A DNA stretch of 60,287 nt from NCBI GenBank assembly GCA_003278065.1, contig QCHE01000007.1, forward strand, positions 1 to 60,287, in the 5' to 3' direction. Made by a program: the position numbers and the translations under genes. Shown here piece by piece: positions 1-60,287 of the stretch (position 1 is its first letter; each line of letters opens with the position of its first letter). The notes beneath the pieces were generated by a model. It was not told the DNA's origin, did no database searches, and saw nothing but the letters and a program-made list of their open reading frames with translations. This stretch comes from Pelagibacteraceae bacterium AG-390-O04 (GTDB lineage Bacteria > Pseudomonadota > Alphaproteobacteria > Pelagibacterales > Pelagibacteraceae).

Positions 1-391
1 CTTTATTTATAGCATACAACTTAATTAATTCTTTAAGCAGTTTTTTCAAAGAATTTATTTGTTTAAGTGAATATTTTTTATACCTAAAGTCATGACCCTG
101 ATTTTGGATTTCTATTCCAATTGAATTTTTATTTAAAGATTTATAATTTTTCCAATTTGATTTACCAGCATGCCAAGCTTCATATAAGTCAGGTACAAGA
201 TTTATTATTTTACCATTGTTTTTAATAAAATAATGTGCACTTACTTTTGATCTATAATCAGATAATCTTTTAATTGCTAAAGATTCTTTTTTCATTCCAG
301 TATAATGAATAACAATAAATTTAATTTTTTTTTTGGATCTTTTTGGAATATTAAAGTTAGGCGAATAATTAATTGTTATTTTAGGCCACAT
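1..391 (-). CDS. N-acetylmuramoyl-L-alanine amidase (Amidase_2/AmiD-AmpD family), 3' end cut by window edge
   Basis: Read on the minus strand from an ATG at 391-389, an open frame of 130 codons runs off the left edge, so the C-terminus is missing. The translation has the zinc-amidase pattern: FIVIHYTGM near residue 26 carries the first His ligand, and a YFI..NGKI..LV.D...AWHAGKS block around residues 53-76 carries the second conserved His. A GIEIQNQG segment near residue 92 matches the family core strand. Such enzymes cleave the amide bond between MurNAc and the stem peptide, in wall turnover or recycling. No signal peptide is visible, which favours a cytoplasmic AmpD-like role. The gene diverges from mlaA across 62 bp. 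Family assignment is firm; the subtype is not. Confidence 0.85.
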   Translation of the reverse strand, partial: MWPKITINYSPNFNIPKRSKKKIKFIVIHYTGMKKESLAIKRLSDYRSKVSAHYFIKNNGKIINLVPDLYEAWHAGKSNWKNYKSLNKNSIGIEIQNQGHDFRYKKYSLKQINSLKKLLKELIKLYAINK

Positions 392-453
392 TTTTGCTAA
401 ATTTTAGTTCAATTGTTAATTTACAACAGATTAAATTATACTATAAAACACTT

Positions 454-1239
454 ATGTTTAAAAAAATTGTCTTAATATTGATTACAACCACAGCGTTAAC
501 TCTAAATGTTAATGCAGCATCAGATGGGGAATTACTTTTAAAAAAAAATAACCCAGCTGAAGTAAAAGAATGTTGGGAAGGATTTAATAGGGCCAGTTTC
601 GCACTTAATCAAGGTTTAGACAAAGTAATATTTAAACCTGTTGCTAGTGTGTACAAGAAAATTCCTTCACCTGTGAGAGTTGGGGTGAGTAATTCGCTTG
701 ATAATTTATCTAATCTTGTAACTATACCTAATAACATTCTGCAAGGTGATTTTGCATTAGCAGGTGTTAATTCAGGAAGATTTATCATTAACACAACCTT
801 AGGGGTATTAGGTATTTTTGATGTTGCACAAGCTATTGGAATTATAGATTACGAAAAAGAAGACTATGGTCAATCTTTAGCTAAAGCAGGAGTTGGACCT
901 GGTTGTTATATTGTTTTACCAGTTTTAGGTCCTAGTACTGCAAGAGATACAATAGCTTCATCTGCAAATTTTTTTGGTGGAGATGCTTGGTATAACGTAA
1001 CCGTAAAAAATGATACAAACTATTTTAAAGACTCTGATTATTATACTTCAAAAGTTACAGGAGGAGTTGATTTTAGAGCCAAAAACTACGACTCAATCGA
1101 AAATTTAGAACAAAATTCTTTAGATTTCTACGCTTCTGTAAAAAGTTTATATTTACAAGATCGTCAACAAAAAATTTTAAATAGTAAAAAAATTACTGAA
1201 ACACAGAATGATAGTGATTGGGAAGAAATCGATAACTAA
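454..1239 (+). CDS. mlaA: MlaA/VacJ-family outer-membrane lipid-asymmetry protein
   Basis: A 261-residue protein with an N-terminal signal sequence (MFKKIVLILITTTALTLNVNA) and then the VacJ core: FNR near the N-terminus, PSPVRVGVSN, NNILQGD, GRFIINTTLG, GIFDVA and VLPVLGPSTARD. MlaA removes mislocalised phospholipids from the outer leaflet and passes them to periplasmic MlaC. I chose the ATG at 454 because an upstream in-frame ATG at 394 would put about 20 unrelated residues before the signal peptide. No Cys sits at the predicted cleavage site, so the usual lipobox of this lipoprotein family is absent. The gene lies 20 bp upstream of mlaC, so the two probably form one unit. The inner-membrane MlaFED genes are not in the window. 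Confidence 0.93.
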   Translation: MFKKIVLILITTTALTLNVNAASDGELLLKKNNPAEVKECWEGFNRASFALNQGLDKVIFKPVASVYKKIPSPVRVGVSNSLDNLSNLVTIPNNILQGDFALAGVNSGRFIINTTLGVLGIFDVAQAIGIIDYEKEDYGQSLAKAGVGPGCYIVLPVLGPSTARDTIASSANFFGGDAWYNVTVKNDTNYFKDSDYYTSKVTGGVDFRAKNYDSIENLEQNSLDFYASVKSLYLQDRQQKILNSKKITETQNDSDWEEIDN

Positions 1240-1259
1240 TAATTAATCATCAAAGCTCA

Positions 1260-1844
1260 ATGACAAAAAAATTAATTTCTTATGTTTTTTTAATTATATT
1301 TTTTACCACACATATATTTTCAATAGAACCTGATGTATTTGTTCAATCAACTGTAAATAGAGCTTCAAAATTACTCTCAGAAAATTTAACTAAAGATGAA
1401 AAAATTAAAGAATTAAAACTAATAGCTAAAGACACTGTTGATATTCGAGGCATAGGTTTTTATACACTCGGAGCAGCAAGAAAAAATTTAAATAAGGAAG
1501 AAAAAAGTAAATACTCTCTTTTGTTCGAAAAATATTTTTTAAAAAGTTTTTCGAGTAGATTGGCTGAATATACTAACCCAGAAATAGATGTTAAAGATAA
1601 AGAAGTTCTTAACGAAAATTATACAATTGTAAAAAGTGTTTTAAAAGCAACTAGTGAAAGACCTGAAATTAAAATAGATTGGAGAATTTACACTAAAGAT
1701 CCAGAAAACCCATTGATAAGGGATCTAATTATTGAAGGTTTAAGTCTAGCAAGGACTCAAAAAGAGGAGTTTGCGTCAGTTTTGAATTCTAATGATGGTG
1801 ATATAAATTCATTATTTAAAACTTTAGAAGAGTTTTCAAATTAA
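1260..1844 (+). CDS. mlaC: MlaC/Ttg2D-family periplasmic phospholipid-binding protein
   Basis: A 194-residue protein with a hydrophobic signal peptide (about residues 1-21) followed by the Ttg2/MlaC fold: an N-terminal helical part, a GAARKNLNKEEKSKY.LF..YF segment near residue 78, and the later V.....I.DWRIY....IRDL..EG.SL pattern. MlaC shuttles phospholipid between the MlaA-porin complex and the inner-membrane MlaFEDB transporter. The gap to mlaA is only 20 bp, which supports the paired function. The 3' end faces a tRNA gene on the opposite strand 15 bp away, with no obvious hairpin terminator between them. Confidence 0.9.
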   Translation: MTKKLISYVFLIIFFTTHIFSIEPDVFVQSTVNRASKLLSENLTKDEKIKELKLIAKDTVDIRGIGFYTLGAARKNLNKEEKSKYSLLFEKYFLKSFSSRLAEYTNPEIDVKDKEVLNENYTIVKSVLKATSERPEIKIDWRIYTKDPENPLIRDLIIEGLSLARTQKEEFASVLNSNDGDINSLFKTLEEFSN

Positions 1845-1859
1845 AAAATTATTTATTTA

Positions 1860-1936
1860 TGGTGGGCCCGCCAGGACTCGAACCTGGGACCAATACATTA
1901 TGAGTGTACTGCTCTAACCAACTGAGCTACAGGCCC
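1860..1936 (-). tRNA. tRNA with CAU anticodon, probably tRNA-Ile2 (lysidine-modified)
   Basis: Minus-strand cloverleaf of 77 nt with an encoded 3' CCA (complement of 1860-1862), discriminator A, D-arm TAGCTCAGTTGGTTAGAGCA, and T-arm CCAGG-TTCGAGT-CCTGG. The anticodon loop is CTCATAA, so the anticodon is CAT (complement of 1900-1902). A CAU tRNA can be initiator Met, elongator Met or Ile2. The acceptor stem GGGCCTG paired with CGGGCCC gives C4-G69 and C5-G68, which are known positive determinants for TilS lysidine formation in E. coli Ile2. A 5' G1-C72 pair argues against an initiator. Being a tRNA is certain; Ile2 rather than elongator Met is an inference. Confidence 0.93.
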
Positions 1937-1965
1937 TTAAAGTTGAATATGTACTTACAATACTT

Positions 1966-2856
1966 TCAAGAGTTAGACAAGAACTGTTCTTTATTTGGTT
2001 TAACTAAATTGTAAACATAAAACGCGTGTGTCAACAAATAAAAATCTATTAGAAGCTCTTGCAATTCAGCTATTCTTACAAATTTAAAAGACAAAATATC
2101 TAAGCCAAAAATTAAGATTTTCTCTTTAATTTCAGGATTTACTATTAATTCATTTTTCCACGTAAGTTGAGCTGGTTCTTGATGAGAGCCTGCATCAATA
2201 AGATATAAATTTGAAGGAAAAAACTTAAATATTAATAAGATCAATGTAAAAAATATTAACGTTTTAGAAATTTTCTTAAGATTATTATTTGGATATAAAA
2301 ATAGATATAAATTTCTATTTTCACTTATATATGGAAATTTAATAATTATGAAAGTTAATGAACACCATATTAAAAGTAAATTTTTTGGTAATTGATTAAA
2401 TAAATTAGAAATATTGTGGAAATTAGTTTCATTCTGATCATTAATTTCAGAAAATAAACTTGGTGTATCCCATTTAAAAAAATGTTGTCCCCATGACATT
2501 TCTTCAAAAAAATAATATAATAAACCTAATATATATATTACATATATATATTTACTTAATTTGAAATTAACATTTTTGTTGTTTTTTATAAAAAGATAAA
2601 AGTAAAAAGTAGCTAATATTAACAAAATTAACTGAAGATTTTCAACAATACCGTTTTCAAACCAAATAATTTTACTTATTCTATCTAATATTCCATGATG
2701 CTTGGTATAAAACACAGTACAATTATACCAATTAGATGGGCTTGTAAAATTGTGAAATAAGTAATGATAATGATTAAAAATTCCCTCAATTAAGATTATC
2801 GAAGTAAATATTAAAAAAAAATAAAAAAAATAGTTAAAATTGTCTTTTTTAAACAT
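1966..2856 (-). CDS. Multi-pass membrane protein with an EExSWGQ motif, function unknown
   Basis: A 296-residue hydrophobic protein with about six to seven likely membrane segments: one at the N-terminus, others near 75-90, 101-118, 158-172 and 195-212, and a C-terminal amphipathic part. Between segments it carries FFEEMSWGQHFF followed by DTP and, soon after, NETNFHN. That pattern recurs in uncharacterised bacterial inner-membrane proteins, so this is a family member rather than an orphan, but I know no function for it. It lies 26 bp downstream of a family-2 glycosyltransferase on the same strand, and 29 bp before a tRNA. A role in cell-surface glycan or lipid modification is a guess from the neighbour only. 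Confidence 0.7.
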   Translation of the reverse strand: MFKKDNFNYFFYFFLIFTSIILIEGIFNHYHYLFHNFTSPSNWYNCTVFYTKHHGILDRISKIIWFENGIVENLQLILLILATFYFYLFIKNNKNVNFKLSKYIYVIYILGLLYYFFEEMSWGQHFFKWDTPSLFSEINDQNETNFHNISNLFNQLPKNLLLIWCSLTFIIIKFPYISENRNLYLFLYPNNNLKKISKTLIFFTLILLIFKFFPSNLYLIDAGSHQEPAQLTWKNELIVNPEIKEKILIFGLDILSFKFVRIAELQELLIDFYLLTHAFYVYNLVKPNKEQFLSNS

Positions 2857-2882
2857 TAGATGAATTCATAATTTTATTTTAA

Positions 2883-3782
2883 TTAAATAAGATATTGAGA
2901 ATAATCTTTTTTTTCAATAAAGTCTTTTTTATCAACTTTACTTATAATTTCATCAAAATTCATTTTATTAATTCCTGGATAAGTTAAGTTTATTGGAAAT
3001 TTATACTTGATTTTAAAGCGAGCCCAATCCTCAGCTAAAGTATATTGTCTTCTAAAAATTTTTTTTTTTTTTTCATTTTCTGGAAGATAATCAAAATTAA
3101 TATTTTTATGATGATAACAAAAAGCTCCCTTGGATAATACACATCTGAAATCAAATGCTTTAGCACGAACACTGAAATCAAGATCTGAAAAATAATCTTT
3201 AAAATTATTACAGTCAAAATATCCAATTTTATCTAATAATTTTCTGTTAATTAAAAAACAATCTCCAACTAGGTAATCTTCCTCAATAAAATTATTTTTT
3301 TCTTTTGAAAGTATTTCTTTAGAAATTTCATTTAAATGCATATGATTTTTATCTTTAATATCAATATTGTGTGTATTTAAATTGTTATCTACAAAGTTTG
3401 AAACACCTCTAACATAGCCAATATTTTCAGAAATATTCGATATATTAATTAATTCCTCTAAAAAAAAAGGATTTATATACATGTCATTAGATACAAAAAT
3501 AATCTTTTCGCTAGTTGAATTTGACAAAACACAATTAACACTTTGAGTATATCCTAGGTTTTTTGAGAAATGAAAAACTTTAATATCCTTAAACTCTTTT
3601 TTTTGATTAAAAAAATAATCTCTGATTTTACCTTTATCAGGTGAATAGTCATCAATTAATATAATTTCATAAACGCCATCTAATGAGTTCTTTATCGCTT
3701 GAATACAGTTTTTCGTAGCCATTAAATTTCCATACGCTGCGACTCCGATTGTAATTTTTTCTTTACTGAAATATTTTTTCAT
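2883..3782 (-). CDS. Family-2 glycosyltransferase (GT-A fold)
   Basis: A 299-residue protein. Its N-terminus ITIGVAAYGN.......I is the GT2 opening strand. EIILIDDYSPDK and IIFVSNDMYINP supply the nucleotide-sugar and DxD-like acidic sites. A later GDCFLINRKLLDKIGYFD and a DYFSDLDFSVRA segment match the acceptor part of GT2 enzymes. I take the ATG at 3782 as start, because an upstream in-frame codon at 3818 lies inside the tRNA-Val gene. Donor and acceptor cannot be read from sequence. The start codon is 9 nt after the 3' CCA of tRNA-Val, so the mRNA 5' end may be made by tRNA processing. Confidence 0.88.
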   Translation of the reverse strand: MKKYFSKEKITIGVAAYGNLMATKNCIQAIKNSLDGVYEIILIDDYSPDKGKIRDYFFNQKKEFKDIKVFHFSKNLGYTQSVNCVLSNSTSEKIIFVSNDMYINPFFLEELINISNISENIGYVRGVSNFVDNNLNTHNIDIKDKNHMHLNEISKEILSKEKNNFIEEDYLVGDCFLINRKLLDKIGYFDCNNFKDYFSDLDFSVRAKAFDFRCVLSKGAFCYHHKNINFDYLPENEKKKKIFRRQYTLAEDWARFKIKYKFPINLTYPGINKMNFDEIISKVDKKDFIEKKDYSQYLI

Positions 3783-3791
3783 TTTTACCTC

Positions 3792-3866
3792 TGGTGGGCC
3801 TTGTTGGGATCGAACCAACTACCTCTGCAATGTCAATGCAGCAATCTACCATTGATCTAAAGGCCC
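3792..3866 (-). tRNA. tRNA-Val(GAC)
   Basis: A 75-nt minus-strand cloverleaf. Acceptor GGGCCTT pairs with AAGGCCC, discriminator is A, and the CCA is encoded (complement of 3792-3794). The anticodon arm is CTGCA-TTGACAT-TGCAG, giving anticodon GAC for the Val codon GUC (and GUU). The T-arm is GTTGG-TTCGATC-CCAAC. Its 5' base is separated from the rpoD stop codon by one nucleotide, and its 3' end is 9 nt before the next ORF, so it is embedded in the operon. Confidence 0.97.
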
Positions 3867-3867
3867 T

Positions 3868-5688
3868 TTAACTTTCTAAGAAACTTTTTAGCTGTTTTGA
3901 TCTACTAGGGTGTTTTAACTTTCTAAGAGCTTTAGCTTCGATTTGTCTAATTCTTTCCCTTGTCACAGAGAACTGTAAACCAACTTCTTCTAATGTGTGA
4001 TCAGTATTCATACCAACTCCAAAACGCATTCTTAATACTCTCTCTTCTCTAGGTGTTAAAGTTGATAATATTTTTGTAGTAGCTTCTCCTAAGTTTGATT
4101 TAATTGCTTGTTCTAATGGTGCTAATGCTTTTGTATCTTCTATAAAATCACCTAAACTACTATCTTCTTCATCTCCAACTGGCTTTTCTAAAGAAACGGG
4201 TTCTTTAGAAATTTTTAAAACCTTTCTAACTTTGTCTAATGGCATTCTTAGTTTTTGTGCTAATTCTTCAGGAGTTGCTTCTCTTCCAAATTCACTTAGA
4301 ATTAATCTTTGTGTTCTTACAATTTTATTAATCGTTTCAATCATATGGACTGGGATTCTTATTGTTCTAGCTTGATCAGCAATTGATCTTGTTATTGCCT
4401 GTCTAATCCACCATGTTGCATATGTCGAAAATTTATATCCTCTTCTGTATTCAAACTTATCTACAGCTTTCATTAAACCAATATTTCCCTCTTGAATTAA
4501 ATCTAAAAATTGAAGGCCCCTATTTGTATATTTTTTTGCTATTGAAATAACTAATCTTAAATTTGCCTCAACCATTTCTTTTTTTGCAATTCTTGACTCT
4601 TTTTCACCTTTTTGCACTCTACTAACTAATTTTTTAAAATCAGTTACTGACATTCCAAGTTTGTGACTTATTTCAATTAATCTCTCTCTAATATTCTTGA
4701 ACTCATCTTTGTTTTTTGTAAAAAATTGTTTCCAAACTGAATTGGTATCTAAAAATTTTTTCAAATTTGGATTTATTTCATTGCCTATATAAAATTTAAT
4801 GAATTCTCCTCTTGAAATTTTATTATCCATAGCAAGTCTTAAAAGGTTTCCCTCTAATGAAATGATTTTTTTGTTTTCAACATAATGTTTTTGAACTAAA
4901 TCTTCCAAAACTGATGGGGATAACTGAAGAGATTTAATATTTTCTAAAATATCTTTAACTATTTTCTCGTAACCTTTTTCTTTTGCGGGAGAAAAAGTTT
5001 TTGTATCTAGAACACATTCTAATTTTTCTTTTTGATATTTTATTAATTTGTTATATTCTTTTGTTAAATTATGTACTGTTTTTAAAACCTTTGGTTTAAT
5101 TTCAGTTTCCATTGCCGCAAGTGTAGGATTAAAATCATCATCATCATCTGCTGAACTCTCATCTTTCTCTGCCTCACCAGCATTTTTTTGTTTTGCACTT
5201 GGGCCAGTAGACTCATCTTCCATATAATTAGTATCGATATCGATGATTTCTCTAACTAGAATTTCATCCTTTTGTAATTTCTCATTCCAATCAAAAAATT
5301 GTTGCGCTGTTAGTGGACTTTGAGATAAAGCTATTAGCATAACGTCTTTACCTGCTTCTATTCTTTTAGCGATAGCTATTTCACCTTCTCTTGAAAGAAG
5401 TTCGACACCTCCCATTTCTCTTAAATACATTCTTATAGGATCATCACTTTTTTCGATTGTTTTTCCCTCTTCTTTTAAAGTTTCTTTTTTTCTTAAAACT
5501 TTAAAATCAGATTTTTTTTCAACCAAAACTACTTTTTCATCTAAAATATGGATAAATGCTTGAGCTAGATTTTCATCAGACAAATTTCTTTTGCCTAAAG
5601 ACTTACTTAATTCCTCATGTGTAATAAAACCTCTATGGGTACCTCTACCCATTAATCTTGCAAATGATTTTGTAATAATTCTTTCCAC
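3868..5688 (-). CDS. rpoD: RNA polymerase primary sigma factor, sigma-70
   Basis: A 606-residue protein close to the usual group-1 sigma length. Region 1.1 is N-terminal. Region 1.2 includes [20 protein letters not shown] near residue 82. A long acidic non-conserved region follows (a run of Asp/Glu near 180). Region 2 contains [20 protein letters not shown] and [13 protein letters not shown], which read the -10 element. Region 4.2 ends in [19 protein letters not shown], the -35 reading helix. It is downstream of dnaG and yqeY, the classical macromolecular-synthesis order. With few alternative sigma factors expected in such a genome, it should direct most transcription here. Confidence 0.98.
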
Positions 5689-5754
5689 AGCTATTAATTT
5701 GAAGAGTCTTATATAATGTCAAATCTGTAAAAATCCATTACTAAATTGAGACTT

Positions 5755-7533
5755 TTAATTGATATTTTGCTTTTTTTTCAGCTCTTTTTGCAGTTCATTA
5801 AATGTGGTTTCACTCAAATCCTTCGAAAATTTCGACTCTAACTCTTGAATTCTAAATTCCAAATCATAATCTTTTAGATCTCGAATGGTATCATTCAATA
5901 ATTCAATTATTTCTGGATCATCTCCAGACTTATTTTTTAGGATATGCTTAATTGGCGCAAACTTATTTATTTTATCTAATAACTGATTATCTAAATTTAA
6001 ATCTTTAAGCTTAATCGTTTCTCCAGATTTTAACTTTTCTAAAATTGACTCAAATATCTGTTTATTTATTTTTGTAAATAATTTGATATTTTCGATCAAA
6101 TGAATATTTGAATTTAATAATTCAAGATTATTCATAATTAAATATAATAAAGAAAATTCTTTAAGTTCAACTCCTGTCAATGATTGACTTTCATTAAAAT
6201 ATTTTTTGGTAGTTTCTAATGATCTTACTTTTTTCACATAGAACTTTTTCTTATTATGGTTTGAATGCGGAGTTAACTCTGAAATTTTTTCTAGGAAATA
6301 CTCAAGGACATATTTTTTAATATAATCATCTTTAATTGTATTGGCAATCTCCCTGAGTTTTTTTTCAAATATTGCCATTGATGAAGGATTATTTTCAGTC
6401 TGTCTTTTATAATGACTAAAAATAAATTGATGAATAGATAGTTTATTTTGTTTAGTATAATCAATGAAATTATTTTTACCATTTTTATTTACATAACTAT
6501 CTGGATCTTCTTTATTTGGTAAAAACAAAAATGAAATTTTTTTTTCAGGTTTTAATTCTTTAATTGAATTTTCAGCAGCTCTCAATGCTGCTTTATAACC
6601 ACTCTCATCACCATCAAAACAGATTATGATATCGTCAAAAAACTGATTTAAGCTCAAGATTTGTTTATCTGTTAAGGATGTGCCAAGATTTGCAACAACA
6701 TTGTCAATACCATTTTTTGAAAGTCCGACTACATCCATATATCCTTCAACTAAATAAATATGATCAATTTTATTTGAAAGTTTTCTAGCCAAATCTAAAT
6801 TATATAAATTTGATCCTTTTTTAAAAAAATTAGTCTCTGGTGAATTGATATATTTTGCTAAGTAATCTAATTTTTCAATTATTCTACCTCCTAAAGCAAT
6901 AGATTGGCCTGAAATATTATTAATTGGAAAAATAAGCCTACCTCTAAATCTTTCAACATAAGTTTTCTTTTTTTCATCCAAATAAAACAAGCCACTTTCA
7001 ACTAAAATCTGTTCGTTAAATTCATTTTTTAATTTATTGAAAAATTTTGGATTTTTTTCTACATAACCAATTTTAAATTTCTTAACTTCTTCTTTTCCCA
7101 AAGATCTATCATTTAGATAATCTCTTGCATTAGAATGAGCATCATTTTTTAATAACTCATTATGATAATAATCAACATACTGTTTATAAATAGACTGATA
7201 CTCTTTCCATTTTTTTTCTCTTTCTACATCTTGCTTTGAAAACATATATGGCTGCATCCCCGCTAGTTGGGCTAAATGTTTGACCGCTTCACCAAATTTT
7301 AAGTTTTGAATTTTCATTACAAAATCAAAAATATTCCCATGTTCAGATGTTGCAAAACAATGATAAAATTCTTTTTCATCATTAACTGTAAATGAGGGTG
7401 TCTTTTCATTTTTAAATGGAGATAAGCCCACATACTCTTTACCTCTTTTTTTTAAAGCAACAGATTTTGATACAACTGTTGAAACTTTAAGTCTTGTTTT
7501 GATTTCATCAAGATATTCTTTTGGGTACTTCAT
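5755..7533 (-). CDS. dnaG: DNA primase with a degenerate zinc-binding domain
   Basis: A 592-residue primase. The N-terminal CHC2-type domain (1-100) is recognisable from PF.NEKTPSF.VN and YHCF, but three of the four usual zinc ligands are replaced: Ser38, Lys41 and Thr62 stand where Cys, His and Cys are expected, and only Cys59 remains. The catalytic core follows, with the TOPRIM motifs VEGYMDVVGL and CFDGDESGYKAA. A helical C-terminal region about 420-592 should contact DnaB. The enzyme makes RNA primers at the fork. Its start overlaps the yqeY stop by 4 bp. Similar zinc-site loss occurs, to my memory, in other alphaproteobacterial primases, so this is probably a lineage trait. Confidence 0.97.
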   Translation of the reverse strand: MKYPKEYLDEIKTRLKVSTVVSKSVALKKRGKEYVGLSPFKNEKTPSFTVNDEKEFYHCFATSEHGNIFDFVMKIQNLKFGEAVKHLAQLAGMQPYMFSKQDVEREKKWKEYQSIYKQYVDYYHNELLKNDAHSNARDYLNDRSLGKEEVKKFKIGYVEKNPKFFNKLKNEFNEQILVESGLFYLDEKKKTYVERFRGRLIFPINNISGQSIALGGRIIEKLDYLAKYINSPETNFFKKGSNLYNLDLARKLSNKIDHIYLVEGYMDVVGLSKNGIDNVVANLGTSLTDKQILSLNQFFDDIIICFDGDESGYKAALRAAENSIKELKPEKKISFLFLPNKEDPDSYVNKNGKNNFIDYTKQNKLSIHQFIFSHYKRQTENNPSSMAIFEKKLREIANTIKDDYIKKYVLEYFLEKISELTPHSNHNKKKFYVKKVRSLETTKKYFNESQSLTGVELKEFSLLYLIMNNLELLNSNIHLIENIKLFTKINKQIFESILEKLKSGETIKLKDLNLDNQLLDKINKFAPIKHILKNKSGDDPEIIELLNDTIRDLKDYDLEFRIQELESKFSKDLSETTFNELQKELKKKQNIN

Positions 7534-7994
7534 TTACTATTTAATAATTCTTTTATTAAGGGACCAGCTTTGGAAAAATCTATTTCATCAGCGTGCAGTT
7601 TTTTAAGCTCACCCATAACTTTACCCATGTCTTTAATTGAGCTAGCTCCAAATTTAGATATTATTTCTCCACATATTTTTTTGGTTTCTTCTTCGCTCAA
7701 TTGTTTTGGTAAAAATCCTATTAATATATTGTATTCATTTTGCTCAACTTCTAAAAGATCTGTTCTGTTATTTTTTTTATAAATATCTATCGATTCGGCT
7801 CGTTGCTTGACCATTTTTTTTAGAAGCTTTTTTATATCCTCATCATCTGTCTCTTTTTTGTCGGGGCCAGATCTGTTAGATATATCTAAATCCTTAATTG
7901 AGGATAAAATTAACCTATAAGTTGATATTTTTGATTTATCTTTAGCCTTTAAAGCACTTTTATATTCTGTTTCAATTGTTTCTTTAAGTGACAT
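7530..7994 (-). CDS. yqeY: GatB/YqeY-domain protein
   Basis: A 154-residue protein matching YqeY across its length: the helical N-terminal half with AKDKSKISTYRLILSSIKD and an EDIKKLLKKMVKQRAESI segment, then the tail domain with LPKQLSEEE, SIKDMGKVMGELK and AGPLIKELL. The tail is the domain that GatB uses in tRNA-dependent amidation, but the role of the free-standing protein is not settled. It heads the yqeY-dnaG-rpoD unit and overlaps dnaG by 4 bp. It diverges from carA across 126 bp. Confidence 0.92.
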   Translation of the reverse strand: MSLKETIETEYKSALKAKDKSKISTYRLILSSIKDLDISNRSGPDKKETDDEDIKKLLKKMVKQRAESIDIYKKNNRTDLLEVEQNEYNILIGFLPKQLSEEETKKICGEIISKFGASSIKDMGKVMGELKKLHADEIDFSKAGPLIKELLNSK

Positions 7995-8070
7995 AATTTT
8001 TTAATTTACTGCAAAGATGAAAATCTTCAAAAGAAAAATTGTTTTTTTACAATTTTATATTACATCTCTG

Positions 8071-8099
8071 TTGCGATAATAAATCAATTATTGTATTAA
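8071..8099 (+). promoter_or_regulatory. Possible sigma-70 promoter for carAB
   Basis: In the divergent yqeY-carA gap, TTGCGA (8071-8076) and TATTAA (8094-8099) are separated by 17 bp, each matching consensus at four of six positions. A start site near 8106 would leave a leader of about 15 nt before the TTG start codon of carA. An ATTGT/ACAAT inverted repeat with a T-rich loop lies just upstream (about 8038-8053). In such A+T-rich DNA this is only a weak prediction. Confidence 0.35.
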
Positions 8100-8120
8100 C
8101 CTTTAACTTATGAGTTGTAA

Positions 8121-9314
8121 TTGATCAAAAAAGTAAAAAAAACTAACTCAAAAAATTCACAAATCAGTACAGGCATTTTAGTTCTTGAAAACAAGAGAGT
8201 TTTCAGAGGTATTGGAATTGGTTATCAAGGAGAAGCAACAGGTGAAGTTTGTTTTAATACTTCATTGACAGGATATCAAGAAATAATATCAGACCCATCG
8301 TATGCAGGACAAATTATAAATTTTACATTTCCACATATAGGAAATGTTGGAACTAATAAAGAAGATTTTGAGTCTGACAAAATATGGACTAAAGGAGTAA
8401 TTTTTAATTCTGAAATAACTGCACCATCTAATTATAGATCATTTCAACATTTAGACTTTTGGTTAAAAAAAAATAAAATAGTTGGAATTACAGGCTTAGA
8501 TACGAGAAGTTTAACTAATTTAATAAGAGACAAAGGTGCTCCAAAAGGAACTATTGCAAATTCAAAAAATGGTAAGTTTAATATTGGCAAACTTACAAAC
8601 TCCACAATTAAATGGAGTGGATTAAAAAATTTAGACCTTGCAGAAGAAGTAACTACTTCAAAAAATTATATATGGAAGGGATTCAAAACTTGGAAAAAAG
8701 GAATTGGTTACAAAAAAAATAACAAAGTTTTTTTTCATGTAGTTGCAATTGATTATGGGATAAAGAAAAATATTTTAAGATATTTTTCTAACTTTAATTG
8801 TAAAGTAACAGTTGTTTCTTGTAAAACACCGGCTAAAAAAATTCTAGATCTTAAACCAAATGGTATTTTTTTATCTAACGGTCCAGGAGATCCAGCCGCG
8901 ACTGGAAAATATGCAATTAAAATAATTAAAGATCTAATTAAAAAAAATTTACCATTATTTGGTATTTGTCTAGGTCATCAAATTCTTGCTTTAACATTAG
9001 GTGGCAAAACAAAGAAAATGAAATTAGGACATAGGGGTGCAAACCATCCTGTTAAAAATTTAATAAATGATAATGTAGAAATAACTAGTCAGAATCATGG
9101 CTTTGAAGTTGTGAAAGAAAATTTACCGAAGAATGTTGAAGTCACTCATCAGTCGTTATTTGATAATAGTATCGAAGGTATAAGATTAAAAAACAAACCT
9201 GTGTTTTCTGTTCAATACCATCCAGAGTCAAATCCTGGTCCACAAGATAGTGTGTATTTATTTCAAGAATTTATTAACAATATGAAAAAAAATGCCAAAA
9301 AGAAAAGATCTTAA
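8121..9314 (+). CDS. carA: Carbamoyl-phosphate synthase small (glutaminase) subunit
   Basis: A 397-residue CarA. The N-terminal domain carries [21 protein letters not shown], and the C-terminal class-I glutamine amidotransferase carries FGICLGHQ with nucleophile Cys283 and the YHPES triad part (His367, Glu369). It releases ammonia from glutamine for carbamoyl-phosphate made by CarB, feeding pyrimidine and arginine synthesis. An in-frame TAA lies directly before codon 8121 and no ATG fits, so TTG is the likely start. The 3' end overlaps carB by 23 bp, which suggests coupled translation. Confidence 0.97.
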
Positions 9315-12300
9315 AAAAATATTAGTTGTTGGTGCAGGACCAATTATTATTGGCCAAGCTTGTGAATTCGACTATTCAGGAACACAAGCATGTAAAGCAT
9401 TAAGGGATGAGGGTTACAAAGTTGTTTTGATAAATTCAAATCCAGCAACAATTATGACTGATCCAGATGTTGCTGATAAAACTTATATTGAGCCTATTAC
9501 TCTGGAGGTTTTGGAAAAAATTCTAAAAAAAGAAAAACCAGACGCAATTCTTCCTACAATGGGTGGTCAAACTGCTCTAAACCTCGCAATGGAGGCTGAA
9601 AAAAAAGGAATATTAAAAAAATATAAAATTGAATTAATTGGGGCGAATTCTAAAGCAATTGCTAATGCAGAAGATAGGAAAAAATTTAGAAAAAATATGC
9701 TCGATATCGGTTTAGATTTACCAAAATCAGAAATCGTTAACAATATAAACCAATCATCAAAAGTTTTAAAAAAGATTGGTTTACCAGCAATTATTAGGCC
9801 AGCATTTACACTCGGAGGACTTGGAGGAGGAATAGCTAAAAACAAAAAGGATTACTTAAAAATTATTAAAAGTGGATTACACGAGTCTCCTGTTAGCCAA
9901 GTATTAGTTGAGGAATGTTTAGAAGGATGGAAAGAATTCGAAATGGAGGTTGTAAGAGATAAAAAAGATAATTGTATAATTATATGTTCAATTGAAAATG
10001 TTGATCCCATGGGAGTTCACACTGGGGATTCAGTCACAGTGGCTCCTGCACTTACGTTAACTGATAAAGAGTACCAAGTAATGAGAAATGCTTCAATAGC
10101 ATGCTTAAGAAAAATTGGAGTTGAAACTGGTGGTTCAAACGTTCAATTTGCGATTAATCCTAAAAACGGTCGTATGGTAATTATTGAGATGAATCCAAGA
10201 GTATCAAGATCATCAGCTCTAGCATCAAAAGCAACAGGTTTCCCGATTGCAAAGGTTGCTGCAAAACTAGCAGTTGGTTACACGCTAGATGAATTAAAAA
10301 ATGAAATTACTAAAGTAACCCCAGCATCATTTGAGCCAAGTATTGATTATGTGGTAACTAAAATTCCAAGATTTACATTCGAAAAATTTTCAACTTCTCC
10401 AGCAACATTAGGTACATCAATGAAATCAGTTGGTGAAGCAATGGCTATTGGTAGAAACTTTAAAGAGTCTCTTCAAAAAGCATTGGTTTCTCTTGAAACT
10501 GGTTTTTCAGGTTTAGATAGAATATTCTATTTAAATAAAAAACAAATTGAAAAAAAACTTAAAGAAAATATTCCAAATAAAATACTATTAGTCGCAGAAG
10601 CGATAAGAAAAAAAATTAATTTAAAAAAAATTTTTGCTTTATCTAAGATTGACCCATGGTTTTTAGAGCAAATAAAAGAAATTGTTGATAATGAAAATAA
10701 AATTAAAAACAATGGATTACCAAAAGATTTTAATGAATTTAATCGGATAAAATCAATCGGTTTTTCTGATAAAAGATTATCAGAATTAACTAATACCTCT
10801 GAAGATATTGTAAGACGAAAAAGAATAGCTCTTAAAATATTACCTGTATTTAAAAAGGTTGACACCTGCGCAGCTGAATTTAAATCATTTACTCCTTATA
10901 TGTATTCTACATATCAGCGTAATTTTTCAATTAATTCAGAATGCGAAGCTGATCCATCTGCTAAGAAGAAGATTATTATTTTAGGTGGTGGGCCTAATAG
11001 AATTGGACAAGGAATTGAGTTTGATTATTGCTGTTGTCAGGCTAGTTTTTCATTAAAAGAGGCAGGTTTTGAAACAATTATGGTCAACTGTAACCCTGAA
11101 ACTGTATCAACAGATTATGATACAAGTGATAGATTATACTTTGAACCTTTAAAAGAAGAATACGTTTTCAATATAATCAAAAAAGAAAAAGAAAAAGGTA
11201 ACCTTGTTGGTGTTATTGCACAATTTGGTGGTCAAACCCCGATTAAACTTGCTAAATTTTTATACGATAACAAACTACCAATTCTAGGAACACAATATAC
11301 ATCAATTGATTTAGCAGAAGACAGGGATAGATTTAGAAATCTACTCAATAAATTAAAACTTAAACAAGCTGAAAGTGGAATTGCTAAAACTTTTAAACAA
11401 GCGATTCAAATATCAGAGAGAATCGGCTTACCACTAATGGTGAGACCTTCATATGTATTAGGTGGTAGAGCAATGGAAATTGTTCATGAAAAAAGTCAAC
11501 TTAAAAAATTTGTAGAAGAAGCATTTAAAGCAGCTGAAAAAAATCCAATTTTAATTGATAAGTTTATCGATCATGCAATGGAAATAGATGTAGATGCAAT
11601 ATGCGATGGAAAACAAGTCCATGTTGCGGGTATCATGCAGCACATTGAAGAAGCAGGAATTCATTCTGGTGACTCAGCTTGTTGTTTGCCTCCAGTATCG
11701 ATTAAACCATTCCTGATAAAAAAAATAGAAAATCAAACAAAAAAATTGGCCTTAGCTTTAAAAGTTAAAGGTTTCATGAATATTCAATTTGCAATCAAGA
11801 AAGATGAGGTTTATGTGATTGAAGTTAATCCTAGAGCGAGTAGAACAGTTCCGTTTGTATCAAAAGCAAAAGGTCTTCCACTTGCAAAAATTGCATCAAG
11901 AATAATGGCTGGTGAAAAATTATCTAAATTTAATTTAAAAGATAAATCGAATGGCATGTATGCGGTTAAAGAAGCTGTATTTCCTTTCAACAAATTCCCT
12001 AATAGTGATTTGCTTTTAGGTCCCGAAATGAAATCAACTGGTGAAGTTATGGGATTTGATAAAAATTTTGGAATGGCATTTGCAAAAAGCCAGATTGCTT
12101 CTGCAAACTCATTACCTAAACAAGGTCTCGCTTTCGTATCTTTAAAAGATTCTCATAAAGATGAGGGAATTAATTTAGCAAAAGAATTAATAAAACTTGG
12201 TTTTTCATTATGTGCAACAAAAGGAACTGCGGAATATATAAGAAAACATGGAATGAAATGTAAAATTATAAATAAAGTAAGTAGTGGCTCCCCACACATT

Positions 12301-12516
12301 GTAGATGTATTAGATTCCAAAAAAATTGCACTTGTAATTAATACTGGAGGAGGAAACACCGAATACAGATTAAGTGATGCGATCGCACTTAGAAGAGCAA
12401 CACTTAAAAATAAAGTTCCTTATTGTACAAATATGTCAACTGCTCAAGCATGTCTTGAAGCAATAAGATCTCTTAAGACAAAAAAAATAGAGGTGACTTC
12501 TCTCCAAGATATATAA
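9292..12516 (+). CDS. carB: Carbamoyl-phosphate synthase large subunit
   Basis: A 1074-residue CarB with the duplicated ATP-grasp architecture. The first half starts [20 protein letters not shown] and the second starts [19 protein letters not shown] (about residue 562). Each half has a biotin-carboxylase-like core with E.NPR motifs ([16 protein letters not shown] and [16 protein letters not shown]). A C-terminal MGS-like allosteric domain (about 930-1074) includes ATKGTAEYI and NTGGG. It makes carbamoyl phosphate from bicarbonate, ammonia and two ATP. Length is standard. It overlaps carA and sits 1 bp ahead of the MOSC gene. Confidence 0.98.
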
Positions 12517-12517
12517 A

Positions 12518-12961
12518 ATGTCTACAATACTAAAAATTGGTTTAACCAAAGATCATAATAAAGAAATAATTGAAACAAATGAAATAAATTTAATTGCCGG
12601 CAAAGGAGTTATTGGTGATAGACATTTTAAAGATTACAACGATCCCTTAAATCAGTTGTCAATTATCGAAAGTGAAAATATTGATGAATATAATTTAAAA
12701 TATAAATTAAATATTCCCTATTTAAACTTTAGAAGAAATATAGTTACAAAAGGAATCAAGTTAAATGACTTGGTAGAAAAAAAAATATTGATTGGATCTG
12801 TAAAATTAGAGGTTATAGATTTATGCAGACCCTGCCGCCATCTCTCAGAAAAATTAGGAAGATATGATATAATTAAAGAATTTCTTAGAAAAGGAGGCAT
12901 CAGATGTCAAATACTGAATGACGGAAAGATTTCTCTAAGCGATCAAATAAAAATTATTTAA
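12518..12961 (+). CDS. Small MOSC-domain protein
   Basis: A 147-residue stand-alone MOSC domain: an early beta region with AGKGVIGDRH, then NFRRNIVTKGI, and a late conserved DLCRPCRHLSE with Cys103 and Cys106 followed by GGIRCQIL. MOSC proteins bind sulfur or molybdenum-cofactor ligands through a conserved Cys. Free-standing members such as YiiM act in reduction or detoxification of N-hydroxylated compounds. Substrate cannot be read here. It follows carB by 1 bp and is probably co-transcribed. Its 3' end overlaps the opposite-strand oxygenase-like gene by 8 bp. Confidence 0.82.
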   Translation: MSTILKIGLTKDHNKEIIETNEINLIAGKGVIGDRHFKDYNDPLNQLSIIESENIDEYNLKYKLNIPYLNFRRNIVTKGIKLNDLVEKKILIGSVKLEVIDLCRPCRHLSEKLGRYDIIKEFLRKGGIRCQILNDGKISLSDQIKII

Positions 12962-13616
12962 CCTTCCAATCAGTAGGAAATGTTACATAATTTACTTGTA
13001 TACATCTTCGCTCTTTGACGATTTTTTTCTTCTCCATTCCATGCCAAGTGTCAGGACCACTAGTAAAAAGATATCCATAATTATGTTTATAAGGAACCGT
13101 TTTTACTTTTTCTAATTTTTTATTATAAAAATCTGTTCCTAGTTCTTCTGACTCATTTGCATTATTTACAAAGATTAATCCTGACATCAATTTTTCTTTA
13201 ATATCACAATGAGGTTTAAGCCAGAAACCTTCTCGATCGCAAATAACTTCAACTCTCACATATGAATTTGATAAATCTTTATTAATCATTTTTGAAATAG
13301 TTTCATAAGTTTCTTTATTCTGAAGTTCATTTATAAATTTTACTAAGTTTGGAAATTGTGAAGCATTTTCTTTTGTTACAAAACATCTAAATTTAATTGC
13401 TTCACCTCCTGACGCTATTCCCTCTCTAAACTCAGCTGCTCCACCATCAATAGCCCGTGTTCCATCATAATTAAGATTATGTTTACTTACATCTGGAATA
13501 TCTGCTTTTATAATTTCTTCTATTGCCTCATTTGTGAGCGCATTAGTATATTCCCAATGTTCGAAAGGAAATTCATGTTTTTTAGATTGATCTTTGATTG
13601 AATTTAAAAAGGACAT
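12954..13616 (-). CDS. 2-oxoglutarate/Fe(II) oxygenase-like protein
   Basis: A 220-residue protein with the pattern of a double-stranded beta-helix oxygenase. It has an HxD pair (His136, Asp138) in WLKPHCDIKEK, a distal His192 in DTWHGME, and an Arg pair at 203-204 in the position expected to bind 2-oxoglutarate. The segment SGLIFVNN and the acidic ELGTDFY stretch match small prolyl-hydroxylase-like proteins seen near sugar or surface genes. Substrate is unknown. Its start codon shares one base with the stop codon of the upstream ELM1-like gene (TAATG), so the two should be co-translated. Confidence 0.6.
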   Translation of the reverse strand: MSFLNSIKDQSKKHEFPFEHWEYTNALTNEAIEEIIKADIPDVSKHNLNYDGTRAIDGGAAEFREGIASGGEAIKFRCFVTKENASQFPNLVKFINELQNKETYETISKMINKDLSNSYVRVEVICDREGFWLKPHCDIKEKLMSGLIFVNNANESEELGTDFYNKKLEKVKTVPYKHNYGYLFTSGPDTWHGMEKKKIVKERRCIQVNYVTFPTDWKVK

Positions 13617-14560
13617 TAAAAATTAATTTTTTGTTTAATAATATTTGCCACTCTATTAGTTTCATTAAGTTTTTGATAGCTCCAAATTTGCACTTCCTCA
13701 CCTAAATTTCTTGTTATATTTAATTCTCTAAATAAATTTCTAAATTTTTGAAATCTTTTATCATTTTTTCTGGGTAAAATATTTGCGACATAAATAGGTT
13801 TTCCAGTTAAAGCTGCTTCTGATATCATTGAGCTAGAATCACATGTTACAACTATGCTCTCAGATATTGATAAAGCTGATAAATAAGCTTTTTTATCAAC
13901 ATTATTAATAATTGTATGATAATCTCCAAAAAATTCTTTAGCATAATCAATGATTTTTTTTGGCGTTCTCATTGATGGAATTACAACAAGTTGAAAATTA
14001 TATTTTTTTGATAATTCTTTTAAAATTGAAAAAATATTTTTTATATTCTTCACAGAATAATCATAATATTTTGTAGGGCCGCCTAAAATTAAAGCCCAAA
14101 TTTTTCTTTCATCTTTTTTGATAAATGATTTTAAATAATCTTTATTTTCAATAATCTCTTTTTCAGTTAGATAATGAATTGCACCTTTTGTGGTTATTAC
14201 ATTTTGCCCTTTTATAGAATCATGCTCGGGTGCTACTATAAAATCAAAATGATCTAGATTTACTTTTGGATCTTGGATGTGAATATTAAATACTTTTTTA
14301 TTTGAGGTATTTTTTAGATGAATTGATGGAATTACACTTTTACGTCCACAAGAAATAATAATATCAAATTCATTTTGATTTATTTTTTTGTAAACCATTT
14401 GTGAAATCGGTGACATTTTAGGAGGAATTAATTTCCAAAAACTATTTAGTTCAACTGAGTGGTGTGTAAAATCAATATTTAAAGCTTTTGCTAAACCTTC
14501 TACTTGACTGATCATACCATGCATACCTTGAGTTAATAATATACCTTTTAATTTGTTCAT
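13616..14560 (-). CDS. ELM1/DUF1022-like protein (GT-B-like fold)
   Basis: A 314-residue protein matching the bacterial family named after plant mitochondrial ELM1. Visible are LLTQGMHGMISQVEGLAKAL at the N-terminus, DIIISCGRKSVIPSI, HIQDPKVNLDHFDFIVAPEHD, the central ALILGGPTKYY and a late VVTCDSSSMISEAALTGKP. The two-Rossmann layout resembles GT-B glycosyltransferases. In alphaproteobacteria the family is often near envelope genes, but no reaction is established. It is directly followed by the 2OG-oxygenase-like gene with a one-base overlap and is divergent from trxB over 21 bp. Confidence 0.8.
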   Translation of the reverse strand: MNKLKGILLTQGMHGMISQVEGLAKALNIDFTHHSVELNSFWKLIPPKMSPISQMVYKKINQNEFDIIISCGRKSVIPSIHLKNTSNKKVFNIHIQDPKVNLDHFDFIVAPEHDSIKGQNVITTKGAIHYLTEKEIIENKDYLKSFIKKDERKIWALILGGPTKYYDYSVKNIKNIFSILKELSKKYNFQLVVIPSMRTPKKIIDYAKEFFGDYHTIINNVDKKAYLSALSISESIVVTCDSSSMISEAALTGKPIYVANILPRKNDKRFQKFRNLFRELNITRNLGEEVQIWSYQKLNETNRVANIIKQKINF

Positions 14561-14581
14561 TAATTACTATATAGCTTTCAT

Positions 14582-15526
14582 ATGAGTCAAAATCCAACTA
14601 AACACACAAAAGTGTTAATAATTGGATCCGGTCCAGCTGGATATACCGCAGCTGTTTACGCAGCTCGTGCAATGTTAAATCCAATTTTAGTTTATGGATC
14701 TGAGCCAGGGGGACAATTAACAACTACTACAGATGTCGAAAATTTTCCTGGATTTGCTGATGTTATTCAGGGACCTTGGTTAATGGATCAAATGAAAGAA
14801 CAAGCCAAAACAGTAGGAACAGAGATGATTGAAGATCATATTAGTTCTGTAAATTTAAAATCAAAACCTTTTGAAGCTATCGGAGATAGTGGTCAAAAAT
14901 ATACTGCTGATAGTATTATTATTTCTACTGGTGCTCAAGCGAGATGGTTAAATCTTAAATCAGAACAAGAGTTTAGAGGTTTTGGTGTTTCTGCATGTGC
15001 CACATGTGACGGTTTTTTCTTTAAAGAAAAAGAGGTTGCGGTTGTAGGTGGTGGTAATGCTGCAGTTGAAGAGGCTATGTTCCTAACTAAATTTGCATCT
15101 AAAGTAAAATTAATCCATAGAAGGGATACTTTACGAGCTGAAAAAATGCTTCAAAAAAAATTAATGGAAAATAAAAAAATCGAAATAATTTGGGACTCTG
15201 TTGTTGAAGATATTATTGGAGATAAAGAGCCTAAAAATGTTAAAGGAATTAAAATAAAAAATTTAAAAACTAATAAAGTTGAGGAATTAAAACTTGATGG
15301 TTTATTTATTGCGATAGGTCACGATCCAGCAACTCAATTATTTAAAGATCAACTTAAAATGGATCAAGAAGGCTATTTAATTACTAAACCAGATTCTACT
15401 GAAACTAATGTTCCAGGTGTTTATGCTGCAGGAGATGTTAAAGACAAAACTTTTAGACAAGCTGTAACTGCTGCTGGAATGGGTTGTATGGCGGCACTTG
15501 AGGCTGAAAAATTTTTATCTCACTAA
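14582..15526 (+). CDS. trxB: Thioredoxin-disulfide reductase
   Basis: A 314-residue low-molecular-weight TrxB. FAD site IIGSGPAGYTAAVYAARA at residues 13-30, redox motif SACATCDG with Cys139 and Cys142, NADPH motif VVGGGNAAVEEA, and the C-terminal FAD contact GVYAAGDVKDK. It passes electrons from NADPH to thioredoxin. The stop codon abuts the stop codon of the convergent aminotransferase gene, leaving no intergenic base. Confidence 0.97.
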   Translation: MSQNPTKHTKVLIIGSGPAGYTAAVYAARAMLNPILVYGSEPGGQLTTTTDVENFPGFADVIQGPWLMDQMKEQAKTVGTEMIEDHISSVNLKSKPFEAIGDSGQKYTADSIIISTGAQARWLNLKSEQEFRGFGVSACATCDGFFFKEKEVAVVGGGNAAVEEAMFLTKFASKVKLIHRRDTLRAEKMLQKKLMENKKIEIIWDSVVEDIIGDKEPKNVKGIKIKNLKTNKVEELKLDGLFIAIGHDPATQLFKDQLKMDQEGYLITKPDSTETNVPGVYAAGDVKDKTFRQAVTAAGMGCMAALEAEKFLSH

Positions 15527-18906
<3,380 letters not shown>

Positions 18907-18925
<19 letters not shown>

Positions 18926-19662
18926 TAATTACTGGTGGAGCTACGAGAATAGGTGCTGCAATTGCTGAAAAATTATCAGGACAAAATAAAGAAATTGTTA
19001 TCCATTATAATAAATCAAAGTCAAAAGCAGAAAGTCTAAAAAAAAAACTTCAAAGATATGGTACTAATGTTTATTTAGTTAAAGGAGATTTGAGCAAAGA
19101 AAAAGATATTAATAAAATAATAAAATTTTCTAAATTAAAATTAAAGTATTTTGATTGTCTGGTGAATAACGCTTCATTATTTGAGAATGATAAATTAGAA
19201 AATTTTAGCTCTCAAAGCTGGGACAAACATATTTATACTAATCTTAAGGCCCCTGCTCTTTTATCAAAAGAATTTTCAAAAAATATCAGAGGTAAAAATA
19301 ACAATATTATTAATATAATTGATCAAAGAATATTTAAATTAACCCCATATTTCTTCTCATACACATTAAGTAAAACAGGGCTTTATACTTTAACCAAAAC
19401 AAGTGCGATGAGCCTATCACCAAACATAAGAGTTAATGGAATAGCACCTGGGCCTACAATTAAAAATAAAAGACAGTCGGAAAAACACTTTAAGAGCCAA
19501 TATTTAGCTACACCACTAAAAAAACAAGTTGATGTAAAAGAGATCTGTAATGCTGTTGACTTTTTTATTAAAAACAGTTCTATTACAGGACAAGTTTTGG
19601 CGATTGATAGTGGTCAAAGTTTAAATTGGCAAACACCAGACATAATGAAAGGGAAAGAATGA
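18907..19662 (+). CDS. SDR-family reductase resembling pteridine reductase (PTR1/FolM-like)
   Basis: A 251-residue short-chain dehydrogenase. The nucleotide motif is TGGATRIG, the TGxxxRxG form with an Arg (Arg14) typical of pteridine reductases and NADPH use. LVNNAS is present. The catalytic set reads Asp139, Tyr152, Lys156: Asp replaces the usual SDR Ser, and the 13- and 4-residue spacings equal those of PTR1 (Asp181, Tyr194, Lys198). The C-terminal [11 protein letters not shown] matches the pterin-reductase ending. folB lies two genes downstream, which supports a dihydropterin or dihydrofolate reductase role. Function is inferred; another SDR substrate is possible. Confidence 0.78.
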
Positions 19663-20792
19663 AAAGAATAATTTTAGTAATATTTGCAATTTTCTTTACA
19701 ACAAATCTCTTAGCACATTCAACAAAAATAGATTTTGACTCTAAAGCAAATTGTACCAAAAGAAAATCAATGTTGAATGGTATTGCTAAATTGAAAACTC
19801 ACAAAGGTGGAGAGATAATAAAATTTAATTCATATACTGGATTTGATCAAAGAACAGTATTAATTGATGGACATTTGAAAAACCCAATTGAGATAACGGG
19901 GTACCTACAATTACCAAAGGGGAATGATAAAGTTCCAATAGTATTTTATACTCACAGCAGTGGTGGCCCAGGTGATTATGTTTGGAATGACTTTGTTTAT
20001 CATGCAACACAAAATCTTTTAGAAAATGGCATTGGTGTATTATTTATAGATAATTTTTGTCCTAGAGGTGCAAGAGCAACTTGGAGAGATCAGTCTAAAG
20101 TTCCTCTAATTAATGGTGCAATTGATGCTATGATGGCATTAAAAGTTTTACAATCACACCCAAGATCAAATGGAAAATTTGGAACTACTGGTCACTCTAG
20201 AGGTGGGACTAACTCATTTTATTTGTCAGATGTAAAATTTACTTCAAAATTTATTGAGGGTACTAAAGGTTTCGACGCAATTCTTCCAGAAGCAGCAGAA
20301 TGTAGAATGGCTGGTTTTTTTGCAGACCCTGAATTAACCTCTAATACAACATTACTTGTAGTACACGGAGGAGCAGATGACTGGACTTTAGCGAAGTATT
20401 GTAAAGAACATGCAGAGAGAATTAAAGCACCACCAGGTAAAGTAAAAATTGATATTAAAGAAGGCTGGTACCATGTTTGGCATGCCGGTAAAAAACCTTG
20501 GAGAGAAAAAATGGCAATGACACTTCATGATTGTCCAGATGTATTTGTTGACAATAACGGCAGGGTTACTAATCCGATATGGAAAGAGTGGCTAATAGAC
20601 AAATATAAAATTTATCCTAGTGAAGAGGCTTGGTATGAAGCGGCTCAAAATGAACCAAGAAAAACTTTCAAAAAAGTTTTTAAAGCAATGAAAAAAGAAA
20701 AGTGTCTCTCAAGAGGTGTTACCATAGGTGGAGATAATATGGATGTGTACATGCCTCAATTCATTAATTTCTTTAAGGAAAACTTGCTATAA
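19659..20792 (+). CDS. Secreted alpha/beta-hydrolase (dienelactone-hydrolase-like)
   Basis: A 377-residue protein starting at the ATG in the ATGA overlap with the upstream SDR gene. A clear signal peptide ([19 protein letters not shown]) predicts export. The mature part has a central alpha/beta-hydrolase core: VPIVFYTHSSGGPGDY (oxyanion region), GHSRGG with nucleophile Ser near residue 182, an acidic residue in VVHGGADDWT, and a late His in GWYHVWHAG. About 70 further residues follow the core. An esterase or similar hydrolase acting in the periplasm is likely; the substrate is unknown. Its place between a pterin-reductase-like gene and folB has no obvious functional reason. Confidence 0.75.
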   Translation: MKRIILVIFAIFFTTNLLAHSTKIDFDSKANCTKRKSMLNGIAKLKTHKGGEIIKFNSYTGFDQRTVLIDGHLKNPIEITGYLQLPKGNDKVPIVFYTHSSGGPGDYVWNDFVYHATQNLLENGIGVLFIDNFCPRGARATWRDQSKVPLINGAIDAMMALKVLQSHPRSNGKFGTTGHSRGGTNSFYLSDVKFTSKFIEGTKGFDAILPEAAECRMAGFFADPELTSNTTLLVVHGGADDWTLAKYCKEHAERIKAPPGKVKIDIKEGWYHVWHAGKKPWREKMAMTLHDCPDVFVDNNGRVTNPIWKEWLIDKYKIYPSEEAWYEAAQNEPRKTFKKVFKAMKKEKCLSRGVTIGGDNMDVYMPQFINFFKENLL

Positions 20793-21218
20793 ATGAGAAA
20801 AAATAATTTTAAGATTGTTAAAATTGATAAATCCAAAAGCTTGTTTAACTATGAGAAAAAAATTCTAATTAATGAATTAATTTTGGATTTAAAGCTTGGC
20901 TATTATGATTTTGAGAAAGAGAAAACTCAAAAGGTGAAATTTAGTTTAGAAATTGATTATCAAGATAAAAAGCCCTCAAATGATAAAGATCTTAGATCAA
21001 TTGTAAATTATGCAACTATTGTTAAATTAATAAAAAAACTTATTAAAAAGAAGCACTATAATTTCTTAGAAACTTTAGCTGAAGCAGTCTTTGATGAACT
21101 TTTCAAAGATAAGAGAATAGGTAAAATAATGCTTAAAATTGAAAAATTAGAAATTTTAAAAGAATGTTCATCTGTTGGTATACAAATTACCAAAAAAAGA
21201 AGTCATGATAAGTTCTGA
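20793..21218 (+). CDS. folB: Dihydroneopterin aldolase family protein
   Basis: A 141-residue FolB-like protein. The core [20 protein letters not shown] gives the first strands and loop. The tandem later motif [15 protein letters not shown] and [14 protein letters not shown] carries the conserved catalytic-region Glu, and [10 protein letters not shown] is the final strand. It cleaves dihydroneopterin to hydroxymethyl-dihydropterin in folate synthesis. About 25 N-terminal residues precede the domain. The start codon immediately follows the stop of the secreted hydrolase gene, and the 3' end overlaps uvrC by 14 bp. Confidence 0.87.
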
Positions 21219-23040
21219 AGTTGGAAAAGAAGCAATAAAAAAAGAGCTCCCTTTAATTCCTAAACTACCTGGTGTTTACCGAATGCTTAACGATAAAGGT
21301 GATATCCTTTATGTTGGAAAAGCAAAGAATTTAACTAATAGACTTAAAAGTTATGTAGCAGAAAAAAATCATATTATCAGGACAGAAAGAATGCTATCTC
21401 AAACAAAAAAACTTGAAATTACTACAACATCAAATGAAAGCGAAGCTTTGCTTCTTGAAGCAAATTTAATTAAAAAATATAAACCAAAATTTAATATTCT
21501 GTTAAGAGATGATAAATCTTTTCCATTTATATTTATTGGCAATAAAGACAAATGGCCACAAATTAAAAGACATAGAGGAAAAAAAATAAAAGAAGGTTTT
21601 TATTTTGGCCCCTTTGCATCAGCTGGATCTGCTAATTGGACTATAAAAATGATACAAAAAATTTTTCACTTGAGAGTTTGTGATGATACTGTTTTTAAAA
21701 ATAGACAACGTCCTTGTATATTATATCAGATTAAAAGATGTTCTGGACCATGTGTTGGATATATAAAAGAGGATGAGTACAAAAAAAATGTTGAGGATGC
21801 AATTGAATTTGTTTCCGGCAAATCACGAAAGATACAAAAAAGTCTCTCAGACCAAATGGAAAAAGCTAGCGATGATTTAGATTTTGAAAAAGCAGTAATT
21901 TTAAGAGATAGAATAAAATCTTTAAACATTATTCAATCATCTCAAAGAATTAATGAAGCAAATTTAATTGAGGCTGATGTAATCGCTGGTTATAAAGAGT
22001 CTGGTAAAACTTGCATTCAAGTTTTTTTTTATCGTTCAAAACAAAATTGGGGTAATCAAGCTTTTTTTCCAAAGCATGATCCCGATGAAAAACTAGGTGA
22101 TGTATTAAATTCTTTTGTCTCTCAATTTTATGAGAACAAAAGTGTTCCTTCATCAATAATATTATCTGAAGAAATTAAAGAAAAGATTTTGATTGAAAAA
22201 ACTCTCTCTCAAAAAGAAGAAAAACAAATAAATATTTCTATCGCAAAAAAAGGATCGAAATTAAAAGTAATTAATCAAGCAATTAAAAATGCAAAAGATA
22301 GCCTAAATAGAAAACTTTACGAAAGTCAGAATAATAAAGAACTATTCGATGCGGTAACAAGTAAATTCAATCTGGAAACAAATATTAATTTAATCGAAGT
22401 TTATGACAATAGTCACATTCAAGGATCAAATAGTGTTGGAGCTTTAATTGCTTACGGCGATGATGGTTTTATAAAAAAACGATATAGAAAATTTAATATT
22501 AAGATACAAAAGAACGAACAAGATGATTATGGAATGATGCGAGAAGTTCTAAATCGAAGGTTTAAACGAGCCATACAAGAGAAAGACAATTATCTCACTT
22601 TTCCAGACTTAGTTCTAATTGATGGTGGAAAGGGCCAATACTCTGTTGCAAGAGAAACTCTTAATGAACTAGGTCTTCATGATTTACCAATAGTTGCTAT
22701 AGCCAAAGGAAAGCAAAGAAACAGTGGTAATGAAACCTTTTTCCATAATGGTAAAGAATTTAAATTTACAAAAAATGACCCTACTCTTTTCTTTCTGCAG
22801 AGAATCAGGGATGAATCACACCGATTTGCAATAAGTGCTCATAGGGCTAAAAGAAAAAAAGGGATTAGTAGCTCTTTACTTGATCAAATTGAAGGTATTG
22901 GCTCTATTCGAAAAAGAGCTTTATTAAATCATTTTGGTTCAGCAAGAGCGGTTGAGTCTGCAAGTCTTGACGAAATTAAATCTGTTGAAGGTGTTGAAGC
23001 AAAAGTAGCAAAAAAGATATATAACTTCTTTCACGAATAA
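21205..23040 (+). CDS. uvrC: Excinuclease ABC subunit C
   Basis: A 611-residue UvrC. The GIY-YIG nuclease domain ([20 protein letters not shown]) cuts 3' of the lesion. A UVR motif ([16 protein letters not shown]) binds UvrB. The C-terminal RNase-H-like nuclease includes [11 protein letters not shown] and [10 protein letters not shown] for the 5' cut, and tandem helix-hairpin-helix motifs ([18 protein letters not shown]) end the protein. I chose the ATG at 21205 inside the folB 3' end, since the upstream alternative adds folB-frame residues unlike UvrC. uvrB is 2.3 kb upstream in the same orientation. Confidence 0.97.
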
Positions 23041-23045
23041 AAAAT

Positions 23046-23630
23046 ATGCTTAAAAAAATACCAAATATATTAACTGTAGGCAGGATTCTAATTGTACCTT
23101 TTTTCGTATTAGCTTTTTACTTACCAGGTTTTTATGGAGACTTAACTGCTCTTATTTTATTTATTGTTGCATCTTTCACTGATTTTTTAGATGGAATGTT
23201 GGCAAGATTACTTGGGGAAGAATCTAAACTTGGAGAATTATTAGATCCAATAGCTGACAAAATCATTGTAGCAACTGCTCTTATTTTACTTGTTATGGAT
23301 GGTACTATTCGTCACTATGAAGTGATTGCTGCAATAATTATTTTAACTCGAGAAATTTTAATTTCAGGTTTAAGGGAATTTTTAGCAAAAGGGCAAATTA
23401 AATTACCAGTCTCAAACCTTGCTAAATTAAAAACTGTTTTACAAATGATATCCATAGGACTTTTGCTTTCTGGAGAGACTGGAAATAAAATTATAAACTT
23501 TCAAGATTATAATGCACAAACGATAGGTATTATTCTTTTGTGGTTATCTGCAGCCCTGACTTTATTTACAGGTTATGATTATATGCGAAAAGGAATAGAT
23601 CACGCAATATCTGAAGATAACAAAGATTAA
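23046..23630 (+). CDS. pgsA: CDP-diacylglycerol-glycerol-3-phosphate 3-phosphatidyltransferase
   Basis: A 194-residue membrane enzyme. The CDP-alcohol phosphotransferase signature is complete: DFLDGMLAR followed by GELLDPIADK, giving the DxxDGxxAR...GxxxDxxxD spacing. IPNILTVGRI at the N-terminus and four to five membrane helices match PgsA. It makes phosphatidylglycerol phosphate, the first step to phosphatidylglycerol. It follows uvrC by 5 bp, the common uvrC-pgsA order. Its stop codon lies in a TTAA tetranucleotide shared with the convergent ilvE stop. Confidence 0.95.
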   Translation: MLKKIPNILTVGRILIVPFFVLAFYLPGFYGDLTALILFIVASFTDFLDGMLARLLGEESKLGELLDPIADKIIVATALILLVMDGTIRHYEVIAAIIILTREILISGLREFLAKGQIKLPVSNLAKLKTVLQMISIGLLLSGETGNKIINFQDYNAQTIGIILLWLSAALTLFTGYDYMRKGIDHAISEDNKD

Positions 23631-24509
23631 GCAGCTTTTTTCTTTTTTACTAAAACTTGATAACTTTCATTTAAATCAATTATTAAATCACACACTTTAA
23701 ATTTATTTTCAGCAATACAAGAAACAGGCGTAACTTCTGCAGCAGTTCCAGTTAAAAAACATCCAACAAAATTTTTCAGCTCTTCGGGTTTAATTTTTCT
23801 TTCATGAACTTTAATATTTTTTGATTTTGCGATTTCAATGACAGTTCGTCTTGTTATCCCATCTAAAAAACGAATCTGGTATAGGTGTGTGAAGCTCACC
23901 ATTCTTATCTTTAAAAAAAATATTTGCTCCTGTTGCTTCTGCAACATTATCTTCATGATCTAACATAAGGGAGTCTGTATAACCCTGTTTTTCTGCCTCG
24001 TGTTTTGAAAGTGTACAAATCATATAAAGTCCTGAAGCTTTTGTGTCCCAAGGGATTGTATTAGGTGCAGGTCTTCGCCAATTTGAAATATTTAATTTTA
24101 TACCCTCAACCTTAAGTTTAGGATCAAAATAAGAACCCCATTCCCAAGTTGCAATTGCTACATGAATTTTGGTTTTTTGAGCAGAGATAGCCATCATTTC
24201 ACTCCCTCTCCACACAACTGGCCTAACATATCCATTTTCAACTTTTTGAATATTAATTATTTGATTTGAGGCCTTGTTGATTTCATCTTCACTATAGGGA
24301 ATTTCAAAACCCATTCTTTTGGCTGAATAAAATAGTCTTGATGTATGTTCCTCTAATTTAAAAATAGATCCATCATATACTCGCTCACCCTCAAAAACAC
24401 AGCTAGCATAGTGAAGACCATGGCTCAATACATGTACTTTAACGTCTGACCAATCAACTAATTCGCCATTGTACCATATTTTGCCTGATCTTTTGTCGTA
24501 AGGTATCAT
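23627..24509 (-). pseudogene. ilvE: Branched-chain amino acid aminotransferase with an apparent one-base frameshift
   Basis: Class-IV PLP aminotransferase, split between two frames. From the ATG at 24509 the N-terminal 220 or so residues show HVLSHGLHYASCVFEGER, Lys in WDTKASGLYM and EDNVAEATGANIFF. The frame then derails into FFRWDNKTNCH and a stop. In another frame the missing part resumes seamlessly: FLDGITRRTVIEIAKSKNI, then FLTGTAAEVTPV and the normal end. The joint is a run of six A on the plus strand (23865-23870). One base fewer would restore a 293-codon ilvE. It could be a sequencing or assembly error, a real mutation, or a slippage site. This transaminase makes Val, Leu and Ile, so full loss would be costly. 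Confidence 0.9.
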
Positions 24510-24554
24510 TTTAAGAAATATAAAAAAATTATTACTGAAAAATATCTTTGTATC

Positions 24555-24560
24555 TATAAT
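24555..24560 (+). promoter_or_regulatory. Consensus -10 element ahead of the MarR regulator gene
   Basis: A perfect TATAAT lies in the 73-bp divergent gap between ilvE and the MarR gene, 22 bp before the ATG at 24583. No convincing -35 hexamer sits at 16-18 bp spacing. It is plausible as the promoter for the three-gene regulatory operon, but such hexamers are common in A+T-rich DNA. Confidence 0.3.
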
Positions 24561-24582
24561 ATGTCAATATAACTTACCTATC

Positions 24583-25020
24583 ATGAAAGAGCTCCTTTAC
24601 TTAAAAGATGAACAGCTTAAAGATTTAATTGAAAAATTATTCGTCAGTTATCGGGAAATTTTTTCTGACTCAAGAAAAGTTTTAGATAAATACTCTATTG
24701 GTCTAGCTCACAATAAGGTAATTCATCTATTATCAATGTATGATGGTATCTCAATATCAGAATTGCTTAAAAGACTTAAGGTCACTAAACAAAGTCTTAA
24801 TAGAGTACTTAAGGATCTAATTAAACTTAAGGCTATCGATTTCAAAAAAGATGAGCAAGATACAAGAGTTAAACATGTATTTCTTAACGAAAAAGGAAAA
24901 AAAATTTTTAATGAAATTTTTGAATTACAAAAAAGGAGAATTTATAATGCACTTTTAAAATCTAAATCTGAGGAAGTAATTAATTTTGAAAGTGTACTAA
25001 GTAAGGTAATTAATGGATAA
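24583..25020 (+). CDS. petP: MarR-family winged-helix regulator (PetP-like)
   Basis: A 145-residue MarR-type regulator. A winged helix-turn-helix spans about residues 40-110: ISISELLKRLKVTKQSLNRVLKDL is the HTH, and DEQDTRVKHVFLNEKGKKIF is the wing. Flanking helices would form the dimer interface. It overlaps the downstream response-regulator gene by 8 bp. In Rhodobacter a MarR-like PetP is encoded next to the regulator PetR beside the bc1 operon. The same pairing here, with petABC about 7 kb away, suggests the petP-petR equivalent. The symbol is therefore an inference from context. Confidence 0.8.
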   Translation: MKELLYLKDEQLKDLIEKLFVSYREIFSDSRKVLDKYSIGLAHNKVIHLLSMYDGISISELLKRLKVTKQSLNRVLKDLIKLKAIDFKKDEQDTRVKHVFLNEKGKKIFNEIFELQKRRIYNALLKSKSEEVINFESVLSKVING

Positions 25021-25690
25021 ATTTTTAGCACATATTTTAGTTGTAGATGATGATGATGGAATTAGATTGCTGGTTAAAAAATATTTAAACGAAAATAAAT
25101 ATTTAGTCACTACTTCAAGTAATGCTGAGGAGGCAAAAAAAAAAATTGAAATTATTAAATTTGATTTAATAATATTAGATATCATGATGCCTGGGAAAAA
25201 TGGATTAGAATTTATTAGAGATAATAAAGACAAGCTAAATGCACCAGTAGTATTATTAACAGCCAAGGGACAGGCTGATGAGAGAGTGGAAGGACTTGAA
25301 AGTGGAGCAGATGATTATCTTCCTAAACCTTTTGAGCCTAAAGAACTCCTTTTAAGAATAAAAAATATACTTAATAAAACAAAAAAAGATAATCTAAAAA
25401 GAGTAATTAAATTTGAAAATATTAAAATTGACCTTAATAAAAAATTAATTTTTAAAAATGAATTAGAATTTAAAATAAATACGACTGAAAAAATTATTCT
25501 AGAAAAGATGATAAATAATCCTGGTAAAACATTTAAAAGAATGGAAATTGGAAAACTAATAAATCTAGATAAAGAAAGATCAATAGATGTAATAATTACA
25601 AGATTGAGAAAAAAAATTGAATTAGATCCAAAAAATCCTAAATTTCTTCAAACAATTAGAGGAGCTGGCTATGTTTTATGGATTGAGTAA
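25013..25690 (+). CDS. petR: OmpR-family response regulator (PetR-like)
   Basis: A 225-residue two-domain regulator. The receiver has the acidic cluster VVDDDDG, phospho-acceptor Asp56 in LIILDIMMPG and Lys105 in LPKPFEP. The C-terminal winged helix includes RSIDVIITRLRKKIE and IRGAGYVL. It overlaps the MarR gene by 8 bp and the kinase gene by 20 bp, so the three are one unit. It may act with the adjacent kinase in an envelope- or respiration-linked response. OmpR/EnvZ naming would fit equally well. Confidence 0.9.
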   Translation: MDKFLAHILVVDDDDGIRLLVKKYLNENKYLVTTSSNAEEAKKKIEIIKFDLIILDIMMPGKNGLEFIRDNKDKLNAPVVLLTAKGQADERVEGLESGADDYLPKPFEPKELLLRIKNILNKTKKDNLKRVIKFENIKIDLNKKLIFKNELEFKINTTEKIILEKMINNPGKTFKRMEIGKLINLDKERSIDVIITRLRKKIELDPKNPKFLQTIRGAGYVLWIE

Positions 25691-26990
25691 ATATTTAAAA
25701 AATATTCTTCCAAAAAGTTTGTTTTATAGAGCTCTACTTATTGTAGCTGTGCCAGTTCTAGTTTTGCAACTTGTTATTACAATTGTTTTTTTCGATAGCT
25801 TATGGATAAAAACAACAAAGGGTATGTCAAGAGCACTTGTTAACGAAATTAGTACATTTATAGAAGTTTATAATAATGAAGATTTTAATAAAGAGGAGAT
25901 CACAAATCTTTTTTCAATGTATCAAGATTTAAATTTCGAATTCATTGAAGATGAAAATTTTACTTTTAGTTTTAATGAAAGATGGTTTAGCCCTATAGAC
26001 AGAACCTTAAGAAGAGAAATGAAATCAAGATTTGGGACTAATGAATTTTGGTTTAACACTACCAATTATCAAGAATTAGTTGATCTAAGAATTAAATATC
26101 AAAATGGTTATTTTAAATTTTTAGTTCCTAGAGATAGACTTTCTAGCTCATCTGCTAGAATATTTGGTTTATGGATAACTTTTCCAGCGTTAATTATGAT
26201 TATTATTTCCTTAATTTTTTTAAAAAATCAAACTAGACCCATAACAGCTTTAGCAAAAGCAGCTGAAAGATTTGGAAGAGGAGAGGAAATTGAGGAATTC
26301 AAACCCTCTGGAGCTTCAGAAATCAGACAAGCTGGACTTGAATTTGATAAAATGAGAAAAAGAATTATTCGTCACTTAAGTCAAAGATCAGAAATGTTAT
26401 CAGGAATTAGCCATGATTTACGAACTCCTTTAACACGAATGAAATTGTTAACAGCATTTATAAAAGATAAGAAAATAGCAAATGAGTTAACTGATGATAT
26501 TAATGAAATGGAAAAAATGCTTAATGAATATTTACAATTTACAAGTTCGTCTTATTTAGAAAAAGATGAATTGTTTAATATAAGTGAATTAATCGAACAA
26601 ATAATTGAAAAATATAATAATAAAGATATCTCAAAAGTTTTATCCGATAATATTTATTTAAATGGTAGAAAAAATTTAATAAAAAGGTCTATCAATAATA
26701 TAATTGATAATTCAATTAAATATGGAAATAAAGTGAATGTTGAACTTTTAAAAAAGAATAACAATATTTTTATCAAAATTGATGATGATGGACCTGGTAT
26801 TCCAGAACAAGAATATGATAATGTTTTTAAACCATTTTATAAAATCAATAAAGGGAGAGCCGACTCTAAATCTAGTGTAGGCCTTGGACTCTCAATTACC
26901 TCTGATATAATTCGATCACACGGTGGCAATATAAAATTAGAGAGATCTTCTTTGAACGGATTGAGTGTTAAGATCTTTTTGCCCGCTTAG
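25671..26990 (+). CDS. EnvZ-like sensor histidine kinase
   Basis: A 439-residue transmembrane kinase. Membrane helices lie at about 21-41 and 165-185, with a roughly 120-residue periplasmic sensor between them. A HAMP segment follows (RPITALAKAAERFGRGEEI). The dimerisation domain carries the phospho-His248 in GISHDLRTPLTRMK. The ATPase shows NIIDNSIKYG (N box), DDGPGIP (G1) and GLGLSIT (G2). It should phosphorylate the regulator encoded just upstream. Its 3' end overlaps the opposite-strand ubiK-like gene by 23 bp. Confidence 0.93.
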   Translation: MFYGLSKYLKNILPKSLFYRALLIVAVPVLVLQLVITIVFFDSLWIKTTKGMSRALVNEISTFIEVYNNEDFNKEEITNLFSMYQDLNFEFIEDENFTFSFNERWFSPIDRTLRREMKSRFGTNEFWFNTTNYQELVDLRIKYQNGYFKFLVPRDRLSSSSARIFGLWITFPALIMIIISLIFLKNQTRPITALAKAAERFGRGEEIEEFKPSGASEIRQAGLEFDKMRKRIIRHLSQRSEMLSGISHDLRTPLTRMKLLTAFIKDKKIANELTDDINEMEKMLNEYLQFTSSSYLEKDELFNISELIEQIIEKYNNKDISKVLSDNIYLNGRKNLIKRSINNIIDNSIKYGNKVNVELLKKNNNIFIKIDDDGPGIPEQEYDNVFKPFYKINKGRADSKSSVGLGLSITSDIIRSHGGNIKLERSSLNGLSVKIFLPA

Positions 26991-27219
26991 TTTTCTTTTT
27001 TTTTTTATTTTGAAATTTTTCAATCTTTTTCTCAAGATTTTCTACTCTTTTTGATAAAACTTCAAATTCATCTTTACTAGTGAGTTTCATTTTAAAGACA
27101 ATTTCGTCTCTTTTTGACTTTAATATGGTAATTAGTTCATTAGTTAGATCAATTGAAGATAAAAGCCCTTGTTCAAACAGTTTTGAAATTTTATTAAAGA
27201 CAAATTTTGAATTTTTCAT
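26968..27219 (-). CDS. ubiK: UbiK/BMFP-family accessory protein
   Basis: An 83-residue protein of the BMFP (YqiC/UbiK) type. The N-terminal amphipathic part FNKISKLFEQG leads to the diagnostic MKLTSKDEFEVLSKRVENLEKKI coiled coil, and the tail is very basic (KKKKKTKRAKR). UbiK proteins help assemble the aerobic ubiquinone-synthesis complex and can bind or fuse membranes as trimers. The short gene lies opposite the kinase 3' end and diverges from lgt across 50 bp. Confidence 0.8.
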   Translation of the reverse strand: MKNSKFVFNKISKLFEQGLLSSIDLTNELITILKSKRDEIVFKMKLTSKDEFEVLSKRVENLEKKIEKFQNKKKKKTKRAKRS

Positions 27220-27269
27220 ATATTTATTTAATTAGTTAATATAATTATATCTTATTATTTTAATTTATA

Positions 27270-28052
27270 ATGTTCATTAATAATTTTGACCCAGTTGCTA
27301 TTGAAATTTTCTCAATAGAAATTCGATGGTATTCTTTAGCTTATATATTGGGTATTTTAATAGGCTGGTATTTATCAAAAAAAATTTTCATTAAAAACGA
27401 TGAAATAAATAGAAAATTTGATGATTATATTGGTTATATAATTATTGGAATTATCTTGGGTGGAAGACTTGGTTATGTTTTATTTTATAACTTGAATTAT
27501 TATTCAAACAATATTTTAGATATATTAAAAATTTGGGAAGGTGGAATGTCTTTTCATGGTGGTTTAATAGGGGTTATTATAGCTAGCATTTTATTTACAA
27601 AGAAAAATAATGATGATGTATTTAAATATTTAGATATTGTAGCTTTAGTAGCGCCAATTGGAATTTTGTTTGGAAGAATAGCTAATTTCATTAACTCAGA
27701 ATTATATGGACATGAAAGTAGTGTTCCATGGGCAGTCCAATTTATTAAAATTGATAATTTATATCGTCATCCGTCACAACTTTATGAAGCATTTTTAGAA
27801 GGGTTTATCCTTTTTCTTATTCTTTTGATTTTTTGGAAAAAAAAATATTTAGAAAAGACTGGGATAATATCTGCATTATTTTTAATCATTTATTCAATAT
27901 TTAGATTCATTGTAGAATTTTTCAGAGTTCCTGATGAACAGATTGGATATTTTATTTTTAATTTGACTATGGGTCAAATAATTAGCCTTATATTTTTTAT
28001 CTTTGGTTTATTCTTATTTCTTATTAAAAATGAAAATAAAAAAAAAATATAA
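27270..28052 (+). CDS. lgt: Prolipoprotein diacylglyceryl transferase
   Basis: A 260-residue integral membrane enzyme with about seven helices. The Lgt signature is present as GRIANFINSELYG. Other conserved parts are IRWYSLAYILGI near the start, GGRLGYVLFYN, WEGGMSFHGGLIG and YRHPSQLYEAFLEG. It transfers diacylglycerol from phosphatidylglycerol to the lipobox Cys of prolipoproteins. The 3' end overlaps the next gene by 23 bp. Confidence 0.97.
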   Translation: MFINNFDPVAIEIFSIEIRWYSLAYILGILIGWYLSKKIFIKNDEINRKFDDYIGYIIIGIILGGRLGYVLFYNLNYYSNNILDILKIWEGGMSFHGGLIGVIIASILFTKKNNDDVFKYLDIVALVAPIGILFGRIANFINSELYGHESSVPWAVQFIKIDNLYRHPSQLYEAFLEGFILFLILLIFWKKKYLEKTGIISALFLIIYSIFRFIVEFFRVPDEQIGYFIFNLTMGQIISLIFFIFGLFLFLIKNENKKKI

Positions 28053-29082
28053 GTTACCATTAGATAAATTCATTGATTATTGTTTATACAATAAACAAAA
28101 AGGCTATTACATAAATAATAATCCTTTTGGAAAAAAAGGAGATTTTACTACAGCACCTAATATTTCAAGATTATTTTCTGAGATGATTGCAATTTGGATT
28201 TTAAGTTTCTGGCAAAATCTAGGTTGTCCAAAAAATTTTAATCTAGTAGAGCTTGGTGCAGGTAATGCAGAGATGATGAAAATTCTTATAGAAAGTTTTC
28301 GAAAATTTCCAAATTTTTTATCTTCTTGTAATATTTTTATTCTTGAGAAAAGTCCATTATTAACTAAAATTCAAAAAAAAAATCTTAAAGGTAATAAAGT
28401 AATTTGGCTTACTAATTTAAAAAAATTAAAAAAAAAACCTACTATCTTTATTGCGAATGAATTTTTTGACGCCATACCAATTAAGCAATTTATTAAATTA
28501 AATAATTCCTGGTTTGAAAGATTTGTAAGTATTAAGAATAAAGAAAATGTATTTTTTTTCGACAAGAAATTTAATATGGAAAAATTCGAAAAAAAAATTA
28601 AATATCAAATAAGCTCCAAACAAAATTTTATTGAGTATTCAGAAGAAGGAGTCAAATACTTAAGTAATATATCAAATATAATTAAAAAGAATAAGGGAGG
28701 CTTATTACTCATAGATTATGGATATTTTGAAAGAAAAATGAAAAACACTTTACAAGCTATATCTAATCAAAAGTATTCAAACGTATTGAAAAATATTGGA
28801 CACTCAGACATAACCCATAATATAAATTATAACTTATTTAAAAAAATTATCCAAAATATAGGTGGCTTAAAAGTGAAAACTACTACTCAAAGAAATTTTT
28901 TAATAAAAGTTGGCATAAAACAGAGAGCAGAAATAATATCAAAAAATCTTACTTTTTTAAAAAAGGCAGATATTTACTATAGACTAGAAAGACTAATTAA
29001 TATTAATCAAATGGGAAGTCTCTTTAAAGTAATGTTAGTCAAGAATAAAAATATTAGATTTAACCTTGGATTTCAAAAATGA
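28030..29082 (+). CDS. SAM-dependent methyltransferase, MidA/NDUFAF7 family
   Basis: A 350-residue protein of the COG1565 family. It has an N-terminal PLDKFIDYCLYNKQKGYY, GDFTTAPNISRLFSEMIAIW, the SAM-binding loop LVELGAGNAEMM and IFIANEFFDAIPIKQF. A later LLIDYGYF and HSDITHNINY complete the pattern. The mitochondrial homologue symmetrically dimethylates an Arg of a complex I subunit; the bacterial role may be similar. The ATG at 28030 fits the family start, with a 23-bp overlap with lgt. Confidence 0.88.
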   Translation: MKIKKKYKLPLDKFIDYCLYNKQKGYYINNNPFGKKGDFTTAPNISRLFSEMIAIWILSFWQNLGCPKNFNLVELGAGNAEMMKILIESFRKFPNFLSSCNIFILEKSPLLTKIQKKNLKGNKVIWLTNLKKLKKKPTIFIANEFFDAIPIKQFIKLNNSWFERFVSIKNKENVFFFDKKFNMEKFEKKIKYQISSKQNFIEYSEEGVKYLSNISNIIKKNKGGLLLIDYGYFERKMKNTLQAISNQKYSNVLKNIGHSDITHNINYNLFKKIIQNIGGLKVKTTTQRNFLIKVGIKQRAEIISKNLTFLKKADIYYRLERLININQMGSLFKVMLVKNKNIRFNLGFQK

Positions 29083-29840
29083 TTCAATCGAACAAATTAA
29101 AAAAAATTAAAGGAATTAACCATGGATTTTTCAATAGAATTGGCGGAGAATCAAAAGGAATTTATCAAAGCTTAAATTGTGGTCTTGGCTCTAAGGATGA
29201 AAAAAAAATAGTAAAAAAAAATCTAAAAGCTGTAAAAAATAGAATTGGCAAAGAGTCAAAAACTATTTTCTTATTGCACCAAATTCATAGTAATAAATTT
29301 GTCTATTTAAGTAAAAACTTTAAAAACACGAAAAAAAAAATTAAAGCTGATGCAATTATTACTGATCAACGAAGATTACCCATAGCAGTCTTAACGGCAG
29401 ATTGTGTACCAATATTAATTTATGATAACATTTTGAATATTATTGCTGCTATTCATGCCGGTTGGAAAGGTGCTTATAAAGGGATTATAAAAAATGTAAT
29501 TAATTTCATGTTAAAAAAGGGTTGTAAAAGAGAGAACATTCATGTTGCTATAGGTCCTTGTATTTCTCAAAAAAATTATAATGTTAAAGGAGATTTCATT
29601 AAAAAATTTATTAAAAAAGATAAAAAAAACAAAATATTTTTTAAAAAAAGAAAAAATTTAACGTATTTTGATTTATCAAGTTATGTCAAATCTCAACTTA
29701 AATTGAGTAAAATTACAAATATTGACCATATAAATATTGATACTTTTGATTATAAAAATAATTTTTTCAGTGCAAGACGATCTTCAAGACTAAAACATGA
29801 TGATTATGGTAGAAATATTTCAATAATTATGATTAACTAG
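29079..29840 (+). CDS. pgeF: PgeF/YfiH-family multicopper-like (DUF152) protein
   Basis: A 253-residue protein with the YfiH hallmark sites: [20 protein letters not shown] at the start, [24 protein letters not shown], the metal-binding [14 protein letters not shown], and [11 protein letters not shown] with the conserved Cys. Homologues have purine-nucleoside phosphorylase activity, and the E. coli protein corrects misincorporated L-Ser in peptidoglycan. It overlaps the upstream methyltransferase gene by 4 bp and precedes prs by 8 bp, in keeping with a nucleotide-salvage role. Confidence 0.92.
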
Positions 29841-29848
29841 ACTTTTCA

Positions 29849-30781
29849 ATGAAATTATTAACAGGAAATAGCAATAAAGCTTTAAGTAAAAATATTGCAA
29901 AATATTTAAAATCTAAGCTTATTAATTCAAGTATTAGAAAGTTTGCAGATGGAGAAATTTATATTGAAATAAATGAAAATATTAGAGGTAATAGTATTTT
30001 TATTATTCAATCAATATCTTCACCAGCAAATGATAATTTAATGGAATTATTACTTTGTATTGATGCATTAAAAAGATCATCAGCAAAAAATATAACAGCT
30101 GTAATTCCTTACTTTGGATATGCAAGACAGGACAGGAAAGTTGTCCCAAGAACTTCTATTTCTGCAAAGCTAGTTTCAAACTTAATTACTAAAGCTGGAG
30201 CCGATAGAGTCGTAACTGTAGATTTACATGCAGGTCAAATCCAAGGTTTTTTTGATATTCCTGTAGATAACCTTTTTGCAACTCCAATATTCGCAAGGCA
30301 TATAAAGAAAAAACTTAAAAATAAAAATATCATTTGTGTTGCGCCAGATGTTGGTGGAACTGAAAGAGCAAGAGCTTTAGGAAAAATGTTAAATGTTGGT
30401 TTAGCAATTGTCGACAAAAGAAGACCTAAGCCTGGTCAGGCACAAGTAATGAACATAGTTGGAGATGTTAAAGGTAAAACTTGTATAATTGTAGATGATA
30501 TAATTGATTCAGGAGGAACGATAATTAATGCAGCAAAAGCTCTTAAGGATAGAGGAGCTAAAGAAGTTTATGTATACATAACACATGGGGTATTAAGTGG
30601 AGAAGCTGTAAAAAAAATAAAGAAATCTGTTATAAAAAATTTAGTAATCACTGATACAATTGATAATAATAATAGAACTAAAAATGTTAAAAATATTGAG
30701 GTTTTGCCAATTTCAGGTCTAATGGGCGAGGCAATTAAAAGGATTTCTAATTCAACTTCAGTATCTGATTTGTTTAAATAA
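29849..30781 (+). CDS. prs: Ribose-phosphate pyrophosphokinase
   Basis: A 310-residue PRPP synthase of class I. Markers are [16 protein letters not shown], the flexible-loop region [10 protein letters not shown], the cation site [19 protein letters not shown] and the PRPP loop [10 protein letters not shown]. It makes PRPP for nucleotide, His, Trp and NAD synthesis. The gene sits 44 bp upstream of rplY, the common prs-rplY-pth-ychF order. Confidence 0.98.
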
Positions 30782-30794
30782 TTACCTTGAGTTA

Positions 30795-30825
30795 TTTTAG
30801 AACATGAGCTAAAAACCTTTTTTTT
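30795..30825 (+). terminator. Possible weak terminator or attenuator hairpin before rplY
   Basis: TTTTAG (30795-30800) and CTAAAA (30809-30814) can pair over an 8-nt loop, followed by a run of eight T (30818-30825) ending at the rplY ATG. This has the form of an intrinsic terminator, but the stem is short and A+T-rich. It could lower read-through from prs into rplY, or it could be chance. Confidence 0.25.
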
Positions 30826-31563
30826 ATGAATTCATTACAAGCAAATATTAGAGATAATAAAACAAAAGGTGAATTAAGTGCCATTCGGAACAATGGAAAT
30901 GTTCCTGCAATAATTTATGGTGGAAAAGACAAAAATGAAAAAATCTCAATCTCAAAGAAATTATTAAAAGTTTCAATAGAAAAAGAAAATTTTTTATCAA
31001 GCATAATAAGTCTTAACATTGATGGAAAAAGTCAAAATGTTCTACCAAGAGAAATATCATATGATGTATTAACTGATGAGCCAATACATGTTGATTTTCT
31101 TAGAGTTGTTCCAGGAGTAAAAATTAGAATTGAAGTGCCAGTAGAATTTATCAATCAAGAAAAATCACCTGGACTTAAAAGAGGTGGGGTATTAAACATT
31201 GTAAGAAGAAAAGTAGAGCTTAAGTGTCCAAGTGAAAAAATTCCTAAGAACATAACACTAGATCTTGATGGTATTGATATAGGGGAAAGTTTTAAAATCT
31301 CGTCAGTAAATTTAGATCCTGAGGTAGTGCCTACCATCCAAGGAAGGGACTTTGTGATAGCAACACTTGCAGCACCAACTGTAATGAAAGAACCTGAGAA
31401 ACCTGCTGAGGCCGAGGCTGCTGAAGGAGAAGAAGGTGCTGAAGGAGCAGAAGGAGTAGCGGCAGATGCAGATAAAGCTGCGACAGATGGAGCAAAAGTA
31501 GATAAAAAAGAAGGTGAAGATAAAAAGACTGCTGAAAAAAAACCTTCTGAAGAAAAAAAATAA
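30826..31563 (+). CDS. rplY: Ribosomal protein bL25 (CTC/TL5 form) with an acidic tail
   Basis: A 245-residue long-form bL25. The N-terminal domain (1-95) binds 5S rRNA and includes LSAIRNNGNVPAIIYGG and PIHVDFLRV. The TL5 beta domain (95-185) includes GLKRGGVLNIVRRKVELKCP and GDIGESFK-like strands. The last 60 residues are a low-complexity Ala/Glu/Lys tail beginning EKPAEAEAAEGEEGAEGAEG, encoded by visibly more G+C-rich DNA than the flanks. Such tails are common in alphaproteobacterial bL25. It lies in the prs-rplY-pth-ychF order. Confidence 0.96.
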   Translation: MNSLQANIRDNKTKGELSAIRNNGNVPAIIYGGKDKNEKISISKKLLKVSIEKENFLSSIISLNIDGKSQNVLPREISYDVLTDEPIHVDFLRVVPGVKIRIEVPVEFINQEKSPGLKRGGVLNIVRRKVELKCPSEKIPKNITLDLDGIDIGESFKISSVNLDPEVVPTIQGRDFVIATLAAPTVMKEPEKPAEAEAAEGEEGAEGAEGVAADADKAATDGAKVDKKEGEDKKTAEKKPSEEKK

Positions 31564-31596
31564 TCAATCAAAATTGAAATATTAATCCATTAACAT

Positions 31597-32160
31597 ATGC
31601 TTTTACTTGTAGGATTAGGCAATCCAACACCTGACAGTGAAAATAATCGTCATAATGTTGGTTTCAAAATAATTGATAAAATAAATAAAAAGTTTGGTCT
31701 TTCAAAACAAAAACCAAAATTTAAGGGGTTGTTAACTACTGGTAATATTCAAGGAAAAAAAATTTATGCCATTAAGCCTCTAACTTTTATGAATAACTCT
31801 GGTATTTGTATCAGAGAACTTTTGGAATATTTCAAAATTGAAGTTGAAAATGTGGTTGTTTTTCATGATGATCTTGACATTGAATTTGGGAAAATTAAAA
31901 CAAAATCTGGTGGATCAAGCGCAGGCCATAATGGAATTGCTTCAATTGATAAATTCATAGGCAAAGACTATTCAAGAGTAAGAGTAGGTATTGGTAAACC
32001 AAAAGGTAAAATTGAAGTTGCTGATTTTGTATTACAAAATTTTAATGATGACGAAATTATTCAAATTGATGAAATTGCTGAAAATATAACAGATTCAATT
32101 GAAATTCTTATAGATAAAAAATTAGATTTGTTTTCTAGCACTATCAATAATAAATCATGA
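31597..32160 (+). CDS. pth: Peptidyl-tRNA hydrolase
   Basis: A 187-residue bacterial Pth. Conserved parts are LLLVGLGNPTPDSENNRHNVGF, with the catalytic His in NNRHNVGF, KPLTFMNNSG, and VVFHDDLDIEFGKIK followed by GGSSAGHNGIASI. It recycles tRNA from prematurely released peptidyl-tRNA. The stop overlaps the ychF start by 4 bp. Confidence 0.97.
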   Translation: MLLLVGLGNPTPDSENNRHNVGFKIIDKINKKFGLSKQKPKFKGLLTTGNIQGKKIYAIKPLTFMNNSGICIRELLEYFKIEVENVVVFHDDLDIEFGKIKTKSGGSSAGHNGIASIDKFIGKDYSRVRVGIGKPKGKIEVADFVLQNFNDDEIIQIDEIAENITDSIEILIDKKLDLFSSTINNKS

Positions 32161-33230
32161 GCTTTAAATGTGGAATTGTAGGTTTACCAAATGTTGGTAA
32201 ATCAACTTTATTTAATGCATTAACAAATTCTAGTAAAGCACAAGCAGCAAATTTTCCATTCTGTACAATAGATCCCAATATAGGAATTGTGCTAGTACCT
32301 GATGAAAGATTACAAAATTTAGCTAAAATATCGAAATCAAAAAAAATTATCAACACAACTATTTCATTTGTTGATATTGCAGGTTTAGTAAAAGGCGCAT
32401 CAAAAGGTGAAGGTTTAGGAAATAAATTTTTATCGCATATAAGAGAAGTAGATGCAATTATTCACATGATAAGATGCTTTGACTCTGATGATATTCAAAA
32501 TGTAAATCCTAATATTGATCCTATAAGAGATCTTGAAATTATAGAAACTGAAATGAAACTAGCAGATATAGAATCTATTCAAAAAAGGTTAGAAAAAAGT
32601 AATAAAAAAAATGTAGATGAGAAACAATTAAAAATTCTTGAAACTACACTAAATCTAATCAACAATGATCAAGATACATCTATTCTAAAAAATGAATTTG
32701 ATAAAAAACAACTTAATTTAAGCGGATTATTATCTTTGAAGCCTAAAATATTTGTTTGCAATGTTGATGAACAAAGTGTCCAAAACGGAAACGATTATAC
32801 AAAAAAATTTATAGAAAAATTTGGTCAGAGTAATACTCTTATTGTTTCTGCTGATATAGAAAATCAAATAAATGAGTTAAAAATCGATGAAAAAAAAAAT
32901 TATATGGAAATGATTGGTTTGAATGAAACTGGGTTGAATAAATTAATTAAAAAAGGTTATAAAATTCTTGAATTAGATACTTATTTTACTTCTGGACCTG
33001 AGGAAACAAGAGCTTGGACAATTCAAAAAGAATGTACAGCACCTGAGGCGGCTGGTGAGATACACTCTGATTTTGAAAAAGGATTTATAAGAGCTGAAAC
33101 AATTTCTTATGAGGATTTTATAGCTAATGATGGATGGGTTAATTCAAAAACAAATGGTAAAATGAGATTAGAGGGAAAAGATTATATTGTTAAAGATGGT
33201 GATGTTTTAAACTTCCGTTTCAATACGTGA
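32157..33230 (+). CDS. ychF: Redox-regulated P-loop ATPase YchF/OLA1
   Basis: A 357-residue YchF, near the usual 363. G1 is GLPNVGKSTLFNAL, G3 is VDIAGLVKGASKGEGLGNKF, and G4 reads NVDE instead of NKxD, the reason YchF prefers ATP over GTP. The C-terminal TGS domain contains TAPEAAGEIHSDFEKGFIRAE and [10 protein letters not shown]. It binds ribosomes and affects stress responses. Its 3' end overlaps petC on the other strand by 24 bp. Confidence 0.97.
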   Translation: MSFKCGIVGLPNVGKSTLFNALTNSSKAQAANFPFCTIDPNIGIVLVPDERLQNLAKISKSKKIINTTISFVDIAGLVKGASKGEGLGNKFLSHIREVDAIIHMIRCFDSDDIQNVNPNIDPIRDLEIIETEMKLADIESIQKRLEKSNKKNVDEKQLKILETTLNLINNDQDTSILKNEFDKKQLNLSGLLSLKPKIFVCNVDEQSVQNGNDYTKKFIEKFGQSNTLIVSADIENQINELKIDEKKNYMEMIGLNETGLNKLIKKGYKILELDTYFTSGPEETRAWTIQKECTAPEAAGEIHSDFEKGFIRAETISYEDFIANDGWVNSKTNGKMRLEGKDYIVKDGDVLNFRFNT

Positions 33231-33986
33231 CCAAATTTTTTTCATACTATAATATACTAAAACTGTAAGAATAAATAAGTATACTATAACTTTAAAGCCC
33301 ATTTTATGTCTTGACTCTAAATGAGGTTCAGCTGTCCACATTAAAAAAGTAGTTACATCTTTTGACATCTGTTCAATAGATGCCTGTGTTCCATCTGAAT
33401 ATTCTACTAAACCGTCTGAAAGAGGATTTGCCATTTTAATCATATTTCCGTACATATATTTATTATAGTGAACTCCATCATCTAAAGTTAATCCTATTGG
33501 AGGATCTTCATAACCCTGAAGAAGAGAGTAAATGTAATCTACACCCCCTCCTCTTGCTTTGACTAACACAGACATATCTGGAGGATATGCTCCGCCATTA
33601 GCAGCTTGAGCTGCTTTTACATTTTCATATGGCATTACAAATTTATCAGACAATTTTCCTGGTCTTGTAAACATTTCACCATCTGAATTTGGTCCATCAA
33701 CAACTTCAAAAGAAGCTGCTATTGCTTTTGCTTGTTCTTTTGAAAATTCAGGTCCACCTGCTTCTGCTAAATTTCTATAACTGACGTACTTCATTGAATG
33801 GCAAGAAGCGCATACTTCGGTATAAACTTGATAACCTCTTTGTAGTGATCCTCGATCAAATTTTCCAAAAAGACCTTTGAAACTCCAATCAGTTTTTAAG
33901 TATTCAACTTTTTCTGCTGCTACTGAGTTATTGGAAAATACTAAAAGTGAAATAATTATTGATGTTATTTTAAGAAAATTTTTCAC
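33207..33986 (-). CDS. petC: Cytochrome c1 of the bc1 complex
   Basis: A 259-residue protein with an N-terminal signal peptide (about 1-23), the heme c motif CASCHS near residue 58 in [41 protein letters not shown], and a single C-terminal anchor ([20 protein letters not shown]). It takes electrons from the Rieske centre and passes them to soluble or membrane-bound cytochrome c. It is last in petABC and overlaps petB by 4 bp. The 3' end overlaps ychF by 24 bp. Confidence 0.97.
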
Positions 33987-35248
33987 TTATCTATTGTACT
34001 TTCTTTATTTTTGGCTGTGGCAAAATTTACTGAACCTCCTAATACAGGTTCAGTAATACTTAATGGCACTGGAATTGTTTTTTCTTTGAAACCTAGAACA
34101 GGAAGTATAACCAAAAAGTGAATAAAATAATATGCGGTAGCTACTCTAGCGATTAATAGATATAATCCTTCCGCAGGCATTGCACCAACATATCCAAGAA
34201 TTAAAACATCAGCTACAAGTATCCAATAAAATTGTTTATACAAAGGTCTAAATACTGCAGATCTAATTTTAGATGTATCTAACCAAGGAAGAGCTGCTAA
34301 AATAAGAATAGCAGATAACATGGCAACAACACCTAAAAGTTTATCAGGAACTGATCTTAAAATTGCGTAGAAAGGAAGTAAATACCATTCTGGAACAATA
34401 TGTGCAGGTGTCACTAATGGATCAGCTTCAATATAATTGTCAGCATGACCTAAAATATTTGGTGTATAAAAAACAAAAAAAGCAAAAACAATCATAAACA
34501 TTAGTAAAGCAAAACCATCTTTGATAACAATATACGGATGGAATGGAACTGTATCTTTTGATGGTTTTTTAATATCAATACCGACTGGATTATTATTTCC
34601 AGGAACATGCAGTGCCCAAATATGTAAAACTACTAAACCTAAAATTAAAAATGGAATTAAATAATGAAGGGTAAAAAATCTTGTCAATGTAGGGTTGTCT
34701 ACTGAATATCCGCCCCATAACCATGTTACAATACCTTCGCCAACTAAAGGAATGGCGCTAAATAAATTAGTAATTACAGTTGCTCCCCAAAAACTCATTT
34801 GTCCCCAAGGAAGTACATAGCCCATAAATGCAGCAGCCATCATTAATAAATAAATAATGATACCTATAATCCAAATAATTTCTCTAGGAGATTTATATGA
34901 TCCATAGAATAGTGATCTAAAAATATGAATATAGACTGCTAAAAAAAACATCGATGCACCATTTGCATGTATGTATCTAATTAACCAACCGTAATTAACA
35001 TCTCTCATGATATGTTCAACGCTTTCAAAAGCCATATCGGCATGGGCAATGTAATGCATCGCCAAAGTTAATCCTGTAACAATTTGTGTAATCAGGCAAA
35101 AAGTTAATATTCCTCCAAAAGTCCACCAATAATTTAAATTCTTTGGTGTTGGATAATCTGTTAAATGATTAGCAAGAGTAAGTAGTGGCAAACGATCGTT
35201 AAACCATTTTCCAACTTTTGATTTAGGTGTATAATCATGATCACTCAT
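33983..35248 (-). CDS. petB: Cytochrome b of the bc1 complex
   Basis: A 421-residue eight-helix cytochrome b. The heme-ligand helices contain [13 protein letters not shown] and [12 protein letters not shown] in the first part and LPFLIL-type segments around HLLP-like [20 protein letters not shown] in the fourth helix. The Qo-site PEWY motif is present as [36 protein letters not shown] is also conserved. It carries hemes bL and bH and the two quinone sites. It lies 5 bp after petA and overlaps petC. Confidence 0.98.
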
Positions 35249-35253
35249 AAAAT

Positions 35254-35763
35254 TTACCCAATCTTAATTGTATTTGCGTTAACAAATTCATATTTAGGAA
35301 TTTCCATATTAGTTGGCGCCGGACCTTTTCTTATTCTTCCAGAAATATCATAGTGTGATCCATGGCATGGACAAAACCAACCGTTGTAATCTCCCTTCTG
35401 ATCTAAGGGAACGCACCCTAGGTGAGTGCATACTCCTAACATAACCAACCACTCTGGGTCTTTAGCTCGGTCTTCATCTTTTTGGGGATCTTTTAAATCA
35501 TCTAGTTTTACAGCTCTAGCTTCAGCTATTTCATCTTGAGTTCTTCTTCTAATAAAAACAGGTTTACCCCTCCATAACACGGTTATAGTTTTTCCAGGAT
35601 CAACTAAACTTACATCAACTTCTGTACTTGCAAGTGCTTTCACTGATGCGTCAGGATTCATCTGATCAATCATTGGCCAAATAGTTGCGCCCACACCTAC
35701 TGCACCCACAGCGTAAGTTGCTGTAAATAAGAAATCTCTTCTATTGGTTTTTTTTTCTGACAT
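35254..35763 (-). CDS. petA: Rieske iron-sulfur subunit of the bc1 complex
   Basis: A 169-residue protein. The N-terminus [20 protein letters not shown] is a twin-arginine-type signal anchor. The [2Fe-2S] ligands lie in CTHLGCVP and [10 protein letters not shown] bc1-type Rieske of this size lacks large insertions. It moves electrons from quinol at the Qo site to cytochrome c1. It is first in petABC, with a 91-bp divergent gap to trmL that must hold the operon promoter. Confidence 0.97.
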
Positions 35764-35820
35764 TAATAATTAACTAAATATACTCAATATAGAATTTTTC
35801 TACTTAAATATATTATTTCA

Positions 35821-35826
35821 TATAAT
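35821..35826 (+). promoter_or_regulatory. Possible -10 element for trmL-hemF-greA
   Basis: A perfect TATAAT lies 28 bp before the trmL ATG in the 91-bp divergent petA-trmL region, which is almost pure A/T. No good -35 is visible at standard spacing. The petA promoter should lie in the same region on the other strand but cannot be singled out. Confidence 0.25.
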
Positions 35827-35854
35827 ATAAAATGATAAATTTACTACTGATAGA

Positions 35855-36334
35855 ATGACACATAATTTGACAAATCATGGGCCAAAAATTGCTTTATTTG
35901 AACCTGATATACCCCAAAATACAGCTGCAATAATTAGAACTTGTGCCTGTTTAGGAGTAAAATTGGAAATAATTGAGCCCTGCGGATTTTTATTAAGTGA
36001 TAAAAGATTTAAAAGGGTAGTAATGGATTATATGAGTGAAAAAGAAATTAAATTTTACCAAAGCTCAATCGATTTTTTCAAATATAAAAAAAATGAAAGA
36101 ATCATATTAATGACAACAAAAGCATCAAAATCTTATACTAATTTTAAATTTAAAAAAAATGACACAATTTTATTTGGGAGAGAGAGTGCTGGAGTTCCAG
36201 ATAGTATTCACAAATTAATAAAAAATGAATTTAAATTAAAGATACCCATGAAAAATAATTTTCGTTCTCTAAATCTTGCCTCATCAGTAGCCATGATATT
36301 GGCAGAAAGTTTAAAACAAATTAAATTAATTTGA
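35855..36334 (+). CDS. trmL: tRNA (cytidine/uridine-34 2'-O)-methyltransferase
   Basis: A 159-residue SPOUT-fold methyltransferase. Conserved are IALFEPDIPQNTAAIIRTCACLG at the start, IIEPCGF, the knot motif LFGRESAGVP and the C-terminal FRSLNLASSVAMILAE. It methylates the wobble ribose of tRNA-Leu species. It precedes hemF by 1 bp. Confidence 0.95.
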   Translation: MTHNLTNHGPKIALFEPDIPQNTAAIIRTCACLGVKLEIIEPCGFLLSDKRFKRVVMDYMSEKEIKFYQSSIDFFKYKKNERIILMTTKASKSYTNFKFKKNDTILFGRESAGVPDSIHKLIKNEFKLKIPMKNNFRSLNLASSVAMILAESLKQIKLI

Positions 36335-36335
36335 A

Positions 36336-37163
36336 ATGGATTTAGAAATTAAAAAAGATTTAGTAAGTAATTGGTTCAAAATATTACAAAATGCTATTTG
36401 TCATAACATTAATGATATTGAAAATAGTAAAGCTGAATTTAAATCTACGTCATGGAAGAGAAGTAATAGAAAAGATGAAGGTGGAGGAGAATATAGAATT
36501 CTAAAAAATGGAAAAGTTTTTGATAAAGTGGGTGTAAATTTTTCAAAAGTTTATGGAAATTTTCCAAAACAGTTAAAAAAAAATATTCCAGGAGCAAACA
36601 AAGATCCAAGATTTTGGGCATCAGGAATTTCTGTTGTAATGCATATGAAAAATCCTCTCATCCCTGCTATGCATTTTAATACTAGATATATTTGTACTAA
36701 GCACGATTGGTTTGGTGGTGGAATAGATGTAACTCCATCAAAAAATGACCAAAACGAAAAAAATGAATTCCATAAAATTTTAAAAATGATGTGTAATAGA
36801 CATAATAGAAAATATTATTCAAAATACAAAAAATGGTGTGATGAATATTTTTATCTCCCACATAGAAAAGAACCAAGAGGCATTGGTGGTATCTTTTTTG
36901 ATTACAAAAAAGATAGCTTTGAAAAAGATTTTAAATTTGTAAGAGATGTTGGTGTCACTTTTCAATTAATTTTTAATAAGATTATTAAAAAAAAGATAAA
37001 AAAAAAATGGACTACAAAAGATAAGGAATTACAATATATTAAACGTGGTAGATATACAGAATTTAACTTATTATATGACAGGGGAACAAAATTTGGATTA
37101 CAAACACGTGGTAATGTTGAGGGAATATTAATGTCACTACCACCATTAGCAAAATGGAAATGA
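36336..37163 (+). CDS. hemF: Oxygen-dependent coproporphyrinogen III oxidase
   Basis: A 275-residue HemF. Signature parts are [73 protein letters not shown] and the final [28 protein letters not shown]. It converts coproporphyrinogen III to protoporphyrinogen IX using O2, as expected for an aerobe. It is separated by 1 bp from both trmL and greA. Confidence 0.97.
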
Positions 37164-37164
37164 G

Positions 37165-37641
37165 ATGGAAAAAGAACCAATTACTTTAAATGGATTAAAT
37201 AATTTAAAAGAAGAATTAATTTTTTTAAAAGAAAAAAAGAGACCAACAATTGTAGCTGCTATTGCTGAGGCAAGATCTCATGGAGATTTAAAAGAAAATG
37301 CTGAATATCATGCTGCAAAGGAAGAACAATCACATAACGAGGGTCGTATAACAGAAATAAATGATATTATAGCCAGAGCTAATGTAATTGATGTCACTAA
37401 ATTGAATAATGATGGTAAGGTAATTTTTGGTTCAACTGTATTTTTAGAAAATTTAGATAACGGAGATAAGATCAATTATAAGATTGTAGGTAAAGATGAG
37501 GCTGATCTTAAAAAAAAATTAATTTATTTCCAATCACCCATAGGCAAAGGTTTGATTGGTAAAAATAAAAATGATCTTGTAGAAATTAAAACACCTGCTG
37601 GTACTAAAAATTTTGAAATTAAAGATGTTAAATATATTTAA
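37165..37641 (+). CDS. greA: Transcription elongation factor GreA
   Basis: A 158-residue GreA. The N-terminal coiled coil carries [30 protein letters not shown] with the acidic tip, and the C-terminal FKBP-like domain holds [27 protein letters not shown]. It rescues backtracked RNA polymerase by stimulating transcript cleavage. The stop codon shares a TTAA tetranucleotide with the convergent cca stop. Confidence 0.97.
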
Positions 37642-38912
37642 CTGTTCACAATATTATCTATTTGTTGATCAGAAATTTTAAAATTATTTTTAACCCACTC
37701 TTCTTCGATTATCCTTAATTTTTCACCTAATTGTTTACCCTCTTGCAGTTTATATTTTTTCATTAAAAATTCTGCATTTATTGGCATTGGTGGGGCTTCA
37801 TTATTTTCATAATAATTTATTAGTTCTTTTAAAGATTTATCATCTTTTCCCGATTTTATAATTTTATGACTTAAAATATCAATAACAGCTTCTTTACCTC
37901 TATAATAAAAAAGACTATTCATATTTTTTTTTGTAAATGTTTTTGAGTTAATTTTCTCTAAAAAAAAATTATCAATATTTTTAATCCTTTTTTGATCTTT
38001 CTTAGGAATATTGAATTTATATAAAAAATAATCTGTATTATCAGAATCATCAATAATAATTAAAGAGAGTAAAAAAATAAAATCTTTATCTTTTAAAAAA
38101 TTTTTATTACTTATACTTAATTTTGAAAAAAGTTTTATATTTTTTAATTCTGGGAAAATCATAAAAAATAAATCTAAACTTAATTTATCTTTTGCTAACT
38201 TTTCTAACGTGTCTAGTTTTATTATTTTTTTTAATTCATCTAATAATCTTTCTTTTGAAAGTTTTGAAATACCACCAATATTCCTTTTTATCGACCTAAT
38301 GACTTCTAGATTATGTGATTGCTTAGAATAATTTAGAAAAAATCTTATATATCTTAATATCCTTAAATAATCCTCTTTTACTCTTTTATCTGCTTCTCCA
38401 ATAAATTTAACCTCACCTTTTTTTAAATCATTTAGACCATCATTAGGATCAAATAAATTTCCATCTTTATCTGAGTAGATTGAATTAATTGTAAAATCTC
38501 TTCTAGAAGCATCTTCTTTCCAGTCCCTTGTAAATTCCACATTTGCATGTCTTCCATCTGTAGAAATATCTTTCCGTAAAGTGGTAATTTCGAATTTATA
38601 TTCATCTTTTATTGCGGTAATAGTTCCATGGTTAATGCCAATCTCGTAATATTTAATATTATTTTTTTTGAGAGCATCACAAACTTGTTTTGGCTCTAAA
38701 TTAGTAGCTAAATCTATATCATCAATTTTTTCTTTATTAATTATTTTTCTTAGGCACCCTCCCACGTATCTAATTTCACTTTGTGGTTCGTAAGAATTGA
38801 TTGCTTCAAAAATTTTTTTTGAAGGTGTTTTTTTAGTAAGATTTTTAATACTTTGACTGATATAATCTAAATTATTAGTTCTAAAAAAAATTTTATCTAA
38901 AATGTTTTTCAT
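37638..38912 (-). CDS. cca: CCA-adding tRNA nucleotidyltransferase (class II)
   Basis: A 424-residue class II nucleotidyltransferase. The head domain contains [12 protein letters not shown] and [11 protein letters not shown] (the DxD metal site). [32 protein letters not shown] holds the neck and the nucleotide-specifying RRDFT segment, followed by [23 protein letters not shown]. The C-terminal 200 residues are helical. It repairs or adds 3' CCA. Its start lies 3 nt after a tRNA-Gln gene. Poly(A) polymerase is related but less likely in an alphaproteobacterium. Confidence 0.92.
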
Positions 38913-38915
38913 AAT

Positions 38916-38989
38916 TGGCTGGGGCGCTAGGATTCGAACCTAGGATGCAGGTACCAAAAACCCGTGCCTTACCACTTGGCTACGCCCCA
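38916..38989 (-). tRNA. tRNA-Gln(TTG)
   Basis: A 74-nt minus-strand cloverleaf. Acceptor TGGGGCG pairs with CGCCCCA, the discriminator is G, and CCA is encoded (complement of 38916-38918). The anticodon arm is CGGGT-TTTTGGT-ACCTG with anticodon TTG, and the T-arm is CCTAG-GTTCGAAT-CCTAG-like. A U1-A72 type first pair and G73 are normal for Gln tRNAs. It lies 3 nt upstream of the cca start codon on the same strand. Confidence 0.96.
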
Positions 38990-39022
38990 ATATAAAGTTC
39001 GTATAACACAAAAAAATAAAAT

Positions 39023-39868
39023 TTATATAGTTTTTGAAGCTATACACCAGTAATTTTTGTATTTTTTGACAAACTGTCTTTTTGCAATATTGCATTTTTT
39101 CTTTGATCTAAAATATGCAACTAATGCAGACCCTGAGCCTGTCATTCTAACAAAAACTGGTTTTGATAAATTTTCTAAAAAATATTTAATTAATTTCAAT
39201 TTTGGGTGCTTTGAGAGAACAATTGGTTCTAGAGAATTGTTCATTTTTTTTAAATAATCAAAATTAAACATTTTTTTACTTGGCGAATTAAATTTTGATT
39301 TATTAAATTTCCTTACTTTTGAATATATATCTTTAGTGGAACAACCAAAATTAGGTTTAACAATTAATGTATAAATTTTCTTACAATTCTTAAATCTCTT
39401 TAATCTATTTTTAGAGGTCAATATAGTATTAGTAGGATTAAGACCTAAAGCTACGTCAGAACCAACCTCTTTTGAAATTTTTAAAAGATCTTTTGTATTA
39501 ATCTTAATGATATTTCTTTTTATAAAATAATTTAAAATACTTGCGGCATTCATTGAACCACCGGCAAGACCTGATTTATGAGGAATCTTTTTATTAATCT
39601 TTATTTCAAATTTTTGTTTAGTAAGTAATTTTTTCTTTTCTAGGATTTTTATTAATTTTAGAACAGTATTATTTTTACTAATATTTTTTGAAAATTTGCC
39701 AACAAATAATATCTTATGGTGACTAGATTTAATCGTTCTAATTGAAATTTTATCATGTAAAGAAATAAATGCTACGATGCTCTCAATTTTATGAAGAAAA
39801 GACGTTTTGCCAGTAATATTTAAAGCTAAATTTATTTTAGCATATGATCTTATTTCTCTGAAAGACAT
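39023..39868 (-). CDS. ispE: 4-diphosphocytidyl-2-C-methyl-D-erythritol kinase
   Basis: A 281-residue GHMP kinase. The N-terminus RSYAKINLALNITGK, the ATP-binding loop PHKSGLAGGSMNAAS and the later RMTGSGSALVAYF motif identify IspE. It phosphorylates CDP-methylerythritol in the MEP isoprenoid pathway; ispH of the same pathway lies at 56325. It follows the TPR gene by 1 bp. Confidence 0.93.
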   Translation of the reverse strand: MSFREIRSYAKINLALNITGKTSFLHKIESIVAFISLHDKISIRTIKSSHHKILFVGKFSKNISKNNTVLKLIKILEKKKLLTKQKFEIKINKKIPHKSGLAGGSMNAASILNYFIKRNIIKINTKDLLKISKEVGSDVALGLNPTNTILTSKNRLKRFKNCKKIYTLIVKPNFGCSTKDIYSKVRKFNKSKFNSPSKKMFNFDYLKKMNNSLEPIVLSKHPKLKLIKYFLENLSKPVFVRMTGSGSALVAYFRSKKKCNIAKRQFVKKYKNYWCIASKTI

Positions 39869-39869
39869 A

Positions 39870-41555
39870 TTAAGAATTTTTAAGTCCTTTTATTATTTTA
39901 ATGTTTATTTTTTTTAACATCTCCTCGTCAGTGTCATCCATTTTAAGTACACTTCCCCAGAAATATCTTGCTTGAATTTTGCGATTTAATTTCCATAGAA
40001 TATCTCCATAATGATCATTAACTATTGGATCTTCTGGCATTAATTCTACTGCTCTTTTTAAAAATTTTTCAGCTTTTAAAAAATCATCAATTAAGTAATA
40101 AGCCCAACCTATTGAATCAATTATATAAGGATCATTACTTTTTTTTTCATATGCTGTTTCAAGCATTTTTATTGCTTCATTAATTTTGTAGTCTCTCTCA
40201 AGCCAAGAATAAGCAAGATAATTCAAAACATATGCATCATCTGGTTTAATTTCTAATGAGCTTATCAAATCTTTGTCTGCTTTTTTGTACTCTCCAATTC
40301 GTTCATAGCTTCCTCCTCTTCTGTACAGAATATCTGATTTTATTTCTGAATTGTTATCCAGCGTTTCTAAAATCATAGAGTAATATTTAATTGCATCGTT
40401 AAATTTTTTAGAATTTTTATAAAAATTTGCGATATCAAATAATATTTTCTTATTTGGTTTGCTTATTTTTTTGAATTCTGCAGTAATATAATTGAGCGAC
40501 TCAGTTTTATTTCTTTGCTTTTCAATAATCTTGGCTTCTTTTTTAATTCGATACCAATAATAGAACTCATTCTCTTTTTTAAAATTTTTTAAAGTTTTTT
40601 TAGCCTTAGTATATTCCTTATTTAGATATTGATTCTCAGCTACTAAAGAAAGATTGAATATAAACTTTGGATTTAAAAAATTTGAAATACTCAAATAGAA
40701 ATTTGATTTTTCAAAATTATCTTGAGCGGAATAAAGATTTGAGATCAAAAAAAAGAATTCACTAATAACATCATTGTGATTTTTACATGAAAAAAACTCA
40801 TTAAATTTTTTTATATCTTTTTTTTGTATCCAGCTTTTTCCTTGAGATAATAATAAAGTTGAATTGATATATTCAATATCATTTATTAGATCTTTCAAAT
40901 CATCATCCCTATTTTTTTCAATTAGATAACCTAAATAAAAATAAATATATCTGGTGTAATCTGATGTTGGGTCATTAATTAATTTTGAGAAATAAGCATC
41001 AGTTTTTTGATCATCTAAATAGCATCTTTGAAATGTTTCTGAAATAACTGACAATTTTCCAAATTGTTTTTTATTTTTAGAAATTTTTTTTTCTTTAAAA
41101 ACAAAAATATATTGATTTAAACTCTCCAAAATTACAGAATTAAATCCATCCTGGTCTACAAATTTCATTGTGTTAGATAGGTAGATTTTGGCTTGATTAA
41201 AATCATTTTTTTTTAAACTATCTAAAGTCAATAATAAATAGGCTTCAAAAAAATTTGTATTATCTTTTCCAATATTTTGTTTAATCAAATTAATTACTTG
41301 TGGAATTTTTTTTTCTAAGACTAATGATAAGATATAACTTTTCAAAAAGGGATCATGCTTATCAATTAAAATTTTAGATGAGTTAAAAAAATCTAGAGCT
41401 ACTGAATTATTTTTATTGTCAAATGATACAATGCCAGAAAAATAATTAGAAAAATTTTTACTATTAAAATCATTCAAATTATTACTTTTAGAAAACAATG
41501 CGGTCTGATAGGATAAATTTATGATCAATATAATTATTAATTTTTTTAAAAACAT
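39870..41555 (-). CDS. Secreted or periplasmic tetratricopeptide-repeat protein
   Basis: A 561-residue protein with a signal peptide (about residues 1-23). The second half has clear TPR units: ILYRRGGSYERIGEYKKAD, AYVLNYLAYSWLERD, YIIDSIGWAYYLIDDFLKAE and IVNDHYGDILWKLNR. The first half is helical with weaker repeats. It resembles the TPR proteins that sit next to ispE in many alphaproteobacteria. A scaffold role at the envelope is likely; partner unknown. It diverges from the UDG gene over 12 bp. Confidence 0.8.
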   Translation of the reverse strand: MFLKKLIIILIINLSYQTALFSKSNNLNDFNSKNFSNYFSGIVSFDNKNNSVALDFFNSSKILIDKHDPFLKSYILSLVLEKKIPQVINLIKQNIGKDNTNFFEAYLLLTLDSLKKNDFNQAKIYLSNTMKFVDQDGFNSVILESLNQYIFVFKEKKISKNKKQFGKLSVISETFQRCYLDDQKTDAYFSKLINDPTSDYTRYIYFYLGYLIEKNRDDDLKDLINDIEYINSTLLLSQGKSWIQKKDIKKFNEFFSCKNHNDVISEFFFLISNLYSAQDNFEKSNFYLSISNFLNPKFIFNLSLVAENQYLNKEYTKAKKTLKNFKKENEFYYWYRIKKEAKIIEKQRNKTESLNYITAEFKKISKPNKKILFDIANFYKNSKKFNDAIKYYSMILETLDNNSEIKSDILYRRGGSYERIGEYKKADKDLISSLEIKPDDAYVLNYLAYSWLERDYKINEAIKMLETAYEKKSNDPYIIDSIGWAYYLIDDFLKAEKFLKRAVELMPEDPIVNDHYGDILWKLNRKIQARYFWGSVLKMDDTDEEMLKKINIKIIKGLKNS

Positions 41556-41567
41556 AGTTAATAGTTT

Positions 41568-42287
41568 ATGACTAAAAGGACTTTAAATCAAAATGCTAAA
41601 TATGTTCAAAAATTAATAGATACAATAGAGCCTGACTTTTCCTTTGGCATAAAGCCACTTAATAGATTCAAAATTATCAAAAATAATCAAAATGATATTG
41701 CTCAAAGTAAAGCTTTAAAATTATTTGAGCTAAAAAAAGAAATCAATTCAATTGAAAATTGTAATTTAAAAAACGCGTCTAAAAATATTATTTTGGGTGA
41801 TGGTCCTACAAATAGCGATATCATGATAATAGGTGAGTCTCCGGGAACAGATGAAAATAATTCTGGATTATCATTTCAGGGTGAAGCTGGTGCTTTGTTA
41901 AATAAAATGCTTCTTGCAATAAATATCAATCGAGAAAAAATTTATTTATCATACTCAATCAATTTTATGGTTCCAGAAGACAGAAAGCCAACATCCGCTG
42001 AAATCAAACGATATTCTTCATTTTTAAAAAAACATATATCAATTATTGATCCAAAAATAATAATTCTAATGGGTAGTATTGCTATGCAATCAATAACGGG
42101 AATAAATCAGAGAATCTCTGATGAAAGAGGAAAATGGAAAGAAATTATTTTGAATAATAAAACTTATCCCATTATGATTACATTCAGTCCTTCATATCTA
42201 ATCAGATTACCCGATAATAAAAAATATTCGTGGGAGGATTTAAAAAAAATAAGACAGAAAATAAAAGATTTTAATATAAAAATTTAA
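41568..42287 (+). CDS. Uracil-DNA glycosylase family-4-like protein lacking usual Fe-S ligands
   Basis: A 239-residue protein with the UDG superfamily fold. Motif A is IMIIGESPGTDEN, and FQGEAGALLNKML and DRKPTSAEIKRY follow, as in family 4. The usual four Cys that bind a [4Fe-4S] cluster are not there: only one Cys (Cys65) occurs in the whole protein, and Phe and Tyr stand where KCRPPGNR and CRPFL normally carry Cys. The motif normally reading HPSxLLR is FSPSYLIR, so the His is a Ser. Activity on uracil is therefore uncertain. It overlaps rnhB by 1 bp. Confidence 0.82.
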   Translation: MTKRTLNQNAKYVQKLIDTIEPDFSFGIKPLNRFKIIKNNQNDIAQSKALKLFELKKEINSIENCNLKNASKNIILGDGPTNSDIMIIGESPGTDENNSGLSFQGEAGALLNKMLLAININREKIYLSYSINFMVPEDRKPTSAEIKRYSSFLKKHISIIDPKIIILMGSIAMQSITGINQRISDERGKWKEIILNNKTYPIMITFSPSYLIRLPDNKKYSWEDLKKIRQKIKDFNIKI

Positions 42288-42850
42288 TGAAAATTATTGC
42301 AGGAGTTGATGAAGTTGGTAGGGGTAGTTTAATTGGACCAGTGTATGCAGCTGCTGTAATTTTAGATAAATCTATAAAAAAAGAATTATTAAAAGACTCA
42401 AAAACTTTAACAAAAAAAGAAAGAGAAATTTTAGCAAAATATATAAAAAAAAATTCAGTATGGGCTACGGGTAAAGCTTCTGTTAAAGAAATTGAAAATA
42501 TCAATATTCATTACGCGAGCTTACTAGCTATGAAAAGGGCTATAAAAAAACTAAAAATAAAACCAACTCTTGTTTTAATTGATGGTAATAAATTGCTTGA
42601 AATAAAAAATTACAATCAAAAATGTATAATAAAAGGAGATCAAAAAATACCTTCCATCTCTGCTGCATCAATCATAGCTAAAGTAACACGTGATAAAATT
42701 ATAACTAATTTGGGAAAAAAATTTAAAGGCTATTTTTGGGAAAAAAACAGCGGTTACGGTACTAAAGATCATCTTAAAGCTATAAGAAAATTAGGTACAA
42801 CGGTGCATCATAGAAAAACTTTCTCACCAATAAATAAAATAATAAAATGA
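42287..42850 (+). CDS. rnhB: Ribonuclease HII
   Basis: A 187-residue RNase HII. The catalytic DE pair is in GVDEVGRGSLIGPVYAAAV. TLVLIDGNK gives the third acidic residue, and KVTRDKIITNLGKKFKGYFWEKNSGYGTKDHLKAI holds the fourth and the substrate-binding region. It removes single ribonucleotides and RNA primers. The stop codon directly precedes a parS-like repeat, and ccrM begins 118 bp on. Confidence 0.96.
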   Translation: MKIIAGVDEVGRGSLIGPVYAAAVILDKSIKKELLKDSKTLTKKEREILAKYIKKNSVWATGKASVKEIENINIHYASLLAMKRAIKKLKIKPTLVLIDGNKLLEIKNYNQKCIIKGDQKIPSISAASIIAKVTRDKIITNLGKKFKGYFWEKNSGYGTKDHLKAIRKLGTTVHHRKTFSPINKIIK

Positions 42851-42865
42851 GTTTCACGTGGAAAC
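42851..42865. repeat. parS-like inverted repeat downstream of rnhB
   Basis: GTTTCACGTGGAAAC starts on the first base after the rnhB stop codon. It has GTTTC/GAAAC arms around ACGTG and closely resembles the chromosomal ParB site (GTTTCACGTGAAAC-type, with GTTTCACGTGGAACA variants in alphaproteobacteria), but is one base longer than the 14-bp palindrome. It may be a degenerate parS, a hairpin for rnhB, or chance. A near-match to a DnaA box, TTCTACACA, lies at 42891-42899. Confidence 0.4.
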
Positions 42866-42927
42866 ACAAGATGTTGTTGTTTTAAAAATTTTCTACACAA
42901 ATCAATTTTAAACATTTCAATCATAGG

Positions 42928-42956
42928 TTGACCCAAGAATCTTTTTAGAGTCTAAT
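42928..42956 (+). promoter_or_regulatory. ccrM promoter containing two GANTC sites
   Basis: TTGACC (42928-42933) and TCTAAT (42951-42956) are spaced by exactly 17 bp, each five of six to consensus. A start near 42963 leaves a leader of about 6 nt before the ATG at 42969, so the mRNA may be almost leaderless. GAATC (42937-42941) lies in the spacer and GAGTC (42948-42952) runs into the -10. Both are substrates of the encoded methyltransferase, which suggests autoregulation by methylation. Confidence 0.65.
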
Positions 42957-42968
42957 TAATTTTTACAA

Positions 42969-44039
42969 ATGTCTTTTGACTTAGAAAATAAATTGATAAA
43001 TGGCGATAGCTTAGAAGAATTAAAAAAAATTCCAGATGAGTCCTTTGATTTAATTTTTGCAGATCCTCCTTACAACTTGCAACTAAAAAATGGACTAACT
43101 AGACCTGATAGATCTAAGGTAAATGCAGTAAATGATAAATGGGATAAATTTGAAAATTTCAAAAAATATGATGATTTTACTTATTCATGGTTGAACGAAT
43201 GTAAAAGAATTTTAAAAAAAGATGGTGCAATTTGGGTAATAGGTAGTTACCACAATATTTTTAGAGTTGGCACTGCAATTCAAAACTTAGGCTTTTGGAT
43301 TTTAAATGATGTTATTTGGAATAAAAAAAATCCAATGCCAAACTTTAGAGGAACTCGATTTACTAATGCTCATGAAACTTTAATTTGGGCCTCTAAATCA
43401 GAAAAATCAAAATACACTTTTAATTATCAATCTTTAAAATGCTTAAATGATGATCTTCAAATGAGATCCAATTGGGATTTACCAATATGTAATGGATCTG
43501 AAAGACTTAAAAAAAATGGCAAAAAAGTTCATTCAACTCAAAAACCTGAGGCTCTACTTCATAGAATTTTACTAGCAACTTCAAATAAAAATGATTTGAT
43601 TTTGGATCCTTTTTTAGGCTCTGGAACAACAGCAACAGTTGCTAAGAAATTAAGTAGAAATTATTACGGTATAGAGAAGGAAAAAGCTTATTTTAAAGCT
43701 GCAGAGCGAAGATTAAAAAATACAAAACCAATTGAGGACGATTACTTGGATACTTTAAAAAATAATAGGTCTAAACCTAGAATACCTTTTGGTTCATTGG
43801 TTGAATTAGGAATAATAAAACCAGGTACAACTATTTTTGATAATAAAAAGAAAATCAGTGCAAAAATTATGGCTGATGGAAGCATAAAACATGCACAAAC
43901 AGAGGGTTCAATTCATAAAGTGGCGGCTACAATTTTGGGTGCTGAAAGCTGCAATGGATGGACTTATTGGCACTATAATTTAAATGGCTCACCGGTTCCA
44001 ATTGATCATTTAAGACAAAGATTAATTAATAATAGTTAA
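42969..44039 (+). CDS. ccrM: CcrM-type DNA adenine-N6 methyltransferase (GANTC)
   Basis: A 356-residue beta-class methyltransferase. The catalytic motif DPPYNLQL is near the N-terminus, and the SAM motif DPFLGSGTTATVAKK comes late. The C-terminal 80 residues (IPFGSLVELGIIKPG..., VAATILGAESCNGWTYWHY) form the RAMA-type domain that CcrM uses to recognise GANTC. In Caulobacter CcrM sets methylation timing in the cell cycle. The gene has its own predicted promoter with two GANTC sites and overlaps the convergent monooxygenase by a TTAA. Confidence 0.95.
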   Translation: MSFDLENKLINGDSLEELKKIPDESFDLIFADPPYNLQLKNGLTRPDRSKVNAVNDKWDKFENFKKYDDFTYSWLNECKRILKKDGAIWVIGSYHNIFRVGTAIQNLGFWILNDVIWNKKNPMPNFRGTRFTNAHETLIWASKSEKSKYTFNYQSLKCLNDDLQMRSNWDLPICNGSERLKKNGKKVHSTQKPEALLHRILLATSNKNDLILDPFLGSGTTATVAKKLSRNYYGIEKEKAYFKAAERRLKNTKPIEDDYLDTLKNNRSKPRIPFGSLVELGIIKPGTTIFDNKKKISAKIMADGSIKHAQTEGSIHKVAATILGAESCNGWTYWHYNLNGSPVPIDHLRQRLINNS

Positions 44040-45173
44040 TTTCTATAAATTTTTCCTAAGTAAGACTCTAAAAATTTTTTGTTTTTTACTAATCTTTTTA
44101 AAAAAATGTTTCTAACAAATGTGACTAAAGGATTAGATAAGTGAAAAGTAAACTGATTAAATTTTGATCTAATATTTACCATTTTTGTTTTTTTTACTCT
44201 ATTCTTAAAAAAATTATTTTCTGTATTATTATCAATACTTTTAAATAACTCATAAGCACCTTCTATTGACTGTGATGCGCCTTGAGCAAATGAAGGAGGA
44301 AATGCAAAAAAAAGCATCACCTATTAAATGAACATTATTACTTTGTAATTTATGGAAATTGTCGCTTACAAATACTGGAAATATTTTTAAATCTTTTAAA
44401 AAATCTTTATTTTCTATAGGAATTTTTTGTAATACATTTTTAATAAACGTATTATCACTGAATAATGCGTAATTTTTTTGATCTTCTGTTGAGAGTTTGT
44501 ATTTCATTATGGCTATAAAATTTAAATCTCCACTTGGACTTACTGGATAAATAACATGGTGAAAATCTGAACCTAAAAATAAGGAAATATTTTTACTATC
44601 AATATTTTCAGGGGATTTATTCAAGATACCTCTAATTGCTAATGTATTATTATATATAGGTTTAACTTCATCGTTTGAAATTAGACTTTTACATTTAGAA
44701 AAAACCCCATCAGAAATAATTAAACAATCACATTCTTTTAATTCATCATTTTCAAAATAAAGTTTAATCTGTTTGTCTTGATAGTCTATTTTGGAAATAT
44801 TGTGGTCAGTTTTTATCAAACCTTCCAAATCTGTTTTTAAGAAATTAATTAATGATGATCTTTTTAGAGTAGTATACTTGCAGTTTTCTGAATTAAATTC
44901 TGCGATATCCAACTCACAAATTTTATCTAAATTCTTATTGGAATAAAAATCTATTTTTTTAGGAGAAAATTTTTCTTTATCTTGTAATTTTTCAAATCCT
45001 ATTTCATTTAAAAATTTGACGCTATTTACTGATAGTTGAACACCATAACCTTCCTCTAGTGCAATCGATATATTTTTTTCGTAGATTGTGATTTGATAAT
45101 TAGGATTTCTTTTGAATAAATTTGCAATAAATAACCCAGATATTCCAGCTCCTATGATAGCTACTCTTTTCAC
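44036..45173 (-). pseudogene. FAD-dependent monooxygenase with an apparent one-base frameshift
   Basis: From a GTG at 45173, about 290 residues match the UbiH/PHBH group: VAIIGAGISGLFIANLF, YGVQLSVNSVKFL and NVHLIGDAFF. The frame then reads CISSF and ends in a stop. In another frame the expected continuation FAFPPSFAQGASQSIEGAYEL runs to the natural C-terminus. The shift falls in a run of eight A on the plus strand (44306-44313). Seven would restore 378 residues. The GD and the Gln-Gly region show a hydroxylase fold, not a specific substrate. An aromatic or quinone-pathway role is possible. Error, mutation or slippage cannot be told apart here. Confidence 0.85.
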
Positions 45174-46153
45174 TAATTTCTCTCCAAATATTTTACAACT
45201 TTTTTTGTAAATGAAGGGAGCATATAATTGTCTAATTTTTTTTCATTTATCCAAAGAGGTGAGTTAAGTTTTCCACTTTTTTTTAAATATTGAATTTTTA
45301 TGTTCATATTCATATTAGACATTTTAAAGTTTAGATTTTCATTAAAATTTTTTGGTTTAGATAACTCCTCCATAGGAAATATAGTTAAATTTTTTAAGAA
45401 ATTAAATTTAGTATTCTTAATTAACAAATAACTTTGATCTTTTTTGTAAACTTTTAAAACAAAATACTTATCTATTTTTTTCTTAATATTTTTGGTTATC
45501 TCAAAATCTTTCTTTTTAAATGACATACACTTTTTTGATATAGGGCATTGATTGCATAAAGGATTTATTGGTTTGCAAATTAATGCTCCTAATTCCATTA
45601 ATGCTTGAGCATAATCACTGGGTCTTGATGATGATCCAAATATAGATTTTTTTTTAATAATGTTTTCTTTTTGGATTTCATTTTCTTTTCTTAAATAGAG
45701 ATATCTTTTGAGAACTCTTTCTATATTTCCATCTAATGGTATGTATGGTTTATTAAAAGCAATCGCTAGTATAGCACTTGCCGTATAATTTCCTATACCA
45801 GGCAAAGTTTTTAAATCTTCAAAATTATCTGGTAATTTTCCATTAAAATTTTTAATAATTACTTGTGCAGTTTTTTTAAGATTTCTTGCTCTTGAATAAT
45901 AACCGAGACCTTCCCAGAGTTTCAAAAGTTTTTTATTTTGAACTTTTGCAAGGATTTTAAAATTTGGAATGTTTTTAATAAATCTATTAAAATAAGGAAT
46001 CACAGTTGCAACCTGTGTCTGTTGCAGCATAAATTCACTTACTAAAGTGTAATACTGTTTTTTTTGTAAAGAAACATTTTTTCGCCATGGTAATGGTCTT
46101 TTATTTAAATCATACCAATTAAGAATTTTTTTTGTTAATATCAATTCTTTCAT
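45173..46153 (-). CDS. mutY: A/G-specific adenine DNA glycosylase
   Basis: A 326-residue MutY. The N-terminus WYDLNKRPLPWRKN, catalytic Glu in SEFMLQQTQVATVIPYF, the helix-hairpin-helix LPGIGNYTASAILA and catalytic Asp in PLDGNIERVLKR are present. The C-x6-C-x2-C-x5-C [4Fe-4S] loop is intact (CKPINPLCNQCPISKKC). A short C-terminal domain resembles the 8-oxoG-reading NUDIX part. It removes A opposite 8-oxoG. I chose the ATG at 46153; its start codon abuts that of the divergent dciA as CATATG. Confidence 0.95.
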   Translation of the reverse strand: MKELILTKKILNWYDLNKRPLPWRKNVSLQKKQYYTLVSEFMLQQTQVATVIPYFNRFIKNIPNFKILAKVQNKKLLKLWEGLGYYSRARNLKKTAQVIIKNFNGKLPDNFEDLKTLPGIGNYTASAILAIAFNKPYIPLDGNIERVLKRYLYLRKENEIQKENIIKKKSIFGSSSRPSDYAQALMELGALICKPINPLCNQCPISKKCMSFKKKDFEITKNIKKKIDKYFVLKVYKKDQSYLLIKNTKFNFLKNLTIFPMEELSKPKNFNENLNFKMSNMNMNIKIQYLKKSGKLNSPLWINEKKLDNYMLPSFTKKVVKYLERN

Positions 46154-46642
46154 ATGCAATTTAAAAAATATACTAAGCAGAGAAACACAAGCATTCAAGG
46201 CTTAAGATCCTTTAAAGACACTTTGCCAAAAAATATTAAAAAGATAATTAATAAAAAGGGCTATATTTATTCTGAAACACTAAATAACTGGAAATATATT
46301 GTTGGTGAAAGTTTATTTAAAGTTTGTTATCCAAAATCATTCAAAAGCTCAAATAAGTTTGGTGTAAGCACATTAATAATAATGGTAAAAAGAGGACACG
46401 AAGTAGACCTTGAATACTCCAAAAAAGAAATAATGGATAAAATGAATAATTTTTTTGGAGATATTGTAGTTAAAAAACTTAAATTTACGATTTTTGAAGA
46501 GGAAATTAAAGTAGTTTCAAAAATAATTAGTAAAAATGAAAATGTGACAAATATTAAATATAATAAAATGATCAATAATGTTAAGAATAAAGATCTTAAA
46601 AAATCACTACTTGAATTAACTAGAGTATTTAAAAATAAATGA
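46154..46642 (+). CDS. dciA: DUF721 protein, DciA-like helicase-loader candidate
   Basis: A 162-residue protein with the DUF721 core: NWKYIVGESLFKVCYPKSF and then VSTLIIMVKRGHEVDLEYSKKEIMDKMNNFFGD, followed by a charged tail. DciA is the ancestral loader of the replicative helicase DnaB in bacteria without DnaC or DnaI. Its position between mutY and a dsbA-like gene, followed by smc, is typical of alphaproteobacteria. Function is inferred from family and context. Confidence 0.8.
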   Translation: MQFKKYTKQRNTSIQGLRSFKDTLPKNIKKIINKKGYIYSETLNNWKYIVGESLFKVCYPKSFKSSNKFGVSTLIIMVKRGHEVDLEYSKKEIMDKMNNFFGDIVVKKLKFTIFEEEIKVVSKIISKNENVTNIKYNKMINNVKNKDLKKSLLELTRVFKNK

Positions 46643-47214
46643 AAAATATTTTAATAATATTGATTATACTTTTTGGATTTGTAACTAATACAAATGCTGA
46701 AACAAAAAGAATAGTTTCAGGAAATGAAAATGCTAAAATTACAATTATTGCCTACGAATCTCTGACTTGTAGTCATTGTGCTAATTTTCATAAAGATGTT
46801 TATCCCAATCTTAAAAAAGATTATATAGATACAGGTTTGGTTAAAATAGAGTTTAGACACTTTCCTTTAGATATAGCGGCTTTTAATGCTTCAAAAATTT
46901 CTCAATGTGTACAAGACCAAGGTTTAGATATCTTAGAAAGTTTATACTCTAATCAAAAAGCTTGGGTAAAGGGAAGTTCAGTTGACGAGGTTAATGACAG
47001 TCTTAAAAAATTTATTGAAAAAGAAGGATATACATTGGATTTTAAAAAATGCATCAACAATAAAGAAATTGAGGATTTTGTTTTAAATGATCGAATCGAA
47101 GGTGCAAAAAAATTTAAAATAAATTCTACTCCTACGATAATTATCAACAACGAAAAGTTCGACAAAACTCTCAATTATAAAAATTTAAAAAAATTTCTTG
47201 AAAAACTGATATAG
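46639..47214 (+). CDS. DsbA-like periplasmic thiol-disulfide protein
   Basis: A 191-residue thioredoxin-fold protein with a signal peptide (about 1-20). The active site is CSHC (Cys44, Cys47) in YESLTCSHCANFHKDVYP. The later cis-Pro region is INSTPTIIINNEKF. It is of the DsbA/BdbD type and should form or shuffle disulfides in the periplasm. It overlaps the dciA gene by 4 bp and precedes smc by 7 bp. Confidence 0.9.
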   Translation: MKNILIILIILFGFVTNTNAETKRIVSGNENAKITIIAYESLTCSHCANFHKDVYPNLKKDYIDTGLVKIEFRHFPLDIAAFNASKISQCVQDQGLDILESLYSNQKAWVKGSSVDEVNDSLKKFIEKEGYTLDFKKCINNKEIEDFVLNDRIEGAKKFKINSTPTIIINNEKFDKTLNYKNLKKFLEKLI

Positions 47215-47221
47215 TTCAGTG

Positions 47222-49618
47222 ATGGAGTTTAAAAAAATCCAACTTAATGGGTTTAAATCTTTCGCTGATAAAACTATTTTTTTAATTGAAGAAGGATTAA
47301 CAGGAATAGTTGGTCCTAATGGGTGTGGAAAATCCAACATTGTAGAATCTTTGAGATGGGTGATGGGAGAAACTTCTGCCAAAAGTATGCGAGGATCTGG
47401 AATGGAAGATGTTATATTTTCAGGCACTTCAAATAAACCCTCAAAAAATATTGCTGAGGTCTCAGTTACAGTTAAAAATAAAAATAACGAGGGACCAATT
47501 CAATTTAGAAGCCTTGATGAAGTCAACGTCAGAAGAAAAATTGAAAAAGATAAAGGATCAAAATTTTATATAAATGATAAAGAGGTAAGAGCTAGAGATG
47601 CTCAAATGTTTTTTGCTGATCTATCAACTGGAGCACATTCGCCTTCTATTATTAGCCAAGGTCGTATTGGTGCTTTAGTCACTGCAAAACCAACTGATAG
47701 ACGGGCAATATTAGAGGAGGCTGCTGGTATTTCAGGCTTGCATGTAAGAAGGCATGAAGCTGAACTTAGATTAAGTGCTGCAGAAAATAACTTGAAAAGA
47801 GCAGATGAGTTAAGAAGACAGCAGGAAAAACAATTAGCAAATCTCCAAAAGCAGGCTGAGGAAGCTACAAAATATAAAAATATATCAGATGAAATAAAAA
47901 AAATAGAAGCAGGTTTATATTATTTAAAATTGTTAGAAATTGATAAAGAAATTAAAATTGAGAATGAAATAAATACTGAGGCCGAGGGAGAGGTTAGTGG
48001 TTTAAATAATCAAATCTTTGAACTTGAAAATTTAATAAAATCAGAGACAGAAAAAGTTACACCATTAAGAGAAAAAAATATTGAAAATTTATCAAAAATA
48101 CAAAGGCTTAATTTAGAGCTTCAAAGTCTAGATGAAGAAAATATAAGAATTCAAGATGAAATAGAAAATACTAAAAAATCTCTTCAAACATTTGACGATG
48201 ATATAAATAGAGAAAAAGGAATAGTAATCGATGCAAATTCTAATGAAAAAAGATTAAAAGAAGAAAAAAATGATTTAATTGAAGTTGACTCAAAATACTA
48301 TGAAACAGAAAAACGATCTAATGAAGATTTAGATGATGCTAAAAGTAAGCTAAATTTAGAAATAGATAAAATCAAGGATTTGATTAATTTAAAAAAAAAT
48401 GAAGAGGCAATTATTGTTCTTGATAACTTTAAAAAAATTATTGATGAATATGCTGATAGTTTTAGTAAAAATTCGAATATAAAAAAAGAGTCAGTAAAGA
48501 GAAATGAGCGGATTAATATTATAGATAAAGAAATTGAAAGCTGGAAAAATTTATTAGCTAATTCAGAAAAAATGGTAAGTGAACTATCTGAAAGAAAAAA
48601 TAGATTAAGTTCTCAACTAGAAAAACTTGATAATCAACCAAAATTACAGGCAGAAAAAAAAGGGCAAATATCTGAAGGATTAAGAATTTCTGAAAAAGAA
48701 AAAGCCGAAAATGAATCAGTTATTAGTACTACAGATGAAAAGATAGAAACACTTCGATTAAATTTAAACCAAATTCAAGAACAATCAATTCAAATCAGGG
48801 AACGAAAAGCAAGTTCGGGAGCGACAATAGATGGGCTTAGAAAAAGAAAAAATGATCTAGTTGATAGAATTAATTCTGAACTTAATCTCATGGAAGAAAA
48901 TATTTTAGAAAATTCAAATTTATTTGGTAAAGAAGAGCTTCCAGATGCTGTGAATCAAGAGGATTTATTGGATAAGAAAAAACAAGAAAGAGAGAAGTTG
49001 GGATCAGTAAATTTGAAAGCTGATGAAGAAACAAATAAATACGAGAAAGAAATAGAAAAAATGGAGCAAGACCGAGCAGATTTGGTTTCAGCAATAGTAA
49101 AATTAAAAGAAAGTATTAATGAGCTTAATCAAAAAGGAAGGGAAAGATTAATAGAGGCTTTTGAAAAAGTTAATAGAAAATTTAATGAAGTTTATACAAA
49201 ATTATTTAATGGAGGAAATGCAAAATTAGAGTTGGTGGACTCAGATGATCCACTTGAAGCTGGTTTAGAGATGTTGGTAAGTCCTCCAGGTAAACGTCTT
49301 CAATCAATTACGTTATTGTCTGGTGGTGAACAAGCATTAACTGCCTTATCACTTATTTTTGCAGTTTTTTTAACTAACCCATCTCCAATTTGTGTTTTAG
49401 ATGAGGTAGATGCGCCTTTAGACGATGCTAATGTAACTAGATTTTGCAATTTGCTTGAAGAATTAACGAAAATTACTAATACAAGATTTATAATTGTTAC
49501 ACACCATGCTTTAACAATGTCTAAAATGAATAGACTTTATGGGGTCACTATGCCTGAAAAAGGTATAAGCCAATTAGTTGCTGTTGATTTACAAAAAGCA
49601 GAGAGTATGGTTGCTTAA
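47222..49618 (+). CDS. smc: Short SMC-family chromosome-segregation ATPase without a recognisable hinge
   Basis: A 798-residue protein; bacterial SMC is usually about 1150. The N-head has the SMC opening FKKIQLNGFKSFADKT, Walker A GPNGCGKS (31-38), and ISQGRIGALVTAKPTDRRAILEEAAGISGL. The C-head has LSGGEQALTALSLIF near 699 and Walker B CVLDEVDAPLDDANV near 724. Between them is only about 460 residues of predicted coiled coil with short breaks around 380-430. I see no hinge-domain sequence. The ATG at 47222 is chosen over an adjacent GTG at 47219. It acts presumably as a dimer that organises the chromosome. Confidence 0.92.
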   Translation: MEFKKIQLNGFKSFADKTIFLIEEGLTGIVGPNGCGKSNIVESLRWVMGETSAKSMRGSGMEDVIFSGTSNKPSKNIAEVSVTVKNKNNEGPIQFRSLDEVNVRRKIEKDKGSKFYINDKEVRARDAQMFFADLSTGAHSPSIISQGRIGALVTAKPTDRRAILEEAAGISGLHVRRHEAELRLSAAENNLKRADELRRQQEKQLANLQKQAEEATKYKNISDEIKKIEAGLYYLKLLEIDKEIKIENEINTEAEGEVSGLNNQIFELENLIKSETEKVTPLREKNIENLSKIQRLNLELQSLDEENIRIQDEIENTKKSLQTFDDDINREKGIVIDANSNEKRLKEEKNDLIEVDSKYYETEKRSNEDLDDAKSKLNLEIDKIKDLINLKKNEEAIIVLDNFKKIIDEYADSFSKNSNIKKESVKRNERINIIDKEIESWKNLLANSEKMVSELSERKNRLSSQLEKLDNQPKLQAEKKGQISEGLRISEKEKAENESVISTTDEKIETLRLNLNQIQEQSIQIRERKASSGATIDGLRKRKNDLVDRINSELNLMEENILENSNLFGKEELPDAVNQEDLLDKKKQEREKLGSVNLKADEETNKYEKEIEKMEQDRADLVSAIVKLKESINELNQKGRERLIEAFEKVNRKFNEVYTKLFNGGNAKLELVDSDDPLEAGLEMLVSPPGKRLQSITLLSGGEQALTALSLIFAVFLTNPSPICVLDEVDAPLDDANVTRFCNLLEELTKITNTRFIIVTHHALTMSKMNRLYGVTMPEKGISQLVAVDLQKAESMVA

Positions 49619-49633
49619 TTTTACATAATTAGA

Positions 49634-49909
49634 ATGTCCAAAGAACCATTTAAAACTCGCTTAGAAATTGCAAAAAAAAAGGCTTTGAAAAGAGATTTGG
49701 GTGATAAAAAGCTCAATCCTTCACCAATTGGCAGCGCTTTTAAGTTAAGTACAGAATTAGTATCTGCAGTAGCAGTAGGGACAATTATAGGGTTTATTTT
49801 AGACAAGACCTTTGGTACTAAACCCTGGTTAATTTTAATATTTTTTTTTGTAGGGGTTATTGCAGGAATAGCAAACGTAATTAAGTCCGCAAAAAATATG
49901 CAAAAATAG
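49634..49909 (+). CDS. atpI: AtpI-like F0 assembly protein
   Basis: A 91-residue protein. A basic soluble start is followed by two membrane helices (about residues 38-57 and 65-82), with STELVSAVAVGTIIGFILDK and the FGTKPWLILIFFFVGVIAG pattern of AtpI. AtpI helps assemble the c-ring. It lies just upstream of atpB in the usual order. Confidence 0.88.
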   Translation: MSKEPFKTRLEIAKKKALKRDLGDKKLNPSPIGSAFKLSTELVSAVAVGTIIGFILDKTFGTKPWLILIFFFVGVIAGIANVIKSAKNMQK

Positions 49910-49919
49910 AAAAAGATTT

Positions 49920-50654
49920 ATGGCAGCAAACCCAATGACACAATTCGAGGTATATAGAATTGGTCCTGAAATTAAATTAGGACCTATGGATATATCCTTT
50001 ACTAATGCAAGTCTATTTATGGTTATAAGCTCTTTGGCTATTTTAATAATTTTTAATCTTGGATCAAAAAAAAATTCTATAATACCAGATAAAATTCAGC
50101 TTCTTGCTGAACTAAGTTACACATTTGTATCAAAAATGATTAATGATACAGCAGGCTCAAAAGCTAAACCTTATTTTTCATTCATATTTTCTTTATTTAT
50201 GTTTGTGCTTTTTTGCAATATGTTCGGAATGATCCCTTATACTTTTACTGTCACAAGTCATATAATTGTAACTTTTGTTCTTGCGGCGTTTATTTTTATT
50301 GGTGTAACAATAATTGGTTTTATAAAACACGGTTTTGGATACTTAAAATTATTTGTACCTAGTGGAGTGCCAATTGTTCTATTACCATTAATAGTAATAA
50401 TTGAAATTATATCTTATTTAAGTAGACCTATTAGCTTATCTGTAAGGCTATTTGCTAACATGATGGCCGGTCATACTATGATGAAAGTTTTCGGAGGCTT
50501 TGTAATAAGTCTTGGAATAATCGGTGGATGGCTTCCACTGAGTTTTTCGGTTGCTTTAACTGGGTTGGAGATCTTAGTTGCTTTTCTTCAAGCTTATGTT
50601 TTTGCAATCTTAACCTGCATCTATTTAAATGATGCATTAAACTTACACCATTAA
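49920..50654 (+). CDS. atpB: ATP synthase F0 subunit a
   Basis: A 244-residue subunit a with five or six membrane helices. The essential Arg lies in SRPISLSVRLFANMMAGH. FSFIFSLFMFVLFCNMFGMIPYTF and the C-terminal ILVAFLQAYVFAILTCIYLNDA are conserved. It carries the proton half-channels facing the c-ring. It is 10 bp after atpI. Confidence 0.97.
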   Translation: MAANPMTQFEVYRIGPEIKLGPMDISFTNASLFMVISSLAILIIFNLGSKKNSIIPDKIQLLAELSYTFVSKMINDTAGSKAKPYFSFIFSLFMFVLFCNMFGMIPYTFTVTSHIIVTFVLAAFIFIGVTIIGFIKHGFGYLKLFVPSGVPIVLLPLIVIIEIISYLSRPISLSVRLFANMMAGHTMMKVFGGFVISLGIIGGWLPLSFSVALTGLEILVAFLQAYVFAILTCIYLNDALNLHH

Positions 50655-50661
50655 ACAATAT

Positions 50662-50667
50662 AGGAGG
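50662..50667 (+). promoter_or_regulatory. Strong Shine-Dalgarno site of atpE
   Basis: AGGAGG (followed by another G) lies 5 nt before the atpE ATG. It is clearly stronger than the sites before most neighbours, many of which have no SD or use overlapping stop-start codons. This fits the high copy number of subunit c needed per complex. Confidence 0.75.
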
Positions 50668-50672
50668 GAATA

Positions 50673-50900
50673 ATGGAATTAGAAGCAGCAAAAATGATCG
50701 GAGCGGGTTTAGCAGCAATTGCTCTAGCTGGTGCCGGTGTTGGTATTGGAATAATTTTTGGAAACTATTTGTCAGGAGCGATGAGAAATCCATCTGCTGC
50801 ACAAAAACAGTTTCCCAATCTTCTTTTAGGCTTTGCTCTAGCAGAGGCAACTGGATTATTTGGATTGGTAGTAGCGTTAATCATTCTTTTTGCATTTTAA
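50673..50900 (+). CDS. atpE: ATP synthase F0 subunit c
   Basis: A 75-residue two-helix hairpin. The Gly-rich first helix is GAGLAAIALAGAGVGIGIIFG, the polar loop is ARNP-like (MRNPSAAQ), and the proton-carrying carboxylate is Glu58 in FALAEATGLFGLVVALIILF. The residues around Glu58 do not show the extra polar ligand set of sodium-type rings, so proton use is likely. A strong SD site precedes it. Confidence 0.97.
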   Translation: MELEAAKMIGAGLAAIALAGAGVGIGIIFGNYLSGAMRNPSAAQKQFPNLLLGFALAEATGLFGLVVALIILFAF

Positions 50901-50904
50901 ATAA

Positions 50905-51495
50905 ATGGTTAAAAAAATATTTTTTCAGTCAATATTTTTTAATTTCTTTTTAATTAAAGAAGTTTTTGCAGCTGAAAGTGGAGGTATGCCTCAATTAAAT
51001 CCTGAGTTTTGGATTTCGCAAATATTCTGGCTAACACTAACTTTTGGTATTTTGTATGTTGTTCTATCTAAATTAATATTACCAAAAATTAGTGGAAATT
51101 TAGAATTAAGAAAATCTCAAATACAAGAAAATATTGAAGCAGCAGAAAAACAAAGAAAGAATAGTGAATCTAAATTAAAAGAGTACGATGAGATTATTTT
51201 AAAAAGTAAGATAAAAGCAAAAAATATTTTTAAAAATGCAAGAGACAAAATTATTAAAGATATTAACGTAAAAAAAGATGCTTTGGACAAACAGATTGAT
51301 GAGGAAGTCAAAAAAGCAGAGCAAGAAATAGATGTGCTTAAAAAAAGTGCTCCAGAAAAAATTAACAAAATTGCTATTGAAACATCTTCAGAATTAGTAA
51401 AAAAATTAATTGGAGCTGATGTAAACAACAGTAGCATCTCTGCTATTGTTGATGATTTATCAAAAAGAAATGGAACTAAATATTATGGCAATTGA
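50905..51495 (+). CDS. atpF2: ATP synthase F0 subunit b'
   Basis: A 196-residue b-type subunit: short N-terminal segment, one membrane helix (FWISQIFWLTLTFGILYVVLSKLILP), and then a long Lys/Glu-rich helix for the stator stalk. Two diverged b subunits in tandem are typical of alphaproteobacteria and photosynthetic bacteria. It follows atpE by 4 bp and overlaps the second b gene by 11 bp. The symbol atpG or atpX is also used for b'. Confidence 0.9.
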   Translation: MVKKIFFQSIFFNFFLIKEVFAAESGGMPQLNPEFWISQIFWLTLTFGILYVVLSKLILPKISGNLELRKSQIQENIEAAEKQRKNSESKLKEYDEIILKSKIKAKNIFKNARDKIIKDINVKKDALDKQIDEEVKKAEQEIDVLKKSAPEKINKIAIETSSELVKKLIGADVNNSSISAIVDDLSKRNGTKYYGN

Positions 51496-51982
51496 TGCAA
51501 CGTTTTGGGTAGCAATTTCTTTTATTATTTTTTTTGGAGGACTAGTTTATTTAAAGGTCCCGCAGAAAATAAATGAAATTTTAAATAAATTAATCTTAGA
51601 TATTAAAAATGAAATAGATGAGAGTGAAAAATTAAGAACTGAAGCAAAGAAATTATTAGATAACGCTCAAAAAAAATTGGATAAAGCAGAGTCAATAAGT
51701 AACGAAATACTTGAACAAGCTAAAAAAGATAGTGATAAACTTTTAATTGAACTTAATGATAAATTTCATAAAACATCCGAAATTAAAAAAAATCTTGCTG
51801 AAAATAAAATAGAGCAAATGAAGGAAGCTGCAATTAAAGAGATAAAAGATACTTCAATAAAAATAGCTGTGGATTCTGCGAAAAAAATTATTACTACGTC
51901 TATTGACAAATCTAAACTCGACACACTGTTTCAAAAAAATTTAGATGAAACTAAAGAAGAGTTAAAAAAAATTAATTCATAA
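51485..51982 (+). CDS. atpF: ATP synthase F0 subunit b
   Basis: A 165-residue b subunit. One N-terminal membrane helix (MAIDATFWVAISFIIFFGGL) precedes the V.KKI...L.....I..EI.E amphipathic stalk helix. I chose the ATG at 51485, since an in-frame start at 51446 would add 13 residues from within the b' end. The F1 genes (atpHAGDC) are not here, as in other alphaproteobacteria, where F0 and F1 are separate. The crt cluster starts 39 bp on. Confidence 0.93.
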   Translation: MAIDATFWVAISFIIFFGGLVYLKVPQKINEILNKLILDIKNEIDESEKLRTEAKKLLDNAQKKLDKAESISNEILEQAKKDSDKLLIELNDKFHKTSEIKKNLAENKIEQMKEAAIKEIKDTSIKIAVDSAKKIITTSIDKSKLDTLFQKNLDETKEELKKINS

Positions 51983-52021
51983 TACCCTTACAATTTTTCT
52001 AAAAAGCTATAAATTATAAAA

Positions 52022-53482
52022 ATGAATTCTGTTGTAATTGGCTCTGGTTTTGGAGGTATAGCTGCTGCCCTTAGATTAAAAGCTAAGGGTCATAAAGTTA
52101 CACTAATTGAAAAACATCCAGACCTAGGTGGGAGAGCTAGAGTGTTTAAAAAAAATGGATTTACTTATGATGGTGGCCCTACGGTAATTACCGCTCCCTA
52201 CTTGATTGAAGAATTATTTGAATTATTCAAAAAAAATTCAAAAGATTATATTAAACTTTCTCCCCTTAAAATTTGGTATCAATTTATTTTTGAGGACAAT
52301 ACAAAATTTAATTACTCTGGAAATGAAATTGATATGGAAAAACAAATTGGAAAGATAAATAAAGAAGATGTTGAAGGTTATAAAAAATTAATTAATTTTA
52401 CAAAAAAGATTTTTGATAAAGGATTTACAGAACTTGCGGATGTTCCTTTTAATAAACCTTTCGTAATGATACGGCAATTACCAGCTTTATTAAAACTGAG
52501 AAGTTATAAGTCAGTTTACTCATTGGTTTCTTCCTACATAAAAAATGAAAAACTAAGAAGAATATTAAGTATGCATCCACTTTTAGTGGGGGGCAATCCT
52601 TTTACAACAACTTCTATTTATGGACTAATTTTATATTTAGAAAAAAAATGGGGAATACATTATTCAATGGGAGGAACGGGTAATATTATAAAAGGCTTAG
52701 AAAGACTTATGAATGAAGTAAATATTAAGATAATAAAAGGTCAAGAGGTAACAAAAATTCTCTCTAATGGAAATAAAATAACAGGTGTTAAATTAGATAA
52801 TCAAAAAAATATTGAAGCTGATAACGTTATTTGTAATGCAGATCCACCTGCCGTTTATGAAAAAATGTTAAATGGAAATTCAAATAAATCCATTATGTTT
52901 AAATGGAAAAAAAATAGAATGGAATATTCTATGGGATTATTTGTTTATTATTTTGGAACCAAAAAAACTTACAGTAATGTAGAACATCATACAATAAAAT
53001 TTGGTAATAAATATAAAGAACATCTTGATGATATATTTGATAACAAAAAATTAAATGAAGATATAAGTTATTATCTTCACAGACCTTCTGCCACAGATAA
53101 ATCTATGGCTCCACCAGAACAAGATTGTTTTTATGTTTTAGTTCCAGTGCCAAATAATCAGTCAAAAATTAACTGGTCTATTGAAGGTGAAAAAATGAAA
53201 AATTTGGTAATAGATAAAATGGAAAAAGATTTGATGCCAAATCTTAGAGAAAATATTGTCGAAGATTTTTATTTAACACCAGAATATTTTGAAAAAGATT
53301 TAAATACTAAGTATGGTTCTGGTTTTTCAATTCAACCAAAATTTTCACAATCAGCTTATTTTAGATTTCACAACAAATCAGAAATTTATAATGGACTTTA
53401 TTTTGTAGGAGCAGGTACACATCCTGGAGCTGGGGTACCTGGAGTGCTTTCATCAGCAAAAGTATTAGATAAAATTATATAA
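52022..53482 (+). CDS. crtI: Phytoene desaturase
   Basis: A 486-residue FAD protein. The dinucleotide site is VVIGSGFGGIAAALRLKAKGHKV. LGGRARVF, YDGGPTVITAP, HPLLVGGNPF and the C-terminal GLYFVGAGTHPGAGVPGVLSSAK are all CrtI signatures. It turns phytoene into lycopene. It is first of the crt cluster, 39 bp after the F0 genes. A possible weak promoter (CTTACA at 51987, TAAATT at 52010, 17 bp apart) lies in the gap. Confidence 0.97.
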   Translation: MNSVVIGSGFGGIAAALRLKAKGHKVTLIEKHPDLGGRARVFKKNGFTYDGGPTVITAPYLIEELFELFKKNSKDYIKLSPLKIWYQFIFEDNTKFNYSGNEIDMEKQIGKINKEDVEGYKKLINFTKKIFDKGFTELADVPFNKPFVMIRQLPALLKLRSYKSVYSLVSSYIKNEKLRRILSMHPLLVGGNPFTTTSIYGLILYLEKKWGIHYSMGGTGNIIKGLERLMNEVNIKIIKGQEVTKILSNGNKITGVKLDNQKNIEADNVICNADPPAVYEKMLNGNSNKSIMFKWKKNRMEYSMGLFVYYFGTKKTYSNVEHHTIKFGNKYKEHLDDIFDNKKLNEDISYYLHRPSATDKSMAPPEQDCFYVLVPVPNNQSKINWSIEGEKMKNLVIDKMEKDLMPNLRENIVEDFYLTPEYFEKDLNTKYGSGFSIQPKFSQSAYFRFHNKSEIYNGLYFVGAGTHPGAGVPGVLSSAKVLDKII

Positions 53483-54333
53483 TGTCTAATAAAAGTTACT
53501 TGTCTGTTTACGCTAAATCATTCAGTTGGGCTGGTTTTTTTTTACCTAAAGAGACGCTTGAAAAATGTTCAGCTTTATATGATTTTTGTAGAATTGCAGA
53601 TAACATTGCAGATGATGATGATAAAATAGAAAATAAAGTAAAAAAATTTGACCAATTTGAAAATGATTTTAATCAAAAAAACTTTGATAATCCTATAATA
53701 AAAAATATGTGGAATCTTGTTGAAGAATTCAACATCTCTTCAAAAATTGTTCAAGATTTATTGATTGGCATAAAATCAGATATCAAAGATTTAGTTAGAT
53801 TAGATTCAAAAAAAGATCTTTTGATTTACTCATACAGAGTAGCTGGAACTGTTGGATTGATGATGGCAAAAATTCTAAAAGTAAATAAACAAAGTTCACT
53901 AAAATCAGCTATCGATCTTGGAATTGCAATGCAACTTACTAATATATCAAGAGATGTAATGGAAGATTCAAAAAATAATCGTTTTTACATAGAAAAAAAT
54001 TTTGAAAAAATTTCCTCAACTATTTATCTTGCTGATACTTTTTATGAAAATTCATATTACTCAATTAAAGATATTCCAATCAGTTTTCGTTTTTCTATTT
54101 TAGTTGCTAGAAGAATTTATAGAAAAATAGGGTATAAGATTCTAAACAAAAAGAACTTGGAAGATTATGAAAATTCAGGGAAAATATACGTCTCAAATAC
54201 AGAAAAAATCTTGGAGACTTTTCTTTCAATTTTTGACTTAATTAAATTATCATTAAGTTATAAAAGGGATGATCAAATACAACATAATCATAATTTGATT
54301 AGTGAAGAGATTAATTTAAATGAAAGAATTTGA
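53482..54333 (+). CDS. crtB: Phytoene synthase
   Basis: A 283-residue squalene/phytoene synthase. The two aspartate-rich motifs are DFCRIADNIADD (about residue 31) and NISRDVMED (about 155), and YRVAGTVGLMMAKI and Arg/Tyr-rich RFSILVARRIYRKIG are conserved. It condenses two geranylgeranyl diphosphates. It shares 1 bp with crtI and overlaps crtY by 14 bp. The geranylgeranyl diphosphate synthase is not in the window. Confidence 0.96.
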   Translation: MSNKSYLSVYAKSFSWAGFFLPKETLEKCSALYDFCRIADNIADDDDKIENKVKKFDQFENDFNQKNFDNPIIKNMWNLVEEFNISSKIVQDLLIGIKSDIKDLVRLDSKKDLLIYSYRVAGTVGLMMAKILKVNKQSSLKSAIDLGIAMQLTNISRDVMEDSKNNRFYIEKNFEKISSTIYLADTFYENSYYSIKDIPISFRFSILVARRIYRKIGYKILNKKNLEDYENSGKIYVSNTEKILETFLSIFDLIKLSLSYKRDDQIQHNHNLISEEINLNERI

Positions 54334-55387
54334 TTATATTATTATTGGTGGTGGATGTGCGGGGTTATCACTTGCGTATGAACTTGAAATTAATGAAAAA
54401 TTAAAAGATAAAACTTTAGCAATTATTGAACCAAGAGAAAAATATAAAAAAGATAAAACCTGGTCTTTTTGGAAAGTTACAAATCATAACTTTGATGATT
54501 GTGTAATAAAAAATTGGGAAAATTTTACAATAAATATTCCAAAAAATACTAACTATTTACAATGTACTAGCTATCCATACCAAAGTATTGATAGTGGATT
54601 GTTTTATGAAAAAATTAATAAGAAGTTAAAAGAGAATAAAAATATTTCTTTCTTTAAGAATATAAGAGAAGTTAATTCAAAAAATTCTTTTATTTTTAAT
54701 AGTGTTCCGTTTATTCAAAAGGACCATCGCAATCTTTGGCAACATTTTTGTGGTGTTGAAATAGAAACTCAAAATGATTTTTTTGATGATAAAATATTTA
54801 ATCTTATGGATTTTGATTGCGAGCAAAGAGAAAGTGTTCATTTTTTTTATACACTACCCTACTCAAAAACCTCCGCTTTAGTTGAAACTACTTGGTTATC
54901 GAGAATGAATGATGGTTCTAAAAAAGATTATGACATTCAAATAAAAAATTATATTGAAAATCATTTAAACTTAAAAAACTATAAGATAATTTATAAAGAG
55001 GAAGGTGCAATACCTCTATTCTATCCAGCATATAAAATAGAAAAAAACAAAATGAATATTGGGACTGCAGGAGGCATGACGAGATTAAGCACAGGCTATA
55101 CTTTTCTTAATATTCAGGAACATAGTAAATATATATGTAATAATATTGAAAATATTTCAAATACCAAAAAATTTGAAATCAGTAAAAAATATCAATTCTT
55201 AGACGACGTCTTTTTAAGAGTTCTTGAAAAACATCCTGATAAGATGCCGGATATTTTCTTTAAAATGTTTAAGAGTTCACCAAAGACTGTTATAAAATTT
55301 TTATCTAATAAAAGTAATTTTTTTGAGGATTTGTCTATAATATTTAAAATGCCAAAAATAACTTTTATTAAAGCTTTGTTTTATTAG
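54320..55387 (+). CDS. crtY: Lycopene beta-cyclase (CrtY type)
   Basis: A 355-residue flavoprotein. Start FDYIIIGGGCAGLSLAYELE, KTWSFWKV (the conserved W motif of CrtY), DFDCEQRESVHFFYTLPYSKTSALVETTW and GTAGGMTRLSTGYTF support CrtY. It makes beta-carotene from lycopene. It is slightly shorter than the usual 380-390. It overlaps crtB by 14 bp and lies 12 bp upstream of blh. Confidence 0.93.
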   Translation: MKEFDYIIIGGGCAGLSLAYELEINEKLKDKTLAIIEPREKYKKDKTWSFWKVTNHNFDDCVIKNWENFTINIPKNTNYLQCTSYPYQSIDSGLFYEKINKKLKENKNISFFKNIREVNSKNSFIFNSVPFIQKDHRNLWQHFCGVEIETQNDFFDDKIFNLMDFDCEQRESVHFFYTLPYSKTSALVETTWLSRMNDGSKKDYDIQIKNYIENHLNLKNYKIIYKEEGAIPLFYPAYKIEKNKMNIGTAGGMTRLSTGYTFLNIQEHSKYICNNIENISNTKKFEISKKYQFLDDVFLRVLEKHPDKMPDIFFKMFKSSPKTVIKFLSNKSNFFEDLSIIFKMPKITFIKALFY

Positions 55388-55399
55388 TCATATAAAGAA

Positions 55400-56335
55400 A
55401 TGAATAATCAGATCAAAAAAATAAATTTAAATCATTCTTTTATTTTTTTTTTATTTTGTAACATTTTTTCAATAATAACTTTTAAAATTACTTATTTTAC
55501 AATTTCTCCGTTAATTTGTTTATTTTTAATTTTAACTATAGGTATTTCTCATGGTTCCCTTGATAATCTAAAAGGAAGAAAGCTTTTTCAAATTTTTGGG
55601 ATTAACAATTTTTTCATTTTTTATTTATCATACATTTTAATCTCTTTAATTATAATTTTTTTATGGCTAATAGCACCATCTATTTCTTTAGTAATTTTTT
55701 TAATAGTCGCTTCTCATCATTTTGGTAAAGAAGATACCCAATTTTTAATAATTGAAAATTCGTATCTAAATCAATTATTATTTTTCTTAAAAGGTTGCTT
55801 GATAGTTTTTGCGCCAATGTACTTTAATTTTGATGAGACAATATCCATATTCAAATTATTATTAATTGACAACGAGTCTTTCTACGAGTTTTTAAATATT
55901 GTAGAAACAAATAAAATTTTACTTTATTGTATTATTTTATCAACTTTAGCAAGTATCATATTATTTGTTAAAAATTTTGAGCTTAAAAGATTCACAATTT
56001 TTTTAGATTATTTTTCGATTTTAATTATAAATTATTATTTTTCTCCTTTAGTAGCGTTTACAATTTATTTCTGTTTTTTACATTCTGTAAGACATAGTAT
56101 TTCATTAATGACTGAGTTAGATAAAAATAACCTAACTAATGGATTAAAAATTTTTATAAAAAAAGCTTTTCCGCTAACAATACTTACTGCTATTTTTTGT
56201 CTTTTAGGGCTTTATTTACTAAATAATACTTACAATTTTGATAGTTCAATTCTTAAAATTATATTTATAGGTTTGGCGTCTTTAACCTTTCCACATATAT
56301 TGCTCGAATATTTAATTGAAAAAAATGAAAAATAA
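55400..56335 (+). CDS. blh: Beta-carotene 15,15'-oxygenase (Blh/Brp family)
   Basis: A 311-residue polytopic protein with about eight helices. The His residues that bind iron in this family are visible in GISHGSLDNL, ASHHFGKEDTQF, FLHSVRHSISL and FPHILLEYL. Blh cleaves beta-carotene into two retinals, the chromophore of proteorhodopsin. No opsin gene lies in the window; in SAR11 it is usually elsewhere. It overlaps ispH by 11 bp. Confidence 0.93.
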   Translation: MNNQIKKINLNHSFIFFLFCNIFSIITFKITYFTISPLICLFLILTIGISHGSLDNLKGRKLFQIFGINNFFIFYLSYILISLIIIFLWLIAPSISLVIFLIVASHHFGKEDTQFLIIENSYLNQLLFFLKGCLIVFAPMYFNFDETISIFKLLLIDNESFYEFLNIVETNKILLYCIILSTLASIILFVKNFELKRFTIFLDYFSILIINYYFSPLVAFTIYFCFLHSVRHSISLMTELDKNNLTNGLKIFIKKAFPLTILTAIFCLLGLYLLNNTYNFDSSILKIIFIGLASLTFPHILLEYLIEKNEK

Positions 56336-57266
56336 AGAATTAAAGATATTACTATCTGCACCCAGAGGTTTTTGTGCTGGCGTCGAAAGAGCAATAGAAA
56401 TTGTTGAAAAATCAATCCAGAAGTATGGTGCTCCAGTCTATGTTCGTCACGAAATAGTTCATAATAAATTTGTAGTTGATGATTTAAAAAGTAAAGGGGC
56501 TATCTTTGTAGAAGAACTTGAGGAGATAGAGGATAAATCAAGACCAGTTATTTTTTCAGCACATGGTGTTCCGAAAAAAATACCAGAAGATGCGAAGGGC
56601 TATAATATGACTTATGTTGATGCTACATGTCCTTTAGTATCAAAAGTGCATAGAGAGGCTGAGAGTCTACATAGAGCTGGTTATCATTTAATTTTAATTG
56701 GACATCAAAACCATCCTGAGGTCATTGGCACAATGGGTCAATTACCTAAAGGATCTATTGATCTTATTCAAAATGAAGATGATGCAAAAAAATATAACAC
56801 TGAAAATAAAAAAATTTCTTATGTCACTCAAACGACGCTGTCTGTTGATGATACAAGAGACATAATCAAAATATTAAAAGATAGATTTCCTAAAATCAAA
56901 GAACCTGCAAAAGAGGATATTTGTTATGCCACAACTAATAGACAGATGGCTGTTAAAAATATAGCAAAAGAGTGTGATTTATTTTTTGTAATTGGTAGTA
57001 GAAATTCATCTAATTCAGTCAGATTAGTAGAAGTTGCTAAAAAATCTGGGTGTATAAATTCTCAATTAATCCATTCACAAAGTAAAATTCCATTCGATTT
57101 AATCGAAAAGTCAAATACAATTGGTATTTCTTCTGGTGCATCAGCACCTGAAATCTTAGTTGATAATTTTATAAATGAGTTAAAAAATAGATTTACAGTA
57201 ATTATAGATGAAGTAGAAATCATCAAAGAAGATGTGGTTTTCAAAGTTCCAAAAAAATTAAATTAA
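56325..57266 (+). CDS. ispH: 4-hydroxy-3-methylbut-2-enyl diphosphate reductase
   Basis: A 313-residue LytB/IspH. The three Cys that bind the iron-sulfur cluster lie in RGFCAGVERA, DATCPLVSKVH and DICYATTNRQMAV. GHQNHPEVIGTMGQ and GISSGASAPEILV are conserved. It gives IPP and DMAPP in the last MEP step. I chose the ATG at 56325 over a TTG three codons upstream. Its start lies inside the blh 3' end, linking isoprenoid supply to retinal synthesis. Confidence 0.97.
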   Translation: MKNKELKILLSAPRGFCAGVERAIEIVEKSIQKYGAPVYVRHEIVHNKFVVDDLKSKGAIFVEELEEIEDKSRPVIFSAHGVPKKIPEDAKGYNMTYVDATCPLVSKVHREAESLHRAGYHLILIGHQNHPEVIGTMGQLPKGSIDLIQNEDDAKKYNTENKKISYVTQTTLSVDDTRDIIKILKDRFPKIKEPAKEDICYATTNRQMAVKNIAKECDLFFVIGSRNSSNSVRLVEVAKKSGCINSQLIHSQSKIPFDLIEKSNTIGISSGASAPEILVDNFINELKNRFTVIIDEVEIIKEDVVFKVPKKLN

Positions 57267-57267
57267 A

Positions 57268-58233
57268 ATGGCTGTTTATACAAAAATAAGTAAAAGAGAA
57301 GTTTCATATATTAATAAGAAATTTGAAGTAGAAAAAATTATTAACTTTAAAGGTATCAAGCAAGGAATCGAAAATACAAATTATTTATTAAAATCAAGAA
57401 ATAATAAATTTATACTTACAATTTTTGAAAAAAGAGTTTCTCAAAAAGAGATTCCATTTTTTATGAAATTAATGGACCACCTCAATAATTTAAAAATTAA
57501 TTGTCCAAAACCTCTTAAAAATAAAAATGGAAATTATCTAATAAGAATAAAAAATAAATCAGCTTGTATAGTTTCTTTTCTGGATGGAAAAGATAAAAAA
57601 AAACTTAATTTAAAAAATTGTTTTGATGTAGGAAAAATAATTGCCCAAATACATTTATCATCAAAAAGAATTAAACTTTATAGAAAAAATTCTATGAGTA
57701 TTAAGAATCTAAATCCATTATTGAATAGTATCAAATTTAAATCAAAGAAATTTGTAAATGTAGAAAAATTTTTAAAAAATAATTTTAAAGATATAAAAAA
57801 GAAATGGCCAAATAAACTACCTTCTGGAATAATTCATGGAGATTTATTTATAGATAATATTTTTTTTAAAAATAACAAATTGTCGGGAATAATTGATTTT
57901 TACTTTGCTGCTAATGATTATTTTATGTATGAAATTGCTATTTGTGTTAATGCTCTATGTTTTGATAAGAAAAAATCAAAATTTTTAATCAATAAAAAGA
58001 AAGTAAAAAATTTAATCAAAGGCTATCAAAGTATTAAAAAAATTTCAGTAAAAGAAAAAAAATCACTAAATGTTTTGTGTCGTGGTGCAGCGATGAGGTA
58101 CTTTTTGACTAGACTTTATGATTATACTAATACTCCAAAAACAGCTTTAATAAAAATTAAAGATCCTCGAGAATATTATCAAAAGTTAGTAACACATAAT
58201 AATTTAAAAACTTATAAGGATTACATAAGTTAA
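57268..58233 (+). CDS. thrB: Homoserine kinase (ThrB, APH-like fold)
   Basis: A 321-residue kinase of the aminoglycoside-phosphotransferase-like ThrB type common in alphaproteobacteria. IKQGIENTNYLLKSRNNKFILTIFEKRV is the N-lobe. The catalytic loop is GIIHGDLFIDNIFF, followed by GIIDFYFAANDYFMYEIAI (the DFG-like metal site). It phosphorylates homoserine for threonine synthesis; thrC is encoded about 1 kb on. It is 1 bp after ispH and shares 1 bp with rnhA. Confidence 0.93.
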   Translation: MAVYTKISKREVSYINKKFEVEKIINFKGIKQGIENTNYLLKSRNNKFILTIFEKRVSQKEIPFFMKLMDHLNNLKINCPKPLKNKNGNYLIRIKNKSACIVSFLDGKDKKKLNLKNCFDVGKIIAQIHLSSKRIKLYRKNSMSIKNLNPLLNSIKFKSKKFVNVEKFLKNNFKDIKKKWPNKLPSGIIHGDLFIDNIFFKNNKLSGIIDFYFAANDYFMYEIAICVNALCFDKKKSKFLINKKKVKNLIKGYQSIKKISVKEKKSLNVLCRGAAMRYFLTRLYDYTNTPKTALIKIKDPREYYQKLVTHNNLKTYKDYIS

Positions 58234-58655
58234 TGATTAAAATTTACACTGACGGTTCATGTATTGGAAATCCAGGCAAAGGTGGTTGGGCAGCAATAAT
58301 ATTAAATGAAGGGGAAAAAACTGAAATAAAAGGAAGTAAAAAAGATACTACAAATAATCAGATGGAATTATTAGCACCTATAGAGGCTCTTAAAAAAATT
58401 CCAAAAGGGAGCAAAGTTCAAATTTTTACTGACTCTAAATATGTAAAGTCTGGAATAACAGAGTGGATACACAATTGGAAAAAAAATGGATGGAAAACTG
58501 CAAACAAAAAAGAAGTAAGCAATAAAACACTTTGGACAGAACTAGATCTACTAAATAATGAGTTTGAAATAAGTTGGAACTGGGTAAAAGCCCATTCAAC
58601 CGATGAATTAAATAATGAAGTAGATTTACTTGCTAAAGATGCTGCCAACTTGTAG
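58233..58655 (+). CDS. rnhA: Ribonuclease HI
   Basis: A 140-residue RNase HI. The acidic catalytic set is visible as IYTDGSCIGNPGKGGWA (Asp), MELLAPIEAL (Glu), FTDSKYVKSGI (Asp) and NNEVDLLAKDAA (Asp). The basic handle region HNWKKNGWKTANKKEVSN is present. It degrades RNA in RNA-DNA hybrids. Overlaps thrB by 1 bp. thrB-rnhA-peroxiredoxin neighbours are typical for this group. Confidence 0.97.
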   Translation: MIKIYTDGSCIGNPGKGGWAAIILNEGEKTEIKGSKKDTTNNQMELLAPIEALKKIPKGSKVQIFTDSKYVKSGITEWIHNWKKNGWKTANKKEVSNKTLWTELDLLNNEFEISWNWVKAHSTDELNNEVDLLAKDAANL

Positions 58656-58681
58656 TTGGGCACCTGGCAACAGAACTGCCC
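58645..58681. terminator. Two adjacent hairpins in the rnhA / peroxiredoxin convergent gap
   Basis: CCAACT-TGT-AGTTGG (58645-58659) is a perfect 6-bp stem spanning the rnhA stop codon. GGGCA (58658-58662) and TGCCC (58677-58681) can form a second stem over 14 nt, sharing two bases with the first, so the two are alternative or partly exclusive. The stretch is markedly richer in G+C than its surroundings. No T-run follows directly on either strand. A bidirectional terminator or a small structured RNA are both possible. Confidence 0.4.
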
Positions 58682-58684
58682 TAC

Positions 58685-59173
58685 CTAGATTAGATTATTT
58701 AATAAGTTGTCTGCTGAAGTTAAACCACATTCTTTAGTTTCTTTTTCAACATGAATATTAACAATTGTGAAGTTTTCAATCACCATTAAATAACGATTTG
58801 ATCTAATTCCCATTCCTTTTGCATTACGATCAACTTCCGCGCCAATTGCTTTCGTAAATAATAAATATGGATCAGATAACATTTTAATTTTATCTCCAGT
58901 ATTATTAATCTCTCCCCAGCCATTCATCACATAAGGATCATTTACTGATAAACAAAATATATTTTCTATTCCTTTTGCTTTGATTTTATCTGCATTTGCT
59001 ACAAAGCCTGGTAAGTGAAGTTTGGAGCAAGTTGATGTAAATGCCCCAGGTAAACCAAACAAAACAACTTTACCATTACCAATCGTTTCTCTTAATTTAC
59101 TTTTTTGAGGCTCTCCATCAACAAGTTGAAAAATCTCTGTATCTGGTAATTGATCTTTTATTTTTAGTTTCAT
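58685..59173 (-). CDS. Peroxiredoxin (Prx5-like, AhpC/TSA superfamily)
   Basis: A 162-residue Prx5-type peroxiredoxin. VVLFGLPGAFTSTCSKLHLPGF holds the peroxidatic Cys49 with the PGAFTxxC signature. CLSVNDPYVMNGW and the late NRYLMVIENF...V are conserved. It reduces hydrogen peroxide and organic peroxides with thiols (thioredoxin or glutaredoxin as donor); trxB is in the window but far away. It overlaps the thrC stop by 4 bp, so it is second in a thrC-prx unit. Confidence 0.93.
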   Translation of the reverse strand: MKLKIKDQLPDTEIFQLVDGEPQKSKLRETIGNGKVVLFGLPGAFTSTCSKLHLPGFVANADKIKAKGIENIFCLSVNDPYVMNGWGEINNTGDKIKMLSDPYLLFTKAIGAEVDRNAKGMGIRSNRYLMVIENFTIVNIHVEKETKECGLTSADNLLNNLI

Positions 59174-60287
59174 ATCGAATTCATTACATAATTTTTAACT
59201 TTTTCAATATCATTAGCCAGAAGTTCAAATTTTTCTTTTCTGTCATTAACATATTTGAGACTTTCTGGTAAATTTTCAGTTTTTGAAATTGCATCTTCTA
59301 TTGCTTTTGGAAATTTGCATGGGTGTGCAGTTGATAATACAACACAATTTTTTCCCAATCCTAGTTTTCGCACAGCACCAATACCTACTGCAGTATGCGG
59401 ATCCACTACCATCTGATATTCATCATTGATAGTTTTTATCATTTCAACAGTTTCGTTTTCATCGAGCATTTCAGATATAAAATTCTTTTTGATTTTATCT
59501 AAGTCGTTTTTATCAATTTTATAAGTATTATTTTTTATTTCACCCATTACATCTTTTGTAACTTCTGAGTTACAATCTTTGACGTCGTATAAAAGCCTTT
59601 CAAAATTACTTGCTATTTGTATATCCATACTTGGTGTATTTGTTTCCTCAACTTTCTTTTGACTATAATCACCACCAGATATCGCCCTGTGAAGTATGTC
59701 ATTTTTATTTGTAGCTACGATTAGTTTATCAATTGGAAGACCTAGTTTTTTTGCTAAATAGCCAGCGTAAATATCACCAAAGTTTCCTGTTGGAACAGAA
59801 AAAGATAGTGGTTGGCCGTTTCCAATTTTAAAGTAAGCGTAAAAATAATACACCGATTGAGCAATAATTCTTGCCCAATTAATTGAATTTACACCCGACA
59901 TATTGATTGCTTTGGAAAATTTTTCGTCATTAAACATTGCTTTAACTAAATTTTGGCAATCGTCAAAATTACCCTCTACCGCAATGTTAAATACATTTTT
60001 CTCTTCATGAATTGTCATTAGTCTTCTTTGTACTGGTGAAATTTTATTGTTTGGATGTAATACAAAAACATTTAAATTGTTTTTTCCCTTTAAAGCATCT
60101 ATAGCAGCTGCACCAGTATCACCTGAAGTTGCTACTATTATGTTAATTTTTTTTTGATCACGTTCTAAATGGTATTGATAGAAATTGCCTATTAATTGCA
60201 TTGCGATATCTTTAAAAGCAAGCGTTGGGCCATGAAATAGTTCTAAAACTTTTAAATTTCCCAGATCTGAGATTTTTACAACATCAT
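59170..60287 (-). CDS. thrC: Threonine synthase, 5' end cut by window edge
   Basis: The frame runs open to the right edge, so the N-terminus is missing; at least 371 codons are here. The PLP lysine lies in FHGPTLAFKDIAMQL near the edge. ATSGDTGAAAIDALKG and FSVPTGNFGDIYAGYLAK are the phosphate-binding and active-site loops, and LSTAHPCKFPKAIEDA is the C-terminal signature. It turns O-phosphohomoserine into threonine; ThrB for the preceding step is at 57268. An in-frame ATG at 60201 is internal, since homology continues upstream of it. Confidence 0.96.
   Translation of the reverse strand, partial: DVVKISDLGNLKVLELFHGPTLAFKDIAMQLIGNFYQYHLERDQKKINIIVATSGDTGAAAIDALKGKNNLNVFVLHPNNKISPVQRRLMTIHEEKNVFNIAVEGNFDDCQNLVKAMFNDEKFSKAINMSGVNSINWARIIAQSVYYFYAYFKIGNGQPLSFSVPTGNFGDIYAGYLAKKLGLPIDKLIVATNKNDILHRAISGGDYSQKKVEETNTPSMDIQIASNFERLLYDVKDCNSEVTKDVMGEIKNNTYKIDKNDLDKIKKNFISEMLDENETVEMIKTINDEYQMVVDPHTAVGIGAVRKLGLGKNCVVLSTAHPCKFPKAIEDAISKTENLPESLKYVNDRKEKFELLANDIEKVKNYVMNSI

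Follow-up and report, generated by a model that had tools for sequence, protein, structure and literature searches.

Methylation of GANTC is a main cell-cycle mark of Alphaproteobacteria. In the SAR11 bacterium Pelagibacteraceae bacterium AG-390-O04, the gene encoding the GANTC methylase CcrM is preceded by a promoter that itself contains two GANTC sites. This raises the question whether the promoter responds to the mark that its own gene product sets, and what would read that mark. We analyzed a stretch of 60,287 nucleotides from this organism (hereafter the window) together with ccrM loci of the SAR11 order and of other Alphaproteobacteria.

Structure of the ccrM promoter

The following features were located around the ccrM start; the promoter elements were read directly from the sequence.

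42287-42850, + strand: upstream neighbor rnhB, encoding ribonuclease HII (NF000595, 235.8 bits at a cut-off of 167; PF01351)
42917-42931, + strand: imperfect inverted repeat TCAA-N7-TTGA over the -35 element, a possible regulator site
42928-42933, + strand: -35 element TTGACC
42937-42941, + strand: GANTC site 1, GAATC, within the spacer
42946, + strand: conserved T toward the end of the spacer (about -17, five bases before the -10 element); no known element accounts for it
42948-42952, + strand: GANTC site 2, GAGTC, whose last two bases are -12 and -11 of the -10 element
42951-42956, + strand: -10 element TCTAAT, with C at -11
42963-42968, + strand: predicted leader of about 6 nt, placed from the position of the -10 element
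42969-44039, + strand: ccrM, 356 codons, ATG at 42969 (PF01555 N6_N4_Mtase and PF18755 RAMA over cut-off)

According to a preliminary description of this locus, TTGACC-N17-TCTAAT lies ahead of ccrM, its spacer holds GAATC, and GAGTC extends into the -10 element; letters and coordinates all proved correct. The hexamers are separated by a spacer of 17 nt, and the starts of GAATC and GAGTC lie 11 bp apart. Site 1 is situated wholly within the spacer, and site 2 covers the last three spacer bases plus the first two of the -10 element. The ccrM leader would be about 6 nt long, as deduced from hexamer position alone. The same description had called this the best sigma-70 promoter in the window, which is wrong: it scores 10 of 12 against the sigma-70 consensus, with a -10 element lacking A at -11, and belongs to a set of 68 matches scoring 10/12 or better (both strands, spacers of 16-18), two of which reach 11. 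The promoter was absent from the output of a standard promoter scan of positions 41500-45500, because the scan accepts only sequences with A as the second base of the -10 element, and that base is C here.

The protein encoded downstream carries a methylase domain (PF01555, 234.3 bits) followed by a RAMA domain (PF18755, 67.1 bits), both above cut-off. With the NCBIfam model for CcrM of the Caulobacter type (NF050803), 574.8 bits were obtained over residues 6-351 of 356, i.e. below the cut-off of 830. Judged by its sequence, the gene product is a CcrM homologue that is not certified as an NF050803 equivalog. GANTC is reported to be methylated in Pelagibacter, less so around the origin while cells are growing; in Pelagibacter NP1, 5 of 3482 GANTC motifs are described as incompletely methylated (PMC9516812).

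GANTC was depleted in the window (97 sites found versus 163.8 expected from shuffles). Two pairs of neighboring sites had starts no more than 12 bp apart, i.e. the pair in the ccrM promoter and a pair at 22802/22813 inside a reading frame of 621 codons. The combined pattern TTGAC-N2..5-GANTC-N3..11-GANTC occurred once in the window compared with 0.05 expected, and at least once in 4 of 100 shuffles. The ccrM pair exceeds chance.

Ten genomes of the genus were searched for further copies of the promoter core. The exact string TTGAC-N15-GAGTCTAAT was present only at ccrM in nine of them; in the tenth (G012), the copy at ccrM has one mismatch, as do two other places. The looser pattern TTGAC-N2..5-GANTC-N3..7-GANTC matched at ccrM in all ten genomes and had its sole match there in eight, and the reversed control of this pattern gave one match among the ten. 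A wider set of Pelagibacter genes sharing the TTGAC-N15-GAGTCTAAT core was considered and rejected, as matches with one or two mismatches were about as frequent as those of a reversed-pattern control.

Conservation across the SAR11 order

Within the genus, where many genomes are incomplete, 76 of 101 gave a CcrM protein match, as did 107 of 118 genomes of the family sample and 184 of 197 of the order sample; a few of these matches are weak ones to other methylases. Five genus genomes without a ccrM match (G039, G291, G320, G325, and G332) are 91-95% complete, pointing to either assembly gaps or real loss. The 223 loci of the order became 222 after removal of L001, a gcrA locus, and 187 distinct promoters after 35 had been dropped whose 105-nt promoter was identical to another.

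TTGAC was found upstream of the ccrM start in all 222 loci. Counting offsets from TTGAC, GANTC occurred at offset 8, 9, or 10 (site 1) in 158 of the 187 promoters and at offset 19, 20, or 25 (site 2) in 162. Both sites were present in 141 promoters, and at least one GANTC within offsets 6-26 in 179. The most common pairs of offsets were (9,20) with 90 promoters and (8,20) with 39. Most members of the genus and order keep both sites, whose conservation among relatives the preliminary description had proposed to check. The outcome that it had named as speaking against feedback, i.e. hexamers retained and GANTC lost, was seen in part of the family, in eight of the 187 promoters (genus g9, six; g12, two), which lack any GANTC and retain TTGAC and most of the -10 element.

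Site 1 shifts its register by 1 bp between lineages (offset 8 or 9) and varies in N (G 9, C 25, T 6, and A 6 at offset 8; A 93 and T 13 at offset 9), while GA and TC hold. Of the 147 promoters having GAGTC at offset 20, 129 contain site 1, which is gained or lost 7 times on the ccrM tree. On that tree, individual spacer columns belonging to neither site change 8-37 times, apart from an invariant T at offset 18 (0 changes); this T, at 42946 of the window, is found in 186 of the 187 promoters. All 147 promoters with site 2 at offset 20 have G as its N, so that methylation does not account for the whole conservation of this site. The -10 columns at offsets 23, 26, and 28 are T, A, and T in 180, 180, and 186 of the 187 promoters. 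Offset 24 (-11) is C in 155, T in 25, and A in seven, the last all belonging to the other family of the order. C or T at -11 should weaken promoter melting. At or beside the -10 element, the ccrM tree requires 1 step for T23, 1 for A26, 0 for T28, 2 for G22, and 6 for C24; the GANTC-specific bases of site 2 require 12 (G20) and 6 (A21). Because of the freedom of N and these change counts, site 1 looks as if it had been selected as a methylation site, and site 2 is best described as a composite of -10 element and methylation site.

Concerning the inverted repeat over the -35 element, 133 of 187 promoters have its TCAA half (offsets -11 to -8); the TTGA half belongs to the anchor. A 19-nt spacer with a TAATTA-like -10 element was also considered. 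It fits some genera, with a last base (offset 30) that is unconserved (0.22 bits), and was dropped because of the nearly constant T, A, and T of the 17-nt frame given above.

The ccrM promoter in other Alphaproteobacteria

A CcrM match, in some cases weak, was found in 120 of 144 genomes sampled across the class. Upstream stretches were taken for 100 of these, of which 99 were usable (L353, with 68 bases only, was dropped). TTGAC with GANTC 19-20 nt further on was present upstream of ccrM in 46 of the 99 genomes (42 at 19 and four at 20); the initial count had been 47, from which L335 was dropped since its match lies at the coding start. The 42 occurrences at 19 nt compare with approximately 0.95 expected from the GANTC density of the stretches themselves, and in 200 shuffles the arrangement was found in a mean of 0.25 and at most two of the 99. 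An arrangement special to a streamlined ocean bacterium, as had been suggested, is thus not what we observe. A second GANTC at 7-10 accompanies the arrangement in 38 of the 46 genomes. The variable base of site 1 in class genomes is C in 10, T in five, G in 12, and A in seven; that of site 2 in spacing-19 promoters is C in 31 and A in 11.

All 42 promoters with spacing 19 have A at -11 and T at -7, neither of which was required by the search, and the three bases in between vary. With A and T being -11 and -7 behind a 17-nt spacer, it follows that GANTC supplies the C at -12. The seven distinct promoters of the other family of the SAR11 order share the spacing of 19, as well as A and T at -11 and -7, respectively. 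In Pelagibacteraceae with GAGTC at offset 20, the site lies one base later than the class spacing of 19. The arrangement at 19/20 was not found in the remaining 53 of the 99 genomes; on inspection by eye, the spacer of several of them nevertheless contains a GANTC. A relation between promoter type and CtrA-like boxes in the class sample (3 of 46 with the arrangement versus 9 of 53 without) was too weak to use.

In five of 36 genomes searched, all outside SAR11 (L415, 1501-1866; L419, 1501-1864; and L416, L436, and L437, minus strand), the two-GANTC pattern was also noted immediately before a gene for septum formation that belongs to the DivIC/FtsB family (PF04977). By eye, this gene is followed by an apparent pyruvate dehydrogenase E1 alpha gene.

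CtrA in SAR11

In the eight SAR11 genomes searched for CtrA (NF045991), none reached the cut-off of 350, the best score being 148 bits, whereas six of eight other alphaproteobacteria were above it; NF045991 is a model of the Rhodobacter type, and a diverged CtrA could score below its cut-off. According to a 2010 survey, Pelagibacter likewise has no ctrA orthologue (PMC2877005). The statement in the preliminary description that this bacterium has few cell-cycle regulators fits this absence over the family cut-off. Control by CtrA through the TCAA-N7-TTGA repeat was rejected, since none of the eight SAR11 genomes gave a CtrA above cut-off.

A possible methylation feedback and its alternatives

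We give about an even chance to a ccrM core promoter that senses its own methylation and through which CcrM feeds back on its own gene, on when hemimethylated and off when remethylated. The footprint of RNA polymerase would include two CcrM target sites, of which one is in the spacer and the other fused to the -10 element; their methylation by CcrM would alter promoter activity and close a feedback loop. Most likely, the promoter would fire once the replication fork leaves it hemimethylated; newly made CcrM would then remethylate it and shut ccrM down. The result would be one self-limited pulse of methyltransferase per round of replication, without CtrA, and the methylation could be read by the polymerase directly, or by GcrA where present.

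The sequence does not decide between this sign and the opposite one under GcrA. On when hemimethylated is favored because there is a precedent for the same gene and because it would make a stable homeostat: according to a modelling paper, Caulobacter ccrM is transcribed only from the hemimethylated chromosome (PMC2217572), and a review describes its promoter as having two GANTC sites (PMC10073500). Against the favored sign, Caulobacter ftsZ and mipZ are reported to be activated by methylation (PMC3708114). Counting against feedback as such are the eight of 187 promoters without any GANTC and the 53 of 99 class genomes without the 19/20 arrangement. In addition, the site 2 bases shared with the -10 element change no more often on the tree than the GANTC-specific G20 and A21.

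A serious rival, although we regard it as unlikely, is positive autoregulation dependent on GcrA, which would read m6A in the spacer and the -10 element and help sigma-70 to open a weak -10 element; methylation would then turn ccrM on, and the loop would maintain itself. GcrA is encoded in the genome of the window (PF07750, 134.3 bits) and was found in 37 of 39 genomes of the SAR11 order, and -11 is C or T in 180 of the 187 promoters. GcrA has been described as binding sigma domain 2 and m6A DNA and as stimulating open complexes at m6A promoters (PMC7403470), and a GANTC between the -35 and -10 elements, as present in the window, is reported to go with activation at 40-60 min of the Caulobacter cycle (PMC4287350). 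However, GcrA matches are missing in 10 of the 46 class genomes with the arrangement and in 8 of the 53 without it (Fisher p = 0.44), so that no association between arrangement and GcrA is seen across genomes, and G216 and G262, two genomes of the SAR11 order without a GcrA match, still carry both GANTC sites. These counts are subject to the sensitivity of a profile search, which could miss diverged copies; in G353, one of the 46, the only GcrA match is below cut-off. Furthermore, the extended GcrA motif YGAKTCK (PMC7987155) is unmatched by the window sites AGAATCT and AGAGTCT and fits site 2 in 11 of the 147 promoters having this site at offset 20. With 10 of 46 arrangement genomes lacking a GcrA match, GcrA as an obligatory reader is weakened, and the co-occurrence data tell against it unless diverged copies escaped the search.

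Less probable still is a promoter without methylation feedback, whose unusual -10 element and spacer would be conserved for the polymerase or an unknown regulator, with GANTC as a by-product. Such a promoter would accommodate the locked G of site 2 (147 of 147), -10 bases that are more constant than G20 and A21, the common TCAA-N7-TTGA repeat over the -35 element (133 of 187), and the fact that g9 and part of g12 manage without GANTC. It is harder to reconcile with site 1, where GANTC persists with each of the four bases as N and despite shifts in register, with the recurrence of two GANTC sites with other N in 38 class genomes, and with the gene concerned being the GANTC methylase itself. Finally, GANTC is a five-base motif with one free position, and such short motifs might happen to fall in a promoter; given its depletion in the window (97 versus 163.8), the recurrence of the pair in 141 of 187 SAR11-order promoters, and the arrangement at 46 of 99 other ccrM genes versus at most two in 200 shuffles, mere coincidence has next to no probability.

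Returning to the promoter read as methylation-sensing, its design has been kept in SAR11 and in numerous distantly related bacteria, which suggests an ancient self-timing loop coupled to DNA replication. A broader reading is tentative and, in our view, falls short of an even chance. The GANTC-fused ccrM promoter may represent the ancestral alphaproteobacterial control, a CtrA-independent timer using its own -10 element as sensor (on after replication, off after remethylation). CtrA would then be a later layer in Caulobacter-like groups, and the loop would survive in SAR11 without that layer, with the site shifted by 1 bp in Pelagibacteraceae.

Comparison with known systems

Like the window promoter, the ccrM promoter of Caulobacter crescentus is described in the review cited above as having two GANTC sites ahead of the same gene (PMC10073500), and under the favored reading the likeness would extend to expression tied to hemimethylation after replication, as in the modelling paper (PMC2217572). 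The two differ in that the Caulobacter promoter is activated by CtrA, which was over cut-off in none of the eight SAR11 genomes searched, and in that one GANTC is fused to the -10 element in SAR11; the latter comparison sets the Caulobacter promoter beside ours by description, not by exact positions. For Caulobacter, methylation control and a pair of GANTC sites at ccrM were known already. What the present analysis adds is that a GANTC is fused with the -10 element, that this fusion is widely conserved, and that it occurs in a setting without CtrA.

The sigma-70 promoters of Caulobacter that depend on GcrA and m6A (mipZ, podJ, and others) are also reported to have GANTC near the core promoter (PMC3667746, PMC4287350), and the GcrA gene is present in most SAR11-order genomes, as noted above. 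Unlike these promoters, the one studied here drives the methylase itself, does not match YGAKTCK in the window, and shows no association with GcrA in the class sample. The Agrobacterium repABC PE promoter is a further alphaproteobacterial case, in which a GANTC (motif M3) is reported to overlap the predicted -10 element (PMC11514494); it serves replication and plasmid maintenance instead of ccrM, and the comparison concerns the overlap with the -10 element.

A precedent for the favored mode of action is found outside this group. The IS10 transposase promoter has a Dam site in its -10 element, is silent when fully methylated, and comes on after replication. The favored ccrM reading would work in the same way, with the differences that IS10 involves Dam and GATC instead of CcrM and GANTC and that there is no feedback on the methylase.

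A literature search, which did not extend to the original Caulobacter promoter studies or to the bulk of the subscription literature, returned no account of a GANTC fused to the ccrM -10 element in SAR11 or the class. The literature searched likewise contained no description of the timing of ccrM in bacteria lacking CtrA, such as SAR11. The recurrent ccrM core TTGAC-N14-GANTC-A-NNN-T, which Pelagibacteraceae carry in a variant differing by 1 bp, is a short element that singles out the bases for mutation. It may also offer a simple replication-coupled clock requiring no more than the methylase, the polymerase, and perhaps GcrA.

Additional observations

The Pfam model for GcrA scored over its cut-off in the control archaeon Sulfolobus acidocaldarius, which was unexpected. 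Just past the rnhB stop, a near-palindrome, GTTTCACGTGGAAAC, is located at 42851-42865 of the window. It resembles half of a ParB site; a ParB site at this position was rejected, since the full 16-bp palindrome was not matched within three mismatches. Among the 187 distinct promoters of the SAR11 order, TTTCACGTRRAAAC boxes occur upstream of ccrM in 51 and CACGTGAAACAC in six.
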